From contig NZ_JACJQO010000005.1 of assembly GCF_014696715.1 (NCBI RefSeq), positions 124,001-188,000 of the forward strand: a DNA stretch of 64,000 nucleotides, read 5' to 3'. Of the stretch, positions 1-64,000 are shown one piece after another. A program made the position numbers and the translations under genes. The DNA is from Pseudanabaena sp. FACHB-2040 (GTDB lineage Bacteria; Cyanobacteriota; Cyanobacteriia; Phormidesmidales; Phormidesmidaceae). The stretch's first letter is position 1; every line of letters begins with the position of its first letter. Below the pieces are notes generated by a model. It had not been told where the DNA came from and made no database searches. It was given only the letters and a program-made list of their open reading frames with translations.

Positions 1-173
1 GTTTCTGCCTCTGTTGTAGTCGGAATCTGGGACAGATAGACGGTCAGTTGCCCAACCGCTAAACCTCCTACCATTTGAGCAATCGCCTGTCCCTGATTTT
101 GATCTACCGTTTGGCGAACTTGATTGGTAGGATCAGGGGCTAAAACCGAGCCAGAGTCTGAAGAATCCGACAT
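1..173 (-). CDS. Small protein, N-terminal part only (runs off window)
   Basis: An open frame starts at an ATG (positions 173-171) and runs off the left edge, giving 57 visible residues beginning MSDSSDSGSVLAPDP. Residues about 16-45 (NQVRQTVDQNQGQAIAQM followed by VGG) closely resemble the C-terminal tail of the protein encoded just upstream at 223-660, where QTV, N-x-G-Q, I-x-Q-M and GG are all shared. Only 49 bases separate the genes, so they are probably co-transcribed. The visible part is acidic and then glycine/hydrophobic; no enzyme domain is in view. Function is unknown. A shared docking or effector-associated segment is an inference. Confidence 0.6.
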   Translation of the reverse strand, partial: MSDSSDSGSVLAPDPTNQVRQTVDQNQGQAIAQMVGGLAVGQLTVYLSQIPTTTEAE

Positions 174-222
174 GATACAAATGCACCCAGTTTATTTAGT
201 TCACCTACATTTATAGGTCCAC

Positions 223-660
223 CTATAGGTTCACGCCGTCTTGAATATTACCGTCAATTCGGCCAATGGCTTTGCCACCAGTCATTTGCCCAATTACCTG
301 CCCTTCATTATTCGTAACCGTCTGATTAATTTGCACTCCCGCTGTTGTTAGGGGGCTTTCTTGCATAATTCGAGCAATCGCCTCTTCCAGATCTGGATTC
401 TCCTTCAGCAAGGTTTCTAGCTCTTCTTGAAAGACCGCTTTACGAGCCTCACTTTCTGGCTTTGCTGCCACCTGTTCTGCTGCAATTCTGGCGTCGTCTT
501 TCGCCACCAACTTAGGATGCAATTTGCCCCAAATTTTCTTCGCTGTTTCCCAAGCATCCGGACCAATCTGACTACCTGCACTTTCAGCAGCCTTCTCACC
601 CAGCTTCATCAGAAAAGGCATACAGGAATTAAGAAGAGCCGCCAGCGCTAAAATATCCAT
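223..660 (-). CDS. Hypothetical 145-aa protein, possible adaptor of a conflict/signalling system
   Basis: The 145-residue protein begins with a hydrophobic helix (MDILALAALLNSCMPFLMKL), then a charged alpha-helical stretch with G-x-D-A-W-E-x-A-K-x-I-W at about residues 34-45, an acidic helix at about 75-102, and a polar tail with N-N-E-G-Q-V-I-G-Q-M-T-G-G. From memory, cyanobacteria carry many short proteins of this layout beside, or fused to, NTPase, TIR or protease effectors, but I cannot name the family securely. The tail recurs in the next gene downstream on the same strand. The start is the first ATG of the frame. Function is not assigned. Confidence 0.65.
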   Translation of the reverse strand: MDILALAALLNSCMPFLMKLGEKAAESAGSQIGPDAWETAKKIWGKLHPKLVAKDDARIAAEQVAAKPESEARKAVFQEELETLLKENPDLEEAIARIMQESPLTTAGVQINQTVTNNEGQVIGQMTGGKAIGRIDGNIQDGVNL

Positions 661-909
661 TTTATTTCTACCTGATGGTGCAGCAATAACTTCTCTCTAC
701 CACATCCAATCAAGTTAATTCAATAGTAGCCATGTTCTGAAAGCTCCCTAGGTGAACAGGGAGATGCGATCGCACTGCTTACCAAGAGAAGAATCATAGC
801 TGTCAGAGCCGAGTTAGCCTTCTCCTGCTTTGTCACCTATGCGTGACTGCGATACTGTTTAGTGGACAGCGCTGGCAGTTAGCTGATCTCCTCTAGGTGA
901 AAGCACATC

Positions 910-1338
910 ATGCAAAAAATTCTTTTTGATCTAGATATTTATCCTTACCAGATTGACTACCTGGGTCACGTTAATAATGCTGTTTACATTCAGTGGATGG
1001 AAATTGGGCGCATAAAATTGCTAGAGGCAATTGGCCTGCCTATTCATGAAATCTCGGAGCAGGGGTTTGTACCCGTTCTGGTTCACACCAGCATCACCTA
1101 CAAAGTGCCTCTGTATGTTAGCGATCGCGTTCAGATAGAGCTATGGTTATCTGAGTTGCGCCATGCTTCTGCCATCTTGCAATTTCGCTTTCGCAGCGAC
1201 CAACAAACGCTTGCAGCTGAAGGCATGCAAAAAGGTCTATTTGTGGATAAGCAAACTATGCGACCAAGGCGGCTTCTCCCAGAAGAAAAAGCTTTGTTTG
1301 TCCCATACCTAGACACGATTTTAGGTACGAACCAGTAG
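910..1338 (+). CDS. Acyl-CoA thioesterase, hotdog fold (4HBT family)
   Basis: At 142 residues this is the usual size for a single hotdog-fold thioesterase. The N-terminal part carries Y-Q-I-D-Y-L-G-H-V-N-N-A-V-Y, matching the 4-hydroxybenzoyl-CoA thioesterase-like active-site segment in which the first Asp is catalytic (here about residue 17). The family hydrolyses acyl- or aroyl-CoA thioesters in the cytoplasm. In cyanobacteria one member acts on 1,4-dihydroxy-2-naphthoyl-CoA in phylloquinone synthesis, but substrate choice cannot be read from the sequence. AGGTGA lies about 9 bases before the ATG and supports the start. It stands alone, with no operon partner visible. Confidence 0.85.
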   Translation: MQKILFDLDIYPYQIDYLGHVNNAVYIQWMEIGRIKLLEAIGLPIHEISEQGFVPVLVHTSITYKVPLYVSDRVQIELWLSELRHASAILQFRFRSDQQTLAAEGMQKGLFVDKQTMRPRRLLPEEKALFVPYLDTILGTNQ

Positions 1339-1512
1339 GTGTGCAGAGTTTTGGTAGAGGCACGTCTCCTACTCTAGATAGAACAAGTCTGACAGAAAAC
1401 TTTATATCCTTTGATGGAAAGATTTTGCAAAGCTACAGGCAGTTAAAGAGATTCATGACACAACTTCTGTAGCGAATGGTGGACTAATGCAAGTTATTGA
1501 GCAAGGAGCATA

Positions 1513-3246
1513 ATGGGTGGCAGCTTTCCCGCCATTCGAGATTTAGCAATCATTGGCAATCGTCGGACTGCGGCCCTGCTGACACATACGGGTGAGATTG
1601 TCTGGTACTGTCCAGGGCGGTTTGATCGTCCGTCTCTTTTAGCCGCCTTGCTCGATCCGTCGCAGGGCGGCAGTTGGAAGTTGAACATTCCGGAGGTTGC
1701 CTGCTCTGGGCGGCGCTACCTGGAGGATAGCGGCATTTTAGAAACAACCCTCACCCTGCCAGCGGGTGAGCTGCAAGTTACCGATTGGATGCCGATGGGA
1801 GAAAATGTTCCCCACGGAATTTGCCGCCAATTTTCATCAGCTCCTACCGATATTGCCGTCACGCTGCACCCTGCCCCCAATTATGCAGAGCGACGCCCTA
1901 CTCTTAAGCCCCAAGAGCACGGCATTCAAATTGATGGGCAGCATTACCTGTACGCATCTCATCCTCTCATTATTCAAGATGGGCGAGTTAGCTTTCTTCT
2001 TCCTCAAGGCGAAACCGGATGGAGCGTTTTGGTAGATGCTCCATTAACAGGTCTTGACGAATATCAGCTCAAGCTCTGGCTTGAAGAAACTCTGCAGTGC
2101 TGGCAGCAAATTAGCGCTCGTATCACCTACCGTGGACCTTACGAGGAGCAGGTGGTGGCTTCGATTCGGGTGCTGCGGCTGCTCACCTTTGAGGACAACG
2201 GCGGCATTATCGCAGCTCCCACAACCTCCTTACCTGAAGTCATTGGAGGACGACGGAACTACGACTACCGCTATGTCTGGCTCAGAGATGCCGGCATGAT
2301 TGTCAGCGCCCTAACCCGAGCCGGAAGCGACGGCATTGAAGAAAGACGCTTTTTAGATTTTATCTGTGGGTACGATCGAGATTCTGGCAGCCAGCCTCTA
2401 ATGCCTTTTTCCACGCTCGATGGCAAACCGGCTCCCCCTGAAACAACGCTGAGTTTGTCAGGCTATTGTCATAGCAGGCCTGTGGTCATCGGCAACGATG
2501 CTAAAGACCAGCTACAGCTCGATGCTTACGGTAACGTCCTACTAGCAGCCAAGCTGATTTACAACCGCTTTGACACCCGCGAGCACTGGTCACTCATTGC
2601 AGAAATTGCTGATTTTTTAGCCGATCACTGGCACGAACCCGACTACGGCATTTGGGAGGAACGGGAAGAACATCAATACACTTCTAGCAAAGTCGTTGTC
2701 GCCTGCGGTTTGAAGTTCATCGCTGAAGTTAGTCAAAATGAAGCCCAAGCTGAGCGCTGGCGAACTGCAGAGCAAGCCATCCGACAGTTTGTTGCCCAAC
2801 ACTGCCTTACCTCCGAAGGAGCCTATGCAGTCATCGCCGGTAGCGAAGCTGTGGACGTGACGGCTGCCCTGTTTCCCGTATGGGCCTACACCGAGCCCGA
2901 CAGCCCCGAAATGCTGGCAACGATGAGGGTGTTAGAACGCGATTATGCAACCGATCACCTTTATCGTCGCCACCTGAGAAACTTCGATTCTCAACAGGAA
3001 GGCGCATTCCTCGCCGGGACATTTTGGGTGGCCCAGTACTGGATCATGCGCCAAGACTACTTGCGATCGCAAGCCATCATCGACGCCGCCTTAAAATTTG
3101 CTAACGACCTGGGGCTGTTTGCTGAAGAAGCCGACCCCAAAACCGGACAGATGCTAGGCAACTTTCCTCAAACCTTTGTCCATGCTGCTTTCATCGGCGC
3201 AGTGATCGATCTCAAAAACGCAGAGTCATTCGCAGAAATGGAGTAG
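1513..3246 (+). CDS. Glycoside hydrolase family 15 protein (glucoamylase/trehalase-like)
   Basis: This 577-residue protein has an N-terminal beta-sandwich region (about 1-200) followed by an (alpha/alpha)6 barrel. Diagnostic segments are R-N-Y-D-Y-R-Y-V-W-L-R-D-A near residues 248-260, G-I-W-E-E-R near 379-384 (general-acid glutamate, about E382) and Q-Q-E-G-A-F-L-A-G-T-F-W near 494-505 (second catalytic glutamate, about E496). GH15 enzymes release glucose from alpha-glucans or split trehalose by inversion. No signal peptide is evident, so a cytoplasmic role in glycogen or trehalose turnover is likely. AGGAG at 1504-1508 places the start at ATG 1513. It stops 24 bases before the convergent bciB gene. 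Confidence 0.9.
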   Translation: MGGSFPAIRDLAIIGNRRTAALLTHTGEIVWYCPGRFDRPSLLAALLDPSQGGSWKLNIPEVACSGRRYLEDSGILETTLTLPAGELQVTDWMPMGENVPHGICRQFSSAPTDIAVTLHPAPNYAERRPTLKPQEHGIQIDGQHYLYASHPLIIQDGRVSFLLPQGETGWSVLVDAPLTGLDEYQLKLWLEETLQCWQQISARITYRGPYEEQVVASIRVLRLLTFEDNGGIIAAPTTSLPEVIGGRRNYDYRYVWLRDAGMIVSALTRAGSDGIEERRFLDFICGYDRDSGSQPLMPFSTLDGKPAPPETTLSLSGYCHSRPVVIGNDAKDQLQLDAYGNVLLAAKLIYNRFDTREHWSLIAEIADFLADHWHEPDYGIWEEREEHQYTSSKVVVACGLKFIAEVSQNEAQAERWRTAEQAIRQFVAQHCLTSEGAYAVIAGSEAVDVTAALFPVWAYTEPDSPEMLATMRVLERDYATDHLYRRHLRNFDSQQEGAFLAGTFWVAQYWIMRQDYLRSQAIIDAALKFANDLGLFAEEADPKTGQMLGNFPQTFVHAAFIGAVIDLKNAESFAEME

Positions 3247-3270
3247 GACAAAGGCCAACGACCCAACTTT

Positions 3271-4467
3271 CTAATCCGGCAACTTGTACTGCCTCACAAT
3301 GCGCTTAGCAAACTCCGGTACGTGGGCCGCCAGCTTTTCTGGGTAGTTGCGCTTAACAAACAGGTAGTTGCGCGTGAAGTGAGAGTCAATAGAGAAGCGA
3401 GCATACTCCAACCCCTTAGGGCCAATGCGCTCAATGAAAACGCCCATTAGCTTGGCGGCCCACATCGGCAGAGTAACGCCTTTGTCGTAGGCAGGGATGC
3501 TCTGCTGCACAGCGGGTTTGCGATCGCCCTGAGACATCACGGGCTGAGTTTCGATCTGATCCTGCACCAAGTCCAGCATTTCCTGTCCCCGATCGTTGCG
3601 AACCACGATCCACTGCCAGCCAAAGGGCGCACCCATGTAGCCCACCACTAGATCAGCTAGACCATTGACATAGTCAAAGCAGCTCATGCAGGAGGGAGCA
3701 AACACATCCTTCAGCTGGTTGGTCTTGAGGCCAAAGAAAGGTACTGTCTCGGTCGAGCCGTCTTCGTGCTTAAAGTGCACCCGGAAATCCTGCATGAACT
3801 CGTAATACACCACTGTTTCTGGAGAGCGGCTGGTGGTATCCAAAAACTTTTGTAGGCCGGCTCGGTCAACATTGTCCACACAGGGCATGCCCAGCACGTA
3901 GAGCTTTTCTAGCCCCAGCCGATGCTCCACAGCCCGCAGCGCCTGAATCTGACAGCCCACCCCAATTACCAGCAGGCGCTTCATGTTCGACTGCTCCACC
4001 AGCTCCAGCACCGACAGGTTGGGAGAGAGCGTAGGTTTGTTGACCTTCGCCGCCAAAATTTCTTCCGGCGTGGTAGCCAGCACCGGCTTGGGCTGGAACC
4101 GATCTTCCTGCGTATTTTGAACGCAAATGACCCCTTCTACCAAGCCTCGATTCAGCATCTCAATGGCAATGCTGCTGACAATGCCAGTCCACTGAGCCCC
4201 TTCAACGGGCTGGGTTTTGCGGGCCGTCATCATGTCCTGATGCACCCCAAAGTACCAGTCATTTTCCTGCTCTAAATCGCGGCTGCGCCCGTGGGTTTGG
4301 GTCTCTAGCTCGGGAAACTGCTGGTTGATAAACGCGCAGGCTTCTTTGACGTAGTGAATGTAGTAGGTATCGCAGAGGCCGCATTCGCTGCACAGTTCTT
4401 TGGCGGGGCGACGGGCTCCGGGGCGCAGGGCTTTGGCTTTCTTATGGGGCGGCTGGGCCAGGGTCAT
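3271..4467 (-). CDS. bciB: Ferredoxin-dependent divinyl (proto)chlorophyllide 8-vinyl reductase, F420-dehydrogenase-beta-like
   Basis: The 398-residue protein belongs to the coenzyme F420 hydrogenase/dehydrogenase beta-subunit family. It has the N-terminal iron-sulfur motif C-S-E-C-G-L-C (C26, C29, C32) and a second cluster motif P-S-C-M-S-C-F-D-Y in the middle. Length and motifs match the cyanobacterial BciB type (slr1923-like), which reduces the 8-vinyl group of divinyl chlorophyll precursors using ferredoxin and FAD. The related plant enzyme HCAR reduces 7-hydroxymethyl chlorophyll, so that activity is the main alternative. It is transcribed convergently with the GH15 gene and divergently from the kinase, with about 400 bases of upstream space. 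Confidence 0.9.
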   Translation of the reverse strand: MTLAQPPHKKAKALRPGARRPAKELCSECGLCDTYYIHYVKEACAFINQQFPELETQTHGRSRDLEQENDWYFGVHQDMMTARKTQPVEGAQWTGIVSSIAIEMLNRGLVEGVICVQNTQEDRFQPKPVLATTPEEILAAKVNKPTLSPNLSVLELVEQSNMKRLLVIGVGCQIQALRAVEHRLGLEKLYVLGMPCVDNVDRAGLQKFLDTTSRSPETVVYYEFMQDFRVHFKHEDGSTETVPFFGLKTNQLKDVFAPSCMSCFDYVNGLADLVVGYMGAPFGWQWIVVRNDRGQEMLDLVQDQIETQPVMSQGDRKPAVQQSIPAYDKGVTLPMWAAKLMGVFIERIGPKGLEYARFSIDSHFTRNYLFVKRNYPEKLAAHVPEFAKRIVRQYKLPD

Positions 4468-4870
4468 ACTAAACAGTTTTATGAACGTTACAACTGTATG
4501 ATCACCTTACATCAGGGCTTTGATTGATTGAAAAGGGTGCCGATATTTGTTACGAAATGCTGCAAAGGAATGGGTCGACTCGTTGCTTAAGGCCAAAGCT
4601 TGGGCCTAAAGGGCAATGAGACCATTACTCTGTGATTTGAATCTCGGTTTTACAGTGATCGCTAGACCATAGAGCAAGCCTCAGGATCAGCGTAATTCTT
4701 AGCGCTCTCCCCTACACTGAAGAAAACTGGTGTTTGGCCTTTTGCTTTTGGGGATCGAGCCCTATTTACGCTGCTCAGGGCGTCTGCCTCTCGAAAAGCT
4801 TGTGGTTACAGCCCTCTCAACCCCTTTTCTATGTGCGCTTCTTACGCCGTCCCTGACACCGCCTAAGCTG
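4468..4870. other. Intergenic region between divergent bciB and kinase genes
   Basis: This stretch of about 400 bases must hold both promoters. I see no inverted repeat, NtcA box or RNA structure that stands out. A GTG at 4730 is in frame with the kinase and would add 47 residues, but that segment is not kinase-like and the conserved zinc-ribbon start lies at 4871. Confidence 0.5.
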
Positions 4871-6895
4871 ATGATCTGTTGTCTAAATCCTAACTGCACC
4901 CGGCCTGAAAATCCTGACAGTGGTAAGGTTTGCCTAAGCTGCGGAACTCTTTTGATTCAGCAGCTTAGAGGTCGCTACCGGCCGGTTAAGGTGATTGGTC
5001 GGGGTGGATTTGGCCGCACTTATCTCGCTACAGACACCGATCGGTTAAATACTTACTGTGTTGTCAAGCAGTTTGCTCCGCAAACTCAAGGCACAAAGTC
5101 GTTTAACAAAGCTGTCCAGCTTTTTGAGCAAGAGGCCCTACGCTTAAATGAGCTGGGCGAACATCCTCAAATTCCTACTTTGCTGGCCTATTTTGAGCAT
5201 GAGCAGTACCTCTATTTAGTGCAGCAGATGGTTGAGGGGCGCACCCTTTACCAGGAAGTGCAGAAGACTGGCCCTTACAACGAATCTGCCATTCGCGCTC
5301 TGTTGAATGATCTATTGCCGGTGCTGCAGTTTATCCATGAGCAAGGAGTGATTCACCGCGACATTACCCCAACTAATGTGATTCGCCGCAAGGTAGACAG
5401 CAAACCGGTGTTGATTGATTTTGGCGTGGCCAAGCAGTTTTCTGAAACGATTCTCTACGAGCCGGGAACTCGCATTGGCACCGAGGGATTTGCGCCTATA
5501 GAGCAGCTGCGCAGCGGTCAAGCCTACCCTTCCAGTGACCTGTATAGCTTGGGTGCGACCTGCCTGCACCTGATCACGGGCTGTAAACCTGAAAGTCTAT
5601 ACAACCCGCTAGAAGGCCGCTGGATGTGGCGAGAAAAGCTGCAGCAAATAGGCCGCAGCTGCCATCCTGAACTGGGTAACCTTTTAGACCGCTTGGTCAA
5701 AGATCTGGTGAGCGAGCGTTTTCAGAGTGCAGGCGAAGTGGTAGCAGAACTGCGGCGAATTCCATCGCTGGAGGGGGCAGTGCCGGGTTGGGTGTCTCAA
5801 GGGTCGGCCAGCAGTCGTTTGCCTAGTGGCGGTAGTCTGCCGCTGGGTAAAGAGCGCAAGATCTCCATTCCACCGATGCCGACTACGAAGCCGCCTAAGA
5901 TGTCTGTGCCCTCCCTTTCTCAGCCCCGGCTGACGAAACCACCCGGTTCGCTGTCAGGGCTGTCGGGGCCTGGCCGCAGCGGTCTGGTTTCGGGCACTAA
6001 AGGAACCGGCTGGCAGTGCGTTCGAGAACTGACGGGCCATAGCTCTTGGGTGACTGCTGTGGACTTTAACCCTAAAACGCCGACTCTGGTCAGCGGCAGC
6101 TTGGATGACACGCTCAAGATTTGGAACTTGCAGTCAGGGCAGGTGTTTTATAGCCTGGAGGGCCATGCTCGCGGGGTGAATGAGGTCAAGGTGAGTGCCG
6201 GAGGGCAGGTGTTAGCCAGCTGTGGTGACGATGATGTGGTGAAGGTCTGGAACCTGGCTGAGGGGGCTTTGCTTTATGTGCTTAAGGGCCATCTGCGAGA
6301 CGTTACGTCGATTGCCATTGGGGCCAAGGGGTTTTTGCTGGCCAGCGGCAGTGAGGACATGACGATTAAGCTTTGGAAGCTGGATAAGGGATCGCTTTTG
6401 AAGACCCTGACCGGGTCGTCTGGCATGGTTAAGACGGTGGCGATGACCTCGGATGAAGGGACTTTGGTCAGCGGCGGGCTAGACAATAAGGTGCGGGTTT
6501 GGGAAGTGGGGACGGCCCGGCAGGTGCGCGTTTTGTCTGGTCATATGAATACGGTTAACCAGGTTGCGATTAGCCGCGACAACCGGCTTCTGGCCAGCGC
6601 TAGCAAGGATCGCACCATTAGACTCTGGAGCCTGCGGTCGGGGTCGCTGATCCACACGCTGAGCGACCACACTCAGGAGGTCAATGGGGTTGCGATCGCA
6701 GCCGACAACCGCACCTTAGTCAGCGGCAGCAGCGACGGCACCCTCAAAGTGTGGGATACGCAAACTGGACAGCTCAAGTACACCCTGACCGGCCATACCA
6801 ACTCTGTGCTCGGCGTCGCCTTCCATCCCAATGGCCGGGTGATCGCCAGCGCTAGCGCCGACAAAACCATTCGTGTGTGGCGCTGGGCTGGGTAG
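4871..6895 (+). CDS. Serine/threonine protein kinase with C-terminal WD40 repeats
   Basis: I choose ATG 4871 because the protein then opens with the four-cysteine ribbon C-C-L-N-P-N-C and C-L-S-C-G (residues 3-25) that heads many cyanobacterial kinases; an in-frame GTG at 4730 is less likely. The kinase domain (about 35-310) has the glycine loop G-R-G-G-F-G-R-T-Y (43-51), the lysine in V-V-K-Q-F (about 66), H-R-D-I-T-P-T-N (162-169) and D-F-G (183-185), so it looks catalytically complete. A Pro/Ser-rich linker leads into about seven WD40 repeats (about 382-674) with recurring G-H, S-G-S/A-S-x-D and I-K/R-V-W. It is a Hanks-type signalling kinase with a beta-propeller for partner binding; the target is unknown. 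Confidence 0.92.
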   Translation: MICCLNPNCTRPENPDSGKVCLSCGTLLIQQLRGRYRPVKVIGRGGFGRTYLATDTDRLNTYCVVKQFAPQTQGTKSFNKAVQLFEQEALRLNELGEHPQIPTLLAYFEHEQYLYLVQQMVEGRTLYQEVQKTGPYNESAIRALLNDLLPVLQFIHEQGVIHRDITPTNVIRRKVDSKPVLIDFGVAKQFSETILYEPGTRIGTEGFAPIEQLRSGQAYPSSDLYSLGATCLHLITGCKPESLYNPLEGRWMWREKLQQIGRSCHPELGNLLDRLVKDLVSERFQSAGEVVAELRRIPSLEGAVPGWVSQGSASSRLPSGGSLPLGKERKISIPPMPTTKPPKMSVPSLSQPRLTKPPGSLSGLSGPGRSGLVSGTKGTGWQCVRELTGHSSWVTAVDFNPKTPTLVSGSLDDTLKIWNLQSGQVFYSLEGHARGVNEVKVSAGGQVLASCGDDDVVKVWNLAEGALLYVLKGHLRDVTSIAIGAKGFLLASGSEDMTIKLWKLDKGSLLKTLTGSSGMVKTVAMTSDEGTLVSGGLDNKVRVWEVGTARQVRVLSGHMNTVNQVAISRDNRLLASASKDRTIRLWSLRSGSLIHTLSDHTQEVNGVAIAADNRTLVSGSSDGTLKVWDTQTGQLKYTLTGHTNSVLGVAFHPNGRVIASASADKTIRVWRWAG

Positions 6896-6996
6896 GTCGT
6901 AGGGAGATAACCCTCTCTTCTTTCTAAAACCGTGGGAGTCTCTTCCTTTACTTGGGCACTCTACACCTCATAGGGGGCCTTTGGTTTTAGGAAGAC

Positions 6997-7563
6997 ATGA
7001 TCTTGACTCAGCCATATTCAGCGTATCGTTCCTCTGCAGGTTCAGCTTCAGGTGTAAACCCTATGGAAGCTGATGCCTATGGTGTCAAACTTCCGGCCTT
7101 TGGAAGTGAGACCCTTATGGAAGCTGACGCCTACGTTGTCAAACTCCAGACCTATGGAAATGAGCCCCTTTTTGGTGATTTAGTCGAGGGGTCCGTCATT
7201 CTGAACTCAATGGGCCAAATTGTTGCCGACGAGTGGATCAGTGCCTCTCAAAATTATCGAGATATTAGGCTTGATCGTTGGATTGTCATGCCCAGCTACA
7301 TTCGAGGGATAGTACTGCTGCCTGCTCAAGCTGGCGAGCTGGCTGGCCATACGCTCCCAGCTCCATCAGTCTCTGGCAAACCTCGGCTATTGTCCTCGTT
7401 TGTGGCGGGTTTTAAGGCTGCGGCAGCGAAGCGGGTTAACCTTTACCGAAATCAACCTGCACTGCCACTCTGGCAGCGCAACTACAGCCAAACACTGATT
7501 CCCGATGAGGTGGCGCTAGGGCGTATCCGCCGCTGGCTGCAGGAATCTTCAGAGCAGCCTTAA
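6997..7563 (+). CDS. Degenerate REP-associated (Y1/HUH) transposase-like protein
   Basis: The 188-residue protein keeps the scaffold of REP-associated tyrosine transposases: E-P-L-F-G-D-L-V-E-G-S-V-I-L-N, V-A-D-E-W, W-I-V-M-P, and near the C terminus L-W-Q-R-N-Y followed by a helix with D-E and R-I-R-R-W-L. In active relatives the sequence after V-M-P is N-H-x-H-G, supplying the HUH metal-binding histidines; here it is S-Y-I-R-G, so both histidines are gone. The segment after R-N-Y is S-Q-T-L-I instead of the usual Y-E-H-I-I. The N terminus carries a tandem 18-residue duplication. It is probably a decayed or repurposed relative, and nuclease activity is unlikely. The frame is intact, so I call it a CDS. 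Confidence 0.7.
   Translation: MILTQPYSAYRSSAGSASGVNPMEADAYGVKLPAFGSETLMEADAYVVKLQTYGNEPLFGDLVEGSVILNSMGQIVADEWISASQNYRDIRLDRWIVMPSYIRGIVLLPAQAGELAGHTLPAPSVSGKPRLLSSFVAGFKAAAAKRVNLYRNQPALPLWQRNYSQTLIPDEVALGRIRRWLQESSEQP
7063..7170 (+). repeat. Tandem 54-bp duplication inside the transposase-like gene
   Basis: Two adjacent 54-bp units (7063-7116 and 7117-7170) encode MEADAYGVKLPAFGSETL and MEADAYVVKLQTYGNEPL. The second unit matches the normal start of the Y1 domain and the first is an extra diverged copy. Both begin with ATG, so the original start may have been the second one. Confidence 0.85.
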
Positions 7564-7580
7564 GAAGCAGTCTGAATCTA

Positions 7581-8555
7581 CTATGGCTGAGCTACCCAAA
7601 AAATAGACTTGACTGGGCGGCGTACCCAGTTGCCGTCTTGATCTAGCCGACCATAGTGAGTTGTACCCGCCTGAAAGAGGGACGATGAGCTGCCCCCATC
7701 CAGGTTGAGGGCTTTTTCTACGCCTAGGCTAGTGAGAAAGTCGCTCAGGTCGGCAAAGCTCATGCCGGAGGGCGAGACGCCCGGCTTCTGAGCTGCCATC
7801 ACCAGAACTAAACTGCCGTCGGGTTTAATGCCAATCGCTGAGCGAGCATTGCGAGAGCGGCTGCCGAGAGCATCTCGGTTAATCGCTCCATCGGCCCCGT
7901 AGCCGATAAAAGCTTCTTCATAGGCGGTGCTTTGGGGCAGCAGTTGGGGGCCTGCCCCTACCGCGTCAATCAGGGTGCAGTTAGCTGGCACTGGGGCACT
8001 GTGCAGCGTGATGTCGTATTGAGCTGCGCCCTCGCAGTCGTAGCGGCGAAATTCTGAGCGATTGAGGATTTGGTCGAGGTAGCGGGTGAGATCGGGGTTG
8101 CCCATGAGCCGGGGATTTTGTCGGGGGTCGGCCACCAGTTCTTGGCTGCTGACAACGTAGGATGTAGTCTGACCGTTATTAGGGTCAAAAAATCCGGCAT
8201 TGATGGCAATTAAGGCATTGAGACGCTGAGCCATCTGGTCAAGCGGCACCAGGTTTTCGGGCAGGCTGACTCTAATTGGGTAGGCTTGAGGATCGGCAAT
8301 GGTCACCGTGTAAACCTTGCTATGGGGTAGCTCTATGACCTCAAACTGGGGCGGTAAGGCGGGAGCCGGAGCCACTATTGCTTCTTCTGGAGGGATAGCG
8401 TTGGCAGTGGGCTGGGGCGCGAGGTGCAGCTGAGCTGAGCTTAAAGCCCCCGCGAGCAAACCCAAGGCCAAGCCCAGACTGAGACCGATAAAGAGTTGAA
8501 GAGTTCGCCGCTGCCTTGGCATCATGGGAGAAAGTAGGGCTGTCGATGTCTGCAA
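7581..8555 (-). CDS. Phosphodiester glycosidase family protein (NAGPA domain), membrane-anchored
   Basis: The 324-residue protein has an N-terminal hydrophobic segment (about residues 20-42, LFIGLSLGLALGLLAGAL) acting as signal anchor or signal peptide, then a periplasmic domain. Family hallmarks are A-I-N-A-G-F-F-D near the middle, A-R-S-A-I-G-I-K-P-D-G-S-L and the C-terminal A-L-N-L-D-G-G-S-S-S-S. Members related to the human uncovering enzyme cleave sugar phosphodiesters; bacterial ones are thought to act on exopolysaccharide or wall glycans. It ends 17 bases from the convergent transposase-like gene and is divergent from a glycosyltransferase pair, consistent with surface glycan metabolism. 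Substrate is unknown. Confidence 0.85.
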   Translation of the reverse strand: MQTSTALLSPMMPRQRRTLQLFIGLSLGLALGLLAGALSSAQLHLAPQPTANAIPPEEAIVAPAPALPPQFEVIELPHSKVYTVTIADPQAYPIRVSLPENLVPLDQMAQRLNALIAINAGFFDPNNGQTTSYVVSSQELVADPRQNPRLMGNPDLTRYLDQILNRSEFRRYDCEGAAQYDITLHSAPVPANCTLIDAVGAGPQLLPQSTAYEEAFIGYGADGAINRDALGSRSRNARSAIGIKPDGSLVLVMAAQKPGVSPSGMSFADLSDFLTSLGVEKALNLDGGSSSSLFQAGTTHYGRLDQDGNWVRRPVKSIFWVAQP

Positions 8556-8642
8556 ATCTCATCCCAGGGTACTCTAAATTTTTTCCTGTTTCGTTTGAAC
8601 AGTGGCCAGTTCCCGGCATAGAACTCCTTGAGCTCCTTTGGC

Positions 8643-9617
8643 ATGACTTCCTCTACCCCTGCTGATCTGCCGATTAACCTTGCCCCCACAGTGTCGGTGA
8701 TTGTGCCCGTCTACAACGGCGAGCGAGACTTGCCAGAGTTAACACGTCGGCTGCTGGCTCAAACCTATCCGGCGGAGCGGCTGGAGGTGCTGTGGGTGGA
8801 CAACGGCAGTTGCGATCGCACTCCCACCCTGCTCCAGTCTGCCGTAACCGCCGCTACGGCCCAAGGCCGCCAGATGCAGGCCCTAACCTATTGCGGCGTG
8901 CAAAGCTCCTATGCTGCTCGCAACCACGGCATTCGGGTGGCGACAGGGGAAATTTTGGCCTTTACCGATGCCGACTGCTACCCAGCTGAAACTTGGCTGG
9001 AACAGTTGGTGCAGCCCTTTACCGACCCGGCGGTGGGGTTGGTGGCTGGAGAGGTCGAGGCGTTTCCGGGTGGCAACTGGCTAGAGCGCTACGCCGATCG
9101 CAAACAGACCCTCTCTCAGAAAAGTACGCTAGCCCACCCGTTTTGCCCCTACGGCCAGACAGCGAACTTGGCCGTAAGGGCCACAATCTTTAAGCAGGTG
9201 GGCCTCTTTCGGCCACACTTGACCAGCGGCGGCGATGCCGATTTTTGTTGGCGAGCCCAGCGGGAAGGGGGCTGGCAGCTGGCCTTTTCTGAGCAGGCTA
9301 TTGTGCAGCACCACCACCGCGATACGCTAGAGGGGCTGCGCCGCCAGTGGTACCGCTACGGCTGCTCCAACCGCTACCTGCACGAGCTGCACGGCATTGA
9401 TCTAACGCGGGAGCTGACGCAGAAGGAACGGCGCTACCGACTCGGTCGATGGCTGCTGAAAGAACTGCCGCTAGCTGCCGTGAGCTGGGCCAAAGGGCAG
9501 GGCGCAGCTATCGATCTGCTGATCACGCCCCTCGATTTGGTCTGTTTTGAGGCTCGCACTCGCGGGCAACGGCAGGCCCGGCTGCCTGAAGCAGCTCACC
9601 AAATAGAGGGGCTTTAG
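8643..9617 (+). CDS. Glycosyltransferase family 2 (GT-A fold)
   Basis: About 325 residues. The N-terminal segment S-V-I-V-P-V-Y-N-G-E-R is the GT2 nucleotide-binding start, followed by V-L-W-V-D-N-G-S-C-D and the metal-binding D-A-D-C-Y after I-L-A-F-T. Further on are G-G-D-A-D-F-C-W-R and a C-terminal helical region without clear multipass membrane segments. It likely transfers a sugar from a nucleotide sugar to a glycan or lipid-linked acceptor at the cytoplasmic face. A TTG at 8628 is an alternative start five residues upstream; neither has a strong ribosome site. Thirteen bases separate it from the next glycosyltransferase gene, so the two probably form one operon. Confidence 0.88.
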   Translation: MTSSTPADLPINLAPTVSVIVPVYNGERDLPELTRRLLAQTYPAERLEVLWVDNGSCDRTPTLLQSAVTAATAQGRQMQALTYCGVQSSYAARNHGIRVATGEILAFTDADCYPAETWLEQLVQPFTDPAVGLVAGEVEAFPGGNWLERYADRKQTLSQKSTLAHPFCPYGQTANLAVRATIFKQVGLFRPHLTSGGDADFCWRAQREGGWQLAFSEQAIVQHHHRDTLEGLRRQWYRYGCSNRYLHELHGIDLTRELTQKERRYRLGRWLLKELPLAAVSWAKGQGAAIDLLITPLDLVCFEARTRGQRQARLPEAAHQIEGL

Positions 9618-9630
9618 GAGAGCCCATGAC

Positions 9631-10842
9631 GTGAAAAACATTTTAATGATTTCTGCGACCTTTCCCTACCCGCCCACCCTCGGCGGTACCCCAGTTCGCA
9701 CTTTCAATCTGCTCAAGTACCTAAGTCAGAACCATGCAGTTACGCTGGTGACGCAGCGGTCGGCAGCAGTGAGCGACGACGAGGTGGAGGCGCTGCGGCA
9801 GTGGGTCCATCACCTGCAGGTCTTTCCCCGACCCACCGAGCAGAACTTGACGCCAGGACTGGTGGGGAAAGCCAGCCGCTTTGCTCGCTTTGCGGCCCAG
9901 GGGCGGCCCTCCAGTGTTACCTACGTGGCTCTGCCAGCTATGCAGGAGTGGATCAGCCGCTGGGTAGAAGCGGGTAAGGCCGATGCAATCACCTGCGAGC
10001 ACAGCGTCAACGAGGTCTTTGTGCAGCCTCATTTTCGCCATCGGGTAAATAAAGTGGTGGCCAATATTCACAGCTCGCTCTACGGCACGCTGATCAATCA
10101 GCTCCAGACCGGCACGGCCGAGAAACCGCTGCGAGACTTTTTTAGCGTGGCGCTGATGCGCCGCTACGAGCGCCGCTTTGCTCGCAAGTTCTCCGATCTG
10201 GTGCTGACCACCGAAGAAGACCGTCGCTTTTTCGAGCCTCTGAGACACCCAGCCACGCTCCAGATCGTGCCCAACGGGGTCGATTTGCAGGCCTTTCCTT
10301 ACCGCTCTGCTGACCCTGGTGGGCAGAATCTGGTCTTTGTCGGCGCGCTGGACTACATCGCCAATGTTGATACGGCTGTGTATCTAGCCCAGACGCTGCT
10401 GCCGGCACTGCAGCAGCGCTATCCTGACGCAACCCTGACTCTGGTGGGGGCTAAGCCTACAGCCCAGGTGCAGGCGCTGGCCCAGCTGCCGGGGGTAACG
10501 GTGACGGGGCGAGTGCCGTCGGTAGTAGACTACCTGCACCAGGCAACAGTCTGTGTGGTGCCGATGCGAATTGGCTACGGCATTAAAAACAAAACGCTGG
10601 AGGCGATGGCAGCAGGGGTGCCGGTGGTGGCCAGCGATCGCGGGTTGGAGGGGCTCGCGGTAGAGCATCCGCTGCGGGCGTTACGGGCCAACACCACCGA
10701 GGACTATGTAGAGGCTGTCGGGCGTTTGTTTGAGCACCCCGAGCTGCGCTCTGATCTGTCTTGCAACGCGCGAGCGTTGATCGAAGCCGAGTTTACCTGG
10801 GAGCAGGCCGGACAGAAGTACGAGCAAATTTTGCTGTCCTAA
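9631..10842 (+). CDS. Glycosyltransferase, GT4-like (GT-B fold)
   Basis: The 403-residue protein starts at GTG 9631 with AGGAGAG at 9618-9624 as ribosome site. The N-terminal lobe begins K-N-I-L-M-I-S-A-T-F-P-Y-P-P with L-G-G-T-P-V-R, typical of GT4 acceptor domains. The C-terminal lobe contains V-P-N-G-V-D, L-V-F-V-G-A-L, the sugar-nucleotide motif G-I-K-N-K-T-L-E-A-M-A-A-G-V-P-V-V-A-S and a final E-x-T-W. It follows the GT2 gene closely and precedes a large membrane-anchored protein by 12 bases, suggesting a three-gene unit for surface polysaccharide or glycolipid assembly. Donor and acceptor are unknown. Confidence 0.9.
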   Translation: MKNILMISATFPYPPTLGGTPVRTFNLLKYLSQNHAVTLVTQRSAAVSDDEVEALRQWVHHLQVFPRPTEQNLTPGLVGKASRFARFAAQGRPSSVTYVALPAMQEWISRWVEAGKADAITCEHSVNEVFVQPHFRHRVNKVVANIHSSLYGTLINQLQTGTAEKPLRDFFSVALMRRYERRFARKFSDLVLTTEEDRRFFEPLRHPATLQIVPNGVDLQAFPYRSADPGGQNLVFVGALDYIANVDTAVYLAQTLLPALQQRYPDATLTLVGAKPTAQVQALAQLPGVTVTGRVPSVVDYLHQATVCVVPMRIGYGIKNKTLEAMAAGVPVVASDRGLEGLAVEHPLRALRANTTEDYVEAVGRLFEHPELRSDLSCNARALIEAEFTWEQAGQKYEQILLS

Positions 10843-10854
10843 GATAGAGTTCTG

Positions 10855-13209
10855 GTGTCGGTTGGCACAGACTGGATGACAAATTTACCGAAGGGTCGGC
10901 GAAACCGATCCAAATCAGCTGGATGGCTCCGGCGACAAGGCCCTAAGCGGCTGCCGCCGGGGGGTGAAGTGCGACTGTTGGTGCGATCGCACCCTCCCTC
11001 TCGGCCTTGGCTGCGGGGGCTCAGTCTGCTGCTCATTGCCCTCATGCTGTGGGGTGCCATGACACTGCTGGTCTTTAGCCTGCGTCTGGGCTTTCAGCTG
11101 ATGGTTAACCCAGAGGCACTGCCCTGGCTACAGAGCGGCTTACTCGTTTTCAACCGGCAAGCTGAGCTGACTGAGACGGTCACCTTAGAAGCTCTTGAGG
11201 TTGCGATCGCAGCTGAGAGCCAGCAGCTAGGAGAGCCGCTGCGATTGAGAGATGCCAAGACGGAGACAGACTTTTGGCTGTTGCCAGTGCAGGCAAATCC
11301 TACCCAAGCGACGGGCCCAGCAAATATTTTAGAACTGCGCCTCTATCGTCTGATCCCTGAGCTGCCCGTCCCGCTGCTCAGCCCTGTTGCTAGCTTCCCA
11401 GTAACTCCCCTGGACGACGAGGTGGTGCTAGCACCGCTGCGCAACACCCCCCAAAAGATTGACCCTACCCGGCAACCCTTTCCCCTCACTAACGTGACTC
11501 AGCTCACGCCTTTTCCGACAGAGGGTTTTTGGCTGATGCTGCAAGGGCAGTGGCAGCGCAGCGGTACCACTTTGCGCTACGGGCAGTTGGTCTACTTCGA
11601 TCCGCGCAGGCAAGCGCTGGAAAGTCTAATCCGCTGGAGCACGCCCGCTTCACGGCTACCCCGCTGGACAGACCTAGATGGAGTCGAGCCGGCCGATTTG
11701 CTGATTGATGAAACTGTGGGGCTAGAGCCGGCTTTTCGCGGCTATCGGCTACAGCGTCGTCAGGGTCTGGGGCCTGCTGTGCAGCTGCTGCCCATTACCT
11801 TAGATGTGCCTGCCGACATGATGGACAGCGATGGAGCCTATTATCGGGCTCTCAGCCAGTCCCGCAGCGGCCTCTGGTCAGCCGCTTTTAAGCAGCTCAA
11901 GGCTTTAAAGCCCAAGCTGGCTCAGAAATGGACCCCGGCTGCTGAAGCTCAGCTCAAGCTAGTGCAGCTCCACGCCGATCTCACCCAACAGCAGGCCGAG
12001 CGCAGATGGTCTGTACCCAGCCAACAAATTTTGGCCAGCCTAATTGATGGTCGCTGGGAAGCTGCCCTAAAGCAGCTAGAAGCCGCCCCCCAAGCCCAAG
12101 AAGCTTTAATGCGAACTCTGGCCAACGAGGAAGGCCGCTTTTGGAATCGGATAACGGCGGCGCTGCGAGGGCAGGCCAAAGACCCGGCGGCGCTGGTTTG
12201 GGGCGGGCTGATTCTTAAGGCCCAGCAGGATCAGCAGACCGCCCTGGCCTGGCTGAATGAGCAGAAGGCATCTGCTGCTGCCCGCTCCCGTTTTGTAGCC
12301 GTAGCCAATCCCCCGGTGAGACTGGCGCAATCGCCACAGAACTCAGCCGCAGTCCCTGTATCGGCGGCAACGTCGGTTGATCGGCTGGCAGTTCAGGCGT
12401 TGGTGGGGGCAGCTACTGGGCTGCCCACAGTTGATCTAGCCCAGTGGCAGCCCTGGGAAACTTCTCAGGCCATGAAGCTGGCCGCCGCAGAATCTTGGTA
12501 TGAGATCGCGGTAGTGGGCTGGCAGCTGGCTGGCAGCTGGAGCCTTGAACAGCAGGGCAGTGAGCCCTGGATAGGGACTACTCCAGCAGCGCTCAAGCAG
12601 AGTTTGGCCCTGGCCCTGCCAGAACTTTCCCTGCTGCCGCAATCGGGCCAAGGGGCTGAAATTAGGCTACGGGTGCGGGGGCTGCGGCTGGACAATGGCC
12701 GCCTAAAGCTGCTAGCGGTAGGGTCTGGGCAAGCTACAGGACTGGCCTATTCCACCCATAGTCTGTTGCGGCTCAACGCGGCGGACGGCTCTTCTGCCAT
12801 TGGTAACGGGGCTGTGGCAGCTGCCCTGCAGAGCCAGATTGAGCCCTTTGTCTCGGTGTCGACAGAGGATCTGGCGGCGCTGCTGGCCGGTGCGCCGCTG
12901 CACGCTCTAGACGTGACGGGCGACGGGCAGCAAGAGTGGTTGCTAACGTTACCCAGCTCGGTTCTAGACAAATTGACAGCGCTGGCGGGATGCGATGGCC
13001 TTTGTGAGCCGATCTTCAACCCTCGTGCTGCTGCCAAAACGCTAATCGTTAGCTCTGAGGGGCAAATCCTCTACAGCGATTTATTTTTACCCCAAACTCT
13101 AGCAGCGCTGACTCAACCGCAACCGTCCCAGCCTGTGGCGCTGTTGGTTGAGCAAAGTAATCAATACTGGTTTCAAACCTATGCTTCGGAGCGGCAGCAA
13201 TTTGACTAG
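10855..13209 (+). CDS. Conserved hypothetical membrane-anchored protein, 784 aa
   Basis: The protein has a basic N terminus (about 1-55, rich in R, K and P), one transmembrane helix at about residues 58-82 (LSLLLIALMLWGAMTLLVFS) and a long domain predicted outside the cytoplasm. The middle is rich in Gln, Ala and Leu with helical repeats (about 330-480) that could be TPR-like; the C-terminal third has beta-rich segments. No catalytic motif is recognised. GTG 10855 and ATG 10876 are both possible starts. It follows the glycosyltransferase by 12 bases, suggesting co-transcription and a role linked to surface glycan handling, but that is inference only. Confidence 0.75.
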   Translation: MSVGTDWMTNLPKGRRNRSKSAGWLRRQGPKRLPPGGEVRLLVRSHPPSRPWLRGLSLLLIALMLWGAMTLLVFSLRLGFQLMVNPEALPWLQSGLLVFNRQAELTETVTLEALEVAIAAESQQLGEPLRLRDAKTETDFWLLPVQANPTQATGPANILELRLYRLIPELPVPLLSPVASFPVTPLDDEVVLAPLRNTPQKIDPTRQPFPLTNVTQLTPFPTEGFWLMLQGQWQRSGTTLRYGQLVYFDPRRQALESLIRWSTPASRLPRWTDLDGVEPADLLIDETVGLEPAFRGYRLQRRQGLGPAVQLLPITLDVPADMMDSDGAYYRALSQSRSGLWSAAFKQLKALKPKLAQKWTPAAEAQLKLVQLHADLTQQQAERRWSVPSQQILASLIDGRWEAALKQLEAAPQAQEALMRTLANEEGRFWNRITAALRGQAKDPAALVWGGLILKAQQDQQTALAWLNEQKASAAARSRFVAVANPPVRLAQSPQNSAAVPVSAATSVDRLAVQALVGAATGLPTVDLAQWQPWETSQAMKLAAAESWYEIAVVGWQLAGSWSLEQQGSEPWIGTTPAALKQSLALALPELSLLPQSGQGAEIRLRVRGLRLDNGRLKLLAVGSGQATGLAYSTHSLLRLNAADGSSAIGNGAVAAALQSQIEPFVSVSTEDLAALLAGAPLHALDVTGDGQQEWLLTLPSSVLDKLTALAGCDGLCEPIFNPRAAAKTLIVSSEGQILYSDLFLPQTLAALTQPQPSQPVALLVEQSNQYWFQTYASERQQFD

Positions 13210-13730
13210 TTGAGGCGCAGATGTGTAGCGCTTGGGATTAGTTCAAGTGTTCGTTAAGCCGCTGATTATGACATCTCAACCGCTTCACCTAGAGGCGGGA
13301 CTAGCGCTTTTGCTATGGATAGATCTGGATCGCTCCAGAACGGGGTTTGTGCTCCTCTTGAAGAGCTTTTCAGACCATCTAATTAGAGGTCTTTGACAGA
13401 ATAGACAAGTCTCAATTCTGGCCCTTTTATGGGTGAATCGAGATTTAAAGCGTTTTTTATGCCTACTAGACGATTAGAAAAACCGCAGTAATGGTATACG
13501 ATGTAGGATTATTTTCTGTTGACTGGAACGGTTCATTTCTAAATTGAATGTCAACTTTCCTAACATCTCTCTAGTGAACTCAAGAAATAAATCCGTCTCG
13601 TAGTGGTTCTGAAGTTGTTTGCGTTACATCGGAAGGCATAAATTTGAAATGCCCCTTGCCAAGAGGCCCCTACGGTCACACACTTAAGGTGGAAAGCAAG
13701 GGTTGTTAGAAGGCAGTTCCGAGGTCTTTC
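13210..13730. other. Long non-coding leader upstream of glgC
   Basis: About 520 bases without a credible gene. It must contain the glgC promoter and a probably long 5' leader. An imperfect hairpin (CCGCTTC pairing with GAGGCGG) at about 13280-13298 could end the upstream operon. I recognise no riboswitch or operator. Confidence 0.5.
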
Positions 13731-15020
13731 GTGAAACGAGTATTATCAATCATTCTAGGGGGGGGTGCAGGCACCCGTCTGTATCCTCTAACCAAGTATC
13801 GCGCTAAGCCAGCCGTCTCTCTGGCTGGTAAATATCGGCTTATTGATATTCCAGTTAGCAACTGTATCAATTCCGAGATTACAAAGATCTACGTTTTAAC
13901 CCAGTTCAATTCAGCCTCTCTAAACCGCCATATTGCTCGAACTTACAGCTTTTCTCAGTTCACAGAGGGTTTTGTGGAAGTGCTAGCAGCACAGCAGACC
14001 CCTGAGAGCCCTAGCTGGTTTCAGGGAACAGCAGATGCGGTACGCCAGTACATCTGGATGCTGGAGGAATGGGACGTCGATGAGTACCTGATTCTGTCAG
14101 GGGATCATTTGTACCGGATGGACTACGGCCTGTTTGTGGAGCGCCACCGCAGCACAAATGCAGATGTAACGCTCTCAGTAGTGCCCATTGGCTACAAGGC
14201 AGCTTCTTCCTTCGGCCTGATGAAGATCGACAACACGGGTCGGGTAGTCGATTTCTACGAGAAGCCTAAAGGCGATGCTCTAGAGACGATGAAGGTGGAC
14301 ACTACCACCTTGGGATTAACCGCTGATCAGGCCCAAGAGAAGCCGTTTATTGCCTCAATGGGCATTTACCTGTTCAAAAAACAGGTGCTGATCGACCTGC
14401 TGAAGAACAATCTGGATCAGACAGACTTCGGTAAGGAGATCATCCCGTCTAATGCTCGCGACTACAACATGCAGGCCTATCTCTTTGATGGGTACTGGGA
14501 AGATATTGGGACAATTGAAGCATTTTATGAGTCGAACATTGCGCTGACTAAACAGCCTCAGCCTTCGTTCAGCTTCTATCACGAAGATGCCCCGATCTAT
14601 ACCCGCTCTCGCTATCTGCCGCCCAGCAAAATGCTGGATGCCCACATTACAGAATCGATTGTGGCAGAGGGCTGTCTTCTCAAAAATTGCCGCATCCACC
14701 ACTCAGTGGTTGGCCTACGGCAGCGGATTAATGCTGACTGTCTGATTGAAGACTCTCTATTGATGGGGGCTGACTATTACGAACCCCTCTCGGAGAGCAG
14801 CCAACACCTGACTCGCAGCAAAATTCCTATGGGCATTGGGGAAGGCACAGTGGTAAGGCGGGCTATTATCGACAAGAATGCTCGCGTGGGCCGCAACGTC
14901 AAGATCGTCAACAAGGAAAATATCCAGGAAGCGGAACGGGAAGACCTAGGCTTTTACATTCGTAGCGGCATCATTGTGGTGCTGAAGAATGCGGTTATTC
15001 CTGACGGGATGGTGATCTAG
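13731..15020 (+). CDS. glgC: Glucose-1-phosphate adenylyltransferase (ADP-glucose pyrophosphorylase)
   Basis: The 429-residue protein is full length for cyanobacterial GlgC. It starts at GTG 13731 and opens with the nucleotide-binding motif [14 protein letters not shown] and R-A-K-P-A-V. Later segments are [21 protein letters not shown] and G-Y-W-E-D-I-G-T-I, and the C-terminal left-handed beta-helix ends in [11 protein letters not shown]. It makes ADP-glucose from glucose-1-phosphate and ATP, the committed step of glycogen synthesis, and the family is activated by 3-phosphoglycerate and inhibited by phosphate. It stands alone between a long leader and a strong terminator. Confidence 0.97.
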
Positions 15021-15097
15021 GCACTAGTTTAGTTTGAGGGTGCTTCTTGGGCTAATTTGTAGAAGCTAATTTGTAAGCGTGGGCTTTGAGCCCCCTA

Positions 15098-15121
15098 CCC
15101 CCCTTTGTAAGGGGGGTTTTT
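15098..15121 (+). terminator. Rho-independent terminator of glgC
   Basis: An eight-base-pair stem (CCCCCCTT with AAGGGGGG) closes a TGT loop and is followed by five T residues. It lies about 80 bases after the glgC stop. Confidence 0.85.
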
Positions 15122-15137
15122 AGGTTGAACTAGGTAT

Positions 15138-15674
15138 ATGGCCGGCATTCCCCTAATACTGCTGATTGGGCTGCCCGGTAGCGGCAAATCTACCTGGGCC
15201 AAACACTTTGTCTTCCAGTTTCCGACTTACCACTGGATTTCCACCGACGGCATTCGGCAACGGCTCTACGGCAACGAAACTGAGCAGGGAGACTGGCTAG
15301 CAATCTGGCGCACTGTGCAGGCCGAGTGGCGGGCAGATGTCGCAGCCATTCGCCAAGGCCATCTGGCAGGCACAGTCTACGATGCTACCAATGTGCGGCG
15401 ACGCTACAGAAGAGATGCGATCGCAACCGCCCAGCAGTGTGGCTTTACCCACATCACTGGCTGCTGGTTTGATGTGCCGCTGCCGGTGTGCCTACAGCGC
15501 AACCGACAGCGGTCTCGTCAGGTGCCGGAGGAGATTGTGCAGCGGATGCACCGCCAACTCAGCGGAGCACCTCCTAGTGCCGCTGAGGGCTTTGATGAAC
15601 TAGCGCGGCTGATCACTGTGCCCTCAGGCGATTCCCCCTGCCCCGCCGCCAGGATGCCCCTGCCTGTGCGGTAA
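15138..15674 (+). CDS. P-loop ATPase, polynucleotide-kinase / zeta-toxin-like
   Basis: The 178-residue protein begins with a hydrophobic strand and the Walker A motif G-L-P-G-S-G-K-S-T-W (about residues 11-20). D-A-T-N-V-R-R-R-Y-R at about 83-92 is characteristic of the AAA_33/polynucleotide-kinase group, and R-N-R-Q-R at about 122 resembles its lid arginines. Such proteins phosphorylate nucleic acid ends or small metabolites; zeta-type toxins phosphorylate UDP-amino sugars. No antitoxin partner is seen beside it, so a housekeeping kinase is more likely than a toxin. Substrate is not determinable. Confidence 0.8.
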   Translation: MAGIPLILLIGLPGSGKSTWAKHFVFQFPTYHWISTDGIRQRLYGNETEQGDWLAIWRTVQAEWRADVAAIRQGHLAGTVYDATNVRRRYRRDAIATAQQCGFTHITGCWFDVPLPVCLQRNRQRSRQVPEEIVQRMHRQLSGAPPSAAEGFDELARLITVPSGDSPCPAARMPLPVR

Positions 15675-15717
15675 GGTTAAGGGTGCACAGCAGCGCTCAA
15701 GAGGGCGGCGAGAGGGC

Positions 15718-17394
15718 ATGGTGAACTGGCAAAACACACTCAGCAAAACCTGGGGCACCTTCAATGGCTGGGTTGTGGCCGTGGGTGCGATCGCACTGCT
15801 GATGGTGTCGCCCATTCTGGTGGTGCTCAGCAGCATTTTTGCCAACTCCAGCGAGATCTGGGCGCACCTAGCGGCCACTGTACTGCCCCAATACATCCAA
15901 AACTCAGTTTTGCTGATGCTGGGTGTGGGGTCTGGAGTGCTGCTGCTGGGCGTTAGCACGGCCTGGCTGGTGACCCTGTGCCGCTTTCCGGGTAGTCGCC
16001 TGTTTGAATGGGCGCTGCTGCTGCCGCTGGCAGCTCCCACCTACCTGCTGGCCTACACCTATACCGACGTACTGGACTATTTTGGGCCGGTGCAGACTAC
16101 GCTGCGGGCGCTGTTTGGCTGGGAGCGAGCGACAGACTACTGGTTTCCGGCCATTCGCTCAGTCTGGGGGGCTATCTTGCTGTTTAGCCTCACCCTCTAT
16201 CCCTACGTCTATATGCTGGCGCGGGTGGCTTTTTTAGAACAGTCTATGGCTACGTTAGAAGCTAGCCGTTCCCTGGGCTGTGGCCCCTGGCGGGGGTTTT
16301 GGACGGTAGCGCTGCCTTTGGCGAGGCCTGCGATCGCAACTGGCACTGCCTTGGCCTTAATGGAAACCCTAAACGACTTTGGCACCGTCGAGTACTTTAG
16401 CGTGCCAACCTTCACCACCGGCATTTACCGCACCTGGTTTGGCATGGGAGATCGAGTGGCGGCCGTACAGCTCGCGGCAGTGCTGCTTCTGTTTATATTT
16501 GCCCTGATTTTGCTAGAGCGCTGGTCTCGGCGGCAGGCTCGCTATTACCAGAGCCACGGCCGTCCGGCGCGGCAGTCGGCTTATGCTTTACGCGGTTGGC
16601 GAAGCGCTTTAGCCTGTTTGGTTTGCCTGCTGCCGATTACCTTGGGTCTGCTGGTGCCCCTAGGGTTGCTGCTCTCCATGACCCTACGGAACCTCGATGA
16701 AACGCTGAACCGCAGCTTTTGGACCTTAGGCAGCCACAGCCTAATCCTGGCTAGTTTGACGGCGGGGTTGGCCATGCTGATGTCCCTGGTGATGGCCTAC
16801 GGAGTGCGGCTAAACAACACCCCACCCCTGCGGTTGGGGGTGCGGCTGGCCTCTCTGGGCTACGCCATTCCGGGAGCGGTGATTGCCGTCGGTATTTTGG
16901 TACCCCTAGCCCAGTTTGACAACGCAGTCGATGCCTGGATGCGGGCCACCTTTAACCTCTCCACCGGGCTGCTGCTGAGCGGCACGATTGTGGCTCTAGT
17001 CTTTGCCTACCTGGTGCGCTTTCTGGCGGTGGCCTTTGGCACCGTGGAAGCGGGTCTGGGTAAAATTCGCCCGACCCTCGACGATGCCTCGCGCAGTCTG
17101 GGTTACGGCCCCGCTCCTACCCTAGCCAAGGTGCATGCTCCGCTGATGGGCAGCAGCTTGCTAACGGCCCTAATGCTGGTGTTTGTAGACGTGATGAAAG
17201 AGCTGCCTGCAACGATGGTGATTCGCCCCTTCAACTTCGATACCCTAGCGGTGCGGGTCTATCAATATGCTGCCGACGAACGCCTGGTGCAGGCGTCGGC
17301 CCCGGCTTTAGCGATTATTCTGGCCGGACTGCTGCCTGTGATTCTGCTGAGCTGGCAGATGACAGCAACCCGTTCTCAAAGCAGGAGCCAATAA
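15718..17394 (+). CDS. futB: Iron(III) ABC transporter permease (FutB/FbpB type)
   Basis: The 558-residue protein is a tandem fusion of two six-helix permease units, the layout of ferric-iron permeases (SfuB/FbpB/FutB). Each half carries the cytoplasmic EAA loop: L-E-A-S-R-S-L-G-C-G-P-W near residue 180 and D-D-A-S-R-S-L-G-Y-G-P-A near 460. It would form the inner-membrane channel with a periplasmic ferric-binding protein (FutA) and ATPase (FutC), neither of which is in the window. A thiamine or spermidine permease is possible but less likely given the length and segment wording. The fur gene lies 1.7 kb downstream on the same strand. Confidence 0.88.
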   Translation: MVNWQNTLSKTWGTFNGWVVAVGAIALLMVSPILVVLSSIFANSSEIWAHLAATVLPQYIQNSVLLMLGVGSGVLLLGVSTAWLVTLCRFPGSRLFEWALLLPLAAPTYLLAYTYTDVLDYFGPVQTTLRALFGWERATDYWFPAIRSVWGAILLFSLTLYPYVYMLARVAFLEQSMATLEASRSLGCGPWRGFWTVALPLARPAIATGTALALMETLNDFGTVEYFSVPTFTTGIYRTWFGMGDRVAAVQLAAVLLLFIFALILLERWSRRQARYYQSHGRPARQSAYALRGWRSALACLVCLLPITLGLLVPLGLLLSMTLRNLDETLNRSFWTLGSHSLILASLTAGLAMLMSLVMAYGVRLNNTPPLRLGVRLASLGYAIPGAVIAVGILVPLAQFDNAVDAWMRATFNLSTGLLLSGTIVALVFAYLVRFLAVAFGTVEAGLGKIRPTLDDASRSLGYGPAPTLAKVHAPLMGSSLLTALMLVFVDVMKELPATMVIRPFNFDTLAVRVYQYAADERLVQASAPALAIILAGLLPVILLSWQMTATRSQSRSQ

Positions 17395-17453
17395 AGATGC
17401 AGGCTAGGCGCTCTGTCGTTATAGGATGAAGGGCGATTGCAAGGATCCGCCCT

Positions 17454-18116
17454 ATGTCTTTGTTTCCTGATGTCGTCTCTAAGAACGCTAGCTCAATTAT
17501 TTCTCCGCCCTTGCCCGACTCCCTGCCTGAGTTTGATAGTCCGCTGAGGCTAGGCATTTTAGCGTCGGGCAGCGGCAGCAATATGGAGGCCATTGCCCAA
17601 GCCATTCAGTCCGGCTGGCTCCAGGCCCAAATCCAGGTAGTGATCTACAACAATCCCCAGGCTCATGTGGCTCAACGAGCCCAACAGTGGGACATTCCTT
17701 CGATGCTGTTGAATCACCGTCACTTCGCGTCCCGTGAGGCGCTGGATGAGCAGATTATTCAGACCCTCCAAGCCTATGAAGTGGACTGGGTGATTATGGC
17801 GGGCTGGATGCGGCGGGTGACAGAGGTGTTGATTGGGGCCTTTCCTCGGCGGGTGCTCAATATTCACCCCAGCTTGCTGCCTAGCTTTCCAGGTATCCGC
17901 GCTGTTGAGCAGGCTCTTCAGGCAGGGGCTAAGGTGGCGGGCTGTACGGTGCACTATGTCGAACTTGAAGTAGACAGTGGCCCGATTGTCATGCAGGCGG
18001 CGGTGCCGGTGCTGCCTGGAGATACGCCGGAAACCCTGCAGGCCCGGATTCAGCAGCAGGAACACCGGATCTATCCAGTGGCCATTGCCTTGGCAGCGAC
18101 TGTGCCACCTAAATAA
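17454..18116 (+). CDS. purN: Phosphoribosylglycinamide formyltransferase
   Basis: The 220-residue protein has the PurN phosphate-binding start L-G-I-L-A-S-G-S-G-S-N-M (about residues 31-42), M-A-G-W-M-R and the catalytic/folate segment N-I-H-P-S-L-L-P-S-F-P-G, then G-C-T-V-H-Y-V with D-S-G-P-I. It transfers a formyl group from 10-formyl-tetrahydrofolate to GAR in the third step of purine synthesis. The N terminus carries about 25 extra residues before the fold, common in cyanobacterial versions. ATG 17454 is used; no clear operon partner is present. Confidence 0.93.
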   Translation: MSLFPDVVSKNASSIISPPLPDSLPEFDSPLRLGILASGSGSNMEAIAQAIQSGWLQAQIQVVIYNNPQAHVAQRAQQWDIPSMLLNHRHFASREALDEQIIQTLQAYEVDWVIMAGWMRRVTEVLIGAFPRRVLNIHPSLLPSFPGIRAVEQALQAGAKVAGCTVHYVELEVDSGPIVMQAAVPVLPGDTPETLQARIQQQEHRIYPVAIALAATVPPK

Positions 18117-18206
18117 TTGTCACGGCTGTTCCGGAGATCTCGACCACATCCCTGAATAAAGCAGTAGTAAGCCAAAAGGGTGCGTGTGTTGTTGAGACTA
18201 AAGAAT

Positions 18207-18413
18207 ATGCCTTCTACACCTGTTTCCATCGAAGCAATTGTTCGCAATGCCCTAACGCTCGGTGAACTTTCCTCTGGGGCAGAGGCCGCTATTAATCAGG
18301 CCCGTGCTCAGGGTCGGTTGACGGCCAAAGACCAGCGCGTGCTGGAGATTTTGGCAGATGCGATCGCAGATAACTGCATCAAGCGGGTTGGTCTGGAGCA
18401 TTCCCGGCTATAA
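18207..18413 (+). CDS. Small conserved hypothetical protein
   Basis: The protein is 68 residues from ATG 18207 (a GTG at 18180 would add nine). It is mostly helical, with P-V-S-I-E-A-I-V-R-N-A-L and a charged C-terminal half ending in D-N-C-I-K-R-V. No membrane segment or catalytic motif is present. It sits 27 bases ahead of the exbD-like gene, so co-transcription is plausible. I do not recognise a function. Confidence 0.65.
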   Translation: MPSTPVSIEAIVRNALTLGELSSGAEAAINQARAQGRLTAKDQRVLEILADAIADNCIKRVGLEHSRL

Positions 18414-18440
18414 CAGGGGAGATCCTTTTTAAAGGTTCCC

Positions 18441-18848
18441 ATGCGTTTGCCGGATGAACCCGAATCCAAACCTCAGGTCAACATTGTGCCGCTGGTCGAT
18501 GTCGTCTTTGCGGTACTGGCCTTTTTTATTCTCTCTAGCCTATATTTCACCCAGTCAGAAGGACTGCCGATTAATCTGCCGTCAGCGGTTACGGGCGAAC
18601 CTCAGGCTGCAAGAAAAGTTAACTTAACTATCAGCGCCGAAGGGGAGATCTTTCTAGGGGATCAGTTTGTACCCTCAGATCAGCTGCTCAATGCCGTGCA
18701 AACCTTGATTCCAGCGGGTCAAACAGGCTTAGTGGTGATCCGGGCTGATGCTCAGGTGCCCCATGGTCAGGTGGTCACGGTGATGGATACGCTGCGGCGG
18801 CTGCGGGGTGTGCAGCTTGCGATCGCAACCCAACCGGCTCAGCCATAA
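18441..18848 (+). CDS. exbD: ExbD/TolR family biopolymer transport protein
   Basis: The 135-residue protein has the family layout: a short cytoplasmic N terminus, one transmembrane helix (about residues 17-38) that includes the proton-path aspartate in I-V-P-L-V-D-V-V-F (D20), and a periplasmic domain. With ExbB and TonB it converts proton motive force into energy for outer-membrane transport of iron chelates. No exbB or tonB gene is in view, so this is a detached copy. Its neighbours futB and fur make an iron-uptake setting plausible. ATG 18441 is the frame start. Confidence 0.88.
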   Translation: MRLPDEPESKPQVNIVPLVDVVFAVLAFFILSSLYFTQSEGLPINLPSAVTGEPQAARKVNLTISAEGEIFLGDQFVPSDQLLNAVQTLIPAGQTGLVVIRADAQVPHGQVVTVMDTLRRLRGVQLAIATQPAQP

Positions 18849-18969
18849 TCAGCTTTTTTCTGTCGAAAATCCGCCTAAAGAGAGGTTTGAGGCCAAAATA
18901 TTAGCCCTAGCGCTGCTCAAAAGCCTTCTTTCTATTGCCTATTCAGGCTCTCATTCCTTACTGAAGACG

Positions 18970-19042
18970 ATTCTCAATAAGCTGCCCCTCTTGCAACTAA
19001 GGGGGTTTATCAACTAACATTCTCAATAAGTGACACTTATTG
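18970..19042 (+). promoter_or_regulatory. Candidate Fur-binding region upstream of fur
   Basis: The 12-mer ATTCTCAATAAG occurs twice (18970-18981 and 19019-19030), 49 bases apart. The second copy leads into a perfect 19-bp palindrome, CAATAAGTG-A-CACTTATTG (19024-19042), ending 13 bases before the fur ATG. The AT-rich wording resembles iron boxes described for cyanobacterial FurA promoters, and FurA is known to autoregulate. Binding is inferred from sequence and position. Confidence 0.65.
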
Positions 19043-19055
19043 CGAGGTAGACGGC

Positions 19056-19511
19056 ATGACCGCCTATACCACTTCCGCCCTCAAAGCCGAATTGAACGAA
19101 CGGGGCTGGCGTATGACGCCCCAGCGAGAGATCCTTTTAACCACCTTCCAAAACTTGCCTGAGGGGGAACACCTGAGCGCAGAAGACCTGCGTGAAGTGC
19201 TCAGGGACAAGGGTGAAGATGTCAGCCTATCTACTATCTACCGCAACCTCAAGCTGATGGCCCGCATGGGCATTTTGCGCGAGCTGGAGCTAGCCGAAGG
19301 GCACAAGCGCTATGAAATGAACCAGCCCTCACCCCACCACCACCATCACCTGATCTGCGTTCGCTGCAACAAAACCATTGAGTTTAAAAACGACTCAGTG
19401 CTTAAGGTCGGCGCTCGGACTGCCGAAAAGTCAGGCTATCACCTGCTCGACTGCCAGCTGACCATCCATGCTGTGTGTCCCACCTGTCAGCGATCGCTGC
19501 TGCCAGCTTAA
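19056..19511 (+). CDS. fur: Ferric uptake regulator (FurA type)
   Basis: The 151-residue protein has an N-terminal winged helix (about 1-85, with G-W-R-M-T-P-Q-R and S-L-S-T-I-Y-R) and a metal-binding C-terminal domain with the poly-His stretch P-H-H-H-H-H-L. Its five cysteines fall at 101, 104, 133, 141 and 144, the same numbers I recall for Anabaena FurA, which argues for the iron-sensing paralogue rather than Zur. PerR is the remaining alternative because it is very similar. It represses iron-acquisition genes when Fe(II) is bound. A palindromic candidate operator lies directly upstream, suggesting autoregulation. Confidence 0.9.
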   Translation: MTAYTTSALKAELNERGWRMTPQREILLTTFQNLPEGEHLSAEDLREVLRDKGEDVSLSTIYRNLKLMARMGILRELELAEGHKRYEMNQPSPHHHHHLICVRCNKTIEFKNDSVLKVGARTAEKSGYHLLDCQLTIHAVCPTCQRSLLPA

Positions 19512-19627
19512 CGAGAGCAGCCGCTCACCCTTTCCATATAAATATTTCTTTCCTCCAGGGGAGGGAGGAGCTCCGCGAAGAGATGCAGTAGCCTGAGGAA
19601 GACTTAGGGCGCACAGGGGTGAGCGCG

Positions 19628-19954
19628 ATGGATCAACTGCTGCAACTTTCGGTTTTGGTGATTGTCCGCCTGGTACAGTTCATTCAGCCTTTTCTCGTGC
19701 CGCTGTGTTTTGTCACAGCCTGGCTAGTAGTGGGGCTGACGGTTTGGAATTTAGTGGCTGCTGCACGGGAGGGGATCTCCCAAGCCAAACAGATGCACCA
19801 AATTCCCTGTGCCAACTGCACCTACTTTACTAACAGTCACTTTCTGAAGTGCCCTATTCACCCGGCGACAGCACTTTCAGAAGAAGCCATTAATTGTTCT
19901 GACTTCGAACCGGCTAAATCGCTTGGCAAAATAAAAGACCCTACTAGCGTCTGA
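19628..19954 (+). CDS. Conserved cyanobacterial membrane protein with Cys motif
   Basis: The protein is 108 residues from ATG 19628, chosen because AGGGGTGAG ends four bases upstream; GTG 19619 is the alternative. It has a hydrophobic N-terminal half (about 5-45, one long or two short membrane helices) and a soluble tail with I-P-C-A-N-C-T-Y-F, L-K-C-P-I-H-P and I-N-C-S-D-F. The four cysteines could bind metal or a cluster. It lies between fur and an acyltransferase gene 13 bases downstream. Function is unknown. Confidence 0.72.
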   Translation: MDQLLQLSVLVIVRLVQFIQPFLVPLCFVTAWLVVGLTVWNLVAAAREGISQAKQMHQIPCANCTYFTNSHFLKCPIHPATALSEEAINCSDFEPAKSLGKIKDPTSV

Positions 19955-19967
19955 GTCGAATCTTCCT

Positions 19968-21389
19968 TTGGTCAACCCACCTCGGGTTCAACCCCGTCTA
20001 GACTTTATTCCCCCGCGCTTTACGCCTTGGGTGCTGCGGGCAACGCAGCTGACGTTGCCGTTGTTGCTGCGAGTGCGGCTCCGGAGCTGGCTTCCAGCTG
20101 GAATTCGGCAAGTGAAATGTCAGCAGGTAAAGAACCTAGCCGACTACTATGCCCAGTTTCAGCAGGGCAAAGTCCGGCTAATTTTAGCGTTTCGCCATTC
20201 TGAGGTAGACGATCCGCTTTCCATGGCGGTTCTCTTTGCCCGCGACCTGCCCAGAGTGGCGCAGCAGCAGGGCATTACCTTAAAACCTCCTCTCCACAGC
20301 CACTTCATGTACGACCGGGGCATGCCGCTCTGGGCTGGGCGCTGGCTGGGCTGGTTCTTTTCCCGTCTAGGCGGCATTCCCGTCCATCGTGGGCGGCGGC
20401 TAGATCTAAAGGCGATTAAGGCTGTGCGAGAACGCCTCGTATCGGGAAAGCTGCCCCTCAGCATTGCGCCGGAGGGCGCTACCAACGGCCATGGAGAAGT
20501 GGTTAGCCCGCTCGAACCAGGAGCTGCTCAGCTTGCTTTCTGGTGCCTTGAAGACTTGAAAAAGGCAGGACGATCTGACAGGGTAGTGCTGTTGCCAATT
20601 GGGCTGCAGTATCAGTATCCCGACCCCAACTGGGCTGCGCTCAATCGCCTGATGAGTCAGCTAGAAACCGACGTGGGTCTGCCGGTGAAGGACTTCGCCG
20701 ACCCTCAGCAAGCCCCTGCTGAGGCTTACTATGAGCGCCTGAATTGCCTGAGCCAGCACTTGCTGGTGCGCATGGAACAGTTTTACCAGCGATTTTTTCA
20801 GCGGTCCTTGGCCCAGTCAAAAACCAGCGCCCCAAGTGACCTGAGCGCTCCGACGGACGGCCATGATCTGGCTCAGCGCCTAGAGCGGCTGTTGCATGAG
20901 GCCCTAACGGTCGGCGAACAGTTCTTTGGTCTGCCCAGCACAGGCAGCCCAATCACCCGCTGCCGCCGCCTAGAAGAAGCCGGGTGGGCCTACACCTATA
21001 GAGAAGACATTGACTCCATTGCTGCCCTACCCCCCGTCGAGCGAGGACTAGCCAACTGGGTCGCCGAAGCCGCCAGCCTCCATACCCGGCACATGCGGCT
21101 GGTAGAGAGCTTCGTTGCCGTCACGGGCCATTATGTGAAGGACAAGCCTAGCTTTGAGCGGTTTGCCGAAACTACCCTAATTTTGTTTGACCTAGTAGAA
21201 CGGCTCAAGGGAACCAAAGTGCCCAGCCGCCCTCGCCTGGGCTGGCGAGACGCCACCCTGACCGTGGGGGAACCTATCGACGTGAGCGAACGCTGGCCGA
21301 TCTATAGTGAGGGCCATCGCGCTGCTAAGCAGGCCGTGGAGACGCTGACACAGGATTTGCAGGGGGCCTTGGAGGGGCTGATTTTTTGA
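19968..21389 (+). CDS. 1-acyl-glycerol-3-phosphate acyltransferase-like (PlsC domain) protein
   Basis: The 473-residue protein contains acyltransferase block I as H-S-E-V-D-D (H-x4-D, about residues 77-82), the phosphate-binding block G-G-I-P-V-H-R-G-R-R (about 130-139) and block III A-P-E-G-A-T-N-G (about 167-174). The long C-terminal region (about 270-473) is helical and lacks known catalytic motifs; PlsC proteins are usually about 250 residues, so this is a long cyanobacterial type. It probably transfers acyl chains to a lysophospholipid or related acceptor at the membrane. The start is uncertain: TTG 19968 is the frame start. Confidence 0.82.
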   Translation: MVNPPRVQPRLDFIPPRFTPWVLRATQLTLPLLLRVRLRSWLPAGIRQVKCQQVKNLADYYAQFQQGKVRLILAFRHSEVDDPLSMAVLFARDLPRVAQQQGITLKPPLHSHFMYDRGMPLWAGRWLGWFFSRLGGIPVHRGRRLDLKAIKAVRERLVSGKLPLSIAPEGATNGHGEVVSPLEPGAAQLAFWCLEDLKKAGRSDRVVLLPIGLQYQYPDPNWAALNRLMSQLETDVGLPVKDFADPQQAPAEAYYERLNCLSQHLLVRMEQFYQRFFQRSLAQSKTSAPSDLSAPTDGHDLAQRLERLLHEALTVGEQFFGLPSTGSPITRCRRLEEAGWAYTYREDIDSIAALPPVERGLANWVAEAASLHTRHMRLVESFVAVTGHYVKDKPSFERFAETTLILFDLVERLKGTKVPSRPRLGWRDATLTVGEPIDVSERWPIYSEGHRAAKQAVETLTQDLQGALEGLIF

Positions 21390-21408
21390 GGAGGACGCGG
21401 GGTCTTCT

Positions 21409-22161
21409 TCACCCAATCACCTTCTCTAACAAAGCCGACACCTCCCTGGCCTGATGCATCACCATTAAATGGCCGCCGTTGGGCAGCATGAAGTCGGGTT
21501 CGACGAAAAGGGTGGGGAAGATGCGATCGCAGCTCCCATGGATATGCGTGACATCCTCTGGAATCTCTTCGTTTTGCCAGAGCACGACTCGGTGTAAGGC
21601 CCACTTGAGGAAGTGGGGGTCGGTCTCTAGCAGGATTGTCTTGAGCAGCTTGCGCTCATCAGGGACACTGACGCCAAACACCCAGTAGGCAAACCAACAG
21701 ATAGCCCAGAGCACGCTTTTGAAGGGAAAGATGCGGTGGATGGGAAGCCAGCGAAAGATCCGGTAATAGGGCGGCACTTCGTAGCGGTCTTTGACGCTAG
21801 AGAGCAAAATCACCTTTTCGACAGGAATTTGCTTGGCAATTTCTACAGCAATCATGCCCCCAAAAGAGAGCCCAATAATGACGGGTTTTGAGGTTTTGAT
21901 CTGAGCGGCAAGCCGCTGGGCGTAGGCTTCGATAGGTTCGCTGGGCTGTGGTTCTAGCCAGCCTAGGTGAACTGGGCGGTAGCCTTCAAACTTAAGCAGG
22001 CGAAACACCCGCTCATCGGCCCCCAAGCCGCTGATGAAGTAAATCTCCTTGAGAGATTTCTCAATTTGCTTGATTTCCTCAAAAGCAGAGATCGTAAAAG
22101 CTCTAGAGCTTTGCAGCGAACCTGCCTTTTCTGGCGGGGGCACCATGCCTTTTGACTCCAA
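21409..22161 (-). CDS. Alpha/beta hydrolase
   Basis: The 250-residue protein has the nucleophile elbow G-L-S-F-G-G-M (about residues 97-103), an aspartate in H-G-S-C-D-R-I-F-P (about 217) and the catalytic histidine in G-G-H-L-M-V (about 234), a complete Ser-Asp-His triad. The lid region (about 130-180) is aromatic and hydrophobic (W-A-I-C-W-F-A-Y-W), suggesting a lipophilic ester substrate. The first 35 residues may be non-native; internal starts are possible. It is convergent with the acyltransferase gene, which ends 19 bases away. Confidence 0.8.
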   Translation of the reverse strand: MESKGMVPPPEKAGSLQSSRAFTISAFEEIKQIEKSLKEIYFISGLGADERVFRLLKFEGYRPVHLGWLEPQPSEPIEAYAQRLAAQIKTSKPVIIGLSFGGMIAVEIAKQIPVEKVILLSSVKDRYEVPPYYRIFRWLPIHRIFPFKSVLWAICWFAYWVFGVSVPDERKLLKTILLETDPHFLKWALHRVVLWQNEEIPEDVTHIHGSCDRIFPTLFVEPDFMLPNGGHLMVMHQAREVSALLEKVIG

Positions 22162-22264
22162 ATCTCGCTTGGCTGAGCAGTGAATCGTAGGAGCCGTTGT
22201 TCGAGCAGAGAAACATTCCCCTGGCTCGGCGGCTCTTTCTACAATACAAACTTAATTAAATTTA

Positions 22265-22304
22265 ACGAAAAAAGCGAAGACCGTGGTGCTGCTACGGCCT
22301 TCGC
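22265..22304 (-). terminator. Rho-independent terminator of mscL
   Basis: Read on the minus strand, GCGAAGGCCGT pairs with ACGGTCTTCGC (one G-U pair) and is followed by six T residues. It starts 29 bases after the mscL stop. Confidence 0.88.
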
Positions 22305-22333
22305 TAGCGATTTCAATAAAGTTTGGAGCAGGT

Positions 22334-22750
22334 CTATAGTTTGGACTCTAGAAAAGCGTTCAGGCGCTCCAGGGTGGCGTTGAGCTTTTCCTCGGTTGTG
22401 GGTTCGGCCTCGACCTCCTCTTTGCGCTTGAAGCGTTCATAGGTTTTTACGACCAAAAACAAGACAAAGGAAATGATCAGAAAATCGACAACCGTGCCAA
22501 AGAAGTGACCAAGGCGAATGCCCGGCCCGACAACGGCTTCGCGCCAGTCTGTCCCAGTCTGAGACAATATCGGGTTAATCAGGGCCGGCATCAAAATATC
22601 TTCTACAAAACCGCTGACAACTGCCCCAAAAGCAGCCCCCAAAACCACGGCTAGGGCAAGGTCAATGACATTGCCCCGCATAACAAAGGCTTTAAAGTCA
22701 TCCAAAAAATTGCGGGCGCGGGTTCCTACTCGTCTTCCAGTAACAGACAT
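22334..22750 (-). CDS. mscL: Large-conductance mechanosensitive channel
   Basis: The 138-residue protein shows the conserved MscL N-terminal amphipathic helix and pore helix: F-K-A-F-V-M-R-G-N-V-I-D-L-A followed by a glycine/alanine-rich TM1 (about residues 21-50), a periplasmic loop, TM2 (about 83-105, FLIISFVLFLVVKTYERFKR) and a charged C-terminal bundle rich in Glu. It opens under membrane tension to release osmolytes on hypo-osmotic shock. It is monocistronic with its own terminator. Confidence 0.96.
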   Translation of the reverse strand: MSVTGRRVGTRARNFLDDFKAFVMRGNVIDLALAVVLGAAFGAVVSGFVEDILMPALINPILSQTGTDWREAVVGPGIRLGHFFGTVVDFLIISFVLFLVVKTYERFKRKEEVEAEPTTEEKLNATLERLNAFLESKL

Positions 22751-22883
22751 GTCAAAACTCCTTGATCAGCGCCTAAAGGTTCAGAGGCGGATGCCGCTTT
22801 AGGCAAAGCTTATAGGACTTATAGCAAACCTGCCCCAATCACTCAAGCTGGTGGGTAATACAACCGCCATCCAGCCTAATGGG

Positions 22884-23645
22884 TTAAACCGCTAGGAACT
22901 GCTGAATTACTTCATTGGTCAGTTCCTGGGTGGGGCCAGAGGCAACAATGCCGCCCTTTTGCATGGCGTAGTAGTAGTCAGCCTGCCGCACAAAGTGGAG
23001 GTGCTGCTCCACCAGCAAAACTGATATTCCAGCAGTAGAAATGATCCGGCGAATCGCCGATTCAATATCCAGGATGATCGAGGGTTGAATGCCCTCAGTG
23101 GGTTCATCTAGCACCAACAGCTTGGGCCGCCCCATCATGGCGCGGGCAATGGCGAGCTGCTGCTGTTGTCCGCCACTGAGGTCACCGCCCATGCGCTCTA
23201 GCATGGTCTTGAGCACTGGAAACAGCTCAAAGATTTCTTCGGGAATGGCCTGACGGTTGACGCCTTGGCCCCGGCTGCCCAGCGCCTCATAGCCCACTAG
23301 CAGGTTTTCGCGCACGCTCAAGCGGGGAATAATTTCTCGTCCCTGAGGCACGTAGCCAATGCCGCGCCGCGCCCGCTGATCGGGCGATAGGGCCGTAATC
23401 GACTGCCCTTCGTACTGAATGTCGCCTTTGCGAGGCCGCAGCAGGCCCATGATGTTTTTTAGCAGGGTGGTTTTGCCGACGCCATTGCGACCAATGAGAC
23501 AGACCATTTGGCCCTTGGGCACAGTCAGATCCACATCCCGCAGAATGTGGCTTTCTCCATAGAAAAAGTTCAGCCCTGAAATTTTGATCATGGGGGCCGT
23601 CAGGGGATCGGCGATGGGCGGGGGAGTAGCAACGCTTTGGCTCAT
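22884..23645 (-). CDS. urtE: Urea ABC transporter ATP-binding subunit UrtE
   Basis: The 253-residue ATPase has Walker A G-R-N-G-V-G-K-T-T (about residues 52-60), signature L-S-G-G-Q-Q-Q-Q and Walker B L-L-V-L-D-E-P-T-E-G-I-Q-P-S, the last being the LivF/UrtE-type wording. It is the final gene of a five-gene urea uptake operon and its start overlaps the end of urtD by four bases, implying translational coupling. It works with UrtD to drive urea import through the UrtB/UrtC channel. Confidence 0.95.
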   Translation of the reverse strand: MSQSVATPPPIADPLTAPMIKISGLNFFYGESHILRDVDLTVPKGQMVCLIGRNGVGKTTLLKNIMGLLRPRKGDIQYEGQSITALSPDQRARRGIGYVPQGREIIPRLSVRENLLVGYEALGSRGQGVNRQAIPEEIFELFPVLKTMLERMGGDLSGGQQQQLAIARAMMGRPKLLVLDEPTEGIQPSIILDIESAIRRIISTAGISVLLVEQHLHFVRQADYYYAMQKGGIVASGPTQELTNEVIQQFLAV

Positions 23646-24766
23646 GACTTCAGGCTCTCTAGGGCGGCAGCTTCGAGGCGGGCAACGGTTTCGGGCGGCA
23701 GATTTAGCAGCGACAGCAGGTGCTGATAGACTCCGGCTTCGGTTTCGTTAATGGTGTTGGAGCTGATGACTTCGTAGCTCAGCTTTACAGCGAGCTCCTG
23801 CTGCTGCGGTGTCTTCAGCAAGGGCACCAGTTCCTCCAGGGGAATGCGCTTAGCTAGGAGACCTTGCAGTTCCTCCCGCAGGGCTTCCTGGCTGGCTGAA
23901 TCGGGAGCAAACTGGCGGCTCAGCTCTGACAAGATCACCTCTTGCTGCACTGGGTCAAAATTATCGTCGGCCCAAGCCATCGCAGCGGCAATTCGCAGGA
24001 TCAGCATCTGCTCGGGGGTAATGGTTGTTTCCCGGCCCAGGTACACCTCGATCACTTTGGGATCGGTTTGCACCTGATCCATCGTGCCTTCAAACAGCAC
24101 CGATCCTTCGTGCAGTACGGTGACCTGACGGGCAATTTGGCGAACAAACTCCATATCGTGCTCGATCACGATGACGGAGTGGCTTTCGGCTAAGGCCATC
24201 AGCAGGTTGCCGGTTTTTTCGGTTTCTTCGTCGGTCAGACCGGCCACCGGTTCATCGACGAGCAGCAGATCGGGAGACTGGGCCACGAGCATACCGATCT
24301 CAAGCCACTGCTTTTCGCCGTGGGAGAGCAGGGCGGCTGGGATGTCGCCCTTTTCGTAGAGGCCAATAGTCTCTAGCAAGCTGCTGACGGTGCGTTTCTC
24401 CGGCGTTGGGGTCTGCTTGAACAGAGTGGGAAAAACGCTCTTTTGCCGGTTGGCCGAAAGCTCCAGGTTTTCCCTTGGGGTCAGGTTTAAGTAGACGCGC
24501 GGGGTCTGAAACTTACGCCCAATGCCCATACGGGAGATTTCGTGCTCTTTGTGCTTACTGAGGTCGTTGCCCTTGAAGGAGGCTTTGCCTTCAGTCGGCT
24601 TAACCTTGCCGGTAATCACGTCTAGGAAGGTAGTTTTTCCGGCTCCGTTGGGGCCGATGATTACCCTCAGTTCACCCTCATTCATAGAGAAATTGAGGTT
24701 ATTGAGGGCTTTAAAGCCGTCAAAGCTGACGGTGACGTTGTCGATACTTAAAAGCGCACCGCTCAC
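23642..24766 (-). CDS. urtD: Urea ABC transporter ATP-binding subunit UrtD with C-terminal TerB-like extension
   Basis: Residues 1-250 are a complete ABC ATPase: Walker A G-P-N-G-A-G-K-T-T, signature L-L-S-H-G-E-K-Q-W-L (UrtD-type) and Walker B L-L-L-V-D-E-P-V-A-G-L. Residues about 250-374 form an extra helical domain beginning I-T-P-E-Q-M-L-I-L-R-I-A-A-A-M-A-W-A-D-D-N-F-D, which resembles TerB/DjlA-type domains (A-x-A-D-x-x-x-D, then Q-Q-E-V-I). UrtD proteins are usually about 250 residues, so the extension is notable. The operon position between urtC and urtE supports the transporter role. Confidence 0.93.
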   Translation of the reverse strand: MSGALLSIDNVTVSFDGFKALNNLNFSMNEGELRVIIGPNGAGKTTFLDVITGKVKPTEGKASFKGNDLSKHKEHEISRMGIGRKFQTPRVYLNLTPRENLELSANRQKSVFPTLFKQTPTPEKRTVSSLLETIGLYEKGDIPAALLSHGEKQWLEIGMLVAQSPDLLLVDEPVAGLTDEETEKTGNLLMALAESHSVIVIEHDMEFVRQIARQVTVLHEGSVLFEGTMDQVQTDPKVIEVYLGRETTITPEQMLILRIAAAMAWADDNFDPVQQEVILSELSRQFAPDSASQEALREELQGLLAKRIPLEELVPLLKTPQQQELAVKLSYEVISSNTINETEAGVYQHLLSLLNLPPETVARLEAAALESLKS

Positions 24767-24799
24767 GGGGTCTGCCTCTCCTGCCTGCTGTTTGATGAG

Positions 24800-25990
24800 T
24801 TATTTGCCTAATTCTTGGTCTACTAGCTCTTTTTCTCGGTAGCTCTCGGCCTCTAACTCCATGTCTGCCATGTAGGCCGGAATTGCTGGAGAGCCACCCA
24901 ATAGTGCCGGAAGTCGCTCGCCAAACTGCGATCGCACCCAGCCCACAATGCCGTCGGGCAGAGCCGTTACCACCAGTAAGAACAGTGCTCCCTGGAAAAA
25001 CAACCACACATCGGGGAAGCGCTCACTCAGCATAGTGCGGGCTATATTGACCAACACCGCACCCAGAATGGCCCCAATCAGGGTCGCACGGCCCCCTACA
25101 GCCACCCAAATCACCATCTCGATGGAGAAGGCAATGTCCATCGCCTGGGGTGAAATAATGCCTGACTGCACCGTGTAGAGCGCTCCAGCAACCCCTGCGA
25201 TCGCACCCGAAACGGCAAACACCAACACCTTAAAGCTGGCTGGGTTGTAGCCTGAGAAGCGCACCCGGTTTTCGTCATCGCGAATAGCTACCAGCATTCT
25301 GCCGAAGCGACCGCTAGTAAGCCAGCGACACAGCGCATAGGCCAGCACCAGCGCAATCACGGTGGCTACGTAAAAGAAGTAGCGCATTTCAGGGCCACCC
25401 ACCTGCTGGCCTAGAAACACGCTCGTCGCGGTCTTAAGGCCGTTGGTGCCGTTGATTAGCTTTTGCTGGCCATTGAAGAAATTGAAGAAGACGACCAGCG
25501 CCGCCTGAGTCAAAATCGAAAAGTAAACGCCGCGAATCCGGTTGCGGAAGACCAGGTAGCCAAACAGCCCCGCCACAATGGCCGGAATCGTCACCATCGC
25601 CAGCAGCGTAAACGGCAGGCTGTAGAACGGCTGCCAAAACCAGGGCAGCGACGACACCCCGTAAAGGCTGAAGAAATCTGGCAACTCCCCTGCTGGCAGC
25701 GACACCAGCTGCAGATACATGGCAAAGGCGTAGCCGCCCAAGGCAAAGAAGATGCCGTGGCCCAAGCTCAAGAGCCCGGTAAAGCCCCAAATTAGGTCAA
25801 TGCCCAGGGCCACGATAGCCAGCGACAGAAAGCGACCCAGCAGACCCAGCCGAAACCCGCTCAGCAGCAGGGGCATGACAAGGATGAGCACAAGTGCGAT
25901 CGCAACCACAATTCCGGCTTCGATCAGCAGGCGCTTTTGCCGGATACCTTTGGAGGTGCGACGCGGTTGAATGGGTAAATCGAGAGCCAT
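24800..25990 (-). CDS. urtC: Urea ABC transporter permease UrtC
   Basis: The 396-residue protein is a LivM-type permease with about nine to ten hydrophobic helices, the conserved A-L-G-I-D-L-I-W-G-F-T-G-L-L-S-L-G-H-G segment (about residues 40-60) and A-T-S-V-F-L-G-Q-Q-V-G-G-P-E-M-R-Y in the long central loop, wording I recognise from UrtC. It forms half of the urea channel in the inner membrane with UrtB. It follows urtB by three bases and precedes urtD by 33. Confidence 0.94.
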   Translation of the reverse strand: MALDLPIQPRRTSKGIRQKRLLIEAGIVVAIALVLILVMPLLLSGFRLGLLGRFLSLAIVALGIDLIWGFTGLLSLGHGIFFALGGYAFAMYLQLVSLPAGELPDFFSLYGVSSLPWFWQPFYSLPFTLLAMVTIPAIVAGLFGYLVFRNRIRGVYFSILTQAALVVFFNFFNGQQKLINGTNGLKTATSVFLGQQVGGPEMRYFFYVATVIALVLAYALCRWLTSGRFGRMLVAIRDDENRVRFSGYNPASFKVLVFAVSGAIAGVAGALYTVQSGIISPQAMDIAFSIEMVIWVAVGGRATLIGAILGAVLVNIARTMLSERFPDVWLFFQGALFLLVVTALPDGIVGWVRSQFGERLPALLGGSPAIPAYMADMELEAESYREKELVDQELGK

Positions 25991-25993
25991 GAC

Positions 25994-27166
25994 CTACACC
26001 TCTACCGAACGGCCTTTTTGAGGGAACATGCCCGCAGGGCGAACCTGCAGGAAAGCAATAATTAGCGCAAATACCATGACTTTAGCCATGCTAGTGGTGG
26101 CAAAGAAGGTAAAGAAGTCGGTTAGAGGCTGCAGCGCCGCAAAGGGCGACAGTACCAGTGCTAGGGTACCGGAGCCGACCAGATACGTCACAATGCCGAT
26201 CACCATTGCAGCCACGATGCTACCGACCAGCTTACCGACGCCACCGACCACTACCACCATGAAGGCATCAACAATATAGTTGCCGCCCAGGTTAGGCCCA
26301 ACGGAGCCCAGCAGCGTCACAGCGCAGCCTGCAATTCCGGCTAAGCCAGAGCCTAAGGCAAAGGTCAGCGCATCGACCCGCTCTGTAGGAATGCCTAGAC
26401 AGGCGCTCATGCTGCGGTTTTGCGTCACCGAACGGATGCGCAGACCCCAGACCGATTTCTGCAGAAACCAGTAAACGCCCGCCAGGCACAGAACTGTCAG
26501 CACAATGATAAACAGTCGGGCATAGGGAAACTGCAGCACCGTACCCAAGGCCAGACCGCCCCGCAGCCAGCTTGGTGGCGTTACGTCTACGTTGCGGGCG
26601 CTGAACCAGGCGCGGGTAAACTGGGCGCTACCGGAATTTTGAATGATGAAGCCGGCTAGGGTTGCGATCGCAAACGACAGCAGGAAAAACACCGGGTTAG
26701 CCCAGTTCCGAATGCGCTCCCAGTCGGTATAGCGCTTGAGCACCCACAAACCCACTACGAATAGCGCCGCAAAGATAACCAGGCCAATGGCCATGGGCCA
26801 GTTCACGCTGCGCACAAACTGCCGCAAAATCAGGCTCACGCCCCAGGTGGCCAGCAGCGTTTCCAGAGGCCTGCCATAGAGGTGACGAATTACGCTGCGC
26901 TCCAGCAGCAGGCCCACCAGCGCCGCCACCAAAAAAGCCAGGGGCAGCGCCACGAAAATATAGCTTTCCACAGCCCAGCCGCCTAGGCCCTTAGCGCCGT
27001 TCTGCACCACGTAGGTGGTGTAGGCTCCGAGCATCATCAGCTCCCCGTGGGCCAGGTTAATAACGCCCATCAGTCCAAATACGATGGCCAAACCCAACGC
27101 CACGATCAACAGCACCGCACCGATGCTGATGCCGTCGAACAGGCCAGCAATTAAGCCCTCAATCAC
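25994..27166 (-). CDS. urtB: Urea ABC transporter permease UrtB
   Basis: The 390-residue LivH-type permease starts with G-L-F-D-G-I-S-I-G-A-V-L-L-I-V-A and has the signature G-L-A-I-V-F-G-L-M-G-V-I-N-L-A-H-G-E-L-M-M-L-G-A-Y (cited residue by residue), then about eight membrane helices including R-S-V-T-Q-N-R-x-M-S-A-C-L-G-I (the EAA-like loop). UrtB/LivH relatives are normally around 300 residues. Here the extra length is an insertion at about residues 125-205 with two more hydrophobic stretches, as in cyanobacterial UrtB. It is separated from urtA by 460 bases. Confidence 0.93.
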   Translation of the reverse strand: MIEGLIAGLFDGISIGAVLLIVALGLAIVFGLMGVINLAHGELMMLGAYTTYVVQNGAKGLGGWAVESYIFVALPLAFLVAALVGLLLERSVIRHLYGRPLETLLATWGVSLILRQFVRSVNWPMAIGLVIFAALFVVGLWVLKRYTDWERIRNWANPVFFLLSFAIATLAGFIIQNSGSAQFTRAWFSARNVDVTPPSWLRGGLALGTVLQFPYARLFIIVLTVLCLAGVYWFLQKSVWGLRIRSVTQNRSMSACLGIPTERVDALTFALGSGLAGIAGCAVTLLGSVGPNLGGNYIVDAFMVVVVGGVGKLVGSIVAAMVIGIVTYLVGSGTLALVLSPFAALQPLTDFFTFFATTSMAKVMVFALIIAFLQVRPAGMFPQKGRSVEV

Positions 27167-27224
27167 AGTCTTTACCTACCTAAGCTGAACTAAAAACAGA
27201 CGCTCAAGACCAGAGCCGCTCTCT

Positions 27225-27288
27225 TTAACTGTCGAACCAGTTAACTGTTGAGCCAGTCAACTGTCAGGTCAATCAACTGTTAAGCCAG
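27225..27288. repeat. Four tandem 16-bp repeats between urtB and urtA
   Basis: Units are TTAACTGTCGAACCAG, TTAACTGTTGAGCCAG, TCAACTGTCAGGTCAA and TCAACTGTTAAGCCAG, directly adjacent. The conserved core is T-Y-A-A-C-T-G-T. There are no spacers, so it is not CRISPR. It could be a protein-binding array, an RNA-stabilising element or simply a microsatellite. Confidence 0.85.
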
Positions 27289-27497
27289 TATCGTATCGAG
27301 CCGCCAATTCCAAAAAAGTTCAAAGGCAACAGTCACCCTTTCCGGATTTTCCCTCCCTGTTGGGTAGTGCTTTAAAGGTGCTGCGGATTGTCCCTAACTG
27401 CACAAGCGCTTTTGGCTTAAGACAGCTTAGTTAAAGATCAACCCCCCTCAAACTATCGACCAAAGCCTTGGCGTGAAAAAGACATGCTACAGATAAA

Positions 27498-27522
27498 GGT
27501 GCGCTCAGACAACGAACGCACC
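27498..27522 (-). terminator. Stem-loop downstream of urtA (possible attenuator or processing site)
   Basis: On the minus strand GGTGCG pairs with CGCACC around a 13-base loop, followed by TTTATCT. The short stem and weak T tract suggest partial termination or 3'-end protection of the urtA message rather than full termination. Confidence 0.45.
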
Positions 27523-27626
27523 CTGCATTGTGTACCTTGTTTGATAGAGAGTGGCTAATTCAGTTACAGAGAGATGACTTGGTTATTTCTCTGCCTGCTT
27601 AGCCCAAACTGACTATCTTGCCTAGA

Positions 27627-28937
27627 CTACGCCTTGTACTTGCCGCCCTTAGCTGGGTCAGACCAGTCGCAAGCAAAGCCTTTGGTGTCAGCTACGTACT
27701 GGTTCCAAGGCACCGGATCAACCGGCCCTTCGGTAGACCAGACAATGTCAAACAGACCATCGTCACGCACTTCTCCAATTCTCACGGTCTTGGAGATGTG
27801 GTGGTTGGGGAACATTGTCACCGTTCCCTCAGGAGCGGCAAACTCTTGTCCGTAAGCAGCCTCCCGCACCGCTGCGATATCGAAAGAGCCGGCCTGCTCA
27901 ACCGCCTGCTTCCACAGGTAAACCATGATGTAGGCCGCTTCCATCGGGTCATTGGTCACCCGGTCTTCACCGTATTCGGCCTTGAAGTCGGCTACCCACT
28001 TCTCATTTTCAGGGGTTTCTACGGTCTGGAAGTAGTTCCAAGAAGCGTACTGATTCAGCAAGAATTCCTTACCGATTTGGCGGACTTCTTCTTCAGCAAT
28101 ACTCACCGACATCACAGGATAGCGATCAGGGGTAAGACCAGCACCCTGCATCTGCTTGAAGAAGGCTACGTTGCTGTCGCCGTTCAAGCTATTGAAAATC
28201 ACACCACCGTTTGGCAGAGCGGCTCTGATTTTAGTGATGATGGGAGTAACTTCGGTGTTGCCCAGAGGCAGGTAGTCTTCGCCCACAGTTCTGCCGCCCT
28301 TGGCTGCCAACTGCTCTTTGATGATGGTGTTGGCGGTGCGGGGGAATACGTAGTCAGAACCGACCAGGAAGAAGTCTTGGCCCTTGTTTTCTAGCAGCCA
28401 GTCAACTGCAGGCTCAATCTGCTGGTTGGGTGCAGCCCCGGTGTAAAAGATGTTCTTGGAACATTCTTGGCCTTCGTACTGCACCGGGTACCACAGCATG
28501 TGGTCCTTGGACTCAAATACGGGCAGCACTGCTTTCCGGCTAGCCGAGGTCCAGCAGCCGAACACGACCGAAACCTCGTCTTGGTCAATCAGTTTTTCAG
28601 CTTTCTCTGCAAAGGTAGGCCAGTCAGAAGCGCCATCTTCCTGAACAGCCTGAATCTGCCGACCTAAAACGCCGCCAGCAGCATTAATTTCTTTGATGGC
28701 GAGCATCTCAGCGTCTACCACAGTAGTCTCGCTGATCGCCATGGTGCCGCTCAGAGAGTGAAGGATACCGACCTTCACAGCATCGCCACTATCGCCCGAT
28801 GCTGTAGTGGTTGCACCACCCTCGGTAGACGTTCCCGTGGTGGTACCACCACCGCCACACGCCTTCAAGAGTACGGCGGTTCCCATTGTTGCCGAACCGT
28901 ACAACAGGAACTTTCTTCGATTAATTCGACTGGACAT
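27627..28937 (-). CDS. urtA: Urea ABC transporter substrate-binding lipoprotein UrtA
   Basis: The 436-residue protein begins with a twin-arginine-like lipoprotein signal: R-R-K-F at residues 7-10, a hydrophobic stretch, and the lipobox L-L-K-A-C with C27. A Gly/Thr/Ser-rich linker follows, then the Leu/Ile/Val-type periplasmic binding fold ([13 protein letters not shown] and later I-Y-W-P-like W-Y-P-V-Q-Y-E-G). It captures urea, and related short amides, in the periplasm and hands it to UrtB/UrtC. An NtcA-type promoter lies about 70-112 bases upstream. It is the first gene of the urt operon. Confidence 0.95.
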
Positions 28938-29007
28938 TCAAGCTCGCTCCTGACTCACAAAAACAACGCACGCCACTATGCGGAAAAAATTCTGCAATCA
29001 AGGTGAG

Positions 29008-29049
29008 ATATTAGAGTCAGGGTCGGCACAAAAGTGTAGCTTACGCTAC
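29008..29049 (-). promoter_or_regulatory. NtcA-activated promoter of urtA
   Basis: On the minus strand GTAGCGTAAGCTAC (29049-29036) is a perfect GTA-N8-TAC NtcA box. Exactly 22 bases later is the -10 element TAATAT (29013-29008), fitting TA-N3-T. This is the canonical class II NtcA promoter spacing, so the urt operon should be induced when combined nitrogen is scarce (high 2-oxoglutarate). Confidence 0.9.
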
Positions 29050-29107
29050 CAAAACGCCTAAAGCGTCTGTAGAGTAGATGAAGATTGCAAGTACCTTAGG
29101 GTAGAGG

Positions 29108-29734
29108 TCAGGCCGTCCCAGATGCTGAAGTTGCTTCTGGAAAAGCATAGTGCTGAATAAAGTCAATGACTGTTTCTAGCCCCTGACGAGTTTTAAGATT
29201 AGTGAAGACAAAGGGCTTGGTGCCCCGCATTTTCAGGGTGTCTCGCTCCATTACCCCTAAATCTGCTCCTACTAGGGCGGCCAAGTCAATTTTGTTAATC
29301 ACCAGCAAATCAGATTTAGTAATGCCGGGGCCACCTTTGCGCGGTATTTTTTCCCCTGCTGCCACATCAATGACATATAGGGTCAAGTCCACTAGTTCAG
29401 GACTAAAAGTAGAGGCCAAGTTGTCGCCGCCACTTTCAACAAAGATCAGGTCTAGAGGGTGAAGGCGAGACTCCAGATCCTCAATTGCCACAAGATTGAT
29501 CGAGGCATCTTCTCGAATGGCCGTATGCGGGCAGCCGCCGGTTTCTACCCCCAAAATTCGATCCTGGCTGAGGGCTTGGCTGCGAACTAGAAACTGGGCG
29601 TCTTCCTGGGTATAGATATCGTTGGTGACGACAGCAATGGAATATTGGCTTCTCAGTGCTTTGCAGAGCGCGTCTACTAGGGCTGTCTTACCCGACCCAA
29701 CCGGGCCTGCAATGCCAACTCGAAATGGGCTCAT
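29108..29734 (-). CDS. ureG: Urease accessory GTPase UreG
   Basis: The 208-residue SIMIBI GTPase has the P-loop [10 protein letters not shown] (about residues 10-19), the nickel-binding C-P-H motif in [19 protein letters not shown] and the base-recognition N-K-I-D-L. It supplies GTP-driven nickel delivery to urease with UreE, UreF and UreD. It is the last of three accessory genes, four bases after ureF. The catalytic genes ureABC and ureD are not in the window. Confidence 0.96.
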
Positions 29735-29738
29735 AACA

Positions 29739-30443
29739 TTAACTTCTAAACAACCGGCTGTAGAGGGTTTCGTGCTGCATGCTAGCTAAGCTTAGGCCCC
29801 AGCCGCTGCTTTCTAGCTGATCGTCTGTCAGTAGCAGCAGTGATTGGGTGGCTGTTTCTATGGTGGGGTACAGGTTCAGCAAAAGCTGTTGCCCGGCAGT
29901 TTGACCCAGAGGCACCAGCTTGATTGCAGCATTAACCAGGTTAGTGGCCCAGCTTTGGAGGTAGCCTAAAACGCTGGTTTGTAGGTCAATTTGCCAATAG
30001 GCAGCGGTAAGGCCAAAGGCAACCGCAAAGTTGCAGGGGCTGCCTAAAGCAGTGAGTTCGTCTCTCAATTCGGGATGAATCTGCTCCAACATGCGGATCA
30101 GGGCTCGTCCCATCTGCCAGCTTTGTAGCCGCAGTTCTTCGCTTTCTCGGGCGGCTGATAGCCAATCATTCCAGTAGGTGAGCGTGGTGCGATGGTCGAA
30201 GCTCGACCCATAGGGGCCATTGCTTTTCTGGAAAGCGCCATGAACTCGCAGCAAAACGGCGGCCTCTAAACGCACTGATCCCCGCTGCAGTTCCTGGGTA
30301 ATCCAATCTTCCACCTGCTTTGGTGTAGGTAGTTTACCTGCATCCACCAGAGTTTCTAGACCTTCTGAATAGCTGAAGGCTCCCACGGGCAGAGCCGGAC
30401 TGGCAAGCTGCAGCAGTCGTAGGAGTGCCTGTGTTTCAGTCAT
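29739..30443 (-). CDS. ureF: Urease accessory protein UreF
   Basis: I place the start at ATG 30443 (234 residues), where the protein begins [13 protein letters not shown] and the family motif [13 protein letters not shown] follows at about residues 18-30. A longer in-frame start at 30533 lies inside ureE and is unlikely. The rest is all-helical, as expected. UreF acts as the GTPase-gating scaffold in the UreDFG complex that inserts nickel into apo-urease. Its start overlaps the ureE stop by eight bases, implying coupled translation. Confidence 0.94.
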
Positions 30444-30930
30444 GAGTGTGTGGGGTAGATGAGTGGACGGGGTGAGGGGTGGACGGATGAGGGCCTGCGT
30501 GGCTGTGGCTGTAGGCTCCGGCTTCGGGGACAAAGGGCGCGAATTCGGCTTTCACTTCAAGACCAAGCTGGTGCAGCATGTCTTCCAGCACAGGGTCAGG
30601 TTCGAGCCTCAGGTAGTCGGGGGTTACTTCTAGAGCAATGTGGCGGTTACCCAAGTGATAGGCTGCCCGCAGCAGCTGCAGGGGGTGGTCGGCGGTCACA
30701 GTGAGCACAGGCTCTGGCTTGGCTAGAACGCGAATCAGGCTGCCATCTTCGGCTGCTAAGAGGTCTTGGCCCTGCAGAACGGTGCCTCGAGGCAGTCTGA
30801 GGTAGATGGGCTGGCCATCGTCTGCCGTGAAGTGGTGGCGCGATCGCACTCGTTCTGCGGCTGTTAGTGAGAGGGTGGTAACCACCGCAGCAGCGGAGTC
30901 GGAAGAGAGACGGTGAATCAGGATGTGCAC
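30436..30930 (-). CDS. ureE: Urease accessory protein UreE (nickel chaperone)
   Basis: The 164-residue protein has the UreE peptide-binding N-terminal domain (about 1-70, with [13 protein letters not shown]) and the metal-binding domain with [12 protein letters not shown] (about 91-102). It ends in a His/Pro/Thr/Ser tail of about 25 residues containing seven or so histidines, as in nickel-storing UreE forms. The tail is encoded by a pyrimidine-rich tract resembling intergenic repeats elsewhere in the window. It hands Ni(II) to UreG. It is the first gene of ureE-ureF-ureG. Confidence 0.94.
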
Positions 30931-31262
30931 GGCTAACTTGAGTGCAGTTGACCTAAATACTTAACACGATCTCTAGCAAGCTGCCGATTAGAAATCGGGC
31001 GCGCCATGATTGCGGATTGTAAACAAAATCTTGTTTCGAGCCTGCTTAAAAACTTGCTAAATTCACCTGAAAATCAGGAGTTCCACGGATTGAAAGCCTG
31101 CAAAAGGATGATAGAGCAGCGAAGGTCAGATCTTTAATTGGCACTTCATTTCCGGATCAGCCTTATATCAGCTTGGGGTCTCTCATACCAGAACCGAAAG
31201 CTTTCGGTTTCCCCCAGATGACTCAAAAACAACTTTGTTGTTACAAGGAGCCCCCACTGATT
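30931..31262. other. Intergenic region upstream of ureE and the LuxR-type gene
   Basis: It contains a short inverted repeat (AAACAA-AATC-TTGTTT, 31021-31036) of unknown meaning and must hold divergent promoters. No consensus NtcA box at a workable distance from ureE was found. Confidence 0.45.
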
Positions 31263-31847
31263 ATGATTGCATCCCCTTTTAAGCAAGCATTACTAGAGCA
31301 GCCACGACCTGACACCCTAGACTTAGCAACCCCCATCTCAGTTTTAGCCACGATCCTGGAAGGTTTTTCCGATGGTGTTTTGCTTCTAACCGACCGGGGT
31401 GAATGCCTTCAAGTTAACTGTCAGGGACGCCGTCTGTGCCGCCTACTCAGCCCCAATCAGGCAGTTCCCTCAGAAGTTTGGTCCCTCTGCGAAAAATTAA
31501 TCGAAGGCCGGAGCCTGCTACCCGACATCAACCTCGTGCTGTCAGACACCGTGACCAGCGCTGCTGGGTCCACTATTTCTATTCGGGCGCAGTGGATTGA
31601 ATTTGGTGGTCACGGCGAAACCTGCCTCTTGGTGATGATGGAAGATCAAACGCAAACCGCCAAGGTCTCTGCCCTACTGGAATCTCGCCAGTACAACCTA
31701 ACCCCCCGAGAAACCGAAGTCTGGCTGCTGCGGAAAACCAACTGCAGCTACGACGAAATCGCCGCAAGGCTGTTCATCGCCCTGAACACTGTCAAGCGCC
31801 ACCTTAAGAGCATCTACGCCAAGCGTAAGCAGGTGTTGGAGGAGTAG
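31263..31847 (+). CDS. LuxR-type helix-turn-helix transcriptional regulator
   Basis: I start at ATG 31263 (194 residues, M-I-A-S-P-F-K-Q-A-L-L); an upstream in-frame GTG at 31173 would add 30 poorly conserved residues. The N-terminal part (about 25-130) resembles a PAS-type sensor (I-L-E-G-F-S-D-G-V-L-L-L-T-D-R-G). The C-terminal part is a GerE/LuxR helix-turn-helix: L-T-P-R-E-T-E-V-W-L-L then Y-D-E-I-A-A-R-L-F-I-A-L-N-T-V-K-R-H-L. No phospho-receiver domain is present. The target genes are unknown; it is divergent from ureE. Confidence 0.87.
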   Translation: MIASPFKQALLEQPRPDTLDLATPISVLATILEGFSDGVLLLTDRGECLQVNCQGRRLCRLLSPNQAVPSEVWSLCEKLIEGRSLLPDINLVLSDTVTSAAGSTISIRAQWIEFGGHGETCLLVMMEDQTQTAKVSALLESRQYNLTPRETEVWLLRKTNCSYDEIAARLFIALNTVKRHLKSIYAKRKQVLEE

Positions 31848-31849
31848 AG

Positions 31850-32005
31850 GGTGAAGGGGAGGTGGGTGGATGAGTGGGAGGGTGACAGGAGGCAAACCCG
31901 CATTTCCCTACTTTCCCATTCTCCCTTACCTCCCCTATCTCCTCCACCTACCCATCCACCCCCTACCCATTTACCCATCCACCCCTCCCGCCCCCTGGTG
32001 TAGAG
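31850..32005. repeat. Purine/pyrimidine-asymmetric low-complexity repeat tract
   Basis: A G-rich half (GGTGGGTGGATGAGTGGGAG and similar) is followed by a C/T-rich half built from CCCATCCACCCC-like units, so the two halves can pair imperfectly. Similar wording appears at 56655-56680, 61493-61635 and in the MITE-like elements. Confidence 0.7.
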
Positions 32006-32030
32006 TCAAGAAAACGCTCTCACATCAATC

Positions 32031-32810
32031 ATGCTGCCGAAGGACGAACTGCTCAAACACGTGGAAAACCGGGAGACGCTGGCCCGGATTTTAGACCAGA
32101 CCGAACAGGCGATTCGAACCTGGGAGGTGGTAGTGACTGGGTTCTTGTCTCCTCCAGAGTTGGTGGAGGCGCAGGATCTGTTTCGGCGGCTGACGGAGGT
32201 GCATACTGCGGCTTGGGGAGGCTATCCTCAGGCAGAGCGGCAGCGGCTTGCGATCGCACGTATCGACCTGCCGCTAGAGCCTGAACAAATTCCTCTAGCC
32301 TTGATTGATTTGGCTGGCAATTTTCTTTTTGACCCGGCCAGTCACCGAGACTTTTTGGGCTCGCTTTTGGGTACAGGGCTGGTGCGCGACAAGATTGGCG
32401 ACATTTTGGTGATGGGCGAACGGGGAGCACAGGCCATTGTGGATCCGGAGCTGGTGGAGTTTCTTGAACTCAACCTGACCCAGGTGCGATCGGTGCCGGT
32501 CAAGACCCGCGCCCTCGACTGGAGCGAGCTTAAGGTCAGGCCGCCCCAGAAGAAAGAACTTACGACCGTTGAGGCCTCTCTGCGCTTGGATGCTGTAGCC
32601 TCTGCGGGCTTTGGCATGTCGCGCAGCAAGATGGCCGACATGATCACGGCTGGCGATGTGCGGGTCAACTGGAAAACCATTACCCAGTCCAGCCACAACG
32701 TGCAGTCGGGCGATTTGGTAGCGATCCGCGGCAAGGGGCGGCTGGAGATTGGCGAAGTAGCTGTGACTAAAAAGGAACGCTATCGGGTCAACCTGACGCG
32801 TTACGTGTAG
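32031..32810 (+). CDS. Photosystem II S4-domain RNA-binding protein (YlmH-like)
   Basis: The 259-residue protein has an N-terminal alpha/beta region (about 1-170) and a C-terminal S4 RNA-binding fold: R-L-D-A-V-A-S-A-G-F-G-M-S-R-S-K-M-A-D-M-I and G-D-V-R-V-N-W-K (about 185-220). Cyanobacteria and plastids have a conserved protein of this architecture described as a PSII S4 domain protein; its relative YlmH acts in ribosome quality control. It is therefore expected to bind structured RNA or ribosomes in the cytoplasm. The start at ATG 32031 follows the repeat tract directly. Confidence 0.88.
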   Translation: MLPKDELLKHVENRETLARILDQTEQAIRTWEVVVTGFLSPPELVEAQDLFRRLTEVHTAAWGGYPQAERQRLAIARIDLPLEPEQIPLALIDLAGNFLFDPASHRDFLGSLLGTGLVRDKIGDILVMGERGAQAIVDPELVEFLELNLTQVRSVPVKTRALDWSELKVRPPQKKELTTVEASLRLDAVASAGFGMSRSKMADMITAGDVRVNWKTITQSSHNVQSGDLVAIRGKGRLEIGEVAVTKKERYRVNLTRYV

Positions 32811-32929
32811 GCTTAATGATCCCAGTTGGCGGAGTGTTGGGCAGGAACGGTTGCCGGAAAAGCAGAATTTGCGATTGAAGAATCCTCTGGGAATTCTGTA
32901 CTGAACGCTTTTTCGGATTAAAAACTATC

Positions 32930-34270
32930 ATGCCTCGCCTGTGCGATCGCGCCTTTGAAATTCTCGCTGCCGAAGTGAAACGGCTCTGCGGCTCCGACCC
33001 GCTGCAAAAAGTTAGGCAAGACATCGTCTTGAAGCGGCTAGAGCGGTTCCGATTGGGAGAAGGGTCGCCGTTGACCCTGGCTGAAATGCGTCAGGCTGTC
33101 GAAGACATCTTTCCAGAGTTTAGTGAAAAGGTGCTCAAGCGAGCAGCCAAAGCCAATGGGGCCGCTGTGGTGCAGCGCCAGTTGGGCTGCGTTGGGGCAA
33201 CGGCGTTGGGCTTGGTAGGGCTGACTGGGGCAGTCTGGCTTTTAAATCTGCCCTACCCGATGATCCGATGGCCGGTCGCCCGCGTTGCGCCGATCGTCCT
33301 GCTGCCCAGCTTTATTCGCATGGATCGCGACTATCGGCAAACGGTTTCTCTAGTGGCCCAGGCTGATCAGCTAGTCAACCAGGCTACCAGCGCTCAAGAT
33401 ATTGAGCTGGGCAACGAAAAAGTGACTCAGGCACAAAAGCATCTAGACGGCCTACCGGTTTGGTTTTTGGGCTACTATCCCCGGACCTACTGCACCTTCG
33501 CTAGCTGCACTTGGCGCTTTACCTTCGACGAGTTCCAAACCGCCCGATCCGAAGTGGGTCGCATGGAGGCCCGCGTTTTTCAGGAGAAAAATTCCCAGGA
33601 TTTGCTGCAAACGGCTACAGCTACAGTCGAGACAGCTAAGCAGACTTACCGCACTTCCCAGGAACCCTCAGCTAAGACCGCTGCCCTAGTCGCCTGGCAG
33701 TCGGGTATGGACAAGCTCAACGAGATTCCGGCTGAGACCTTGGCTGGTCGCATGGCTCAAACTAAGCTAGCTGCCTACTCCCGCGATTACGAACAGGTGG
33801 CAGGTAGCGTGGCTGGGAGCACCCGATCTAATACGCTGATTGGAGCCGCTCGAGAATTCGCGCTGACCGCCGCCCAGGAGGGGCAAAACCCACCCCACAA
33901 CGCCGACACCTGGCGCAGAATTGCAGCGCTGTGGGAGCAGGCCATTGACCGTCTAGAGCAGGTACCCGTAGAAGATGCCGGGTATACTGAAGCCCAGCGC
34001 CTGCTGGCAAGATATACCAACGACAGGGGCATTGTCGAAAACAAGATTTCAGCTGAAGAAGACTCTGTGAGGGCGTTTGAGTCTGCTCAAACAAAAAATC
34101 AGCAATTTCTGGCGCAGGACCTAGAGGCAATGGCTCCCAATCAAATTGCCAGCGATCTACAAGGCATTACCAATGACCTGAGAAAGGTGCAGTCGGGTAC
34201 AACGGCTTACCAAGAAGCTCAAGAAATGTTGCGCTCGGCTGAAGGAAAATTGAAGCAGCTCAATCGTTAA
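32930..34270 (+). CDS. Conserved cyanobacterial membrane protein, unknown function
   Basis: In this 446-residue protein, residues about 1-80 are a charged helical domain. Two hydrophobic helices follow at about 85-125 (G-C-V-G-A-T-A-L-G-L-V-G-L-T-G-A-V-W-L-L then a second). The long remainder is coiled-coil/helical and repeats a pattern of A-Q and L-x-x-I-P (for example K-H-L-D-G-L-P-V-W and D-K-L-N-E-I-P), each about 60-75 residues, suggesting tandem helical hairpins. It is probably anchored with the helical part in one compartment. No enzymatic motif is visible. Confidence 0.75.
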   Translation: MPRLCDRAFEILAAEVKRLCGSDPLQKVRQDIVLKRLERFRLGEGSPLTLAEMRQAVEDIFPEFSEKVLKRAAKANGAAVVQRQLGCVGATALGLVGLTGAVWLLNLPYPMIRWPVARVAPIVLLPSFIRMDRDYRQTVSLVAQADQLVNQATSAQDIELGNEKVTQAQKHLDGLPVWFLGYYPRTYCTFASCTWRFTFDEFQTARSEVGRMEARVFQEKNSQDLLQTATATVETAKQTYRTSQEPSAKTAALVAWQSGMDKLNEIPAETLAGRMAQTKLAAYSRDYEQVAGSVAGSTRSNTLIGAAREFALTAAQEGQNPPHNADTWRRIAALWEQAIDRLEQVPVEDAGYTEAQRLLARYTNDRGIVENKISAEEDSVRAFESAQTKNQQFLAQDLEAMAPNQIASDLQGITNDLRKVQSGTTAYQEAQEMLRSAEGKLKQLNR

Positions 34271-34548
34271 GTCTTTAACAATAAGGCTTTTGAATGACGA
34301 GTAAAAACTCATAAAAGCTGAGATTTTTCTTTAAATTAACCCGCTGAGTTTGACAGCTCTTGCTGAAACCCTTTCATAGTCTGGAACATAGCGATCTTCC
34401 CTAAAAAGAAAGATTTCTCATATTTCATCAGATTTCGGGAATTTCCAGGCGGTCTAGGGTCAAACGAGAGATATCCGATCAGGATTGATGTGTCAAAATG
34501 TAAGCGGTTTTTGCCAAGCTGCTAAAACCGTCGGAGTAGGCATACGCA

Positions 34549-36624
34549 ATGGAATCTATAGACGCTTTATATCAATATGCCTGGCTAATACCTGTGTTGC
34601 CCTTGATCGGGGCAACCGTGGTAGGAACGGGTCTAATTTCCTACAGCCAGAGCATCAACAAACTGCGACAGCCTGCGGCAATTTTCATCGTCTCCCTGAC
34701 TGGGGCGGCGATGGTTCTGTCCTTCTTGCTGTTTTGGAGTCAGGTGCAGGGCCATGAACCCTACACCAAAATGATTGAGTGGGCCTCCGCTGGAGACTTC
34801 CGCCTACTCATGGGCTTCACCATCGACAACCTGGCTTCTTTGATGCTGGTGATTGTCACGACAGTTGCCTTTTTGGTGATGGTGTACACCCACGGCTACA
34901 TGGCCCACGACCCAGGCTATGTCCGCTTCTACTCCTATCTGAGCCTTTTTACATCTTCTATGTTGGGGCTGGTAATTAGCCCTAACCTCGTCCAGGTCTA
35001 CATTTTTTGGGAGCTGGTAGGGATGTGCTCCTACCTGCTGATTGGCTTCTGGTATAACCGCAAGCCCGCAGCAGATGCCTGCCAAAAAGCCTTTGTGACT
35101 AACCGAGTAGGCGACTTTGGCCTGCTCCTAGGTATTTTGGGGCTGTTTTGGGCCACTGGCAGCTTTGACTTTGCCGTCATGGGCGAACGCATGACCGCCC
35201 TGGTCGAAAACGGCAGCCTGAGCGCTGGCGTAGCGGCTATTTTTGCCATTTTGGTCTTTTTAGGGCCAATGGCCAAGTCGGCCCAGTTCCCGCTGCATGT
35301 GTGGCTGCCCGACGCGATGGAAGGCCCCACTCCCATTTCGGCGCTGATTCACGCAGCAACGATGGTAGCCGCTGGGGTCTTCCTGGTGGCGCGCATGTAT
35401 CCGGTGTTTGAAGAGATCCCGGTAGCGATGAATGCGATCGCATATGTCGGGGCCTTCACTGCCTTTATGGGCGCAACGATTGCCATTACCCAAAATGACA
35501 TCAAAAAGGGTTTGGCCTATTCCACCATGTCTCAGCTGGGCTACATGGTGATGGCGATGGGGGTAGGTGCCTACGGAGCCGGTCTGTTTCACCTGATGAC
35601 CCATGCCTACTTCAAGGCCATGCTGTTCCTGGGCTCTGGCTCTGTGATTCACAGCATGGAGAGCGTGGTAGGTCACGATGCCGCCTACGCCCAAGACATG
35701 CGGATGATGGGCGGCCTGCGTAAATACATGCCGGTCACGTCTGCGACCTTCCTGATTGGCACCCTGGCGATCAGCGGGATTCCTCCCTTTGCTGGCTTTT
35801 GGTCCAAGGATGAAATTTTGGGAGCCACCTTCAACGCCAATCCGGCGCTGTGGGCGGTTGGCTGGGTGACGGCTGGCATTACGGCTTTCTACATGTTCCG
35901 GATGTACTTCAGCACCTTTGAAGGGCCTTTCCGGGGCAACGACCCGGCGGTGCGTCAGCAGATCAAGGTGGAGCAGCTACAGCGCATGGGCCTGTCGATG
36001 GGGCCAGGGGCGATGAACTCTCAGGAGCTCACGCTAGACACTGAAGAATCCGACGCTGATCATCACGGTCACGAGCCGCATGAGTCGCCGTTCTCGATGA
36101 TTTTTCCGCTGATGGTGTTAGCGGTGCCCTCGGTTTTGATCGGTTTGGTCGGAACGCCTTTTGCCAACCGCTTTGAGGAGTTCATTCATCCGCCTAGCGA
36201 AACGCTTCAGGACGTGCTGGAAGCCTCTGAGTCTTTTGACCTGAATGAGTTTCTGCTGATGGGCGGTAGCTCGGTTGCCATTGCGGTGGTTGGGATCATT
36301 CTGGCGGTGCTGATGTACCGGACTCGGGTGATTGATCCAGGTGCGATCGCAAGCCGCATCAAGCCCTTCTACAGCCTCTCCCTCAACAAGTGGTACATCG
36401 ACGACATCTACGATGTGGTCTTTGTTCAGGGCAGCCGCAAGCTAGCCAAACAGGTGCTAGAAGTCGACATCCGCATTGTCGATGGTCTAGTTAACCTGGC
36501 GGGCTTTGTCACCCTGATTACTGGAGAAGGTCTGAAGTACCTCGAAAATGGTCGGGCCCAGTTCTATGCCCTGATTGTCTTCGGGGCTGTGCTGGGGCTG
36601 GTGCTGCTCTCGGGCGTTACCTAA
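34549..36624 (+). CDS. ndhF: NAD(P)H-quinone oxidoreductase subunit 5, NdhF1
   Basis: At 691 residues it has about 16 membrane helices, matching full-length NdhF. Antiporter-like hallmarks are W-E-L-V-G-M-C-S-Y-L-L-I-G-F-W (about residues 146-160), P-L-H-V-W-L-P-D-A-M-E-G-P-T-P-I-S-A-L-I-H-A (about 249-270) and H-A-Y-F-K-A-M-L-F-L. The C-terminal part carries the long lateral helix region. It is a proton-pumping subunit of the thylakoid NDH-1L complex in respiration and cyclic electron flow. It is paired with ndhD downstream, but a strong hairpin separates them. Confidence 0.96.
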   Translation: MESIDALYQYAWLIPVLPLIGATVVGTGLISYSQSINKLRQPAAIFIVSLTGAAMVLSFLLFWSQVQGHEPYTKMIEWASAGDFRLLMGFTIDNLASLMLVIVTTVAFLVMVYTHGYMAHDPGYVRFYSYLSLFTSSMLGLVISPNLVQVYIFWELVGMCSYLLIGFWYNRKPAADACQKAFVTNRVGDFGLLLGILGLFWATGSFDFAVMGERMTALVENGSLSAGVAAIFAILVFLGPMAKSAQFPLHVWLPDAMEGPTPISALIHAATMVAAGVFLVARMYPVFEEIPVAMNAIAYVGAFTAFMGATIAITQNDIKKGLAYSTMSQLGYMVMAMGVGAYGAGLFHLMTHAYFKAMLFLGSGSVIHSMESVVGHDAAYAQDMRMMGGLRKYMPVTSATFLIGTLAISGIPPFAGFWSKDEILGATFNANPALWAVGWVTAGITAFYMFRMYFSTFEGPFRGNDPAVRQQIKVEQLQRMGLSMGPGAMNSQELTLDTEESDADHHGHEPHESPFSMIFPLMVLAVPSVLIGLVGTPFANRFEEFIHPPSETLQDVLEASESFDLNEFLLMGGSSVAIAVVGIILAVLMYRTRVIDPGAIASRIKPFYSLSLNKWYIDDIYDVVFVQGSRKLAKQVLEVDIRIVDGLVNLAGFVTLITGEGLKYLENGRAQFYALIVFGAVLGLVLLSGVT

Positions 36625-36634
36625 GTTCTGGTAG

Positions 36635-36664
36635 AAACCCGGTTCTTTGGAAGAACCGGGTTTT
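36635..36664 (+). terminator. Strong hairpin terminator after ndhF
   Basis: A perfect 13-bp stem (AAACCCGGTTCTT with AAGAACCGGGTTT) and three-base loop end in a short T run, 11 bases after the ndhF stop. It implies that ndhD has its own promoter or depends on readthrough. Confidence 0.88.
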
Positions 36665-36854
36665 CAGTCCGACAACGGGTTTCTTTCCCGTGACAGATTT
36701 TGCCCACCGATTCTTTCTTTAGAATTTCTTCCGGTCGTATAAAAACTGTTGCAATTTTTCCAAACTTTAAATTTGTTCTTTTAGATTCGTTACTAAGCAG
36801 GCACACTGCTCAGGTTTTCGCCTCCCATAGATACCGTGAAGACAGGCAACCCCT

Positions 36855-38444
36855 ATGGATCTCGCGCATTTTCCCTGGCTCACGACAGCCATTCTTTTTC
36901 CCATCACTGCGTCTCTGGCGATTCCCTTCCTGCCCGATGAAAATGGGCGGACGGTACGCTGGTACGCCCTAGTGGTGGGCCTGATTGATTTCATGATTTT
37001 GGTGGCGGCCTTTTACCTGGCCTATGACCCCACCCAACCAGGCCTTCAGCTGGTTGAAAGCTATACCTGGGTGCCCCAGCTCGATCTCAAGTGGTCAGTT
37101 GGTGTAGACGGCATCTCGATGCCCTTAGTGCTGCTAACCGGCTTTATTACCACCCTGGCTACCCTGGCCGCATGGCCGGTCACCCTCAAGCCCAAGTTCT
37201 TTTACTTCCTGCTGCTGGCTATGTACAGCGGTCAGCTCGGCGTATTTGCCGTGCAGGACATGATCTTGTTCTTTTTCATGTGGGAGCTGGAGCTGATTCC
37301 GGTTTACCTGCTGCTGGCTATTTGGGGCGGCAAAAAGCGGCTCTATGCAGCGACCAAGTTCATTCTCTACACCGCTGGCGGCTCCCTCTTTATTCTGGTG
37401 GCCGCACTGGCGATGGCCTTTTACGGCGACACCGTCACCTTCGACATGAGCGCTCTAGCCGCCAAATCTTACCCGCCCAACATGCAGCTGCTGCTGTACG
37501 GGGGATTTTTGATCGCCTATGCCATTAAGCTGCCCATCATTCCGCTGCATACCTGGCTGCCCGATGCCCACGGGGAAGCCACAGCTCCGGTGCACATGCT
37601 GCTGGCAGGTATCTTGCTAAAAATGGGCGGTTATGCGCTCATCCGCATGAACGTGGGCATGTTGCCCGAGGCTCATGCCTATTTCGCGCCAATTCTGGTG
37701 ATACTGGGCATTGTCAATATCATCTACGCTGCCCTTACCTCCTTTGCCCAGCGCAACCTAAAGCGCAAGATTGCCTATTCCTCGATCTCCCACATGGGCT
37801 TTGTGCTGATCGGTATTGCCTCTTTCACCGATTTGGGCTTGAGTGGAGCAGTGCTGCAGATGGTCTCCCATGGTCTAATCGGGGCCAGCCTATTCTTCTT
37901 GGTAGGGGCTACCTACGATCGCACCCACACCCTGATCCTGAGCGAGATGGGCGGCATTGGCAAAAAGATGCCAAAAATCTTCGCCATGTTTACCACCTGC
38001 TCTCTGGCCTCCCTGGCCCTGCCCGGCATGAGTGGCTTTGTGGCTGAGCTAATGGTGTTTGTCGGCTTTGCTACCAGTGATGCCTACAGCTACTCCTTCA
38101 AGCTGGTGGCGGTGCTGCTGATGGCCGTTGGCGTCATTCTCACCCCGATCTACCTGCTCTCTATGCTGCGGGAGATCTTCTACGGCCCTGAAAACAAGGA
38201 GCTGGTAGAGCACGAAGACCTGGTTGATGCCGAACCGCGTGAGGTGTTTATCATCGCCTGTCTGCTGGTGCCCATTATTGGCTTTGGCTTCTATCCCAAG
38301 CTGCTGACCCAGGTCTATGACGCGACCACGCTGCGGCTGACGGCTCACCTACGCGATGAGGCGTTTACCAGTGCTGATGGTGCCAGCTCAGTTGTGCCGC
38401 TAGCGGCTCTGCCGGTGCTAAGAGCCCCTGCGATCGCACCCTGA
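36855..38444 (+). CDS. ndhD: NAD(P)H-quinone oxidoreductase subunit 4, NdhD1
   Basis: At 529 residues it has about 14 membrane helices. Typical segments are [16 protein letters not shown] (about 142-157), [18 protein letters not shown] (about 222-239) and [14 protein letters not shown]. It is the second antiporter-like proton channel of NDH-1. Pairing with a NdhF1-like gene points to the NDH-1L form rather than the CO2-uptake NdhD3/D4 forms. Confidence 0.96.
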
Positions 38445-38462
38445 TCGAAGTTCCCTTTTGTA

Positions 38463-38504
38463 AATCCCCTGCCCTGTAGCGTTTGGCTCAGGCAGGGGAT
38501 TGTT
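38463..38504 (+). terminator. Hairpin terminator after ndhD
   Basis: AATCCCCTGCC (38463-38473) pairs with GGCAGGGGATT (38491-38501) around a 17-base loop, followed by a weak T-rich tail, 19 bases after the ndhD stop. Confidence 0.75.
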
Positions 38505-38610
38505 GCTGAAACCTTCAGATATCCCGAATCTCAGCCTATCTTCTGTATTAATAGAGCAGGCTCCTGTATCAATAAAGACAGGGCCAGTTCTCCAACTTCA
38601 TGAGGCCTGT

Positions 38611-40041
38611 ATGGAAAAAAGACTGTTGCGGACGTTGGCATCTGGTACATTAACCCTGACTGCACTGGCAGGAGTTTATAGCAGCGCCCCATCTACCTGG
38701 ATGTCGCCGCTAACAGCCCGACCCGCTCTAGCCCAGGCTAATGATGAAGATACCAACATTCGCGTTTATGACATTGCTAGCCCTTCGGTGGTGTCAGTTG
38801 AGGTTGGAGAAAACGGCGGCAGCGGCAGCATTATCACGGCCAATGGCCTGATTCTGACCAACGCTCATGTAGTGGGCAATGCTCGAGAAGTCACGGTGCG
38901 CTTGTCGGATGGCCGAGTCTTTACAGGAGATGTGGTGGGTTATGGGGAGAGTCGCCTCGATCTAGCAGCGGTGCAGCTGCGGGGCAACCCTCGCAACCTA
39001 CCTACTCTACGAATTGCTCCAGCAGGTTCAACCCGAGTGGGGCAGCGTGCCTTTGCGATCGGTAGTCCTTTTGGCCTGCAAAATACCTTTACGGTAGGAA
39101 TTGTCAGCCGCATTGACCAAGAGCGGGGCCTCATTCAGACCGATGCTGCTATTAACCCCGGCAACTCTGGCGGACCGTTGCTCAATAGCCAGGGCCAGCT
39201 GGTGGGCGTAAACACCTCTATTTTCACGACTGGCGATACGGGCGGCAACATTGGCATTGGCTTTGCCATTCCCGTCGACCAGATAATGCCGTTTTTGGCC
39301 GCCGTTGAGAACGGCACAGCAGCAAGTTCGCCTACAGTTGCCAGCTCTCGCGCCGATAATCCGCCTGTCTCCATTGCAATCAATGGTCCAGCGGTTCGGG
39401 GGCAGCTAGACGATAAGAGCAACATCCTGCCCGACGGTAGCTACTTCAATGCCTACGTGTTTGAAGGGCAGGCAGGCCAATCTGTAGCTATTGAGATGGT
39501 CAGCCAAGACGTCGATTCCTACCTGATCATGTTCTCGCCCGACAGCGACTTTTATATCGAGGACGACGACGGTGGCGGCAGCCTCAATGCGGCCCTGACC
39601 ACGCAGCTTCCTGCCAGCGGCAGATACATCATTCTGGCTAATTCTTATGCCGAAGGAGAAGCAGGAGCTTATCAGCTACGGCTGACCAGTCAGAGCGGTG
39701 GCGGCAGTCCGGCTTCCAGCACAGGCCGCTACCTTTTGCAGGAGCAGGGTTCGCTAGGGCCTAATAGCCCGGTGCTGTCTGACAATTCCCCCTATGCCGA
39801 GCACACATTTCAGGGAACGGCCGGGCAAACTGTACGCATCAGCCTAGAAAGTGCTGACTTTGACACCTATCTGCTGCTGGTCGATCCGTCCCAATCTGTG
39901 ATTGCCGAAAATGATGATGCTGATGGGAGCACCACCAATTCTCAGCTAGCGGTTAGGTTACCTGCCAGCGGCAGCTATACGGTGGTAGTCAATGCCTTCG
40001 ATAGCTCTGGTCGAGGCCGCTATCGGTTAACAGTAGAGTGA
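38611..40041 (+). CDS. HtrA/Deg-like trypsin-type serine protease with two PPC domains
   Basis: The start is set at ATG 38611 because it begins a clear signal peptide (M-E-K-R-L-L-R then a hydrophobic stretch, cleavage near A-L-A-Q at 39-42). The protease domain (about 50-265) has the triad H86 (T-N-A-H-V-V), D117 (R-L-D-L-A) and S186 (G-N-S-G-G-P-L). Instead of PDZ domains it carries two PPC-type beta domains (about 275-375 and 388-476), each with a D-x-D-S/T-Y-L segment and P-A-S-G-x-Y. It should be a periplasmic or extracellular protease; a role in protein quality control or matrix processing is inferred. Confidence 0.88.
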   Translation: MEKRLLRTLASGTLTLTALAGVYSSAPSTWMSPLTARPALAQANDEDTNIRVYDIASPSVVSVEVGENGGSGSIITANGLILTNAHVVGNAREVTVRLSDGRVFTGDVVGYGESRLDLAAVQLRGNPRNLPTLRIAPAGSTRVGQRAFAIGSPFGLQNTFTVGIVSRIDQERGLIQTDAAINPGNSGGPLLNSQGQLVGVNTSIFTTGDTGGNIGIGFAIPVDQIMPFLAAVENGTAASSPTVASSRADNPPVSIAINGPAVRGQLDDKSNILPDGSYFNAYVFEGQAGQSVAIEMVSQDVDSYLIMFSPDSDFYIEDDDGGGSLNAALTTQLPASGRYIILANSYAEGEAGAYQLRLTSQSGGGSPASSTGRYLLQEQGSLGPNSPVLSDNSPYAEHTFQGTAGQTVRISLESADFDTYLLLVDPSQSVIAENDDADGSTTNSQLAVRLPASGSYTVVVNAFDSSGRGRYRLTVE

Positions 40042-40057
40042 GGGCCACAGGCCAACC

Positions 40058-40264
40058 CTAGCGCAGGCCAACCCAGGTAAAGAAGTCTTGATGAGTGACA
40101 AACTCCAGAATTAGCAGAGCAGTAAAGCCAATCATTGCAAACCGTCCATTGATCGTTTCGGCATAGCGAGTCCAGCCAAAGGATGGATTGAGATCGCTAG
40201 GAGGCAGGGCGCTAGTCTGAGGCTCTTTGGGTTGGACTGGAGTGTTTTCGGTTTCGGTGCTCAT
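40058..40264 (-). CDS. High-light-inducible / CAB-like protein (HLIP)
   Basis: The 68-residue protein has a polar N terminus and one transmembrane helix with the chlorophyll-binding LHC motif E-T-I-N-G-R-F-A-M-I-G-F (about 37-48). Cyanobacterial HLIPs (Hli/Scp) form dimers that bind chlorophyll and carotenoids, quench energy and protect PSII assembly intermediates under high light. It is convergent with the Deg-like protease gene, 16 bases away. No HLR1 element was identified with confidence upstream. Confidence 0.93.
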   Translation of the reverse strand: MSTETENTPVQPKEPQTSALPPSDLNPSFGWTRYAETINGRFAMIGFTALLILEFVTHQDFFTWVGLR

Positions 40265-40666
40265 GGGGAATTTACCTGGCGGCCATTTCGCGGGTAGGAA
40301 TACGGTGAGGAAACTATTTAACTGGAGGGGCGCAAAGCTTGGCGCTCCCCCGGATGGGCTGCTGAGCCAGATTTCGCTTCACCCTATAAAACAGCAGTAT
40401 TGTAACCTTTTGCTACAGCTTTCGTCGCCCTCGCAAGTTCGAGATCAAAGCTTTGGCTGTCTTTGGGAGCAATTGACGAGCCTAACGGCAAAACGCAGCG
40501 ACAGCGGATATCCTCGAACTCAGCACCACCGTTTTCTGACCGTCTCTGACCATGCTGTTTGCATGACAAAACCGACTGCAGCGCCTGTCCCACAACGGTT
40601 AGAAAACCTGTCTCCTACGTTAGTTGAACCCATTGGGGGCATGGTTTTCGCGCCTAATTCAGAAAC
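40265..40666. other. Intergenic region upstream of the HLIP gene
   Basis: About 400 bases with no credible gene. A GC-rich imperfect hairpin at about 40326-40350 lies in the probable HLIP leader. Long open frames here have no family features. Confidence 0.45.
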
Positions 40667-41122
40667 TTAGAGTTCCCTAGTCATGAAAACACTGTTTGGG
40701 TCTTCTTTGTAGGTGGAAAAAGGCCGGCAGTTCTTAAAGCCGTATTTTGTATATAAGTTGCGTGCCGGAGCAAAAAACGGCATTGAGCCGGTTTCCAAAC
40801 TGATACGTCGATAACCTCGTAGCTTCGCTCCCTCCAAAATATGTTGGAGTAACCTCGATGCAACCCCTTTCCCTCGGTAAGAGACATCTGTTCGCATCGA
40901 CTTAATTTCAGCGTGGTCTGCGTCTAGCTCTTTAATTGCTCCACAGCCGATTAAACGACCATTATCCCAAACCGTCCAAAATGTAATTTCCGGGTTTTTC
41001 AACCCTTCTAAATCTAGGGCATGCTTACTTTCTGGAGGTGAAACAGACTTCATATCTTTTATGTGCTCCTCAAGAAATTCAGCAATTTCAGAGCTACAAA
41101 GATCGTCAATCTTTATTTCCAT
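40667..41122 (-). CDS. GNAT family N-acetyltransferase
   Basis: From ATG 41122 the protein has 151 residues. GNAT motif A is visible as M-R-T-D-V-S-Y-R-G-K-G-V-A-S-R-L-L (about 79-95, acetyl-CoA pyrophosphate loop R-G-K-G-V-A), preceded by the strand I-G-C-G-A-I-K-E-L and followed by I-S-L-E-T-G and A-R-N-L-Y-T-K-Y-G-F. The resemblance is to small acetyltransferases of amino acids or antibiotics; substrate is unknown. A longer in-frame start at 41173 overlaps the ilvD terminator and is unlikely. Confidence 0.87.
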   Translation of the reverse strand: MEIKIDDLCSSEIAEFLEEHIKDMKSVSPPESKHALDLEGLKNPEITFWTVWDNGRLIGCGAIKELDADHAEIKSMRTDVSYRGKGVASRLLQHILEGAKLRGYRRISLETGSMPFFAPARNLYTKYGFKNCRPFSTYKEDPNSVFMTREL

Positions 41123-41149
41123 AATGGACGCTGATAATGAAGTTCGAAT

Positions 41150-41177
41150 AAAAATGCGCGCCTTGGCGCGCATTTTT
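41150..41177 (-). terminator. Bidirectional hairpin terminator after ilvD
   Basis: AAAAATGCGCG pairs with CGCGCATTTTT around a six-base loop, so either strand ends in five T residues. It lies 18 bases past the ilvD stop and just upstream of the acetyltransferase start. Confidence 0.9.
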
Positions 41178-41194
41178 CATTTCCAGGTATTTCT

Positions 41195-43039
41195 TTATTC
41201 GAGCATTTCCAGGTTGCGCACTGCGCCTTGATCTGCGCTAGTTGCAAGCAGGGCATAAGCCTTGAGCGCTGCTGTCACCCGTCGCTGCCGGGGCTGTGCG
41301 GGCTTCCAAGCATCTTTACCCTTTGCTTCCATTGCAGCACGACGGTCGGCTAATTCCTCCACTGATATGTCTACGTGGATGCTGCGATTAGGAATGTCAA
41401 TCAAGATGCGATCGCCGCTCTCAACCAGAGCAATATTGCCACCCGCCGCTGCTTCTGGGGAGGCATGACCAATCGAGAGGCCCGAGGTGCCGCCTGAGAA
41501 GCGGCCATCGGTCAGTAATGCACAAGCCTTGCCCAGGCCTTTGGATTTAAGGTAGCTAGTCGGATAGAGCATTTCCTGCATGCCAGGCCCACCGCGCGGG
41601 CCTTCGTAGCGAATGATCACCACGTCGCCCGGCTCTACTTCATCATTGAGAATGCCTTTGACGGCAGCATCCTGGCTTTCGTAGATGCGTGCCTTTCCTT
41701 CAAAGACCAGAATGCTTTCGTCTACCCCTGCTGTCTTCACAATACAACCGCGCTCAGCCAGATTGCCATACAGCACTGCTAGGCCGCCCTCGGTGCTGTA
41801 AGCGTTTTCAAGGCTACGAATACAGCCGTTTGCTCGATCCAGATCGAGGGAGGGCCAGCGGGTGGATTGACTGAACGCCTGCTGTGTGGGGATTCCTGCA
41901 GGGCCAGCTTGGAAGAAGGTGTGAATGGCTTCGTCGTGGGTTCGCACCACATCCCAGCGGTCGAGTGCATCTTTTAGCGTCTTACTGTGGACTGTTGGCA
42001 CGTCTGTATGCAGCAGCCCAGCTCGATCCAGCTCACCGAGAATGCTGGGAATGCCCCCAGCCCGGTGGACATCCTCGACATGATATTGGGGCGTGTTAGG
42101 GGCTACCTTGCAGAGCTGGGGAACCTTGCGCGAGAGGCGGTCGATATCGGTCAAAGTGAAATTGACACCGGCTTCATTGGCAGCGGCCAGCAAGTGCAAG
42201 ATAGTGTTGGTGGAGCCGCCCATAGCAATATCCAGCGTCATCGCATTCTCGAAGGCTTTGAAGCTGGCGATAGAACGCGGCAGCACTGAATCATCGTCTT
42301 GCTCGTAGTAGCGGCGAGTAATGCTGACAGCGATTCGCGCCGCGTTGAGGAACAGATCCTTACGGTCGAAGTGGGTCGCCAGCACGGTGCCGTTGCCAGG
42401 TAGAGAAAGGCCGATGGCTTCCGTTAGACAGTTCATAGAGTTAGCGGTGAACATGCCGGAGCAAGAGCCACAGGTTGGGCAGGCGGAACGCTCATATTCG
42501 TCGGCAACCTCATCGCTGATCCTGTCATCGGCGGCAACCACCATAGCGTCCACCAAGTCCAGTTTGTGCTCCGAGAGCTTGGTTTTGCCCGCTTCCATTG
42601 GGCCGCCAGAAACGAATACGGCAGGAATATTGAGACGCAGGGCTGCCATCAACATGCCGGGGGTGATCTTGTCGCAGTTGGAAATACAGACCAGAGCATC
42701 GGCACAATGGGCGTTGGCCATGTACTCTACCGAATCAGCGATGATCTCGCGCGAGGGCAGGCTGTAGAGCATTCCGTCATGGCCCATGGCGATGCCATCG
42801 TCTACGGCGATGGTATTGAATTCCTTGGCGACACCACCGGCGGCTTCAATCTCACGACACACCAATTGGCCCAGGTCTTTCAGGTGGACGTGGCCGGGTA
42901 CAAATTGGGTAAAGGAGTTGGCAACCGCAATGATAGGCTTCTCGAAATCCTCGGTGTGCATTCCGGTGGCGCGCCAAAGTGCGCGGGCACCGGCCATATT
43001 GCGTCCTTGGGTGGAGGTTTTGGATCGATAGGTCGGCAT
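41195..43039 (-). CDS. ilvD: Dihydroxy-acid dehydratase (long, enterobacterial-type)
   Basis: I start at ATG 43039, giving 614 residues beginning [19 protein letters not shown], the standard start of enterobacterial IlvD (about 616 residues). Fe-S ligands appear in [11 protein letters not shown] and [15 protein letters not shown]. It dehydrates dihydroxy-isovalerate and dihydroxy-methylvalerate in valine and isoleucine synthesis. Typical cyanobacterial IlvD is about 560 residues with a different N terminus, so this copy may be acquired or redundant. A 36-residue upstream extension in the frame is probably not translated. Confidence 0.94.
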
Positions 43040-43185
43040 GACGTATCCTGTTCGTTTAAAGAGTTGTTTATAGTCAGGCTCTAGAGGGTAGAGATGCGAG
43101 TGAGGCACTAAACCGCAGTGACTACAATAGCTGACTATACGATTCAATTGAAGTGACAGGGTTAGGCGTGCTCCTCGCCACCGCC

Positions 43186-43502
43186 CTAGATCGTGTTCCA
43201 GCCCAAGTTCAACACTTCGCGAAAGACAACCTTATCATCGCCTGTTGTGTAGAGGGCGCGAATGCGCGCCTCCTCGTAGCGGCACTTTACACAGAATGCC
43301 CGCGTACGCTCAAAGTCCGGCAGTCTAGACGTTTCCACTGGCAGCATACGTCCATTGGTCCATTGTCATCGTCAATAATCCAGAAGTCCTCTGTATCGCC
43401 GTTTCCTTGCAAAGAATCAGTTAATATCTAGCGCAACAGCTTTTGCCCGCTCGGTGGGAAAAGTCCAGTTACATTCGCTATGGCAAGCAGAGCATCGTAT
43501 CC
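43186..43502 (-). pseudogene. Decayed gene remnant, unknown function
   Basis: On the minus strand one frame reads G-Y-D-A-L-L-A-I-A-N-V-T-G-L-F-P-P-S-G-Q-K-L-L-R, then an in-frame TAG, then continues I-L-T-D-S-L-Q-G-N-G-D-T-E-D-F-W-I-I-D-D-D-N-G-P-M-D-V. A one-base shift at about 43347 moves to M-L-P-V-E-T-S-R-L-P-D-F-E-R-T-R-A-F-C-V-K-C-R-Y and on to V-L-N-L-G-W-N-T-I, ending at a TAG (43188-43186). The protein-like wording across stop and shift suggests a broken gene; the last part alone is a 53-residue open frame. I do not recognise the family. Confidence 0.5.
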
Positions 43503-43678
43503 TCAGCTATGGTAGTCGAAGCCCAGGCAATAGCAATCACGACTGGTCACCACACAATTGCGCTACAAGATACTACAAGTGTAGATAGTTCAGCTCCCAA
43601 TCCTTACAGATAGCCTTCAGGAGGGAATTCTCGGGTTAACTGTAGCGAAAACCAGCTTACAGTTTTGGCCTTGTCAAT

Positions 43679-44608
43679 TTACTGCTGGACTGCTGCGGGT
43701 TTGGCGGTTGTAACAGAGCGTCGAAATGCTTTAGGTGTCGTTCCTGTAGACTGGCGAAACCATTTACCTAAATGACTGTGACTGCTAAATCCACACAATA
43801 AAGCAATCTCCATCACAGGCAAATTTGTGGTCTTAAGCAGCTGCTTTGCTCGCTCTACTCGCTGTTGAAGGACATACTGATAGGGCGATATTCCCATTGA
43901 TTGCTTAAAGAGGCGGCTGAAATGGAACTGGCTGAGGCCCAGTAGTTTAGCGAGGTCAGAAAGCTGAATATCACTGGCTAAACAATCATGAATGTAATCA
44001 GTAACGTGAAGCAGTTGGTGACTACTCAAGCCTCCCTGCTGGCAAGCAATACACGACTGCCCAGAAGAATAATTTCTGAGCAGATGGACGATCAACAAAT
44101 TAGTCAACGATTCAACATAGAGCTTGCCTGCTGATCCACCGTTGCGCAGCTCCTTCAAAAGCATCATGCCAATTTGTTCAATTTCTGAGTGTCTCGATTG
44201 AAATTCAGGTATCAGCTCTATAGTGTTAGAGCCCTTGCCATTCTCCTGCTGAGCAATTTGATTTAAAAATTCAGAGTCGATCAGAATCTGCAAATATTGG
44301 TCATCTTGAACCCATCGGCTCAGCAAAAGTGACCCGGCAGGAGCAATGGATAGATCACCTTTAGTAAAGAGACTGGTGTGGTTGCGATCGCCCATCTTTT
44401 GAAACAAGCGAGAGGGACGCTGATTGAGCGATAGGCAAAGCAAGTGCTTATTTTCATTGTGATAGATTTCCTCGCTCGGGGGCTGGTGAAACTCCTCGAC
44501 CAAGATGTTTTCCCAGCCATAAGATTGACTAGAAATAATTGGAGGTTGAAGCCCACTGCTGAGCAATTGAACGGTTTCTGCTGAAGGCTGAGCGGTTGAC
44601 GGCATCAA
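43679..44608 (-). CDS. AraC/XylS family transcriptional regulator
   Basis: The 309-residue protein has an N-terminal cupin-like sensing region and a C-terminal double helix-turn-helix (about 205-300): I-Q-L-S-D-L-A-K-L-L-G-L-S-Q-F-H-F-S-R-L-F-K-Q then P-V-M-E-I-A-L-L-C-G-F-S-S-H-S-H-L-G-K-W-F-R-Q with G-T-T-P-K-A-F-R, the classic AraC signature. It is divergent from a MATE efflux gene 165 bases away, so the pump is its most likely target. An inducer is not predictable. Confidence 0.92.
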   Translation of the reverse strand: MMPSTAQPSAETVQLLSSGLQPPIISSQSYGWENILVEEFHQPPSEEIYHNENKHLLCLSLNQRPSRLFQKMGDRNHTSLFTKGDLSIAPAGSLLLSRWVQDDQYLQILIDSEFLNQIAQQENGKGSNTIELIPEFQSRHSEIEQIGMMLLKELRNGGSAGKLYVESLTNLLIVHLLRNYSSGQSCIACQQGGLSSHQLLHVTDYIHDCLASDIQLSDLAKLLGLSQFHFSRLFKQSMGISPYQYVLQQRVERAKQLLKTTNLPVMEIALLCGFSSHSHLGKWFRQSTGTTPKAFRRSVTTAKPAAVQQ

Positions 44609-44773
44609 AGAAACCTCTTTACACGCTTCGCTAGCTGAATTTTAGCGTGTTGACTGTCGGCTGCGAAAAACTACAGCAAGATCCTGATAGTTGAGCAATG
44701 TTTGAGTAGCCTGACAACACCAGTTCTTCTAGAGTGAAAACCGTAAGTCAGTTTTATTGGGGAACGCTACAGC

Positions 44774-46144
44774 ATGGTTATTCAAGCAGATGTTCAGCCC
44801 AGCATTAGGGTAGAAACTAGAGCTTTTCTAAGGCTGTCTATCCCACTTGCCAGTGCCCAGGTTGCCCAGGCTGCTGTTGGCTTTGTCGATACGATTATGA
44901 TGGGGCATTTGGGCACAGAAAGCTTGGCGGCAGGCGGGCTCGCTTCAACGACCTTTCAGCTTTTGTTGAATGTAGCCAGCGGCTTTGTGATGGCCGTAAG
45001 TCCACTGGTAGCTGAGGCATATGGAGCAGGTCGAAAGGGGCAAGTCGAGCAAATCGCCCGTCAGGGGCTTTGGCTGTCGCTGCTTCTTAGCCTTCCCCTT
45101 ATGATTGGGTTGGCGCATCTAGAGCCAGCTTTGGTGAGGCTCGGACAGCCAGCACCAATTGCCACGCTGGCGGCTCCGTATTTTGAGTTCATTCTGTGGG
45201 GGATCTTTCCGGCGTTGGGCTTTGCCATGTTGAGGGGGTATGCCTCGGCCCTCTCTCAAGCTCAGATCGTGACAGCAGTTGTCATGATTGGAACGCTACT
45301 CAATATTGCCGGAAATTATGTTTTAGGGTTCGGCAAGTTTGGCTTTCCGCGCATGGGGCTAGCAGGGCTGGGGCTAGCTAGCGGGCTTAGCTTCTGGCTA
45401 ATGTTTCTCATTTTCCTCGTTTACTGCCTCAAGCATCCGCAGCTGAAGGAATATCGGTTCCTGCAGGATCTAAAGCAGTTCAACTTCAAAATTCTTCGGC
45501 GGTTGGGGGCTATTGGGGTTGCGATCGCAGTCACCATCGCCCTGGAATATGGTCTGTTTGCCGTTGTTACATTCCTGATGGGCATTTTGGGAACCGAGAT
45601 ACTAGCAGCCCATCAAACGGTTTATCAGACCATGTACATCATTTTCATGGTGCCGCTAGGGATGTCCTACGCCGTTACCGCCCGTGTGGGCCAATGGTAT
45701 GGGCAGGAAGATCTCAGAGGAGCACGACGAGCCGGATATGTGGGCATAGCTCTTGCAGGCAGCTTTATGCTCGTAACGGCACTTGTGTTGGTGGTCTGCC
45801 GTCAGCAGGTTATTGGGATTTATATCGATATTGAGAATCCTCAAAATGCCAGGGTACTGGCTCTGGCGCTGCCCATGCTGTTTGTCTCAGCGCTAGCGCA
45901 GCTTCTAGATGGGGTACAGCGGGTGGCGATGGGTGCGCTGTATGGCCTTCAAGATACGCGGGTGCCCATGCTCCTGAGCGGCGCTGCATTTTGGGGGGTG
46001 GGTCTCACAACAGGGTATCTACTGGGGTTTTCGTTAGGGCTAGAAGGGGTTGGGTTGTGGATAGGGCAGTCGATAGGAGTGGCGGTTGCCGGATTGATCT
46101 TCGTCTGGAGGTTTCATCGGCTAACTGCTGCAAAGCATATTTAG
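44774..46144 (+). CDS. MATE family multidrug efflux transporter
   Basis: The 456-residue protein has about 12 transmembrane helices in two similar halves. The first helix region reads L-A-S-A-Q-V-A-Q-A-A-V-G-F-V-D-T-I-M-M-G-H-L-G (about 26-48), typical of NorM-type MATE pumps, and the second half begins with I-L-A-A-H-Q-T-V-Y-Q-T-M-Y. It exports cationic drugs, metabolites or toxins in exchange for Na+ or H+. It is transcribed away from the AraC regulator. A hairpin lies about 80 bases past its stop. Confidence 0.94.
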   Translation: MVIQADVQPSIRVETRAFLRLSIPLASAQVAQAAVGFVDTIMMGHLGTESLAAGGLASTTFQLLLNVASGFVMAVSPLVAEAYGAGRKGQVEQIARQGLWLSLLLSLPLMIGLAHLEPALVRLGQPAPIATLAAPYFEFILWGIFPALGFAMLRGYASALSQAQIVTAVVMIGTLLNIAGNYVLGFGKFGFPRMGLAGLGLASGLSFWLMFLIFLVYCLKHPQLKEYRFLQDLKQFNFKILRRLGAIGVAIAVTIALEYGLFAVVTFLMGILGTEILAAHQTVYQTMYIIFMVPLGMSYAVTARVGQWYGQEDLRGARRAGYVGIALAGSFMLVTALVLVVCRQQVIGIYIDIENPQNARVLALALPMLFVSALAQLLDGVQRVAMGALYGLQDTRVPMLLSGAAFWGVGLTTGYLLGFSLGLEGVGLWIGQSIGVAVAGLIFVWRFHRLTAAKHI

Positions 46145-46221
46145 GTTATTCGTAATTAGATCAGTTCGCAGGTAGATATACCTTATCAATAGCCTCTGCT
46201 AGCCTTCATCAACCTACTCAA

Positions 46222-46250
46222 TGCCCACCAATTCCTTAGACTGGTGGGCA
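46222..46250 (+). terminator. Hairpin downstream of the MATE gene
   Basis: TGCCCACCA pairs with TGGTGGGCA around an 11-base loop. There is no T tract, so it may be a weak terminator or 3'-end stabiliser; the adjacent gene is convergent. Confidence 0.45.
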
Positions 46251-46320
46251 AACTAAAGTCTCTATCCCTAGTAGAAGAGAGTGCGTCTCACAGTCGGACC
46301 CTTTGACCCCACCTTAATGC

Positions 46321-47367
46321 TTAAAACTTACGTCTTCGGGTTAGTGCTGTGCCAAGCAATCCAGCCAGCATCACGACCACGCCGACAGAAGGCTCAGGCA
46401 CAGAGACAGGGGCAGCTGTCACTTTTACATTACCATCTGCTTCATCACCAAGAGAAGTATAGACATAATTCCAGGCACCGATATCGTTTAGCAGATGGGC
46501 ACGAAGAAATGCTCCGCTCCAGCGTCCGATGGTTTCGGTTGTGACCGCTTGCTCAAGGGTAGGTCTAACAGGATCACGGAAGGAATCTTCGTTAGTGATG
46601 CCGTAGTGGTTTGCACCCTCTAGTTCAATCAAAACCTTCGGTGGGTTGAGAAGCTGCTCAAAAGTTTCGACGGTCTCTGCTGGAGGAGCGACACCGTCTA
46701 GGGTTCCGAAGATAAGTCCAGTGGGCACCTCATTACTAATAGGTGGAATGATTCCCGTATTAGCTGCATCAAAGTTAGTGCCATAGAAAATAGCTGCTTT
46801 TAGTTCTTCAGGCAGGCGATAACTTTCAGTGCAGAGAATAAAGAAGCAATTGTCTTGAGTGGAGGCAATGCCTACAGCACCTCCAAAAGAATGTCCTAGT
46901 AACCCTAGCAAATCTGTATTGAGCAACCCAGAGACTGGAGAATCACTATTAGCATTTTCTAGCGACATGAACTCCAATACCTCCTTTACCTGGTCTTGCT
47001 CAGGAAATAATCCCGAGAATGGAGGAACACCTGGTGCAGACAGCGTTCGCTCATTGTTGGGAACGACAACCGTAAATCCATAGCTGGAAACAATCTCAGC
47101 ATAGTTACGGTAGTCCGCCTTATCGACGAGTGCCCCTTGAAACAGTAGGACAATCGAAGTTGATTCATCTGAGCTGGATACAACTGGATAGTAAATGTCT
47201 ACTGGGTCGTCATCGATAAACGTTGAATACTGGTTAACCTCTGTAAAGATAGGGGCTCCTGCAAAAGAAGTCGCTATTGCAGGACTTGCCATTGAGGTTA
47301 GGAGCAGTAAGGTACCTGTGAGGGACTTAGCCGATAAAGAGCGGCTAGTAATGATTGCTTTTTGCAT
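46321..47367 (-). CDS. Secreted alpha/beta hydrolase with PEP-CTERM sorting signal
   Basis: The start is ATG 47367 (348 residues), where a signal peptide begins (M-Q-K-A-I-I-T-S-R-S then a hydrophobic stretch ending near S-P-A-I-A). The body is dienelactone-hydrolase/chlorophyllase-like: I-V-L-L-F-Q-G-A-L, V-V-V-P-N-N-E-R, and the nucleophile elbow G-H-S-F-G-G-A. The C terminus is a PEP-CTERM tail (V-P-E-P-S, hydrophobic helix, R-R-R-K-F), processed by exosortase for surface display. The ester substrate is unknown. Confidence 0.86.
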   Translation of the reverse strand: MQKAIITSRSLSAKSLTGTLLLLTSMASPAIATSFAGAPIFTEVNQYSTFIDDDPVDIYYPVVSSSDESTSIVLLFQGALVDKADYRNYAEIVSSYGFTVVVPNNERTLSAPGVPPFSGLFPEQDQVKEVLEFMSLENANSDSPVSGLLNTDLLGLLGHSFGGAVGIASTQDNCFFILCTESYRLPEELKAAIFYGTNFDAANTGIIPPISNEVPTGLIFGTLDGVAPPAETVETFEQLLNPPKVLIELEGANHYGITNEDSFRDPVRPTLEQAVTTETIGRWSGAFLRAHLLNDIGAWNYVYTSLGDEADGNVKVTAAPVSVPEPSVGVVVMLAGLLGTALTRRRKF

Positions 47368-47409
47368 TGGTAGATGAAAAATCCTGATGAGGAGTTGGTT
47401 TCTCATCAA

Positions 47410-47847
47410 AATATCTCAGATGTTAGATGCTGTTATTTAAGACTTGGTGAAGTTCTTGAAGAAACCGATGGAATTCTGAGTTTTTGGAGAGTTTACAACC
47501 TGTTAGAAATCAAGGAGCGCTCGTGCGCTTAGCCGCTTCGTGAAAAGGAGTACAGCCAATCGGAACTTGCTCTCTAACTCCTTAAATCTTCTGTATCGAT
47601 GCTTAGAGATGACAAATATATAAAGAAATTATTAAATTCAGAGTACTGAAAGTGTAAGAGATACGAACGATCCAACTAAGAATGGAAGGATAAGGTTGCT
47701 GCCCAGCATTGTTGAAAGTGCTCTGTGCTGCAATGTCGCCCCTCAATTCCGCAGAAGGCTTTTCCTTTGAGGGAGCGGTGCGTTGCCGCTTTAATGCAAC
47801 GCACCCTCCGATTAGCGTCTCGTTTAAGTTTTGTCAGCTCCTTAGGT
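47410..47847. other. Intergenic region with hairpin downstream of psbA
   Basis: About 440 bases without a gene. At 47777-47805, GGTGCGTTGC pairs perfectly with GCAACGCACC, extended by GGAG/CTCC after a bulge. It lies about 40 bases past the psbA stop and probably forms its 3' end, although no T run follows. Confidence 0.6.
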
Positions 47848-48942
47848 TTAGCTCAGCAGAGTTGGTGCCGTCATTGCTACTGGCTCCGCTGCACCTGCTG
47901 CTAGATCTAGGGGGAAGTTGTGGGCATTGCGCTCGTGCATCACCTCCATGCCCAGGTTGGCGCGATTGATGATGTCGGCCCAGGTGCCGATCACCCGGCC
48001 TTGGGCGTCGAGCACTGATTGGTTGAAGTTAAACCCGTTTAGGTTAAAGGCCATCGTGCTGATACCCAGGGAGGTGAACCAGATGCCAAAGACGGGCAGG
48101 GCCGCAAAGATAAAGTGGTTGGTGCGACTGTTGGCTTTGGCCCCAATGATTTCATTAGTTCTTCCCAGCAGGCGGCTCAGGAAACCGTGGGCAGCCAGCA
48201 CGTTGTAGGTTTCCTCCTCCTGACCGAACTTGTAGCCGTAGTTTTGAGATTCGATTTCAGTTGTCTCGCGCACCAGGCTGGAAGTGACTAGCGAGCCATG
48301 CAGCACACTGAGGAGCGAGCCGCCGAAAACGCCAATCACACCTAGCTGGTGAAAGGGGTGCATGAGAATATTGTGCTCTGCCTGAAACACCAGCATGAAA
48401 TTGAAGGTGCCGGAGATCCCGAGGGGCATGCCATCAGAAAAAGAGCCTTGGCCGAGGGGGTAGATCAGGAACACGGCAGTCGCCGCAGCAACAGGAGCTG
48501 AGTAGGCGACACAGATCCAGGGCCGCATCCCTAGTCGGTAGGACAGTTCCCATTCCCGCCCCATGTAGCAGAAAACGCCAATCAAAAAGTGGAAGATCAC
48601 GAGCTGGTAAGGGCCGCCGTTATACAGCCACTCGTCGAGAGAGGCAGCTTCCCAGATGGGATAGAAGTGCAGGCCAATCGCATTGGAAGAGGGCACTACT
48701 GCGCCAGAAATAATGTTGTTGCCATACATCAGTGAACCAGCGACCGGCTCTCGAATGCCGTCGATATCGACGGGAGGTTCAGCCACAAAAGCAATCACAA
48801 AACAGGTGGTTGCAGCTAGCAGAGTGGGAATCATCAGCACACCAAACCAGCCGACATAAAGCCGGTTCTCGGTGCTGACAACCCAGTTGCAAAACCGCTC
48901 CCACAGCCCGACGGTTCCCCGTCTCTGTAGGGTAGTTGTCAT
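47848..48942 (-). CDS. psbA: Photosystem II D1 protein, atypical QB-site variant
   Basis: This 364-residue D1 is four longer than usual. Donor-side residues are intact: D61, Y161, D170, E189, H190, and (shifted by +4) H336, E337, H341, D346 and A348, matching canonical H332, E333, H337, D342 and A344; P680 ligand H198 and iron ligand H215 are present. E130 is the high-light-type residue. Residues 254-270 read [17 protein letters not shown], replacing the canonical segment with F255 and the Q-Y-A-S264-F-N herbicide/QB motif; H252 and the iron ligand (H276 for H272) remain. Other changes include A55E, M199Q, A203I and M214L. A 16-residue C-terminal extension follows the processing site. It is probably a water-oxidising D1 with altered plastoquinone binding. 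Confidence 0.95.
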
Positions 48943-49030
48943 ATTTCAAATCGAAAAAACTGCATTCAGCCGCTAGCTAGCAGGCGCTCTCCGGTTCCTC
49001 ATGAATACCTGTCGAAACCAAAGCGACGTC

Positions 49031-49059
49031 TTACTAACTAACTTGTTAGTTAATGTAAA
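49031..49059 (-). promoter_or_regulatory. Putative psbA promoter with embedded TetR-type operator 1
   Basis: Minus strand: TTTACA (-35, 49059-49054), 17 bases, TAGTAA (-10, 49036-49031). The spacer contains the perfect palindrome TAACTAAC-TT-GTTAGTTA (49035-49052), so a bound repressor would occlude RNA polymerase. The -10 match is only moderate. Confidence 0.65.
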
Positions 49060-49073
49060 CAGTTCTTTTCGGT

Positions 49074-49102
49074 TTGTCAATAACTAACTAACTTGTTAGT
49101 TA
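49074..49102 (+). promoter_or_regulatory. Putative tetR-gene promoter with embedded operator 2
   Basis: Plus strand: TTGTCA (49074-49079), 17 bases, TAGTTA (49097-49102). The identical 18-bp palindrome sits at 49085-49102, 50 bp centre to centre from operator 1. The layout mirrors the psbA side and suggests autoregulation. Confidence 0.65.
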
Positions 49103-49122
49103 AAAGCCTAGAGACTATAGCC

Positions 49123-49905
49123 ATGAGACTGCCGCGCTTGGTATATCGAAGCAACCGACAAGGACAGCTTAAAGTTCTTAACCTGAAGCTAAAGACTGTG
49201 GCCGGGCCAGAGCCTGCCGCTGTATCCTGGGTGAGGAGATTGAGTGGAGCGCCTTTGGCTAAGTCGTCGGCAAAATCAGGACGGTCCCCTGCCCGGCAGG
49301 TTCGAGATGCAGAGGCGACTAGGACCGCCATTCTCGATGCTGCAGAGGAAGAGTTTGCCCGCTTTGGCCTAAATGGAGCTAGGACAGAAGCGATCGCAGC
49401 TAAGACCGGCGTCACCAAAGCGATGATCTACTACTACTTCGGCAGTAAAGAAGACCTGTACCAGGAAGTCTTAAAGCGCCCCTTTAGCGACCTATTTAAC
49501 TCAGTAGCTCACCTGTCACTGGATGAGATGACGCCAGAGGCGGCAGTTGTGGCTCTGATTGAAGCAGGAATTTCCTATGAGGCCGCTCACCCCTACCAAC
49601 AGATGATTCTGTTTCAAGAAGCTAGCCAGAATGAGGGTAAGTTTCTCAAAGAGGCGGGGCTGCAGCCAGTCTATACCAAAATTATCGAAATTCTAGAGCG
49701 GGGCATGGCAGACGGCAGTTTCCGCCCGCTTGACCCCTGGTTTACGGCGATTCAAATTGGCGGTGTTGTCAGCTTCTACTTCACCACCTACGAGAACATG
49801 AAGCACATCGCCCCCGACTGGTGGGACTTCCGCAACCCAGAAATGATTGCGCGCCACAAGCGAGAAGCGATTGAGTTTGTGCTGCGGGGCCTTCGGGCTG
49901 ACTGA
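49123..49905 (+). CDS. TetR/AcrR family transcriptional regulator, likely controls the variant psbA
   Basis: ATG 49123 is chosen (260 residues); a TTG at 49093 in the same frame lies inside operator 2. After an unusual basic extension of about 60 residues, the TetR DNA-binding domain spans about 66-112: R-T-A-I-L-D-A-A-E-E-E-F-A-R-F-G then T-E-A-I-A-A-K-T-G-V-T-K-A-M-I-Y-Y-Y-F-G-S-K-E. The C-terminal ligand-binding half is helical with a TetR_C-like segment (Y-F-T-T-Y-E-N-M). It is divergent from psbA with paired operators between, the standard arrangement for a repressor of its neighbour. Ligand is unknown. Confidence 0.9.
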   Translation: MRLPRLVYRSNRQGQLKVLNLKLKTVAGPEPAAVSWVRRLSGAPLAKSSAKSGRSPARQVRDAEATRTAILDAAEEEFARFGLNGARTEAIAAKTGVTKAMIYYYFGSKEDLYQEVLKRPFSDLFNSVAHLSLDEMTPEAAVVALIEAGISYEAAHPYQQMILFQEASQNEGKFLKEAGLQPVYTKIIEILERGMADGSFRPLDPWFTAIQIGGVVSFYFTTYENMKHIAPDWWDFRNPEMIARHKREAIEFVLRGLRAD

Positions 49906-50425
49906 TAGGGGTTAACTCTTCATTTGCCGCTAACTGTTGCTTCAGCAAGTTCAAGAAAGCGTAGATTGCGGGACCGTGCAACCCCTCGGCTGTGACCGCG
50001 ACGCCAATCGTTCGAGCTAAAGGCACTGGCAGACTATACACCTGCACCCCGGTCGGAATGGGTTGGGCCGCCAGGTTCGGCAGGATAGAGGCCCCTAACC
50101 CCTGTGCCACTAGCGCGACAATTGTGCCATCGGTTTCAACTTCGTAGGCCACTTTGAGCAAGTAGCCAAAGCTTTGAGTGTGGGCATAGACCTGCTCCAT
50201 CATGATGTAGTCTGCGGGGGGCATGACTAGGGGCTGGACGGCGATATCTTTCCAGGTGAGCTGATCGCCTTTGGCTGCAGGAAAGTAACACTACGTCTAG
50301 GTGTTGCTCTAGAGCTGCGATCGCATGACTCCTGCCGACTGCGATATCTCCAAAGACAGAGCCGCCTCGCTAAAACTGCCCTGCTCTGCCACCGCCACCA
50401 AAATCTTGAGTTGAGACAACTTCAT
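49781..50425 (-). pseudogene. LysR-family regulator pseudogene (frameshift and internal deletion)
   Basis: From ATG 50425 the minus strand encodes a LysR helix-turn-helix start: M-K-L-S-Q-L-K-I-L-V-A-V-A-E-Q-G-S-F-S-E-A-A-L. After I-S-Q-S-A-G a one-base shift (about 50336) is needed to continue S-H-A-I-A-A-L-E-Q-H-L-D-V-V-L. The sequence then jumps to P-A-A-K-G-D-Q-L-T-W-K-D-I-A-V-Q-P-L and the co-inducer domain tail (V-E-T-D-G-T-I-V-A-L-V-A-Q-G-L-G-A-S-I-L-P), so about 100 or more central residues are missing. The last part of the open frame overlaps the 3' end of the TetR gene and is likely run-on. Confidence 0.8.
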
Positions 50426-50874
50426 CTGGTTTTGGTGATTTGTCTTCATGCTAAGCGACCCCCAAAATTTTCAGAGCCAGCCAGCGTTAACGGCTGCTTC
50501 TGCACCATCAAATTTACTCGCGCAAAAGACAAGAGCCAATGCCTTCATTTCCTGCTGCAGACTACGGGTGAGGCGGGTTGTCATCACGGATTTAATGGAA
50601 AATATGCATTTAGCTAGAGATGCAGTCTAATCTTCAGCATGAGGCAAGCACAAGAAGTCCATGCTTAGCTGGTATAAGCAGGTCGGAGCAGCTACTTGAA
50701 TGACTCAATCTCATCCAAAGAGTCTGCAAAAAACCTGATCGATCCGGTCAATGCTTCCCATGTTAGAGAAGTGCTGCTATGCACTTTAACTGCTACACAG
50801 ACTGCAATTATCAGGGGGAGTGTCACAAGACTGCCGGATAGGGAAACCGTTGAATTGAATGAGAGGATACCCCT
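50426..50874. other. Intergenic region without recognisable gene
   Basis: About 450 bases between the LysR pseudogene start and a lipoprotein gene. Short frames here have no protein-like character. A former LysR target may have been lost. The lipoprotein promoter must lie in the right part. Confidence 0.45.
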
Positions 50875-51732
50875 GTGACTACACTACATAAGCGCCGTTT
50901 TGGTGCAGGATTTAGAGGAGGAGCTTTTGCCCTAGCACTGGCTGCATTTGCACTGACTGCTTGCGAAGTTCCGGGCGGTACAACAGGGCAAGACCAGGCT
51001 ACCCCAGGCCCAGCTGCAACCCAGACAGACCCGGGAGAGCCCGAAGATTTTGATATTCAAGTGGGTGATCTAACTGGCAACCTAGAAGATTACGTGGGTC
51101 AGGAAGTCTCTGTTCGCGGTGAGGCCGTAGAAAGTATCGGCGAGAACGCTTTTTTGGTTCGCGATGACCAACTTTTTGGTGGACAAGAGGTTGTTGTCTT
51201 TAACGCCACCGGCGCTCCTCTAATCTTGCCTAGAGGTGGAGCTACCGAACGACTTCAGGTAACAGGCCAGGTGCGAGAAGTTGTTATTGAAGACTTGGCC
51301 CAGGAGTACGGTCTAACCTTAGATGAGGAGACCTACGGCAACTACGAAAACAGCCCTGCCATTATTGCTGAATCGGTTGCTTTGGCCCCTGAACCGGGCG
51401 AGATTAGCGATAACCCAGAGGCTTTTTACGACCAGCCTATTGCCGTTGAAGGTGCAGTAGGCGAACAGTACGAGCAAGGTACCTTTACCATTACCCAAGA
51501 CCAGTTGTTTGGTGGCGCTGATGTGCTAGTTGTTGGCGCTACGCCCGGCACTGGTGATCTTCGAGGCGCTGAGGAAGTTGTCATTACTGGGGTGCTACGC
51601 CCTTATGTTGCCGCTGATTTTGAGCGCGACTACAACCTAACTTGGGATGAGGGTTTACAGCAAACCATCGAAGCGGAATATAGCGAGAAACCTGTCTTGG
51701 TTGCTGAGCAAATTTATCCTCTGGTGCGCTAG
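50875..51732 (+). CDS. Lipoprotein with duplicated OB-like domain
   Basis: The 285-residue protein starts at GTG 50875 (GAGAGG about 10 bases upstream). A lipoprotein signal peptide ends in A-L-T-A-C with C30, followed by a Pro/Gly/Thr/Gln linker. Two similar beta-rich units follow (about 62-170 and 175-285), both with x-x-Y-x-x-Q-x-(V/I)-x-V-x-G or E-G, then R/T-x-D-Q-L-F-G-G-x-x-V-(V/L)-V-(F/V), and a later Y-x-L-T-x-(D/W)-E. This looks like an internal duplication of an OB-type fold. It is probably anchored in the outer or plasma membrane. Function is unknown. Confidence 0.8.
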   Translation: MTTLHKRRFGAGFRGGAFALALAAFALTACEVPGGTTGQDQATPGPAATQTDPGEPEDFDIQVGDLTGNLEDYVGQEVSVRGEAVESIGENAFLVRDDQLFGGQEVVVFNATGAPLILPRGGATERLQVTGQVREVVIEDLAQEYGLTLDEETYGNYENSPAIIAESVALAPEPGEISDNPEAFYDQPIAVEGAVGEQYEQGTFTITQDQLFGGADVLVVGATPGTGDLRGAEEVVITGVLRPYVAADFERDYNLTWDEGLQQTIEAEYSEKPVLVAEQIYPLVR

Positions 51733-51787
51733 TACTGAGTTAGTGGAGAGACTATTAGCTTCTCAGCTAAGGCCACTCCACTCTCCG

Positions 51788-51834
51788 CGCTGTTAGCAAG
51801 GTCAATAATCGACTGACCTTGCTAACAGCGTTTT
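51788..51834 (+). terminator. Rho-independent terminator of the lipoprotein gene
   Basis: A perfect 17-bp stem (CGCTGTTAGCAAGGTCA, 51788-51804, with its complement at 51814-51830) is followed by four T residues. Confidence 0.92.
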
Positions 51835-52028
51835 GTCTTGCAGGTGTTTCAATTGGGTGCGATCGCAAAGCTGTTTTTTCAGTCGCCTACTCAATCTTTT
51901 GCAGCGCAGTTGTTCAATCTATTTGCAGATTGAATTTGCTTAGTTTCTATCAGATGATAGACCGATTAAACCTCAACAGTCCGGTAGGTTGGGTGGCAAG
52001 GACGTGCTATGAATTTTTTGGAGAATAC

Positions 52029-53072
52029 ATGATGTCAGCTGCAAACCGTTGGTATGTGTTAGGTGGATCTGCTCTGGTAGGGGGCCTACTGGTTGGAACA
52101 TTTGCCCCTCTAATATCTCTGCAGCGGTCTGCTGCTGTTGCCTCACCTGAGCAGGCTGCTGTTTTTCCTGATATTGCCAGTCATTGGGCACAGCCTTTTA
52201 TTCGGCCTCTGACACAAGACGGTATCTTAGCAGGATACCCAGATGGTACTTTTAGGCCAGAAGAAACGATGGCTCGTGACGAATTTGCTGCTGTTTTGCG
52301 GCAGGCTTTTAATCAGGAGCCGGAGCGACGCATTGCCAGCGGTAGCGTTTATCAGGATGTACCAGCGGACCACTGGGCTGTTGATGCCATTGAAGAAGCT
52401 TATGAAATGGGCTTCATGAACGACTATCCAGGGGGTTATTTCCGACCTGATGACGCAGTTATCCGCGTAGATGTCTTGTCTTCTCTGGCTAAAAATTTAG
52501 AATTGGATGCAGCTGTGGAGGAAGACACGCCGACGGCGGCGGCCACCACCACCACCCCTACAGAACAGCCAGTTGCTCAGCAACCTGCCCCAGCAACTCG
52601 CCAGGCTCAGAGAAGGGCATTTATGATGCCAATGGCTATGACGTCTCTAATGCAGCCCTTTGTGACGCCTACCCAGCGCAATAGGACAGCTCCTAATAAC
52701 AACGCTCAAACCGCAGCCGCCCCCACTGACGGTGCTCAAACCGCGGCGGCCCCCACTGCGGCAGCCACTAGTACCCAAACTGCACCTCCTTCCGCTGATG
52801 CCTCTACCATCGTCAGCAATCAGTACGTTGATGCGAACGAGATTCCTGAAGGGGCAGTGACTGGTGTTGCCGACGCTACCCAAGCCGGTATAGTTGTCAA
52901 TTACCCCGAGCCTCAGGTGCTAGGTCCCAATCGCCCTGCTACGCGGGGAGAGATTGCTGCTTTTATCCATCAGGCTTTGGTGCAACAGGGCAGATTGGCC
53001 CCAATTGCTGAGGGTGAAGTCAATAACTACATCGTGAACACGGCTGGGCCGGAAGGTGCAGCGGGTCAGTAG
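52029..53072 (+). CDS. S-layer homology (SLH) domain protein
   Basis: I start at ATG 52029, preceded by GGAG, giving 348 residues and a signal peptide (R-W-Y-V-L-G-G-S-A-L-V-G-G-L-L-V-G). An in-frame start at 51819 lies inside the terminator and is rejected. SLH 1 (about 48-95) reads F-P-D-I-A-S-H-W-A-Q-P-F-I and G-Y-P-D-G-T-F-R-P; SLH 2 (about 113-160) has D-H-W-A-V-D-A-I and G-G-Y-F-R-P. A low-complexity Ala/Thr/Pro/Gln linker (about 170-262) with two N/G-A-Q-T-A-A-A-P-T repeats precedes a partial third SLH-like unit. It likely binds peptidoglycan-linked polysaccharide at the envelope. Confidence 0.86.
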   Translation: MMSAANRWYVLGGSALVGGLLVGTFAPLISLQRSAAVASPEQAAVFPDIASHWAQPFIRPLTQDGILAGYPDGTFRPEETMARDEFAAVLRQAFNQEPERRIASGSVYQDVPADHWAVDAIEEAYEMGFMNDYPGGYFRPDDAVIRVDVLSSLAKNLELDAAVEEDTPTAAATTTTPTEQPVAQQPAPATRQAQRRAFMMPMAMTSLMQPFVTPTQRNRTAPNNNAQTAAAPTDGAQTAAAPTAAATSTQTAPPSADASTIVSNQYVDANEIPEGAVTGVADATQAGIVVNYPEPQVLGPNRPATRGEIAAFIHQALVQQGRLAPIAEGEVNNYIVNTAGPEGAAGQ

Positions 53073-53119
53073 CCATAGGCTAGTAGCCAATAGGTACAAA
53101 CCGCAGACAGCTTGAATTA

Positions 53120-53160
53120 CAAAAGAGGAAAGCATTTCTAGCAAATACTTTCCTCTTTTG
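53120..53160. terminator. Bidirectional terminator between SLH and PaiB-like genes
   Basis: CAAAAGAGGAAAG pairs perfectly with CTTTCCTCTTTTG (13 bp, 15-base loop), giving T-rich 3' arms on both strands. It lies between two convergent genes. Confidence 0.88.
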
Positions 53161-53183
53161 CTGTTTGCAACCCTACTTGGCCT

Positions 53184-53810
53184 TTAACTAGCCTCAAGAT
53201 TCTGCTGCATTACTTCTCCAACAGCTGAAGCAGTCGGATCGGGGTTTTGCTGTAGAGCCTGAGCTACGCTGTGCTGATCGGCGAAGCTGCGATTTTGGCT
53301 CAGCTTGTATTTCCCCTCCAACCGGCTCACGGCCATTTCAAAGCCCACAATTCCCCGCATCATGCCCTCTTGGTACTGGCTCGACAGGCTTTTCCATTGG
53401 GTTTTAAAGTCAGGCCCGTAGGCGTTGATCATGCCTTCGATCATCTGGTCCATCTGTTCAGGAGAATCATCAAGCGTGATTAACTGGGGCTTGCCGTAGG
53501 CGTGAACGGCAATGTAGTTCCAAGTGGGCACATTCTCCTGTTTTTCGTAGAGAGCCGGGTCAATGTAAGCATGGGGGCCGATAAAAATTGCTAGCGATTC
53601 TGCCGCTGCAAATGCTTGCCATTGAGGGTTGGCTTTGGCCAGATGGCCTGTCAGCTTTACAGTCTGATCTTCAATAGTGACGACCAGCGGCACGTGGGAG
53701 GCAAACGGCATGCCTTCAACCGTAGAAACCAGGGTGGCAAAACTGTTTGCCTGCATAAAGCCGACGAGCTTATCAAGGTTTTCTTCTTTAAAGGCAGTGG
53801 GGATGTACAT
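53184..53810 (-). CDS. PaiB-type FMN-binding split-barrel protein
   Basis: The 208-residue protein starts M-Y-I-P-T-A-F and has A-T-L-V-S, A-S-H-V-P-L-V-V, G-H-L-A-K-A-N-P-Q-W, F-I-G-P-H-A-Y-I-D-P-A-L-Y and V-P-T-W-N-Y-I-A-V-H-A-Y-G, the full PaiB signature. The family is annotated as negative transcriptional regulators of sporulation and protease genes in Bacillus, but the fold is an FMN-binding split barrel and an enzymatic role is as likely here. It is convergent with the SLH gene and shares its terminator. Confidence 0.9.
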   Translation of the reverse strand: MYIPTAFKEENLDKLVGFMQANSFATLVSTVEGMPFASHVPLVVTIEDQTVKLTGHLAKANPQWQAFAAAESLAIFIGPHAYIDPALYEKQENVPTWNYIAVHAYGKPQLITLDDSPEQMDQMIEGMINAYGPDFKTQWKSLSSQYQEGMMRGIVGFEMAVSRLEGKYKLSQNRSFADQHSVAQALQQNPDPTASAVGEVMQQNLEAS

Positions 53811-53842
53811 GGCTGCAAATGAAAGATTTTAGCCTGTCACCC

Positions 53843-53933
53843 CTAATACCAGTTCCAGAAAAAAGCGCTGCAGATAGGGGGCTGGAAGAGTAGATGAGTG
53901 GATGAATAGCGGCTATTAGAGAATTGGTATTAG
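53843..53933. mobile_element. MITE-like element, copy 1
   Basis: This 91-bp element has near-perfect 13-bp terminal inverted repeats: CTAATACCAGTTC at the left and GAATTGGTATTAG at the right (one mismatch). The interior contains AGAGTAGATGAGTGGATGAA and TAGCGGCTATTAGAGA, shared in reverse orientation with 59136-59219. It has no coding capacity. It lies in the 360-base gap before the cyanophycinase-like gene; the rest of that gap shows nothing clear. Confidence 0.78.
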
Positions 53934-54170
53934 CAAGGGGCTTTAATTTCGGCCTGCTGATGGGGATTTGCAAACCGCTCCAGTTAAGGTCATTGACATC
54001 GGTGTCTTGAGTAAAGACTTACCTTAGCGCTTAAGTTTCTCTTAAGCCTAAAAATCGGGAGCCAGTGGTAAGTATTGAGGTGCGTCTGAATCGTAGCTGG
54101 GTTTGTCGGTGAGCCATGTTTTGGCGCATCAGTTACTGACCACTATCCCCTTTTAAGCACATTGCATCCT

Positions 54171-55538
54171 ATGACCTCTTTTCGACCTCAGACCGCGACC
54201 GTAGTTAGCCTTGGCTGCGCCATTCTAGCCTTAACTATGAGTCCCAGTGCCCAGGCTGGCACGCTGGTGTTAACGGGGGGCAATTGGGCTTTTCCCGGCA
54301 GTGGTGGTGCTTCGGAGGCGTATGGGGTTTCTATCTATGAGGAGATCGTCAACCTAGCCGGGGGGCTAGACACGGCCAAAATTGGCATTATTTCTACTGC
54401 TAGCAGCACGCCGGAGCGGTCAGCCGGATTTTACCTTGAAGACTTTGATGCACTCTATGGCAGCGCCGTTGATGTAGAGTACATTCCCATTACTCGCAAT
54501 GACTGTGCCAGCTATAAGAACGACAGCGGCTCGGCGGTAGTAGGGCAGATTCGCGATCGCAACGCCTTTATCTTCACAGGTGGCGATCAGTCTTTCATCA
54601 CCGACTGCTTCTTTAACGAAGACCCAATTGCCGCTACCCGCACCGACACTGCTCTGATCGAGGCGCTGCGGGGACAGTTTGATGCAGGCGCAGTGATCGC
54701 AGGCACCAGTGCGGGCACGGCAGTGCAGCCCAGCGCCCCGATGATTACCAATGGCGAAAGCTACGAGGGTTTGCGCGATGGATCTTTAAGCTTCATCGGC
54801 AGCCCTCCTTTTGACAACACGCTTTACTACAATCCCCTAGGTGGCTTAGGCTTTTTTGACTATGGCCTGCTCGACAGCCACTTTAGTGAGCGGGGCAGGC
54901 AGGGCCGCATCATTCGCCTAGCCTCTGATTTGGGGGTTGATGTCGCCTACGGGGTCGATGAAAACACCTCGCTGATTGTCAAAAACCCTGGCACCGAAGA
55001 CGTGATTTTTGAGGTGCTGGGCGAAGGCGGCGTGTTTATCTCCGATATATCAGGGGCGCTTGTCGGGGAGAAAGACGGCTTTTGGACTATCTCTGGGGTA
55101 ACGGCCACCTACCTAACCGAGGGCGATCAGTTTAACCCCCTCACCAAAACAGCCTCTTTTATCGGCAAAACGTCACTGACGGGGCAGGAGGCGCTGGGTG
55201 AGGTACCCGACGAGGAAAATATCTTTAGCTACTACGACTTTGACCTACGCGATTGGACCAACCAGCGGGCGTTTACTGAGCAGGCGATCGATCTGGTCAA
55301 CAGCACTGCCTCTATCGCCTTTGGCACTAGTCTGGAGAATAACCCGACCTACGGCGTTACCCTAAGCAAGATTCCTGGCAGCGAGGGATTTGTCGGCTTC
55401 GACAGCCAAGGGGCACCCCGCTACTCGTTTAGAACAGTGCGGGTAGACATTGCGCCCGTCCCTGAACCTGGGCTGATGCTGGGCCTACTTGGGGTTGGGG
55501 TCTGGGGGATTGGCGGCTTTTCGAAGCGGAGGGTTTAG
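54171..55538 (+). CDS. Secreted cyanophycinase-like peptidase with PEP-CTERM signal
   Basis: From ATG 54171 (455 residues) a signal peptide ends at about S-A-Q-A-G. The S51-type fold shows L-V-L-T-G-G-N-W-A, I-F-T-G-G-D-Q-S-F-I, the nucleophile serine S180 in A-G-T-S-A-G-T-A, and L-L-D-S-H-F-S-E-R-G-R-Q-G-R, which includes the usual cyanophycinase D-x-H-F-x-x-R-x-R segment. The C terminus is PEP-CTERM (V-P-E-P-G-L, helix, K-R-R). Cyanophycinase cuts cyanophycin to beta-Asp-Arg dipeptides; this form would act outside the cytoplasm, perhaps on scavenged cyanophycin or other peptides. Confidence 0.87.
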   Translation: MTSFRPQTATVVSLGCAILALTMSPSAQAGTLVLTGGNWAFPGSGGASEAYGVSIYEEIVNLAGGLDTAKIGIISTASSTPERSAGFYLEDFDALYGSAVDVEYIPITRNDCASYKNDSGSAVVGQIRDRNAFIFTGGDQSFITDCFFNEDPIAATRTDTALIEALRGQFDAGAVIAGTSAGTAVQPSAPMITNGESYEGLRDGSLSFIGSPPFDNTLYYNPLGGLGFFDYGLLDSHFSERGRQGRIIRLASDLGVDVAYGVDENTSLIVKNPGTEDVIFEVLGEGGVFISDISGALVGEKDGFWTISGVTATYLTEGDQFNPLTKTASFIGKTSLTGQEALGEVPDEENIFSYYDFDLRDWTNQRAFTEQAIDLVNSTASIAFGTSLENNPTYGVTLSKIPGSEGFVGFDSQGAPRYSFRTVRVDIAPVPEPGLMLGLLGVGVWGIGGFSKRRV

Positions 55539-55585
55539 CAGGGTTAACTCTTCTGTTGAGGCCCAAAGTACGTTGGGGGGTAAGG

Positions 55586-56605
55586 TCAGGCAATGATGAT
55601 TAAATCCTGCTCGACGCGTGCGATCGCACCCCCTGGAAACGGATCGCTCTGACTGCGTTGGGGTGCATCAATCAAATACACCAGCTTTTCTACCTGCTCA
55701 AAGGTCACCTGCACCGACAGCACCTCCCGCAGCACTCGCCGCAGCACTCGCCGCTTCAGCGCCAGCGGAATTGTCTTGAGCGGCGCTCTGCGAATTTGCC
55801 AAGGGCCATCTGAACTGGGGTACAGCATAGCCTGCCGATATAGTGCCTCGGCCAGCTGATCTAAAAACTCAACTTCTGCGGCCAAGATTTCGGCAGTTTG
55901 AGCCAGACTGCGCTCCACATTGGGGTTGAAGTTTTCCCGCAGGTAGGGCATCACGTCTAGGCGCAGGCGATTGCGAGCGTAGGCCCGATCCTGATTGGTA
56001 CTGTCGTCCCAAATTGGAATATTAAAGCTCTGGCAAAACGCTGCGGTTTCGGCCCGCGTTACCTCTAGCAGCGGCCGCACCAGCGAGATTTCAGGATACT
56101 CTGGGCTGAGCGATCGCAGCCAAGTCATTGCCTGCATTCCATCTGCCCCGCTGCCCCGAATTAGGTTGTAGAGCAGCGTTTCGGCCCGATCTGTAGCCGT
56201 GTGCCCTGTCACCACGTGCGAGCAGTTCAGCTCCAGCGCCAACGACTCAAACACCCCATAGCGCCAGTGCCGCGCCGCTGCCTCGCTGCCGGGCGCCGTC
56301 TCAGCCTGCACCACCCGGCAGAAAATGCCCCACTGCTGAGCCAAGTCCACCACAAAAGCCGCATTGTCTGCCGAGTCGGGTCGCCAGCGATGGTCGCAGT
56401 GAACTGCTTCAATCTGCCACCGCCACTTAGGCTGCAGATCTGCCATCAGCTTGAGCAGACAAAGCGAATCTTGCCCCCCCGACACGGCTACCAAGAGCCG
56501 CGCTCCAGTGGGAATGAGCGCCCCTGAAGACGAATGCAGCAGCGGTGTTTTATGCGCCTGCACAGTCTGGTGAATGCGGGCATGTAAGAGACTCCAGTCA
56601 GTCAT
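55586..56605 (-). CDS. tilS: tRNA(Ile)-lysidine synthase
   Basis: The 339-residue protein carries the PP-loop V-S-G-G-Q-D-S (residues 41-47), then A-V-H-C-D-H-R-W-R-P-D-S-A-D-N and V-T-G-H-T-A-T-D-R-A-E-T-L-L-Y-N, all TilS hallmarks. It converts cytidine 34 of tRNA-Ile(CAU) to lysidine with ATP and lysine so that AUA is read as isoleucine. The length matches the shorter bacterial forms. It is convergent with the cyanophycinase-like gene, 47 bases away. Confidence 0.94.
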   Translation of the reverse strand: MTDWSLLHARIHQTVQAHKTPLLHSSSGALIPTGARLLVAVSGGQDSLCLLKLMADLQPKWRWQIEAVHCDHRWRPDSADNAAFVVDLAQQWGIFCRVVQAETAPGSEAAARHWRYGVFESLALELNCSHVVTGHTATDRAETLLYNLIRGSGADGMQAMTWLRSLSPEYPEISLVRPLLEVTRAETAAFCQSFNIPIWDDSTNQDRAYARNRLRLDVMPYLRENFNPNVERSLAQTAEILAAEVEFLDQLAEALYRQAMLYPSSDGPWQIRRAPLKTIPLALKRRVLRRVLREVLSVQVTFEQVEKLVYLIDAPQRSQSDPFPGGAIARVEQDLIIIA

Positions 56606-56927
56606 GGCTGAGGGACGTGCTACAGCAGTTTTCAGATCAGTAAGTTACAGGCTTGGGGGGATGGGGGGATGAGGGGCCAATGCAGGCGAAAATGGCTGTA
56701 TAGACGAAATGCTAAGAGGGAATCCTAGTTCAGAAGAGGGTCGTCTTAGGAGCCGGGCCGTTTCTTCACGAATTCGAAGCTGATTTCTTTACGAATTCGA
56801 GAAGATTGCAGCTGTAGCTAGCAAAGAGGCTAATCTCACTCTTATAAATTAAAGTGTTTTTCCTGGGGGCCTGTGGGGTAGGTCTGCCCCCTGGAAGGCA
56901 CCCCCATTGTCATGCTAAGGAGTTACT
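56606..56927. other. Intergenic region with paired direct repeat near the FAD-SLH gene
   Basis: A 16-base motif, TTCTTCACGAATTCGA (56762-56777) and TTCTTTACGAATTCGA (56785-56800), is repeated with a 23-base period, each copy containing the palindrome CGAATTCG. It is about 130-165 bases before the downstream ATG and could be a two-site operator. A G-rich microrepeat lies at about 56655-56680. Confidence 0.6.
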
Positions 56928-59030
56928 ATGCCCGGCCCTGTCACCCAAAAGAACGGTGTCTTTGCAGATCACGTCTTTACCCGACCTGCTCAGGGTGCGA
57001 CGGTGACCTGTTCGCTGCTGGTGGTAGGTGGCTCGACGGCGGCGTATTCATCAACCCTAATGGCCCTACGGCTGAATCTAGATGTGTGCCTAGTGCAGCC
57101 GCTGATGGTGGTGGGTGGGCAGTTTACCGCCCAAGCCCTACCGGCTTCAGATGATGGCGACTTGCTTAAGGAAAAGGCTGGACTCTACAACGTAGACGGC
57201 GAACGGTTTGCGATCTCCAAGGCCCAGCGCGAGTTTCGAGAGCGGCAGCGGGAGATTCAGCCCGTCGCAGGCCGCAAAGACTTTAATCCTGGTGGCGGCT
57301 GGGTTAGCCCGTTTGCAACAACGCCGGTCGTGGCCTCCACGGCTATGAACGAAGCCCTTGCCCCCTACCTAACCAACGGGAAGCTGAAGTTAATTCCCTA
57401 CAGCGAACCGGTGGAGGTGCTGTTTGGACCTACAGCCAGCGGCCGTCGTCGGGTCAAAGGCGTGGTCTTTAAAAATAGCCAGACCGGTGCGACCTTTACC
57501 GTAAATGCTCAGGTCACCATTGAGGCGACGGATTTGGGCGATTTGCTGGAGGTGGGCGGCATTGAATCTAGGGTGGGGCAAGAAGCTCGCCATGAAACGG
57601 GGGAAGCCATTTTGCCGGAGGATGCCCGGCCCCAGTGCCAGCAGTCTATTACCTTCGATGTGCTGGTGGAGCACACGCTTCCTGGTAGAGGTGTACCCGT
57701 CAGCGCCCCTCCCGGCTATGGCAAAGACCCCTGGCTCAACGTTCATGAGTTTACCGGACGGTTCTACACCAAAGATGGCGGGGGCAACTGGCAAAAATGG
57801 GAGTTTCTTAGCGACTTTGGTATTTTTCGCTATCGGCGGGTGTTGCGATCGCAACCCTACGAAAAGAAAGTCTCCCCCGGTGATGTCTCTGTGATTAACT
57901 GGGGCACCTCCCAAGAACCCGATCGCTATTGCTGCGGCAACGACTACCGCCCCGGCTATCTGGTGGGCGTTAGCCGAGAGGAGCGGCAGATGCACATCAA
58001 GCGGGCTCGCGATCGGGCTCAAGCCTACATCCACTTCCTGCAGACCCACGGCGTTCCTGATCTGAAGCTGCGCGGCGACCTCACCTGGACTCAAGACGGT
58101 ATTGCCCTAGAACCCTACATTCGAGAAGCCCGCCGAGGCGTGGCCCTGACCACCATTCGCCACGAAGATGTAGCCGAGAGCTTTTTTCCCAAACAAGTCA
58201 GGGCCCGCTGCTTTGAAGACTCAGTAGGCATCGGCCAGTACCACTACATGGATTTGCACGGCAACGATCAAAGGGGCCACGTCAGCCCTCGCGGTAAAGA
58301 TGTGGTGGCCCTGCCCTTTTCCCTGCCGTTAGGGGCGCTGGTGCCAGCCAACACCGACGGTCTAGTGCTGTCGGCCAAGAGCTTGGGCACTACCCATATC
58401 ACCAACGCTGCCTACCGGATGCATCCGATGGAGTGGGCTATTGGTGAGGCCAGCGGCTGTCTGGCTGTGGTCGCAGCGTGGCTAGGCGTGCAGCCTCGCG
58501 ACCTTGCCACCCAGGAAGCCCACGTTCGCCGCATTCAAGGCTATTTGGCCCGCAATGGCGTACCCATCTTCTGGTTTGATGACGTGGCCCACGATGACAA
58601 AGATTTTGAGCCGATTCAGGTGCTAGGGGCGGCGGGCATCATCCGCAGTGAGAGTGTAGACGACCTGCATTTCAAACCCTCTGGAAACGTCAGTCGGGCT
58701 GTTGTTGCAACCGCTCTGGTCAAAGTTCTGAAGCTGGCTAAGAAGACTCCCGCTCAGCCCACCTTTATAGACGTGCAGCCCGGCAAGCACTGGGCCTATG
58801 AATCGATTGAAACGCTATACGCCCACGGCCTGGTTTCGGGAATAGGGGAGGGCCGCTTTGGCCCCGATCAGGCCATCACCCGCGAACAGCTTTCCTTTTT
58901 GGTGAAGAGAGCCCTGCCAGAGGTGTATGCAAAAGCCTTTGCCCGCACCCCGATTGATCGCCACCATCTGCAGCGGCGGGAGCTTTCGCGAGTGCTGTAC
59001 GAAGTGCTGAAGCAAAAGCTGGGGATTTAG
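56928..59030 (+). CDS. FAD-dependent oxidoreductase with C-terminal SLH domains
   Basis: The 700-residue protein starts at ATG 56928 (TAAGGAG upstream). The N-terminal Rossmann segment is S-L-L-V-V-G-G-S-T-A-A-Y (about 29-40), slightly off the G-x-G-x-x-G consensus. Family segments of the FAD_oxidored group follow: G-G-Q-F-T, G-G-G-W-V-S-P-F, T-I-E-A-T-D-L-G-D-L-L and Y-R-M-H-P-M-E-W-A-I-G-E-A-S-G. The last 150 residues hold one clear SLH unit (F-I-D-V-Q-P-G-K-H-W-A-Y-E-S-I) and one weaker one. No signal peptide is evident, odd for an SLH protein. Substrate is unknown. Confidence 0.85.
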   Translation: MPGPVTQKNGVFADHVFTRPAQGATVTCSLLVVGGSTAAYSSTLMALRLNLDVCLVQPLMVVGGQFTAQALPASDDGDLLKEKAGLYNVDGERFAISKAQREFRERQREIQPVAGRKDFNPGGGWVSPFATTPVVASTAMNEALAPYLTNGKLKLIPYSEPVEVLFGPTASGRRRVKGVVFKNSQTGATFTVNAQVTIEATDLGDLLEVGGIESRVGQEARHETGEAILPEDARPQCQQSITFDVLVEHTLPGRGVPVSAPPGYGKDPWLNVHEFTGRFYTKDGGGNWQKWEFLSDFGIFRYRRVLRSQPYEKKVSPGDVSVINWGTSQEPDRYCCGNDYRPGYLVGVSREERQMHIKRARDRAQAYIHFLQTHGVPDLKLRGDLTWTQDGIALEPYIREARRGVALTTIRHEDVAESFFPKQVRARCFEDSVGIGQYHYMDLHGNDQRGHVSPRGKDVVALPFSLPLGALVPANTDGLVLSAKSLGTTHITNAAYRMHPMEWAIGEASGCLAVVAAWLGVQPRDLATQEAHVRRIQGYLARNGVPIFWFDDVAHDDKDFEPIQVLGAAGIIRSESVDDLHFKPSGNVSRAVVATALVKVLKLAKKTPAQPTFIDVQPGKHWAYESIETLYAHGLVSGIGEGRFGPDQAITREQLSFLVKRALPEVYAKAFARTPIDRHHLQRRELSRVLYEVLKQKLGI

Positions 59031-59068
59031 CCCACCCTGTAGAGATGCATTAGCCCAGGCCCTAGCGT

Positions 59069-59100
59069 AGCCCTTCGCGCAGCATGCGCGAAGGGCTATT
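59069..59100 (+). terminator. Hairpin downstream of the FAD-SLH gene
   Basis: AGCCCTTCGCGC pairs with GCGCGAAGGGCT (12 bp) around AGCAT, followed by ATTT. It lies about 40 bases past the stop. Confidence 0.75.
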
Positions 59101-59135
59101 TGATCGTGCCCCCACATTCGAACAGATCAGGTCAG

Positions 59136-59219
59136 CTAATACCAACTCTCTAATAGCCGCTACTTATTCACCCATCTACTCTCCCACCCCCCATCTGTTT
59201 TTTCTGAAATTGGTATAAG
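59136..59219. mobile_element. MITE-like element, copy 2 (inverted relative to copy 1)
   Basis: This 84-bp element is bounded by CTAATACCAACTC and AATTGGTATAAG. Its reverse complement aligns along its length with 53843-53933, sharing the AGAGTAGATGRGTGRAT and TAGCGGCTATTAGAGA blocks. The following 227 bases up to the protease gene hold no other recognisable feature. Confidence 0.75.
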
Positions 59220-59446
59220 GCCCTTCTCAAGCAATCCTTAACCTACCCAGAACCCTTTTTATTTGATTGCCTAAAAGTGAAATCTTGGCTGCAAAAAAGG
59301 CCTATCTTCGCTGCCGAATTCGGTAATTTAAGCTACTAAAAGAAACGCTTCAACCGTCTGAAAAAGCCAGTGTTTGCTCGCGTTCGCAGCCCTAAAGTTG
59401 AGTCAAAACCCCACTCAATCACACAAGGCAAAAGCGAGCAACAGTT

Positions 59447-61477
59447 ATGTCCCCTAACTTAGTTCCCACCTCTTTTTCCGACGCTTCTCAGTTCGAAAAA
59501 CCAGAATTACTCAATTCCCTTACCTTCAGCGATACTGGCGCTGCTGATCCGCTGGGTTTTCAGCCTTCCCAAAATCTGGCCTTGAGTACGGAGTGGTCGA
59601 TGGAGAATGCGATCGCACTTGAAAGCCAAGCTACCGCCCTTGCCGCCACCGCTCAAATCCTTGAAAGCGATCCTGCAGCATTTGCCGTCAGTTCCCTGCC
59701 CTCCAGCACCCAACGTATCGCTGGAAAGGTCGCAACCATAGCGAACCCGGCACCCGATGTACTCACTGGCGTAGCCCAAGCTCAAGCCCTAGTGCTAGAC
59801 CTCAAACCCAGCGTGTCTGACGTGTCCGATGCTTTCTTTGATCAGCTCGATGAGTGCGATGACTTTAACCCCACCCGGTTTGGCGCTTATAAAGATGACT
59901 ATCTGCTGACCATGCCCGACAGCGGGTACCTGCAGCTTAACCTCGACTCCTGGGATTTTGACACTTACCTGCAGATCATCGACGCGGCCACCGGCACAGT
60001 TTTGATGGAAAACGACGACTTTGGCGGCACCAGCGACTCTCAAATCAGCTTTAACGTTCAGGCAGGCAGCCAATTCATTGTGCGAGCCACTAGCTACGAT
60101 GCCTTTGAAATCGGGGAGTACGACCTCACTGCCTACCTATTTACCGACAGCCCCGATCCCGGCCCCGATCCTGACCCCGGCCCCGATCCCAATCCGCCCA
60201 CCTTCGACTCTACCTACGGCTACGGCTTGGTCAACGCAGCTGCTGCCGTTGCCAAAGCCCTAGGCCTAGATAACTTTGAAGACATAGCCGACTTGGGCGG
60301 GCTGCAGTGGGGCAACGATTTGGTCAAAGCTCCTGAAGCTTGGGCTAAGGGCTACACAGGTCAAGGCATCACCGTTGCCGTGATTGACTCTGGTGTTGAT
60401 ATCTTTCATGAGGATCTGCGCGACAATATCTGGACCAACGCAGGCGAAATTGCCAACGACGGAATCGACAACGACGGTAACGGCTACACCGATGACTACT
60501 ACGGCTGGAACTTTGGCGCAGGTCAAAACAACAACAACGTCACCCCCGGTACCAATAACATCGGCCAAGACCACGGCACCCACGTAGCAGGCACCATTGC
60601 CGCCGCCAACAACGGAATCGGCATGACGGGTGTTGCCTACGACGCCAAAATCATGGCCATCCGCATGGGCGACGTGGAAAACGGCTCTTTTACTAATGCA
60701 GGCAGTTTGGCCCAAGCCATTCGCTACGCTGTTGACGGGGGAGCCCAGGTGATTAACATGAGCCTGAGCTGGTCCGACTCGCCCGAACTGGCCGACGCCC
60801 TGGCCTATGCCGCTTCTAAGAACGTCATTACCGTGAGCGCAGCAGGCAACAGCAGCGAACTGTCTCCCGGCAACCCAGCCCGCTACGCTACTCAATACGG
60901 CATTTCCGTTGGAGCCATTGACAGCATCCGCAACATTGCCTCTTTCTCCAATTTGGCTGGCTCCGATAGTACTCTGCAGCATGTCGTTGCTCCTGGAGTC
61001 GAGATCTACTCAACCATCACCGGCAACCAGTATGGCTTTAAGCAAGGAACCTCTATGGCCGCTCCCCACGTTGCCGGCGTAATCGCCCTAATGCTCAGTG
61101 CCAACCGCAACCTTACCCATGCCCAAGTCCGAGAAATCCTCACCGGCACAGCAATTGACCTGAGCGCACAAACTCCCTGGGGCTTACCCCAGACCGATTA
61201 CGCCCCTGCCCAAGCCATGCCCACAGAACCAATCACTACTTACTCACTGGTCCCGAACTCCCCCCTGTTCTCAAACTCCTCTGAGGCAGCAGCTGTCCCC
61301 GGCAGCGGCCAAGCTGTATTCCAGCCCTACCAGCTGAATCTAATGGCTCTAGAACAGTTCTCCTATATCACAGACCTGAGCGAGCCAGTATCCAACTCTG
61401 GTTTTTCCTTGGAGGACGACTTGCTGCCAGCTTTCCAGCAACCAGCCTGGGCCGCTAAGGAGTTTGCCCTAGCGTAA
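59447..61477 (+). CDS. Subtilisin-family (S8) serine protease with N-terminal PPC domain
   Basis: In this 676-residue protein, residues about 1-120 form a pro-like region without a classical signal peptide. A PPC-type beta domain follows (about 128-235, with D-F-D-T-Y-L-Q-I and E-N-D-D), then an acidic Pro/Asp/Gly linker. The S8 catalytic domain holds D314 (V-A-V-I-D-S-G-V-D), H376 (D-H-G-T-H-V-A-G) and S536 (G-T-S-M-A-A-P-H-V-A-G). The C-terminal 100 residues are unassigned. It is likely exported, perhaps by a type I route given the lack of an N-terminal signal. Substrate is unknown. Confidence 0.9.
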   Translation: MSPNLVPTSFSDASQFEKPELLNSLTFSDTGAADPLGFQPSQNLALSTEWSMENAIALESQATALAATAQILESDPAAFAVSSLPSSTQRIAGKVATIANPAPDVLTGVAQAQALVLDLKPSVSDVSDAFFDQLDECDDFNPTRFGAYKDDYLLTMPDSGYLQLNLDSWDFDTYLQIIDAATGTVLMENDDFGGTSDSQISFNVQAGSQFIVRATSYDAFEIGEYDLTAYLFTDSPDPGPDPDPGPDPNPPTFDSTYGYGLVNAAAAVAKALGLDNFEDIADLGGLQWGNDLVKAPEAWAKGYTGQGITVAVIDSGVDIFHEDLRDNIWTNAGEIANDGIDNDGNGYTDDYYGWNFGAGQNNNNVTPGTNNIGQDHGTHVAGTIAAANNGIGMTGVAYDAKIMAIRMGDVENGSFTNAGSLAQAIRYAVDGGAQVINMSLSWSDSPELADALAYAASKNVITVSAAGNSSELSPGNPARYATQYGISVGAIDSIRNIASFSNLAGSDSTLQHVVAPGVEIYSTITGNQYGFKQGTSMAAPHVAGVIALMLSANRNLTHAQVREILTGTAIDLSAQTPWGLPQTDYAPAQAMPTEPITTYSLVPNSPLFSNSSEAAAVPGSGQAVFQPYQLNLMALEQFSYITDLSEPVSNSGFSLEDDLLPAFQQPAWAAKEFALA

Positions 61478-61492
61478 GAGGCCGCAGGGAGT

Positions 61493-61639
61493 AGGGAGCA
61501 AGAGATCTGGGGGAATAAGAAGGATTGATACTCCGTCTCCCCCACCTTCCCCATCTCTCCACCTCTTTCCCTTGCTCCCTTGCCTCCCATCCCTCCTGCT
61601 TCCCCGTTCCCCATACCCCACCCACCCCCTCGTAAAGCT
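61493..61639. repeat. Purine/pyrimidine-asymmetric low-complexity tract
   Basis: GGGAGCAAGAGATCTGGGGG at the left is partly complementary to the C/T-rich right part (CTCCCCCACC..., TTGCTCCCTTGCC), so an imperfect long hairpin can form. It resembles 31850-32005 and probably also ends protease transcription. Confidence 0.6.
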
Positions 61640-62092
61640 ATGTTCCTACTCAGTAGTCTCATTACCCTTGCCACTATGGCCTTTTCACCGTTGCATGAAA
61701 GCACTGCTCCAGTTACCCAGGGCATTCAAGGTCAGGTTTTGCGCCTGAGCGGCAACCAGATGCCCTCTGTTGGGTCTGCTTCATTGGGTCAGGCTGAACC
61801 TGTTCAAACTGTTGTCTGGATTTTCGCAGGCCAGATTCCGGCGACTGGCAGCCCCTATTGGCCTGTTAGTGAGGCCCAGGATCATCCTGCCCTTGTGGTT
61901 CGCGTGAGCGGCGATGAGGCTGGTCGCTATGCTGCTGAGCTGGCAGCGGGAGAATATACCGTCTTTGCAGAATCGGGCGAAAATCTCTATCTCAATCGAT
62001 TTTCGGGCAGCGGTAACTTTGCCTCGGTGGTGGTGGAGCCAGGGCAGGCCGTTGAGCTGGATTTGCAAAACACTGAGGCCGCTTCTTTTTAA
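61640..62092 (+). CDS. Small exported protein, carboxypeptidase-regulatory-like fold
   Basis: From ATG 61640 it has 150 residues with a short signal-like start (M-F-L-L-S-S-L-I-T-L-A-T-M-A-F). The body begins G-I-Q-G-Q-V-L-R-L-S-G-N-Q-M-P and ends with L-A-A-G-E-Y-T-V-F-A-E and V-E-P-G-Q-A-V-E-L-D-L, the pattern of a transthyretin/CarboxypepD_reg-like beta sandwich. Frame starts further upstream lie in the low-complexity tract and give an unnatural proline-rich leader. Its role is unknown; it may associate with the cell surface. Confidence 0.7.
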   Translation: MFLLSSLITLATMAFSPLHESTAPVTQGIQGQVLRLSGNQMPSVGSASLGQAEPVQTVVWIFAGQIPATGSPYWPVSEAQDHPALVVRVSGDEAGRYAAELAAGEYTVFAESGENLYLNRFSGSGNFASVVVEPGQAVELDLQNTEAASF

Positions 62093-62107
62093 GTTAGAGA
62101 ATGGCGG

Positions 62108-64000
62108 TTACTGGTTTTCTAGGCAGGTTCGGGCCAGTACGAGCCGACCATTGGCCAGAGAAGTCACCGCGTTGGGTTCTACGATGGGGTCGCCGGGCTG
62201 CCAGGGAGCGGAGCTGGTGGGGGTTGGAATAGCTTGAACTGAGCCGGTGGCAAAGGGCGCGGGCGCGGCTTCACCAGGGTGGGCCGGCAGGCTGTCGCTG
62301 CCGGTGATGACTAGAGAGGCGGTGCCTGCTACGGTCGGCGCGATGCAGCTGCCAGCAATGAGCTGATCGGGATTAACCACGGTATCGGGCAGTTCGCTTA
62401 GGCTGTTTTGAATGAAGCTGACGTCGGGCAGCGCGATCGCACCACTTGCGATCGCACCACTCGCATTCACATCTACTCGATCATTGCCGTCTAGCTCAAT
62501 TGGGTTGGTGCCGCGCGGGGCGGGCTGGAAATTCTCGCCAAAAAAAGCGGGCGTATTGAGCACGATGTTGCCGCCGCTGCCGCCCACAGAAAAGGCCAGG
62601 ATGTCGCTGTCGCCCAGCGCAATCACAGAGCGGGCCGTCATGAAGATGTTGCCGCCCCCACCCTCGCCGCTCAAGACCACAGTGGAAATGTCGCCGCTGT
62701 TTGAGAGGCGCACCCGGTCGGCATTAATGACGATATCGCCCCCGGTAGACTGCAGAGCTAGCGTCGTGATGTTGCTGGCATCGACTAGCAACAGATCTCG
62801 CAGGTTGAGTTCTAGGGTGCCGCCCTGGCCAGTGCCGCCGGTTGCCGCGTTGATGATGCCGCCCTGGGTGACAAAGAGCGATCTGCCCGTAACCAGAATA
62901 TCGCCGCCCTGGCCTTGGGAGCCTTCGTCTGCCGAGCTAGAAATCCCGCTGAAGTCTTCATTGCGGCCGACGCCATCGATGATCACATCCTCGCCTGCTC
63001 TCAGGACAATATCTCCGGCGTCACCCTGGGCAGCCGTCGCTGTTACCAGGCGACCTCCCTGAATAAAGCGAGCGGTGCCGCTGATATCGAGATTGATGTC
63101 GCCCGCATCGCCTGTGCCGTTGGTCAAGGTCGTAATCACGGCATCGTTGCTAATCTGCAGCGAGCCTGCCCGGATATTCACATCGCCCGCATTGCCCGTG
63201 CTGTTGGTCAAGGTGGTGATAATCGCGTCGTTAGTGACCTGGACTGAACCAGCCTGAATTTCGACATCGCCCGCATTGCCTGAATTGTTGGTGATGGACT
63301 GAATCAAGGTGCCTTCGCCGCTGAGGCTGAACTGGTCGCTAGCCAGTATCCGGATATTGCCCGCATTAATCGCGGGTGAAAACGACGAAGCTATTAGCTG
63401 CGATCCGTCCGTCATGACCACCTTAGGAGCCTGAAGCGTCACGTTGCCAATCTGAGCAGTACTCTCCAGTTCGGGATCGATAATAAGGATGGTAGACGTG
63501 ATTTGGCTGATCTCTCCGCTGGGGCCAGTGCCAGCGAGGCGAATCGTATCTTCGGCTTGAATGGTGATGTTGCCGGAGCTGCCCTGGCCCAAGGTAAAGG
63601 CCGCGATGGTGCTGCCCCCTAGCAGTTCGAGGGTTTGGGCTGCGATCGCAATATTGCCCGTACTGCCCAAGCCAAGATACACATTGTTCGACAGATCACT
63701 GCTTTCCGATAGCCGCAGTCGCCCGGTAGCGTTGATTTCAATATCGCCTGCCCGGCTGCTTTCATCGCCTGCCAGCGGCCCTAGCCCTGCCGCGATTTCG
63801 CTGTTTCCAGCGATGTCAATGCTGCGGCCATAAAGGGCTATCTCTCCCCGATCTGGGCCAATGACGCTAAGCTGCGCCCCGTTGAGCAGGGCAATGTCGC
63901 CGCGCTCGACAGCTGCCGGGAAGCTGAGCTGTAGATTGCCCCCAGATTGAGCCAGCCCTACAGAGCCTGTGCCTGCGATCGCACCTAGCTCAATGCGACC
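62108..64000 (-). CDS. Filamentous haemagglutinin-type beta-helix adhesin, C-terminal part (runs off window)
   Basis: The open frame enters from the right edge and ends at 62108, giving at least 630 residues. Almost all of it is short beta-helix rungs: repeated G-N-I-x-I, G-D-I-x-I/L-x-A and A-G-D-V-x-I-x-A with L-x-x-x-S/G, including two near-identical units around V-T-N-D-A-I-I-T-T-L-T-N and I-S-N-D-A-V-I-T-T-L-T-N. It closes with W-Q-P-G-D-P-I-V-E-P-N-A and L-A-R-T-C-L. This is typical of cyanobacterial two-partner-secretion adhesins; the N-terminal TPS domain lies beyond the window. GTG 63682 is internal, not the start. Confidence 0.88.
   Translation of the reverse strand, partial: GRIELGAIAGTGSVGLAQSGGNLQLSFPAAVERGDIALLNGAQLSVIGPDRGEIALYGRSIDIAGNSEIAAGLGPLAGDESSRAGDIEINATGRLRLSESSDLSNNVYLGLGSTGNIAIAAQTLELLGGSTIAAFTLGQGSSGNITIQAEDTIRLAGTGPSGEISQITSTILIIDPELESTAQIGNVTLQAPKVVMTDGSQLIASSFSPAINAGNIRILASDQFSLSGEGTLIQSITNNSGNAGDVEIQAGSVQVTNDAIITTLTNSTGNAGDVNIRAGSLQISNDAVITTLTNGTGDAGDINLDISGTARFIQGGRLVTATAAQGDAGDIVLRAGEDVIIDGVGRNEDFSGISSSADEGSQGQGGDILVTGRSLFVTQGGIINAATGGTGQGGTLELNLRDLLLVDASNITTLALQSTGGDIVINADRVRLSNSGDISTVVLSGEGGGGNIFMTARSVIALGDSDILAFSVGGSGGNIVLNTPAFFGENFQPAPRGTNPIELDGNDRVDVNASGAIASGAIALPDVSFIQNSLSELPDTVVNPDQLIAGSCIAPTVAGTASLVITGSDSLPAHPGEAAPAPFATGSVQAIPTPTSSAPWQPGDPIVEPNAVTSLANGRLVLARTCLENQ

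Follow-up and report, generated by a model that had tools for sequence, protein, structure and literature searches.

Introduction

Among the forms of D1, a core subunit of photosystem II (PSII), Kim et al. (2025, PMC12096807) distinguish groups G0 to G4, a far-red form and an INT form, and they state that the structure of two regions, T248-L258 and S264/F265, is well preserved from group to group. Both D1-INT and far-red D1 are specialised forms that lie near or in G4 (PMC12096807 and PMC9740203), and Trp126 and Trp260 are given as the marks of D1-INT (PMC9740203). According to two further sources, His215, Ser264 and the backbone of Phe265 bind QB, its first protonation is thought to run via Ser264/His252, and the Ser264 contact is lost in the Ser264-type herbicide-resistant D1 proteins of weeds and algal mutants (PMC4030317, PMC6170454). 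The S264K change is triazine-resistant but slow, with a delayed reduction of the plastoquinone (PQ) pool in Chlamydomonas (PMC6170454). Cyanobacterial inhibitors of PSII include cyanobacterin, the fischerellins and the hapalindoles (PMC2525484).

The locus described here lies in a 64,000-nucleotide stretch of the genome of Pseudanabaena sp. FACHB-2040 (contig NZ_JACJQO010000005.1, positions 124,001 to 188,000), referred to below as the window, and carries a psbA variant that belongs to a class of D1 proteins with a rewritten QB loop. The class resembles standard G4 D1 (PsbA) in overall sequence (about 81-88% identity to the best loci kept) and shares with it the ligands of Mn, TyrZ, chlorophyll and iron. 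Its residues 259-266, however, are replaced, it is 4-5 residues longer, and it comes with its own TetR regulator and operators. Whereas herbicide-resistant D1 proteins are point mutants of normal D1, the class shows replacement of a whole segment in a separate, locally regulated copy. The layout also resembles that of TetR-controlled resistance units such as the divergent TetR/TetA and the cyanobacterial TetR-Rieske and TetR-FAD monooxygenase units described below. As in such units, there is a divergent TetR, one promoter, palindromic operators and one output gene; their output, however, is a pump or a detoxification enzyme, whereas that of the cassette is a PSII core subunit. We found no report of this D1 class or of a TetR-controlled psbA in the literature searched.

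Results

The variant D1 of the window

The features of the locus are collected in Table 1. The window protein scores 725.6 bits against the NCBIfam psbA model, for which the cut-off is 596.05. It keeps H118, Y161, D170, E189, H190, H198, H215 and H252, and also, at an offset of +4, H272, H332, E333, H337, D342 and A344. After H252, the canonical H252-GYFGRL-IFQYASFN-NSR is replaced: Y254/F255/G256 are changed to F/L/S, and they are followed by the rewritten segment listed in Table 1, whose coordinates agree with a DNA pattern match (G000:C5:172149-172174). A first-pass annotation of this DNA had claimed that the Mn-cluster ligands, Tyr161/His190 and the chlorophyll and iron histidines are intact, that the QB/herbicide loop is replaced, and that four added residues shift the C-terminal ligands by +4, all of which is borne out for the window D1 with minor corrections.

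Table 1. Features of the locus in window coordinates, and further loop-variant psbA loci.
Feature	Position	Strand	Basis
psbA variant, D1 of 364 aa, rewritten QB loop	47848..48942	(-)	ORF + NCBIfam psbA
Rewritten QB segment, residues 259-270 of the window protein in place of IFQYASFN at canonical 259-266, net +4 aa	48133..48168	(-)	reading frame
Operator ACTAACNNGTTAGT, 12/12, immediately downstream of the psbA -10 box	49037..49050	(.)	sequence
-10 box TACATT of the psbA promoter, 17 bp spacer	49052..49057	(-)	consensus match, predicted
-35 box TTGACA of the psbA promoter	49075..49080	(-)	consensus match, predicted
Second operator ACTAACNNGTTAGT, 12/12, upstream of the -35 box, 50 bp from the first	49087..49100	(.)	sequence
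TetR-family regulator (PF00440 + TetR_C_29), head-to-head with psbA	49093..49905	(+)	Pfam, relatives
Loop-variant psbA, Halomicronema MAG (L006)			
Loop-variant psbA, Nodosilinea sp. LEGE 07298 (L007)			
Loop-variant psbA, Leptolyngbya sp. FACHB-8 (L008)			
Loop-variant psbA, Leptolyngbyaceae M33_DOE_097 (L009)			

The first-pass annotation had proposed to count the canonical psbA copies of the genome. There is one canonical full-length gene (C7:101296), besides three psbA copies cut at contig ends; the variant is thus an extra copy. An apparent absence of psbD from this genome was rejected, since a contig end adjoins psbC. An Rfam scan of window positions 46000-51000 gave zero matches.

On the far side of the variant psbA, an AraC-family regulator (43679-44608, minus strand) stands divergent to a MATE efflux transporter (44774-46144, plus strand; both by Pfam) that ends 1.7 kb from the psbA stop, and a relative of the AraC gene is also found near the cassette in L189. 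Downstream of psbA, the gene at 46321-47409 (minus strand) has a weak PET-hydrolase-like match (PF12740) and an apparent PEP-CTERM tail, and neighbour clustering revealed no counterpart of it near the other cassettes. Beside the TetR gene, a 147-aa ORF (49781-50224, minus strand) matches only the C-terminal part of the LysR substrate-binding domain (Pfam) and is probably a LysR remnant.

Distribution of the class

A search for the segment in other genomes, as the first-pass annotation had suggested, was carried out with a DNA pattern for RL.GRTNE, which matches 20 genes, all of them D1, in 19 of 388 cyanobacterial genomes; the reversed control pattern matches in 0 of the 388. Two further members, G182 (GRMNE) and G159 (GRTNEA), were found via the operator described below, so that the class comprises 22 genes in 21 of the 388 genomes, spread over four families (f1, f15, f24 and f27). 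The plain loop pattern is present in 12 of the 63 genomes of the window's own family and in 5 of the 36 of a second family, and the loop is found in 4 of the best 80 psbA loci among named genomes. Most genomes examined have several psbA copies, and one (G189) has a cassette on each of two contigs, the two differing in subtype (L204 and L205).

A looser loop pattern matches in 26 of the 388 genomes; it recovers G182 and G159 and misses the window, where Phe255 is Leu. Six further matches of this pattern were not counted. The one in G133 proved on checking not to be a D1, and those in G314, G244, G222, G188 and G235 were judged to be due to chance from the 26 matched bases only. G344, in which the TetR is present and psbA is cut before the loop, is not counted in the class.

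The first-pass annotation had itself raised the possibility that the loop is an assembly error or a feature of many ordinary D1 proteins. Assembly error or chance is rejected by the presence of the loop in 21 genomes, by the control pattern and by the purifying selection described below, and none of the 41 comparison D1 proteins carries the loop. A phage origin was likewise rejected, as the loop pattern occurs in 0 of the best 80 viral loci. In a phage collection, 512 records match a 72-aa query that contains the loop, with identities of 60-80% throughout, and the 5 of 512 rows inspected span 67 codons, which is the canonical length. For plasmids, the best 10 of 18 records have a stretch that is 11-12 bases shorter than the part of the query it matches, as canonical genes do.

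Conserved and replaced residues

The Mn4CaO5 ligands D170, E189, H332, E333, H337, D342 and A344 are kept in 21/21 full-length members, as are Y161/H190, H118, H198, H215 and H272. Across the class, residues 259-266, including Ser264/Phe265, are replaced by a loop with the consensus xGR[T/M]NE...G..A, which adds five residues in 20 of the 21 full-length members and four in the window member. With residues called diagnostic if present in at least 80% of the class and at most 15% elsewhere (41 comparison D1 proteins), all diagnostic residues fall within the loop, namely: G260, R261, N263, E264, and a later G and A (21/21 vs. 0/41), where the assignment of Glu to position 264 depends on the placement of gaps in the alignment. 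Ser264 is found in 0/21 class members vs. 41/41 comparison D1 proteins, and the canonical QB segment with Ser264 and Phe265 is absent from all 21 full-length members. This combination of retained Mn ligands and lost Ser264/Phe265 agrees with the first-pass reading of a putative oxygen-evolving-type D1 with a changed QB/inhibitor site. The class also has Glu130 in 21/21 members, a residue that is typical of high-light D1 forms and that is present in 23 of the 41 other D1 proteins as well.

The most derived member is that of the window, which has further changes at positions 211, 214, 254, 255, 256, 271, 274 and 278, including the pocket changes M214L, F255L, L271N, F274I and W278L. In a search of the PDB, the 53 distinct sequences among the matches listed align over 43-44 residues vs. 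48-49 of the query. Two AlphaFold2 models had mean pLDDT values of 36.4 and 38.2 and were not used.

Phylogeny and selection

In a tree of the aligned D1 sequences, again a step that the first-pass annotation had proposed, the class forms one clade within standard G4 D1 (SH-aLRT 97 by a quick method; loop columns excluded and 12 long-branch rows, divergent or D2, left out). In a tree of all 74 rows with the loop columns removed, the class also lies within G4, split into 17 + 4 rows with weak support. Left out before the 74-row tree were L006-L009 (the same genes as L096, L104, L093 and L094), L091 (truncated), L240 and L252 (runs of N), L241 (truncated frame) and L261 (merged frame). The labels for G1/G2, far-red and other D1 groups were assigned in this analysis, those for G1/G2 from ligand loss.

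Several known D1 forms were considered as identities for the class and rejected. D1-INT is rejected by Tyr126 and Gly260, each in 21/21 members, and the D1-INT-like L238 (W260; IWQYASFNNSR) has no insertion, unlike the class. The presumed far-red proteins L258 and L259 (IFQYASFNNSR) also lack the insertion and are separate from the class in the clade tree, although in the weaker 74-row tree four class members stand next to them with a support of 82. As to a FaRLiP gene cluster, in which a far-red D1 would lie, no photosystem genes were recognised by eye among the neighbours of ten loci. The nine G1/G2 D1 proteins (L244-L251 and L254) have an altered QB segment like the class; unlike it, they have no insertion and have lost C-terminal Mn ligands, whereas in the class, which belongs to G4, no ligand is missing. 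The ChlF and sentinel classes are thus rejected by residues and by the tree, in a comparison whose atypical D1 proteins were those assigned to G1/G2.

The class is under purifying selection. Among 187 pairs of other members, restricted to those with pS > 0.2, the median pS is 0.71, with a pN of 0.069 outside the loop and of 0.082 within it. The 20 pairs that include the window member give a pS of 0.66, a pN of 0.087 and a loop pN of 0.18.

A divergent TetR regulator and its operators

The first-pass annotation missed the TetR regulator and the operators. The longest ORF of the window TetR gene begins inside an operator, and the start was therefore placed at the TTG at 49255, which is the probable start by comparison with relatives. 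The start codons of psbA and TetR are about 150 to 310 bp apart. A divergent TetR accompanies psbA in 19 of the 22 class loci (17 of the first 20, plus L303 and L304), in each case together with promoter operators; two loci are without both, and one is cut by a contig end (G066, whose TetR is not scorable as the contig ends inside psbA). In G159 (L304), the two genes are about 1.35 kb apart and have a 162-aa ORF between them.

The two exceptions, G138 and G207, keep the loop and have neither TetR nor operators at the locus. The loop is thus not strictly tied to the switch, which counts against the explanation that we favour below. The TetR position is taken in G138 and G207 by a large gene of 1244 and 1213 aa, respectively, and G207 has two TetR-family fragments at contig ends elsewhere in its genome. 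The upstream regions of the TetR-less members (L190 and L193) resemble each other, and their large gene appears to encode an NB-ARC/WD-repeat protein.

When 17 of the TetR proteins were compared by tblastn with 80 other psbA loci, there were 0 hits at 1e-3. These loci have flanks of varying length, up to 6 kb, and consist of 75 with the canonical segment, L027 and L033 (neither motif readable), and three that end short of the loop. Among the closest regulators that are curated or have a solved structure are RutR, FadR-type and quorum-type proteins, plus the multidrug regulators MtrR, AcrR and TtgR; all NCBIfam matches of the TetR are far below cut-off.

The class upstream regions share a predicted sigma-70-like promoter, flanked or overlapped by the operators, of the form TTGACA-17/18-(TACATT, TAAATT, TAAGCT and similar), with the palindrome ACTAACNNGTTAGT just past the -10 box and often a second one about 50 bp upstream. 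The best operator matches 11-12 of 12 positions in 19/19 TetR loci, and a second of at least 10/12 is present in 18 of the 19; the best match is 8/12 in the two TetR-less loci and 10/12 among 73 other psbA upstream regions. Two sites of at least 10/12 were found in 0 of 1050 shuffled upstream regions. In the 19 class genomes searched there are 24 exact operators, all of them at the cassette locus, and 14 of the genomes have at least one. Counting against the operator evidence, the reversed operator pattern, used as background control, has 1-3 matches in 11 of the 22 genomes of the same scan. Exact sites occur in 27 further genomes, three of which were shown to hold further cassettes: one region was examined from each of 16 of the 27, and the four with a clearly related TetR are the cassettes of G182, G159 and G344 and a locus in G127. 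Regulator and operators are conserved across the four families.

Relatives of the regulator at detoxification loci

At the G127 locus, a related TetR (42-47% identical) shares the operator of the cassettes and has a Crp-like gene and RND-efflux genes as neighbours. A profile (A1) that includes the G127 TetR, and therefore matches it by construction, was run against 73 genomes, 70 without the class and three class members (G207, G138 and G066), and gave 26 matches in 19 genomes at 1e-15. Besides G127 there are 18 strong loci (L331-L348), and each of the 18 has a divergent neighbour, namely: a Rieske oxygenase (11), an FAD monooxygenase (4), a macrolide-type glycosyltransferase (2) or a DUF3179 protein (1), as identified by Pfam scan in 8 of the 18 and by similarity in the rest. 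They form a cyanobacterial family of units in which a TetR gene stands divergent to a Rieske oxygenase, FAD monooxygenase or glycosyltransferase gene. By eye and with no control, a TTGAC motif with a nearby palindrome is seen in 16 of 17 upstream regions of these relatives, that of L333 being too short. The detoxification locus whose TetR is closest to that of the window (59%) is L331, with the palindrome ACTAACTAACTGTTTAGTTAGT.

In a TetR tree made by a quick method, the psbA-linked and detoxification-linked regulators interleave, with three changes between them. The window TetR groups with the Rieske-linked L331 (SH-aLRT 91), and the G037 TetR with regulators of FAD-monooxygenase and RND genes (96); the G037 and G127 branches were flagged as long.

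Some neighbours are shared as well. The cassette of G148 adjoins a TetR2-Rieske2 unit, the best relatives of which (71% and 79% identity) adjoin TetR-Rieske1 in G142, and in G196 an amidase and another TetR adjoin the cassette, as they do near detoxification units in G142, G084 and G015. Overall, 5 of 22 class loci vs. 2 of 76 other psbA loci share neighbours with detoxification loci, where two of the five rest on one 113-aa match and the control is not matched by taxon; this is suggestive only. Separately, a response regulator fused to a pyridine-nucleotide-disulphide oxidoreductase adjoins the cassette in G325 (L195, 8496-10145), and a counterpart of this fusion (84% identity) is found near a TetR-Rieske unit in G228. 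In our reading, an existing regulatory arrangement has the psbA variant where a detoxification gene would otherwise stand.

Discussion

The class, its ligands, the loop change and the conservation of regulator and operators can be read directly from the sequences compared here. They make it probable, in our judgement, that tetR and the variant psbA form a two-gene cassette for inducible target replacement in PSII. The best clue to function is the TetR with its operators.

We infer the inducer, derepression, assembly into PSII, water oxidation and resistance from these features, as follows. TetR without ligand would repress psbA and itself, and a small PSII inhibitor, probably aromatic or amphiphilic, would bind TetR and so release the promoter; likely candidates would be natural allelochemicals from neighbouring cyanobacteria or algae. 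The variant D1 would then substitute for normal D1 during PSII repair. Since the variant retains the Mn-cluster ligands, the TyrZ/His190 pair and the histidines that bind chlorophyll and iron, the resulting PSII should still oxidise water, and with the Ser264/Phe265 segment gone, urea/triazine-type inhibitors would have lost their site. The GR[T/M]NE segment, with H215 and H252 kept, may hold and protonate plastoquinone differently, so that electron flow would go on in variant PSII while normal PSII is blocked. Because His215 is kept, resistance is expected more to Ser264-type than to phenolic inhibitors. Counting against this scheme, QB might be reduced slowly or not at all with a rewritten DE loop. 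The more specific statement, of an inducible oxygen-evolving PSII in which Gly-Arg-Thr-Asn-Glu replaces Ser264/Phe265 under a xenobiotic-sensing TetR switch, is put forward tentatively, at rather less than even chances.

Of lower probability, though to be taken seriously, is a D1 retuned on the acceptor side for endogenous stress, where TetR would sense an internal metabolite (a fatty acid, quinone, pyrimidine or tetrapyrrole product) and the loop would tune QB potential or exchange and not resistance. The RutR, FadR-type and quorum-type receptors among the closest characterised regulators do have endogenous ligands, alongside the multidrug types, and Glu130 is invariant in the class, though common in other D1 proteins too. 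The nearest TetR relatives, however, face oxygenases, monooxygenases, glycosyltransferases and RND-efflux genes, and the diagnostic change is limited to the Ser264/Phe265 segment.

It is improbable that the loop instead fills the QB pocket and yields a slowed or closed PSII. Such a PSII would be inactive or serve for storage, as has been proposed for sentinel D1, and toxic stress would switch it on. The longer loop with its charged residues and the further pocket changes of the window member fit such a form, as does the slowed PQ-pool reduction of S264K in Chlamydomonas (PMC6170454). Yet 21/21 members retain the seven Mn ligands together with Y161 and H190, under purifying selection, and the divergent D1 proteins assigned to G1/G2 have lost C-terminal ligands, unlike the class. 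Finally, a neutral or decaying spare psbA copy that drifted in its QB loop, for which the patchy occurrence in 21 of 388 genomes, the several psbA copies of most genomes examined and the greater divergence of the window member could be cited, is very hard to credit, contradicted as it is by selection (pN of about 0.07 vs. pS of about 0.71, and 0.08 in the loop) and by synteny, with regulator and operators kept across four families.

The variant is an isoform of D1, and regulation of this type was not found for D1 in the literature searched. If target replacement is the correct explanation, plastoquinone would be reducible without Ser264/Phe265, through a new chemical solution to QB protonation, and these cyanobacteria would possess a natural, regulated, inhibitor-insensitive PSII. 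It would be the first locally regulated, inhibitor-responsive D1 copy within the literature searched, and would link chemical warfare among phototrophs to the switching of D1 isoforms.
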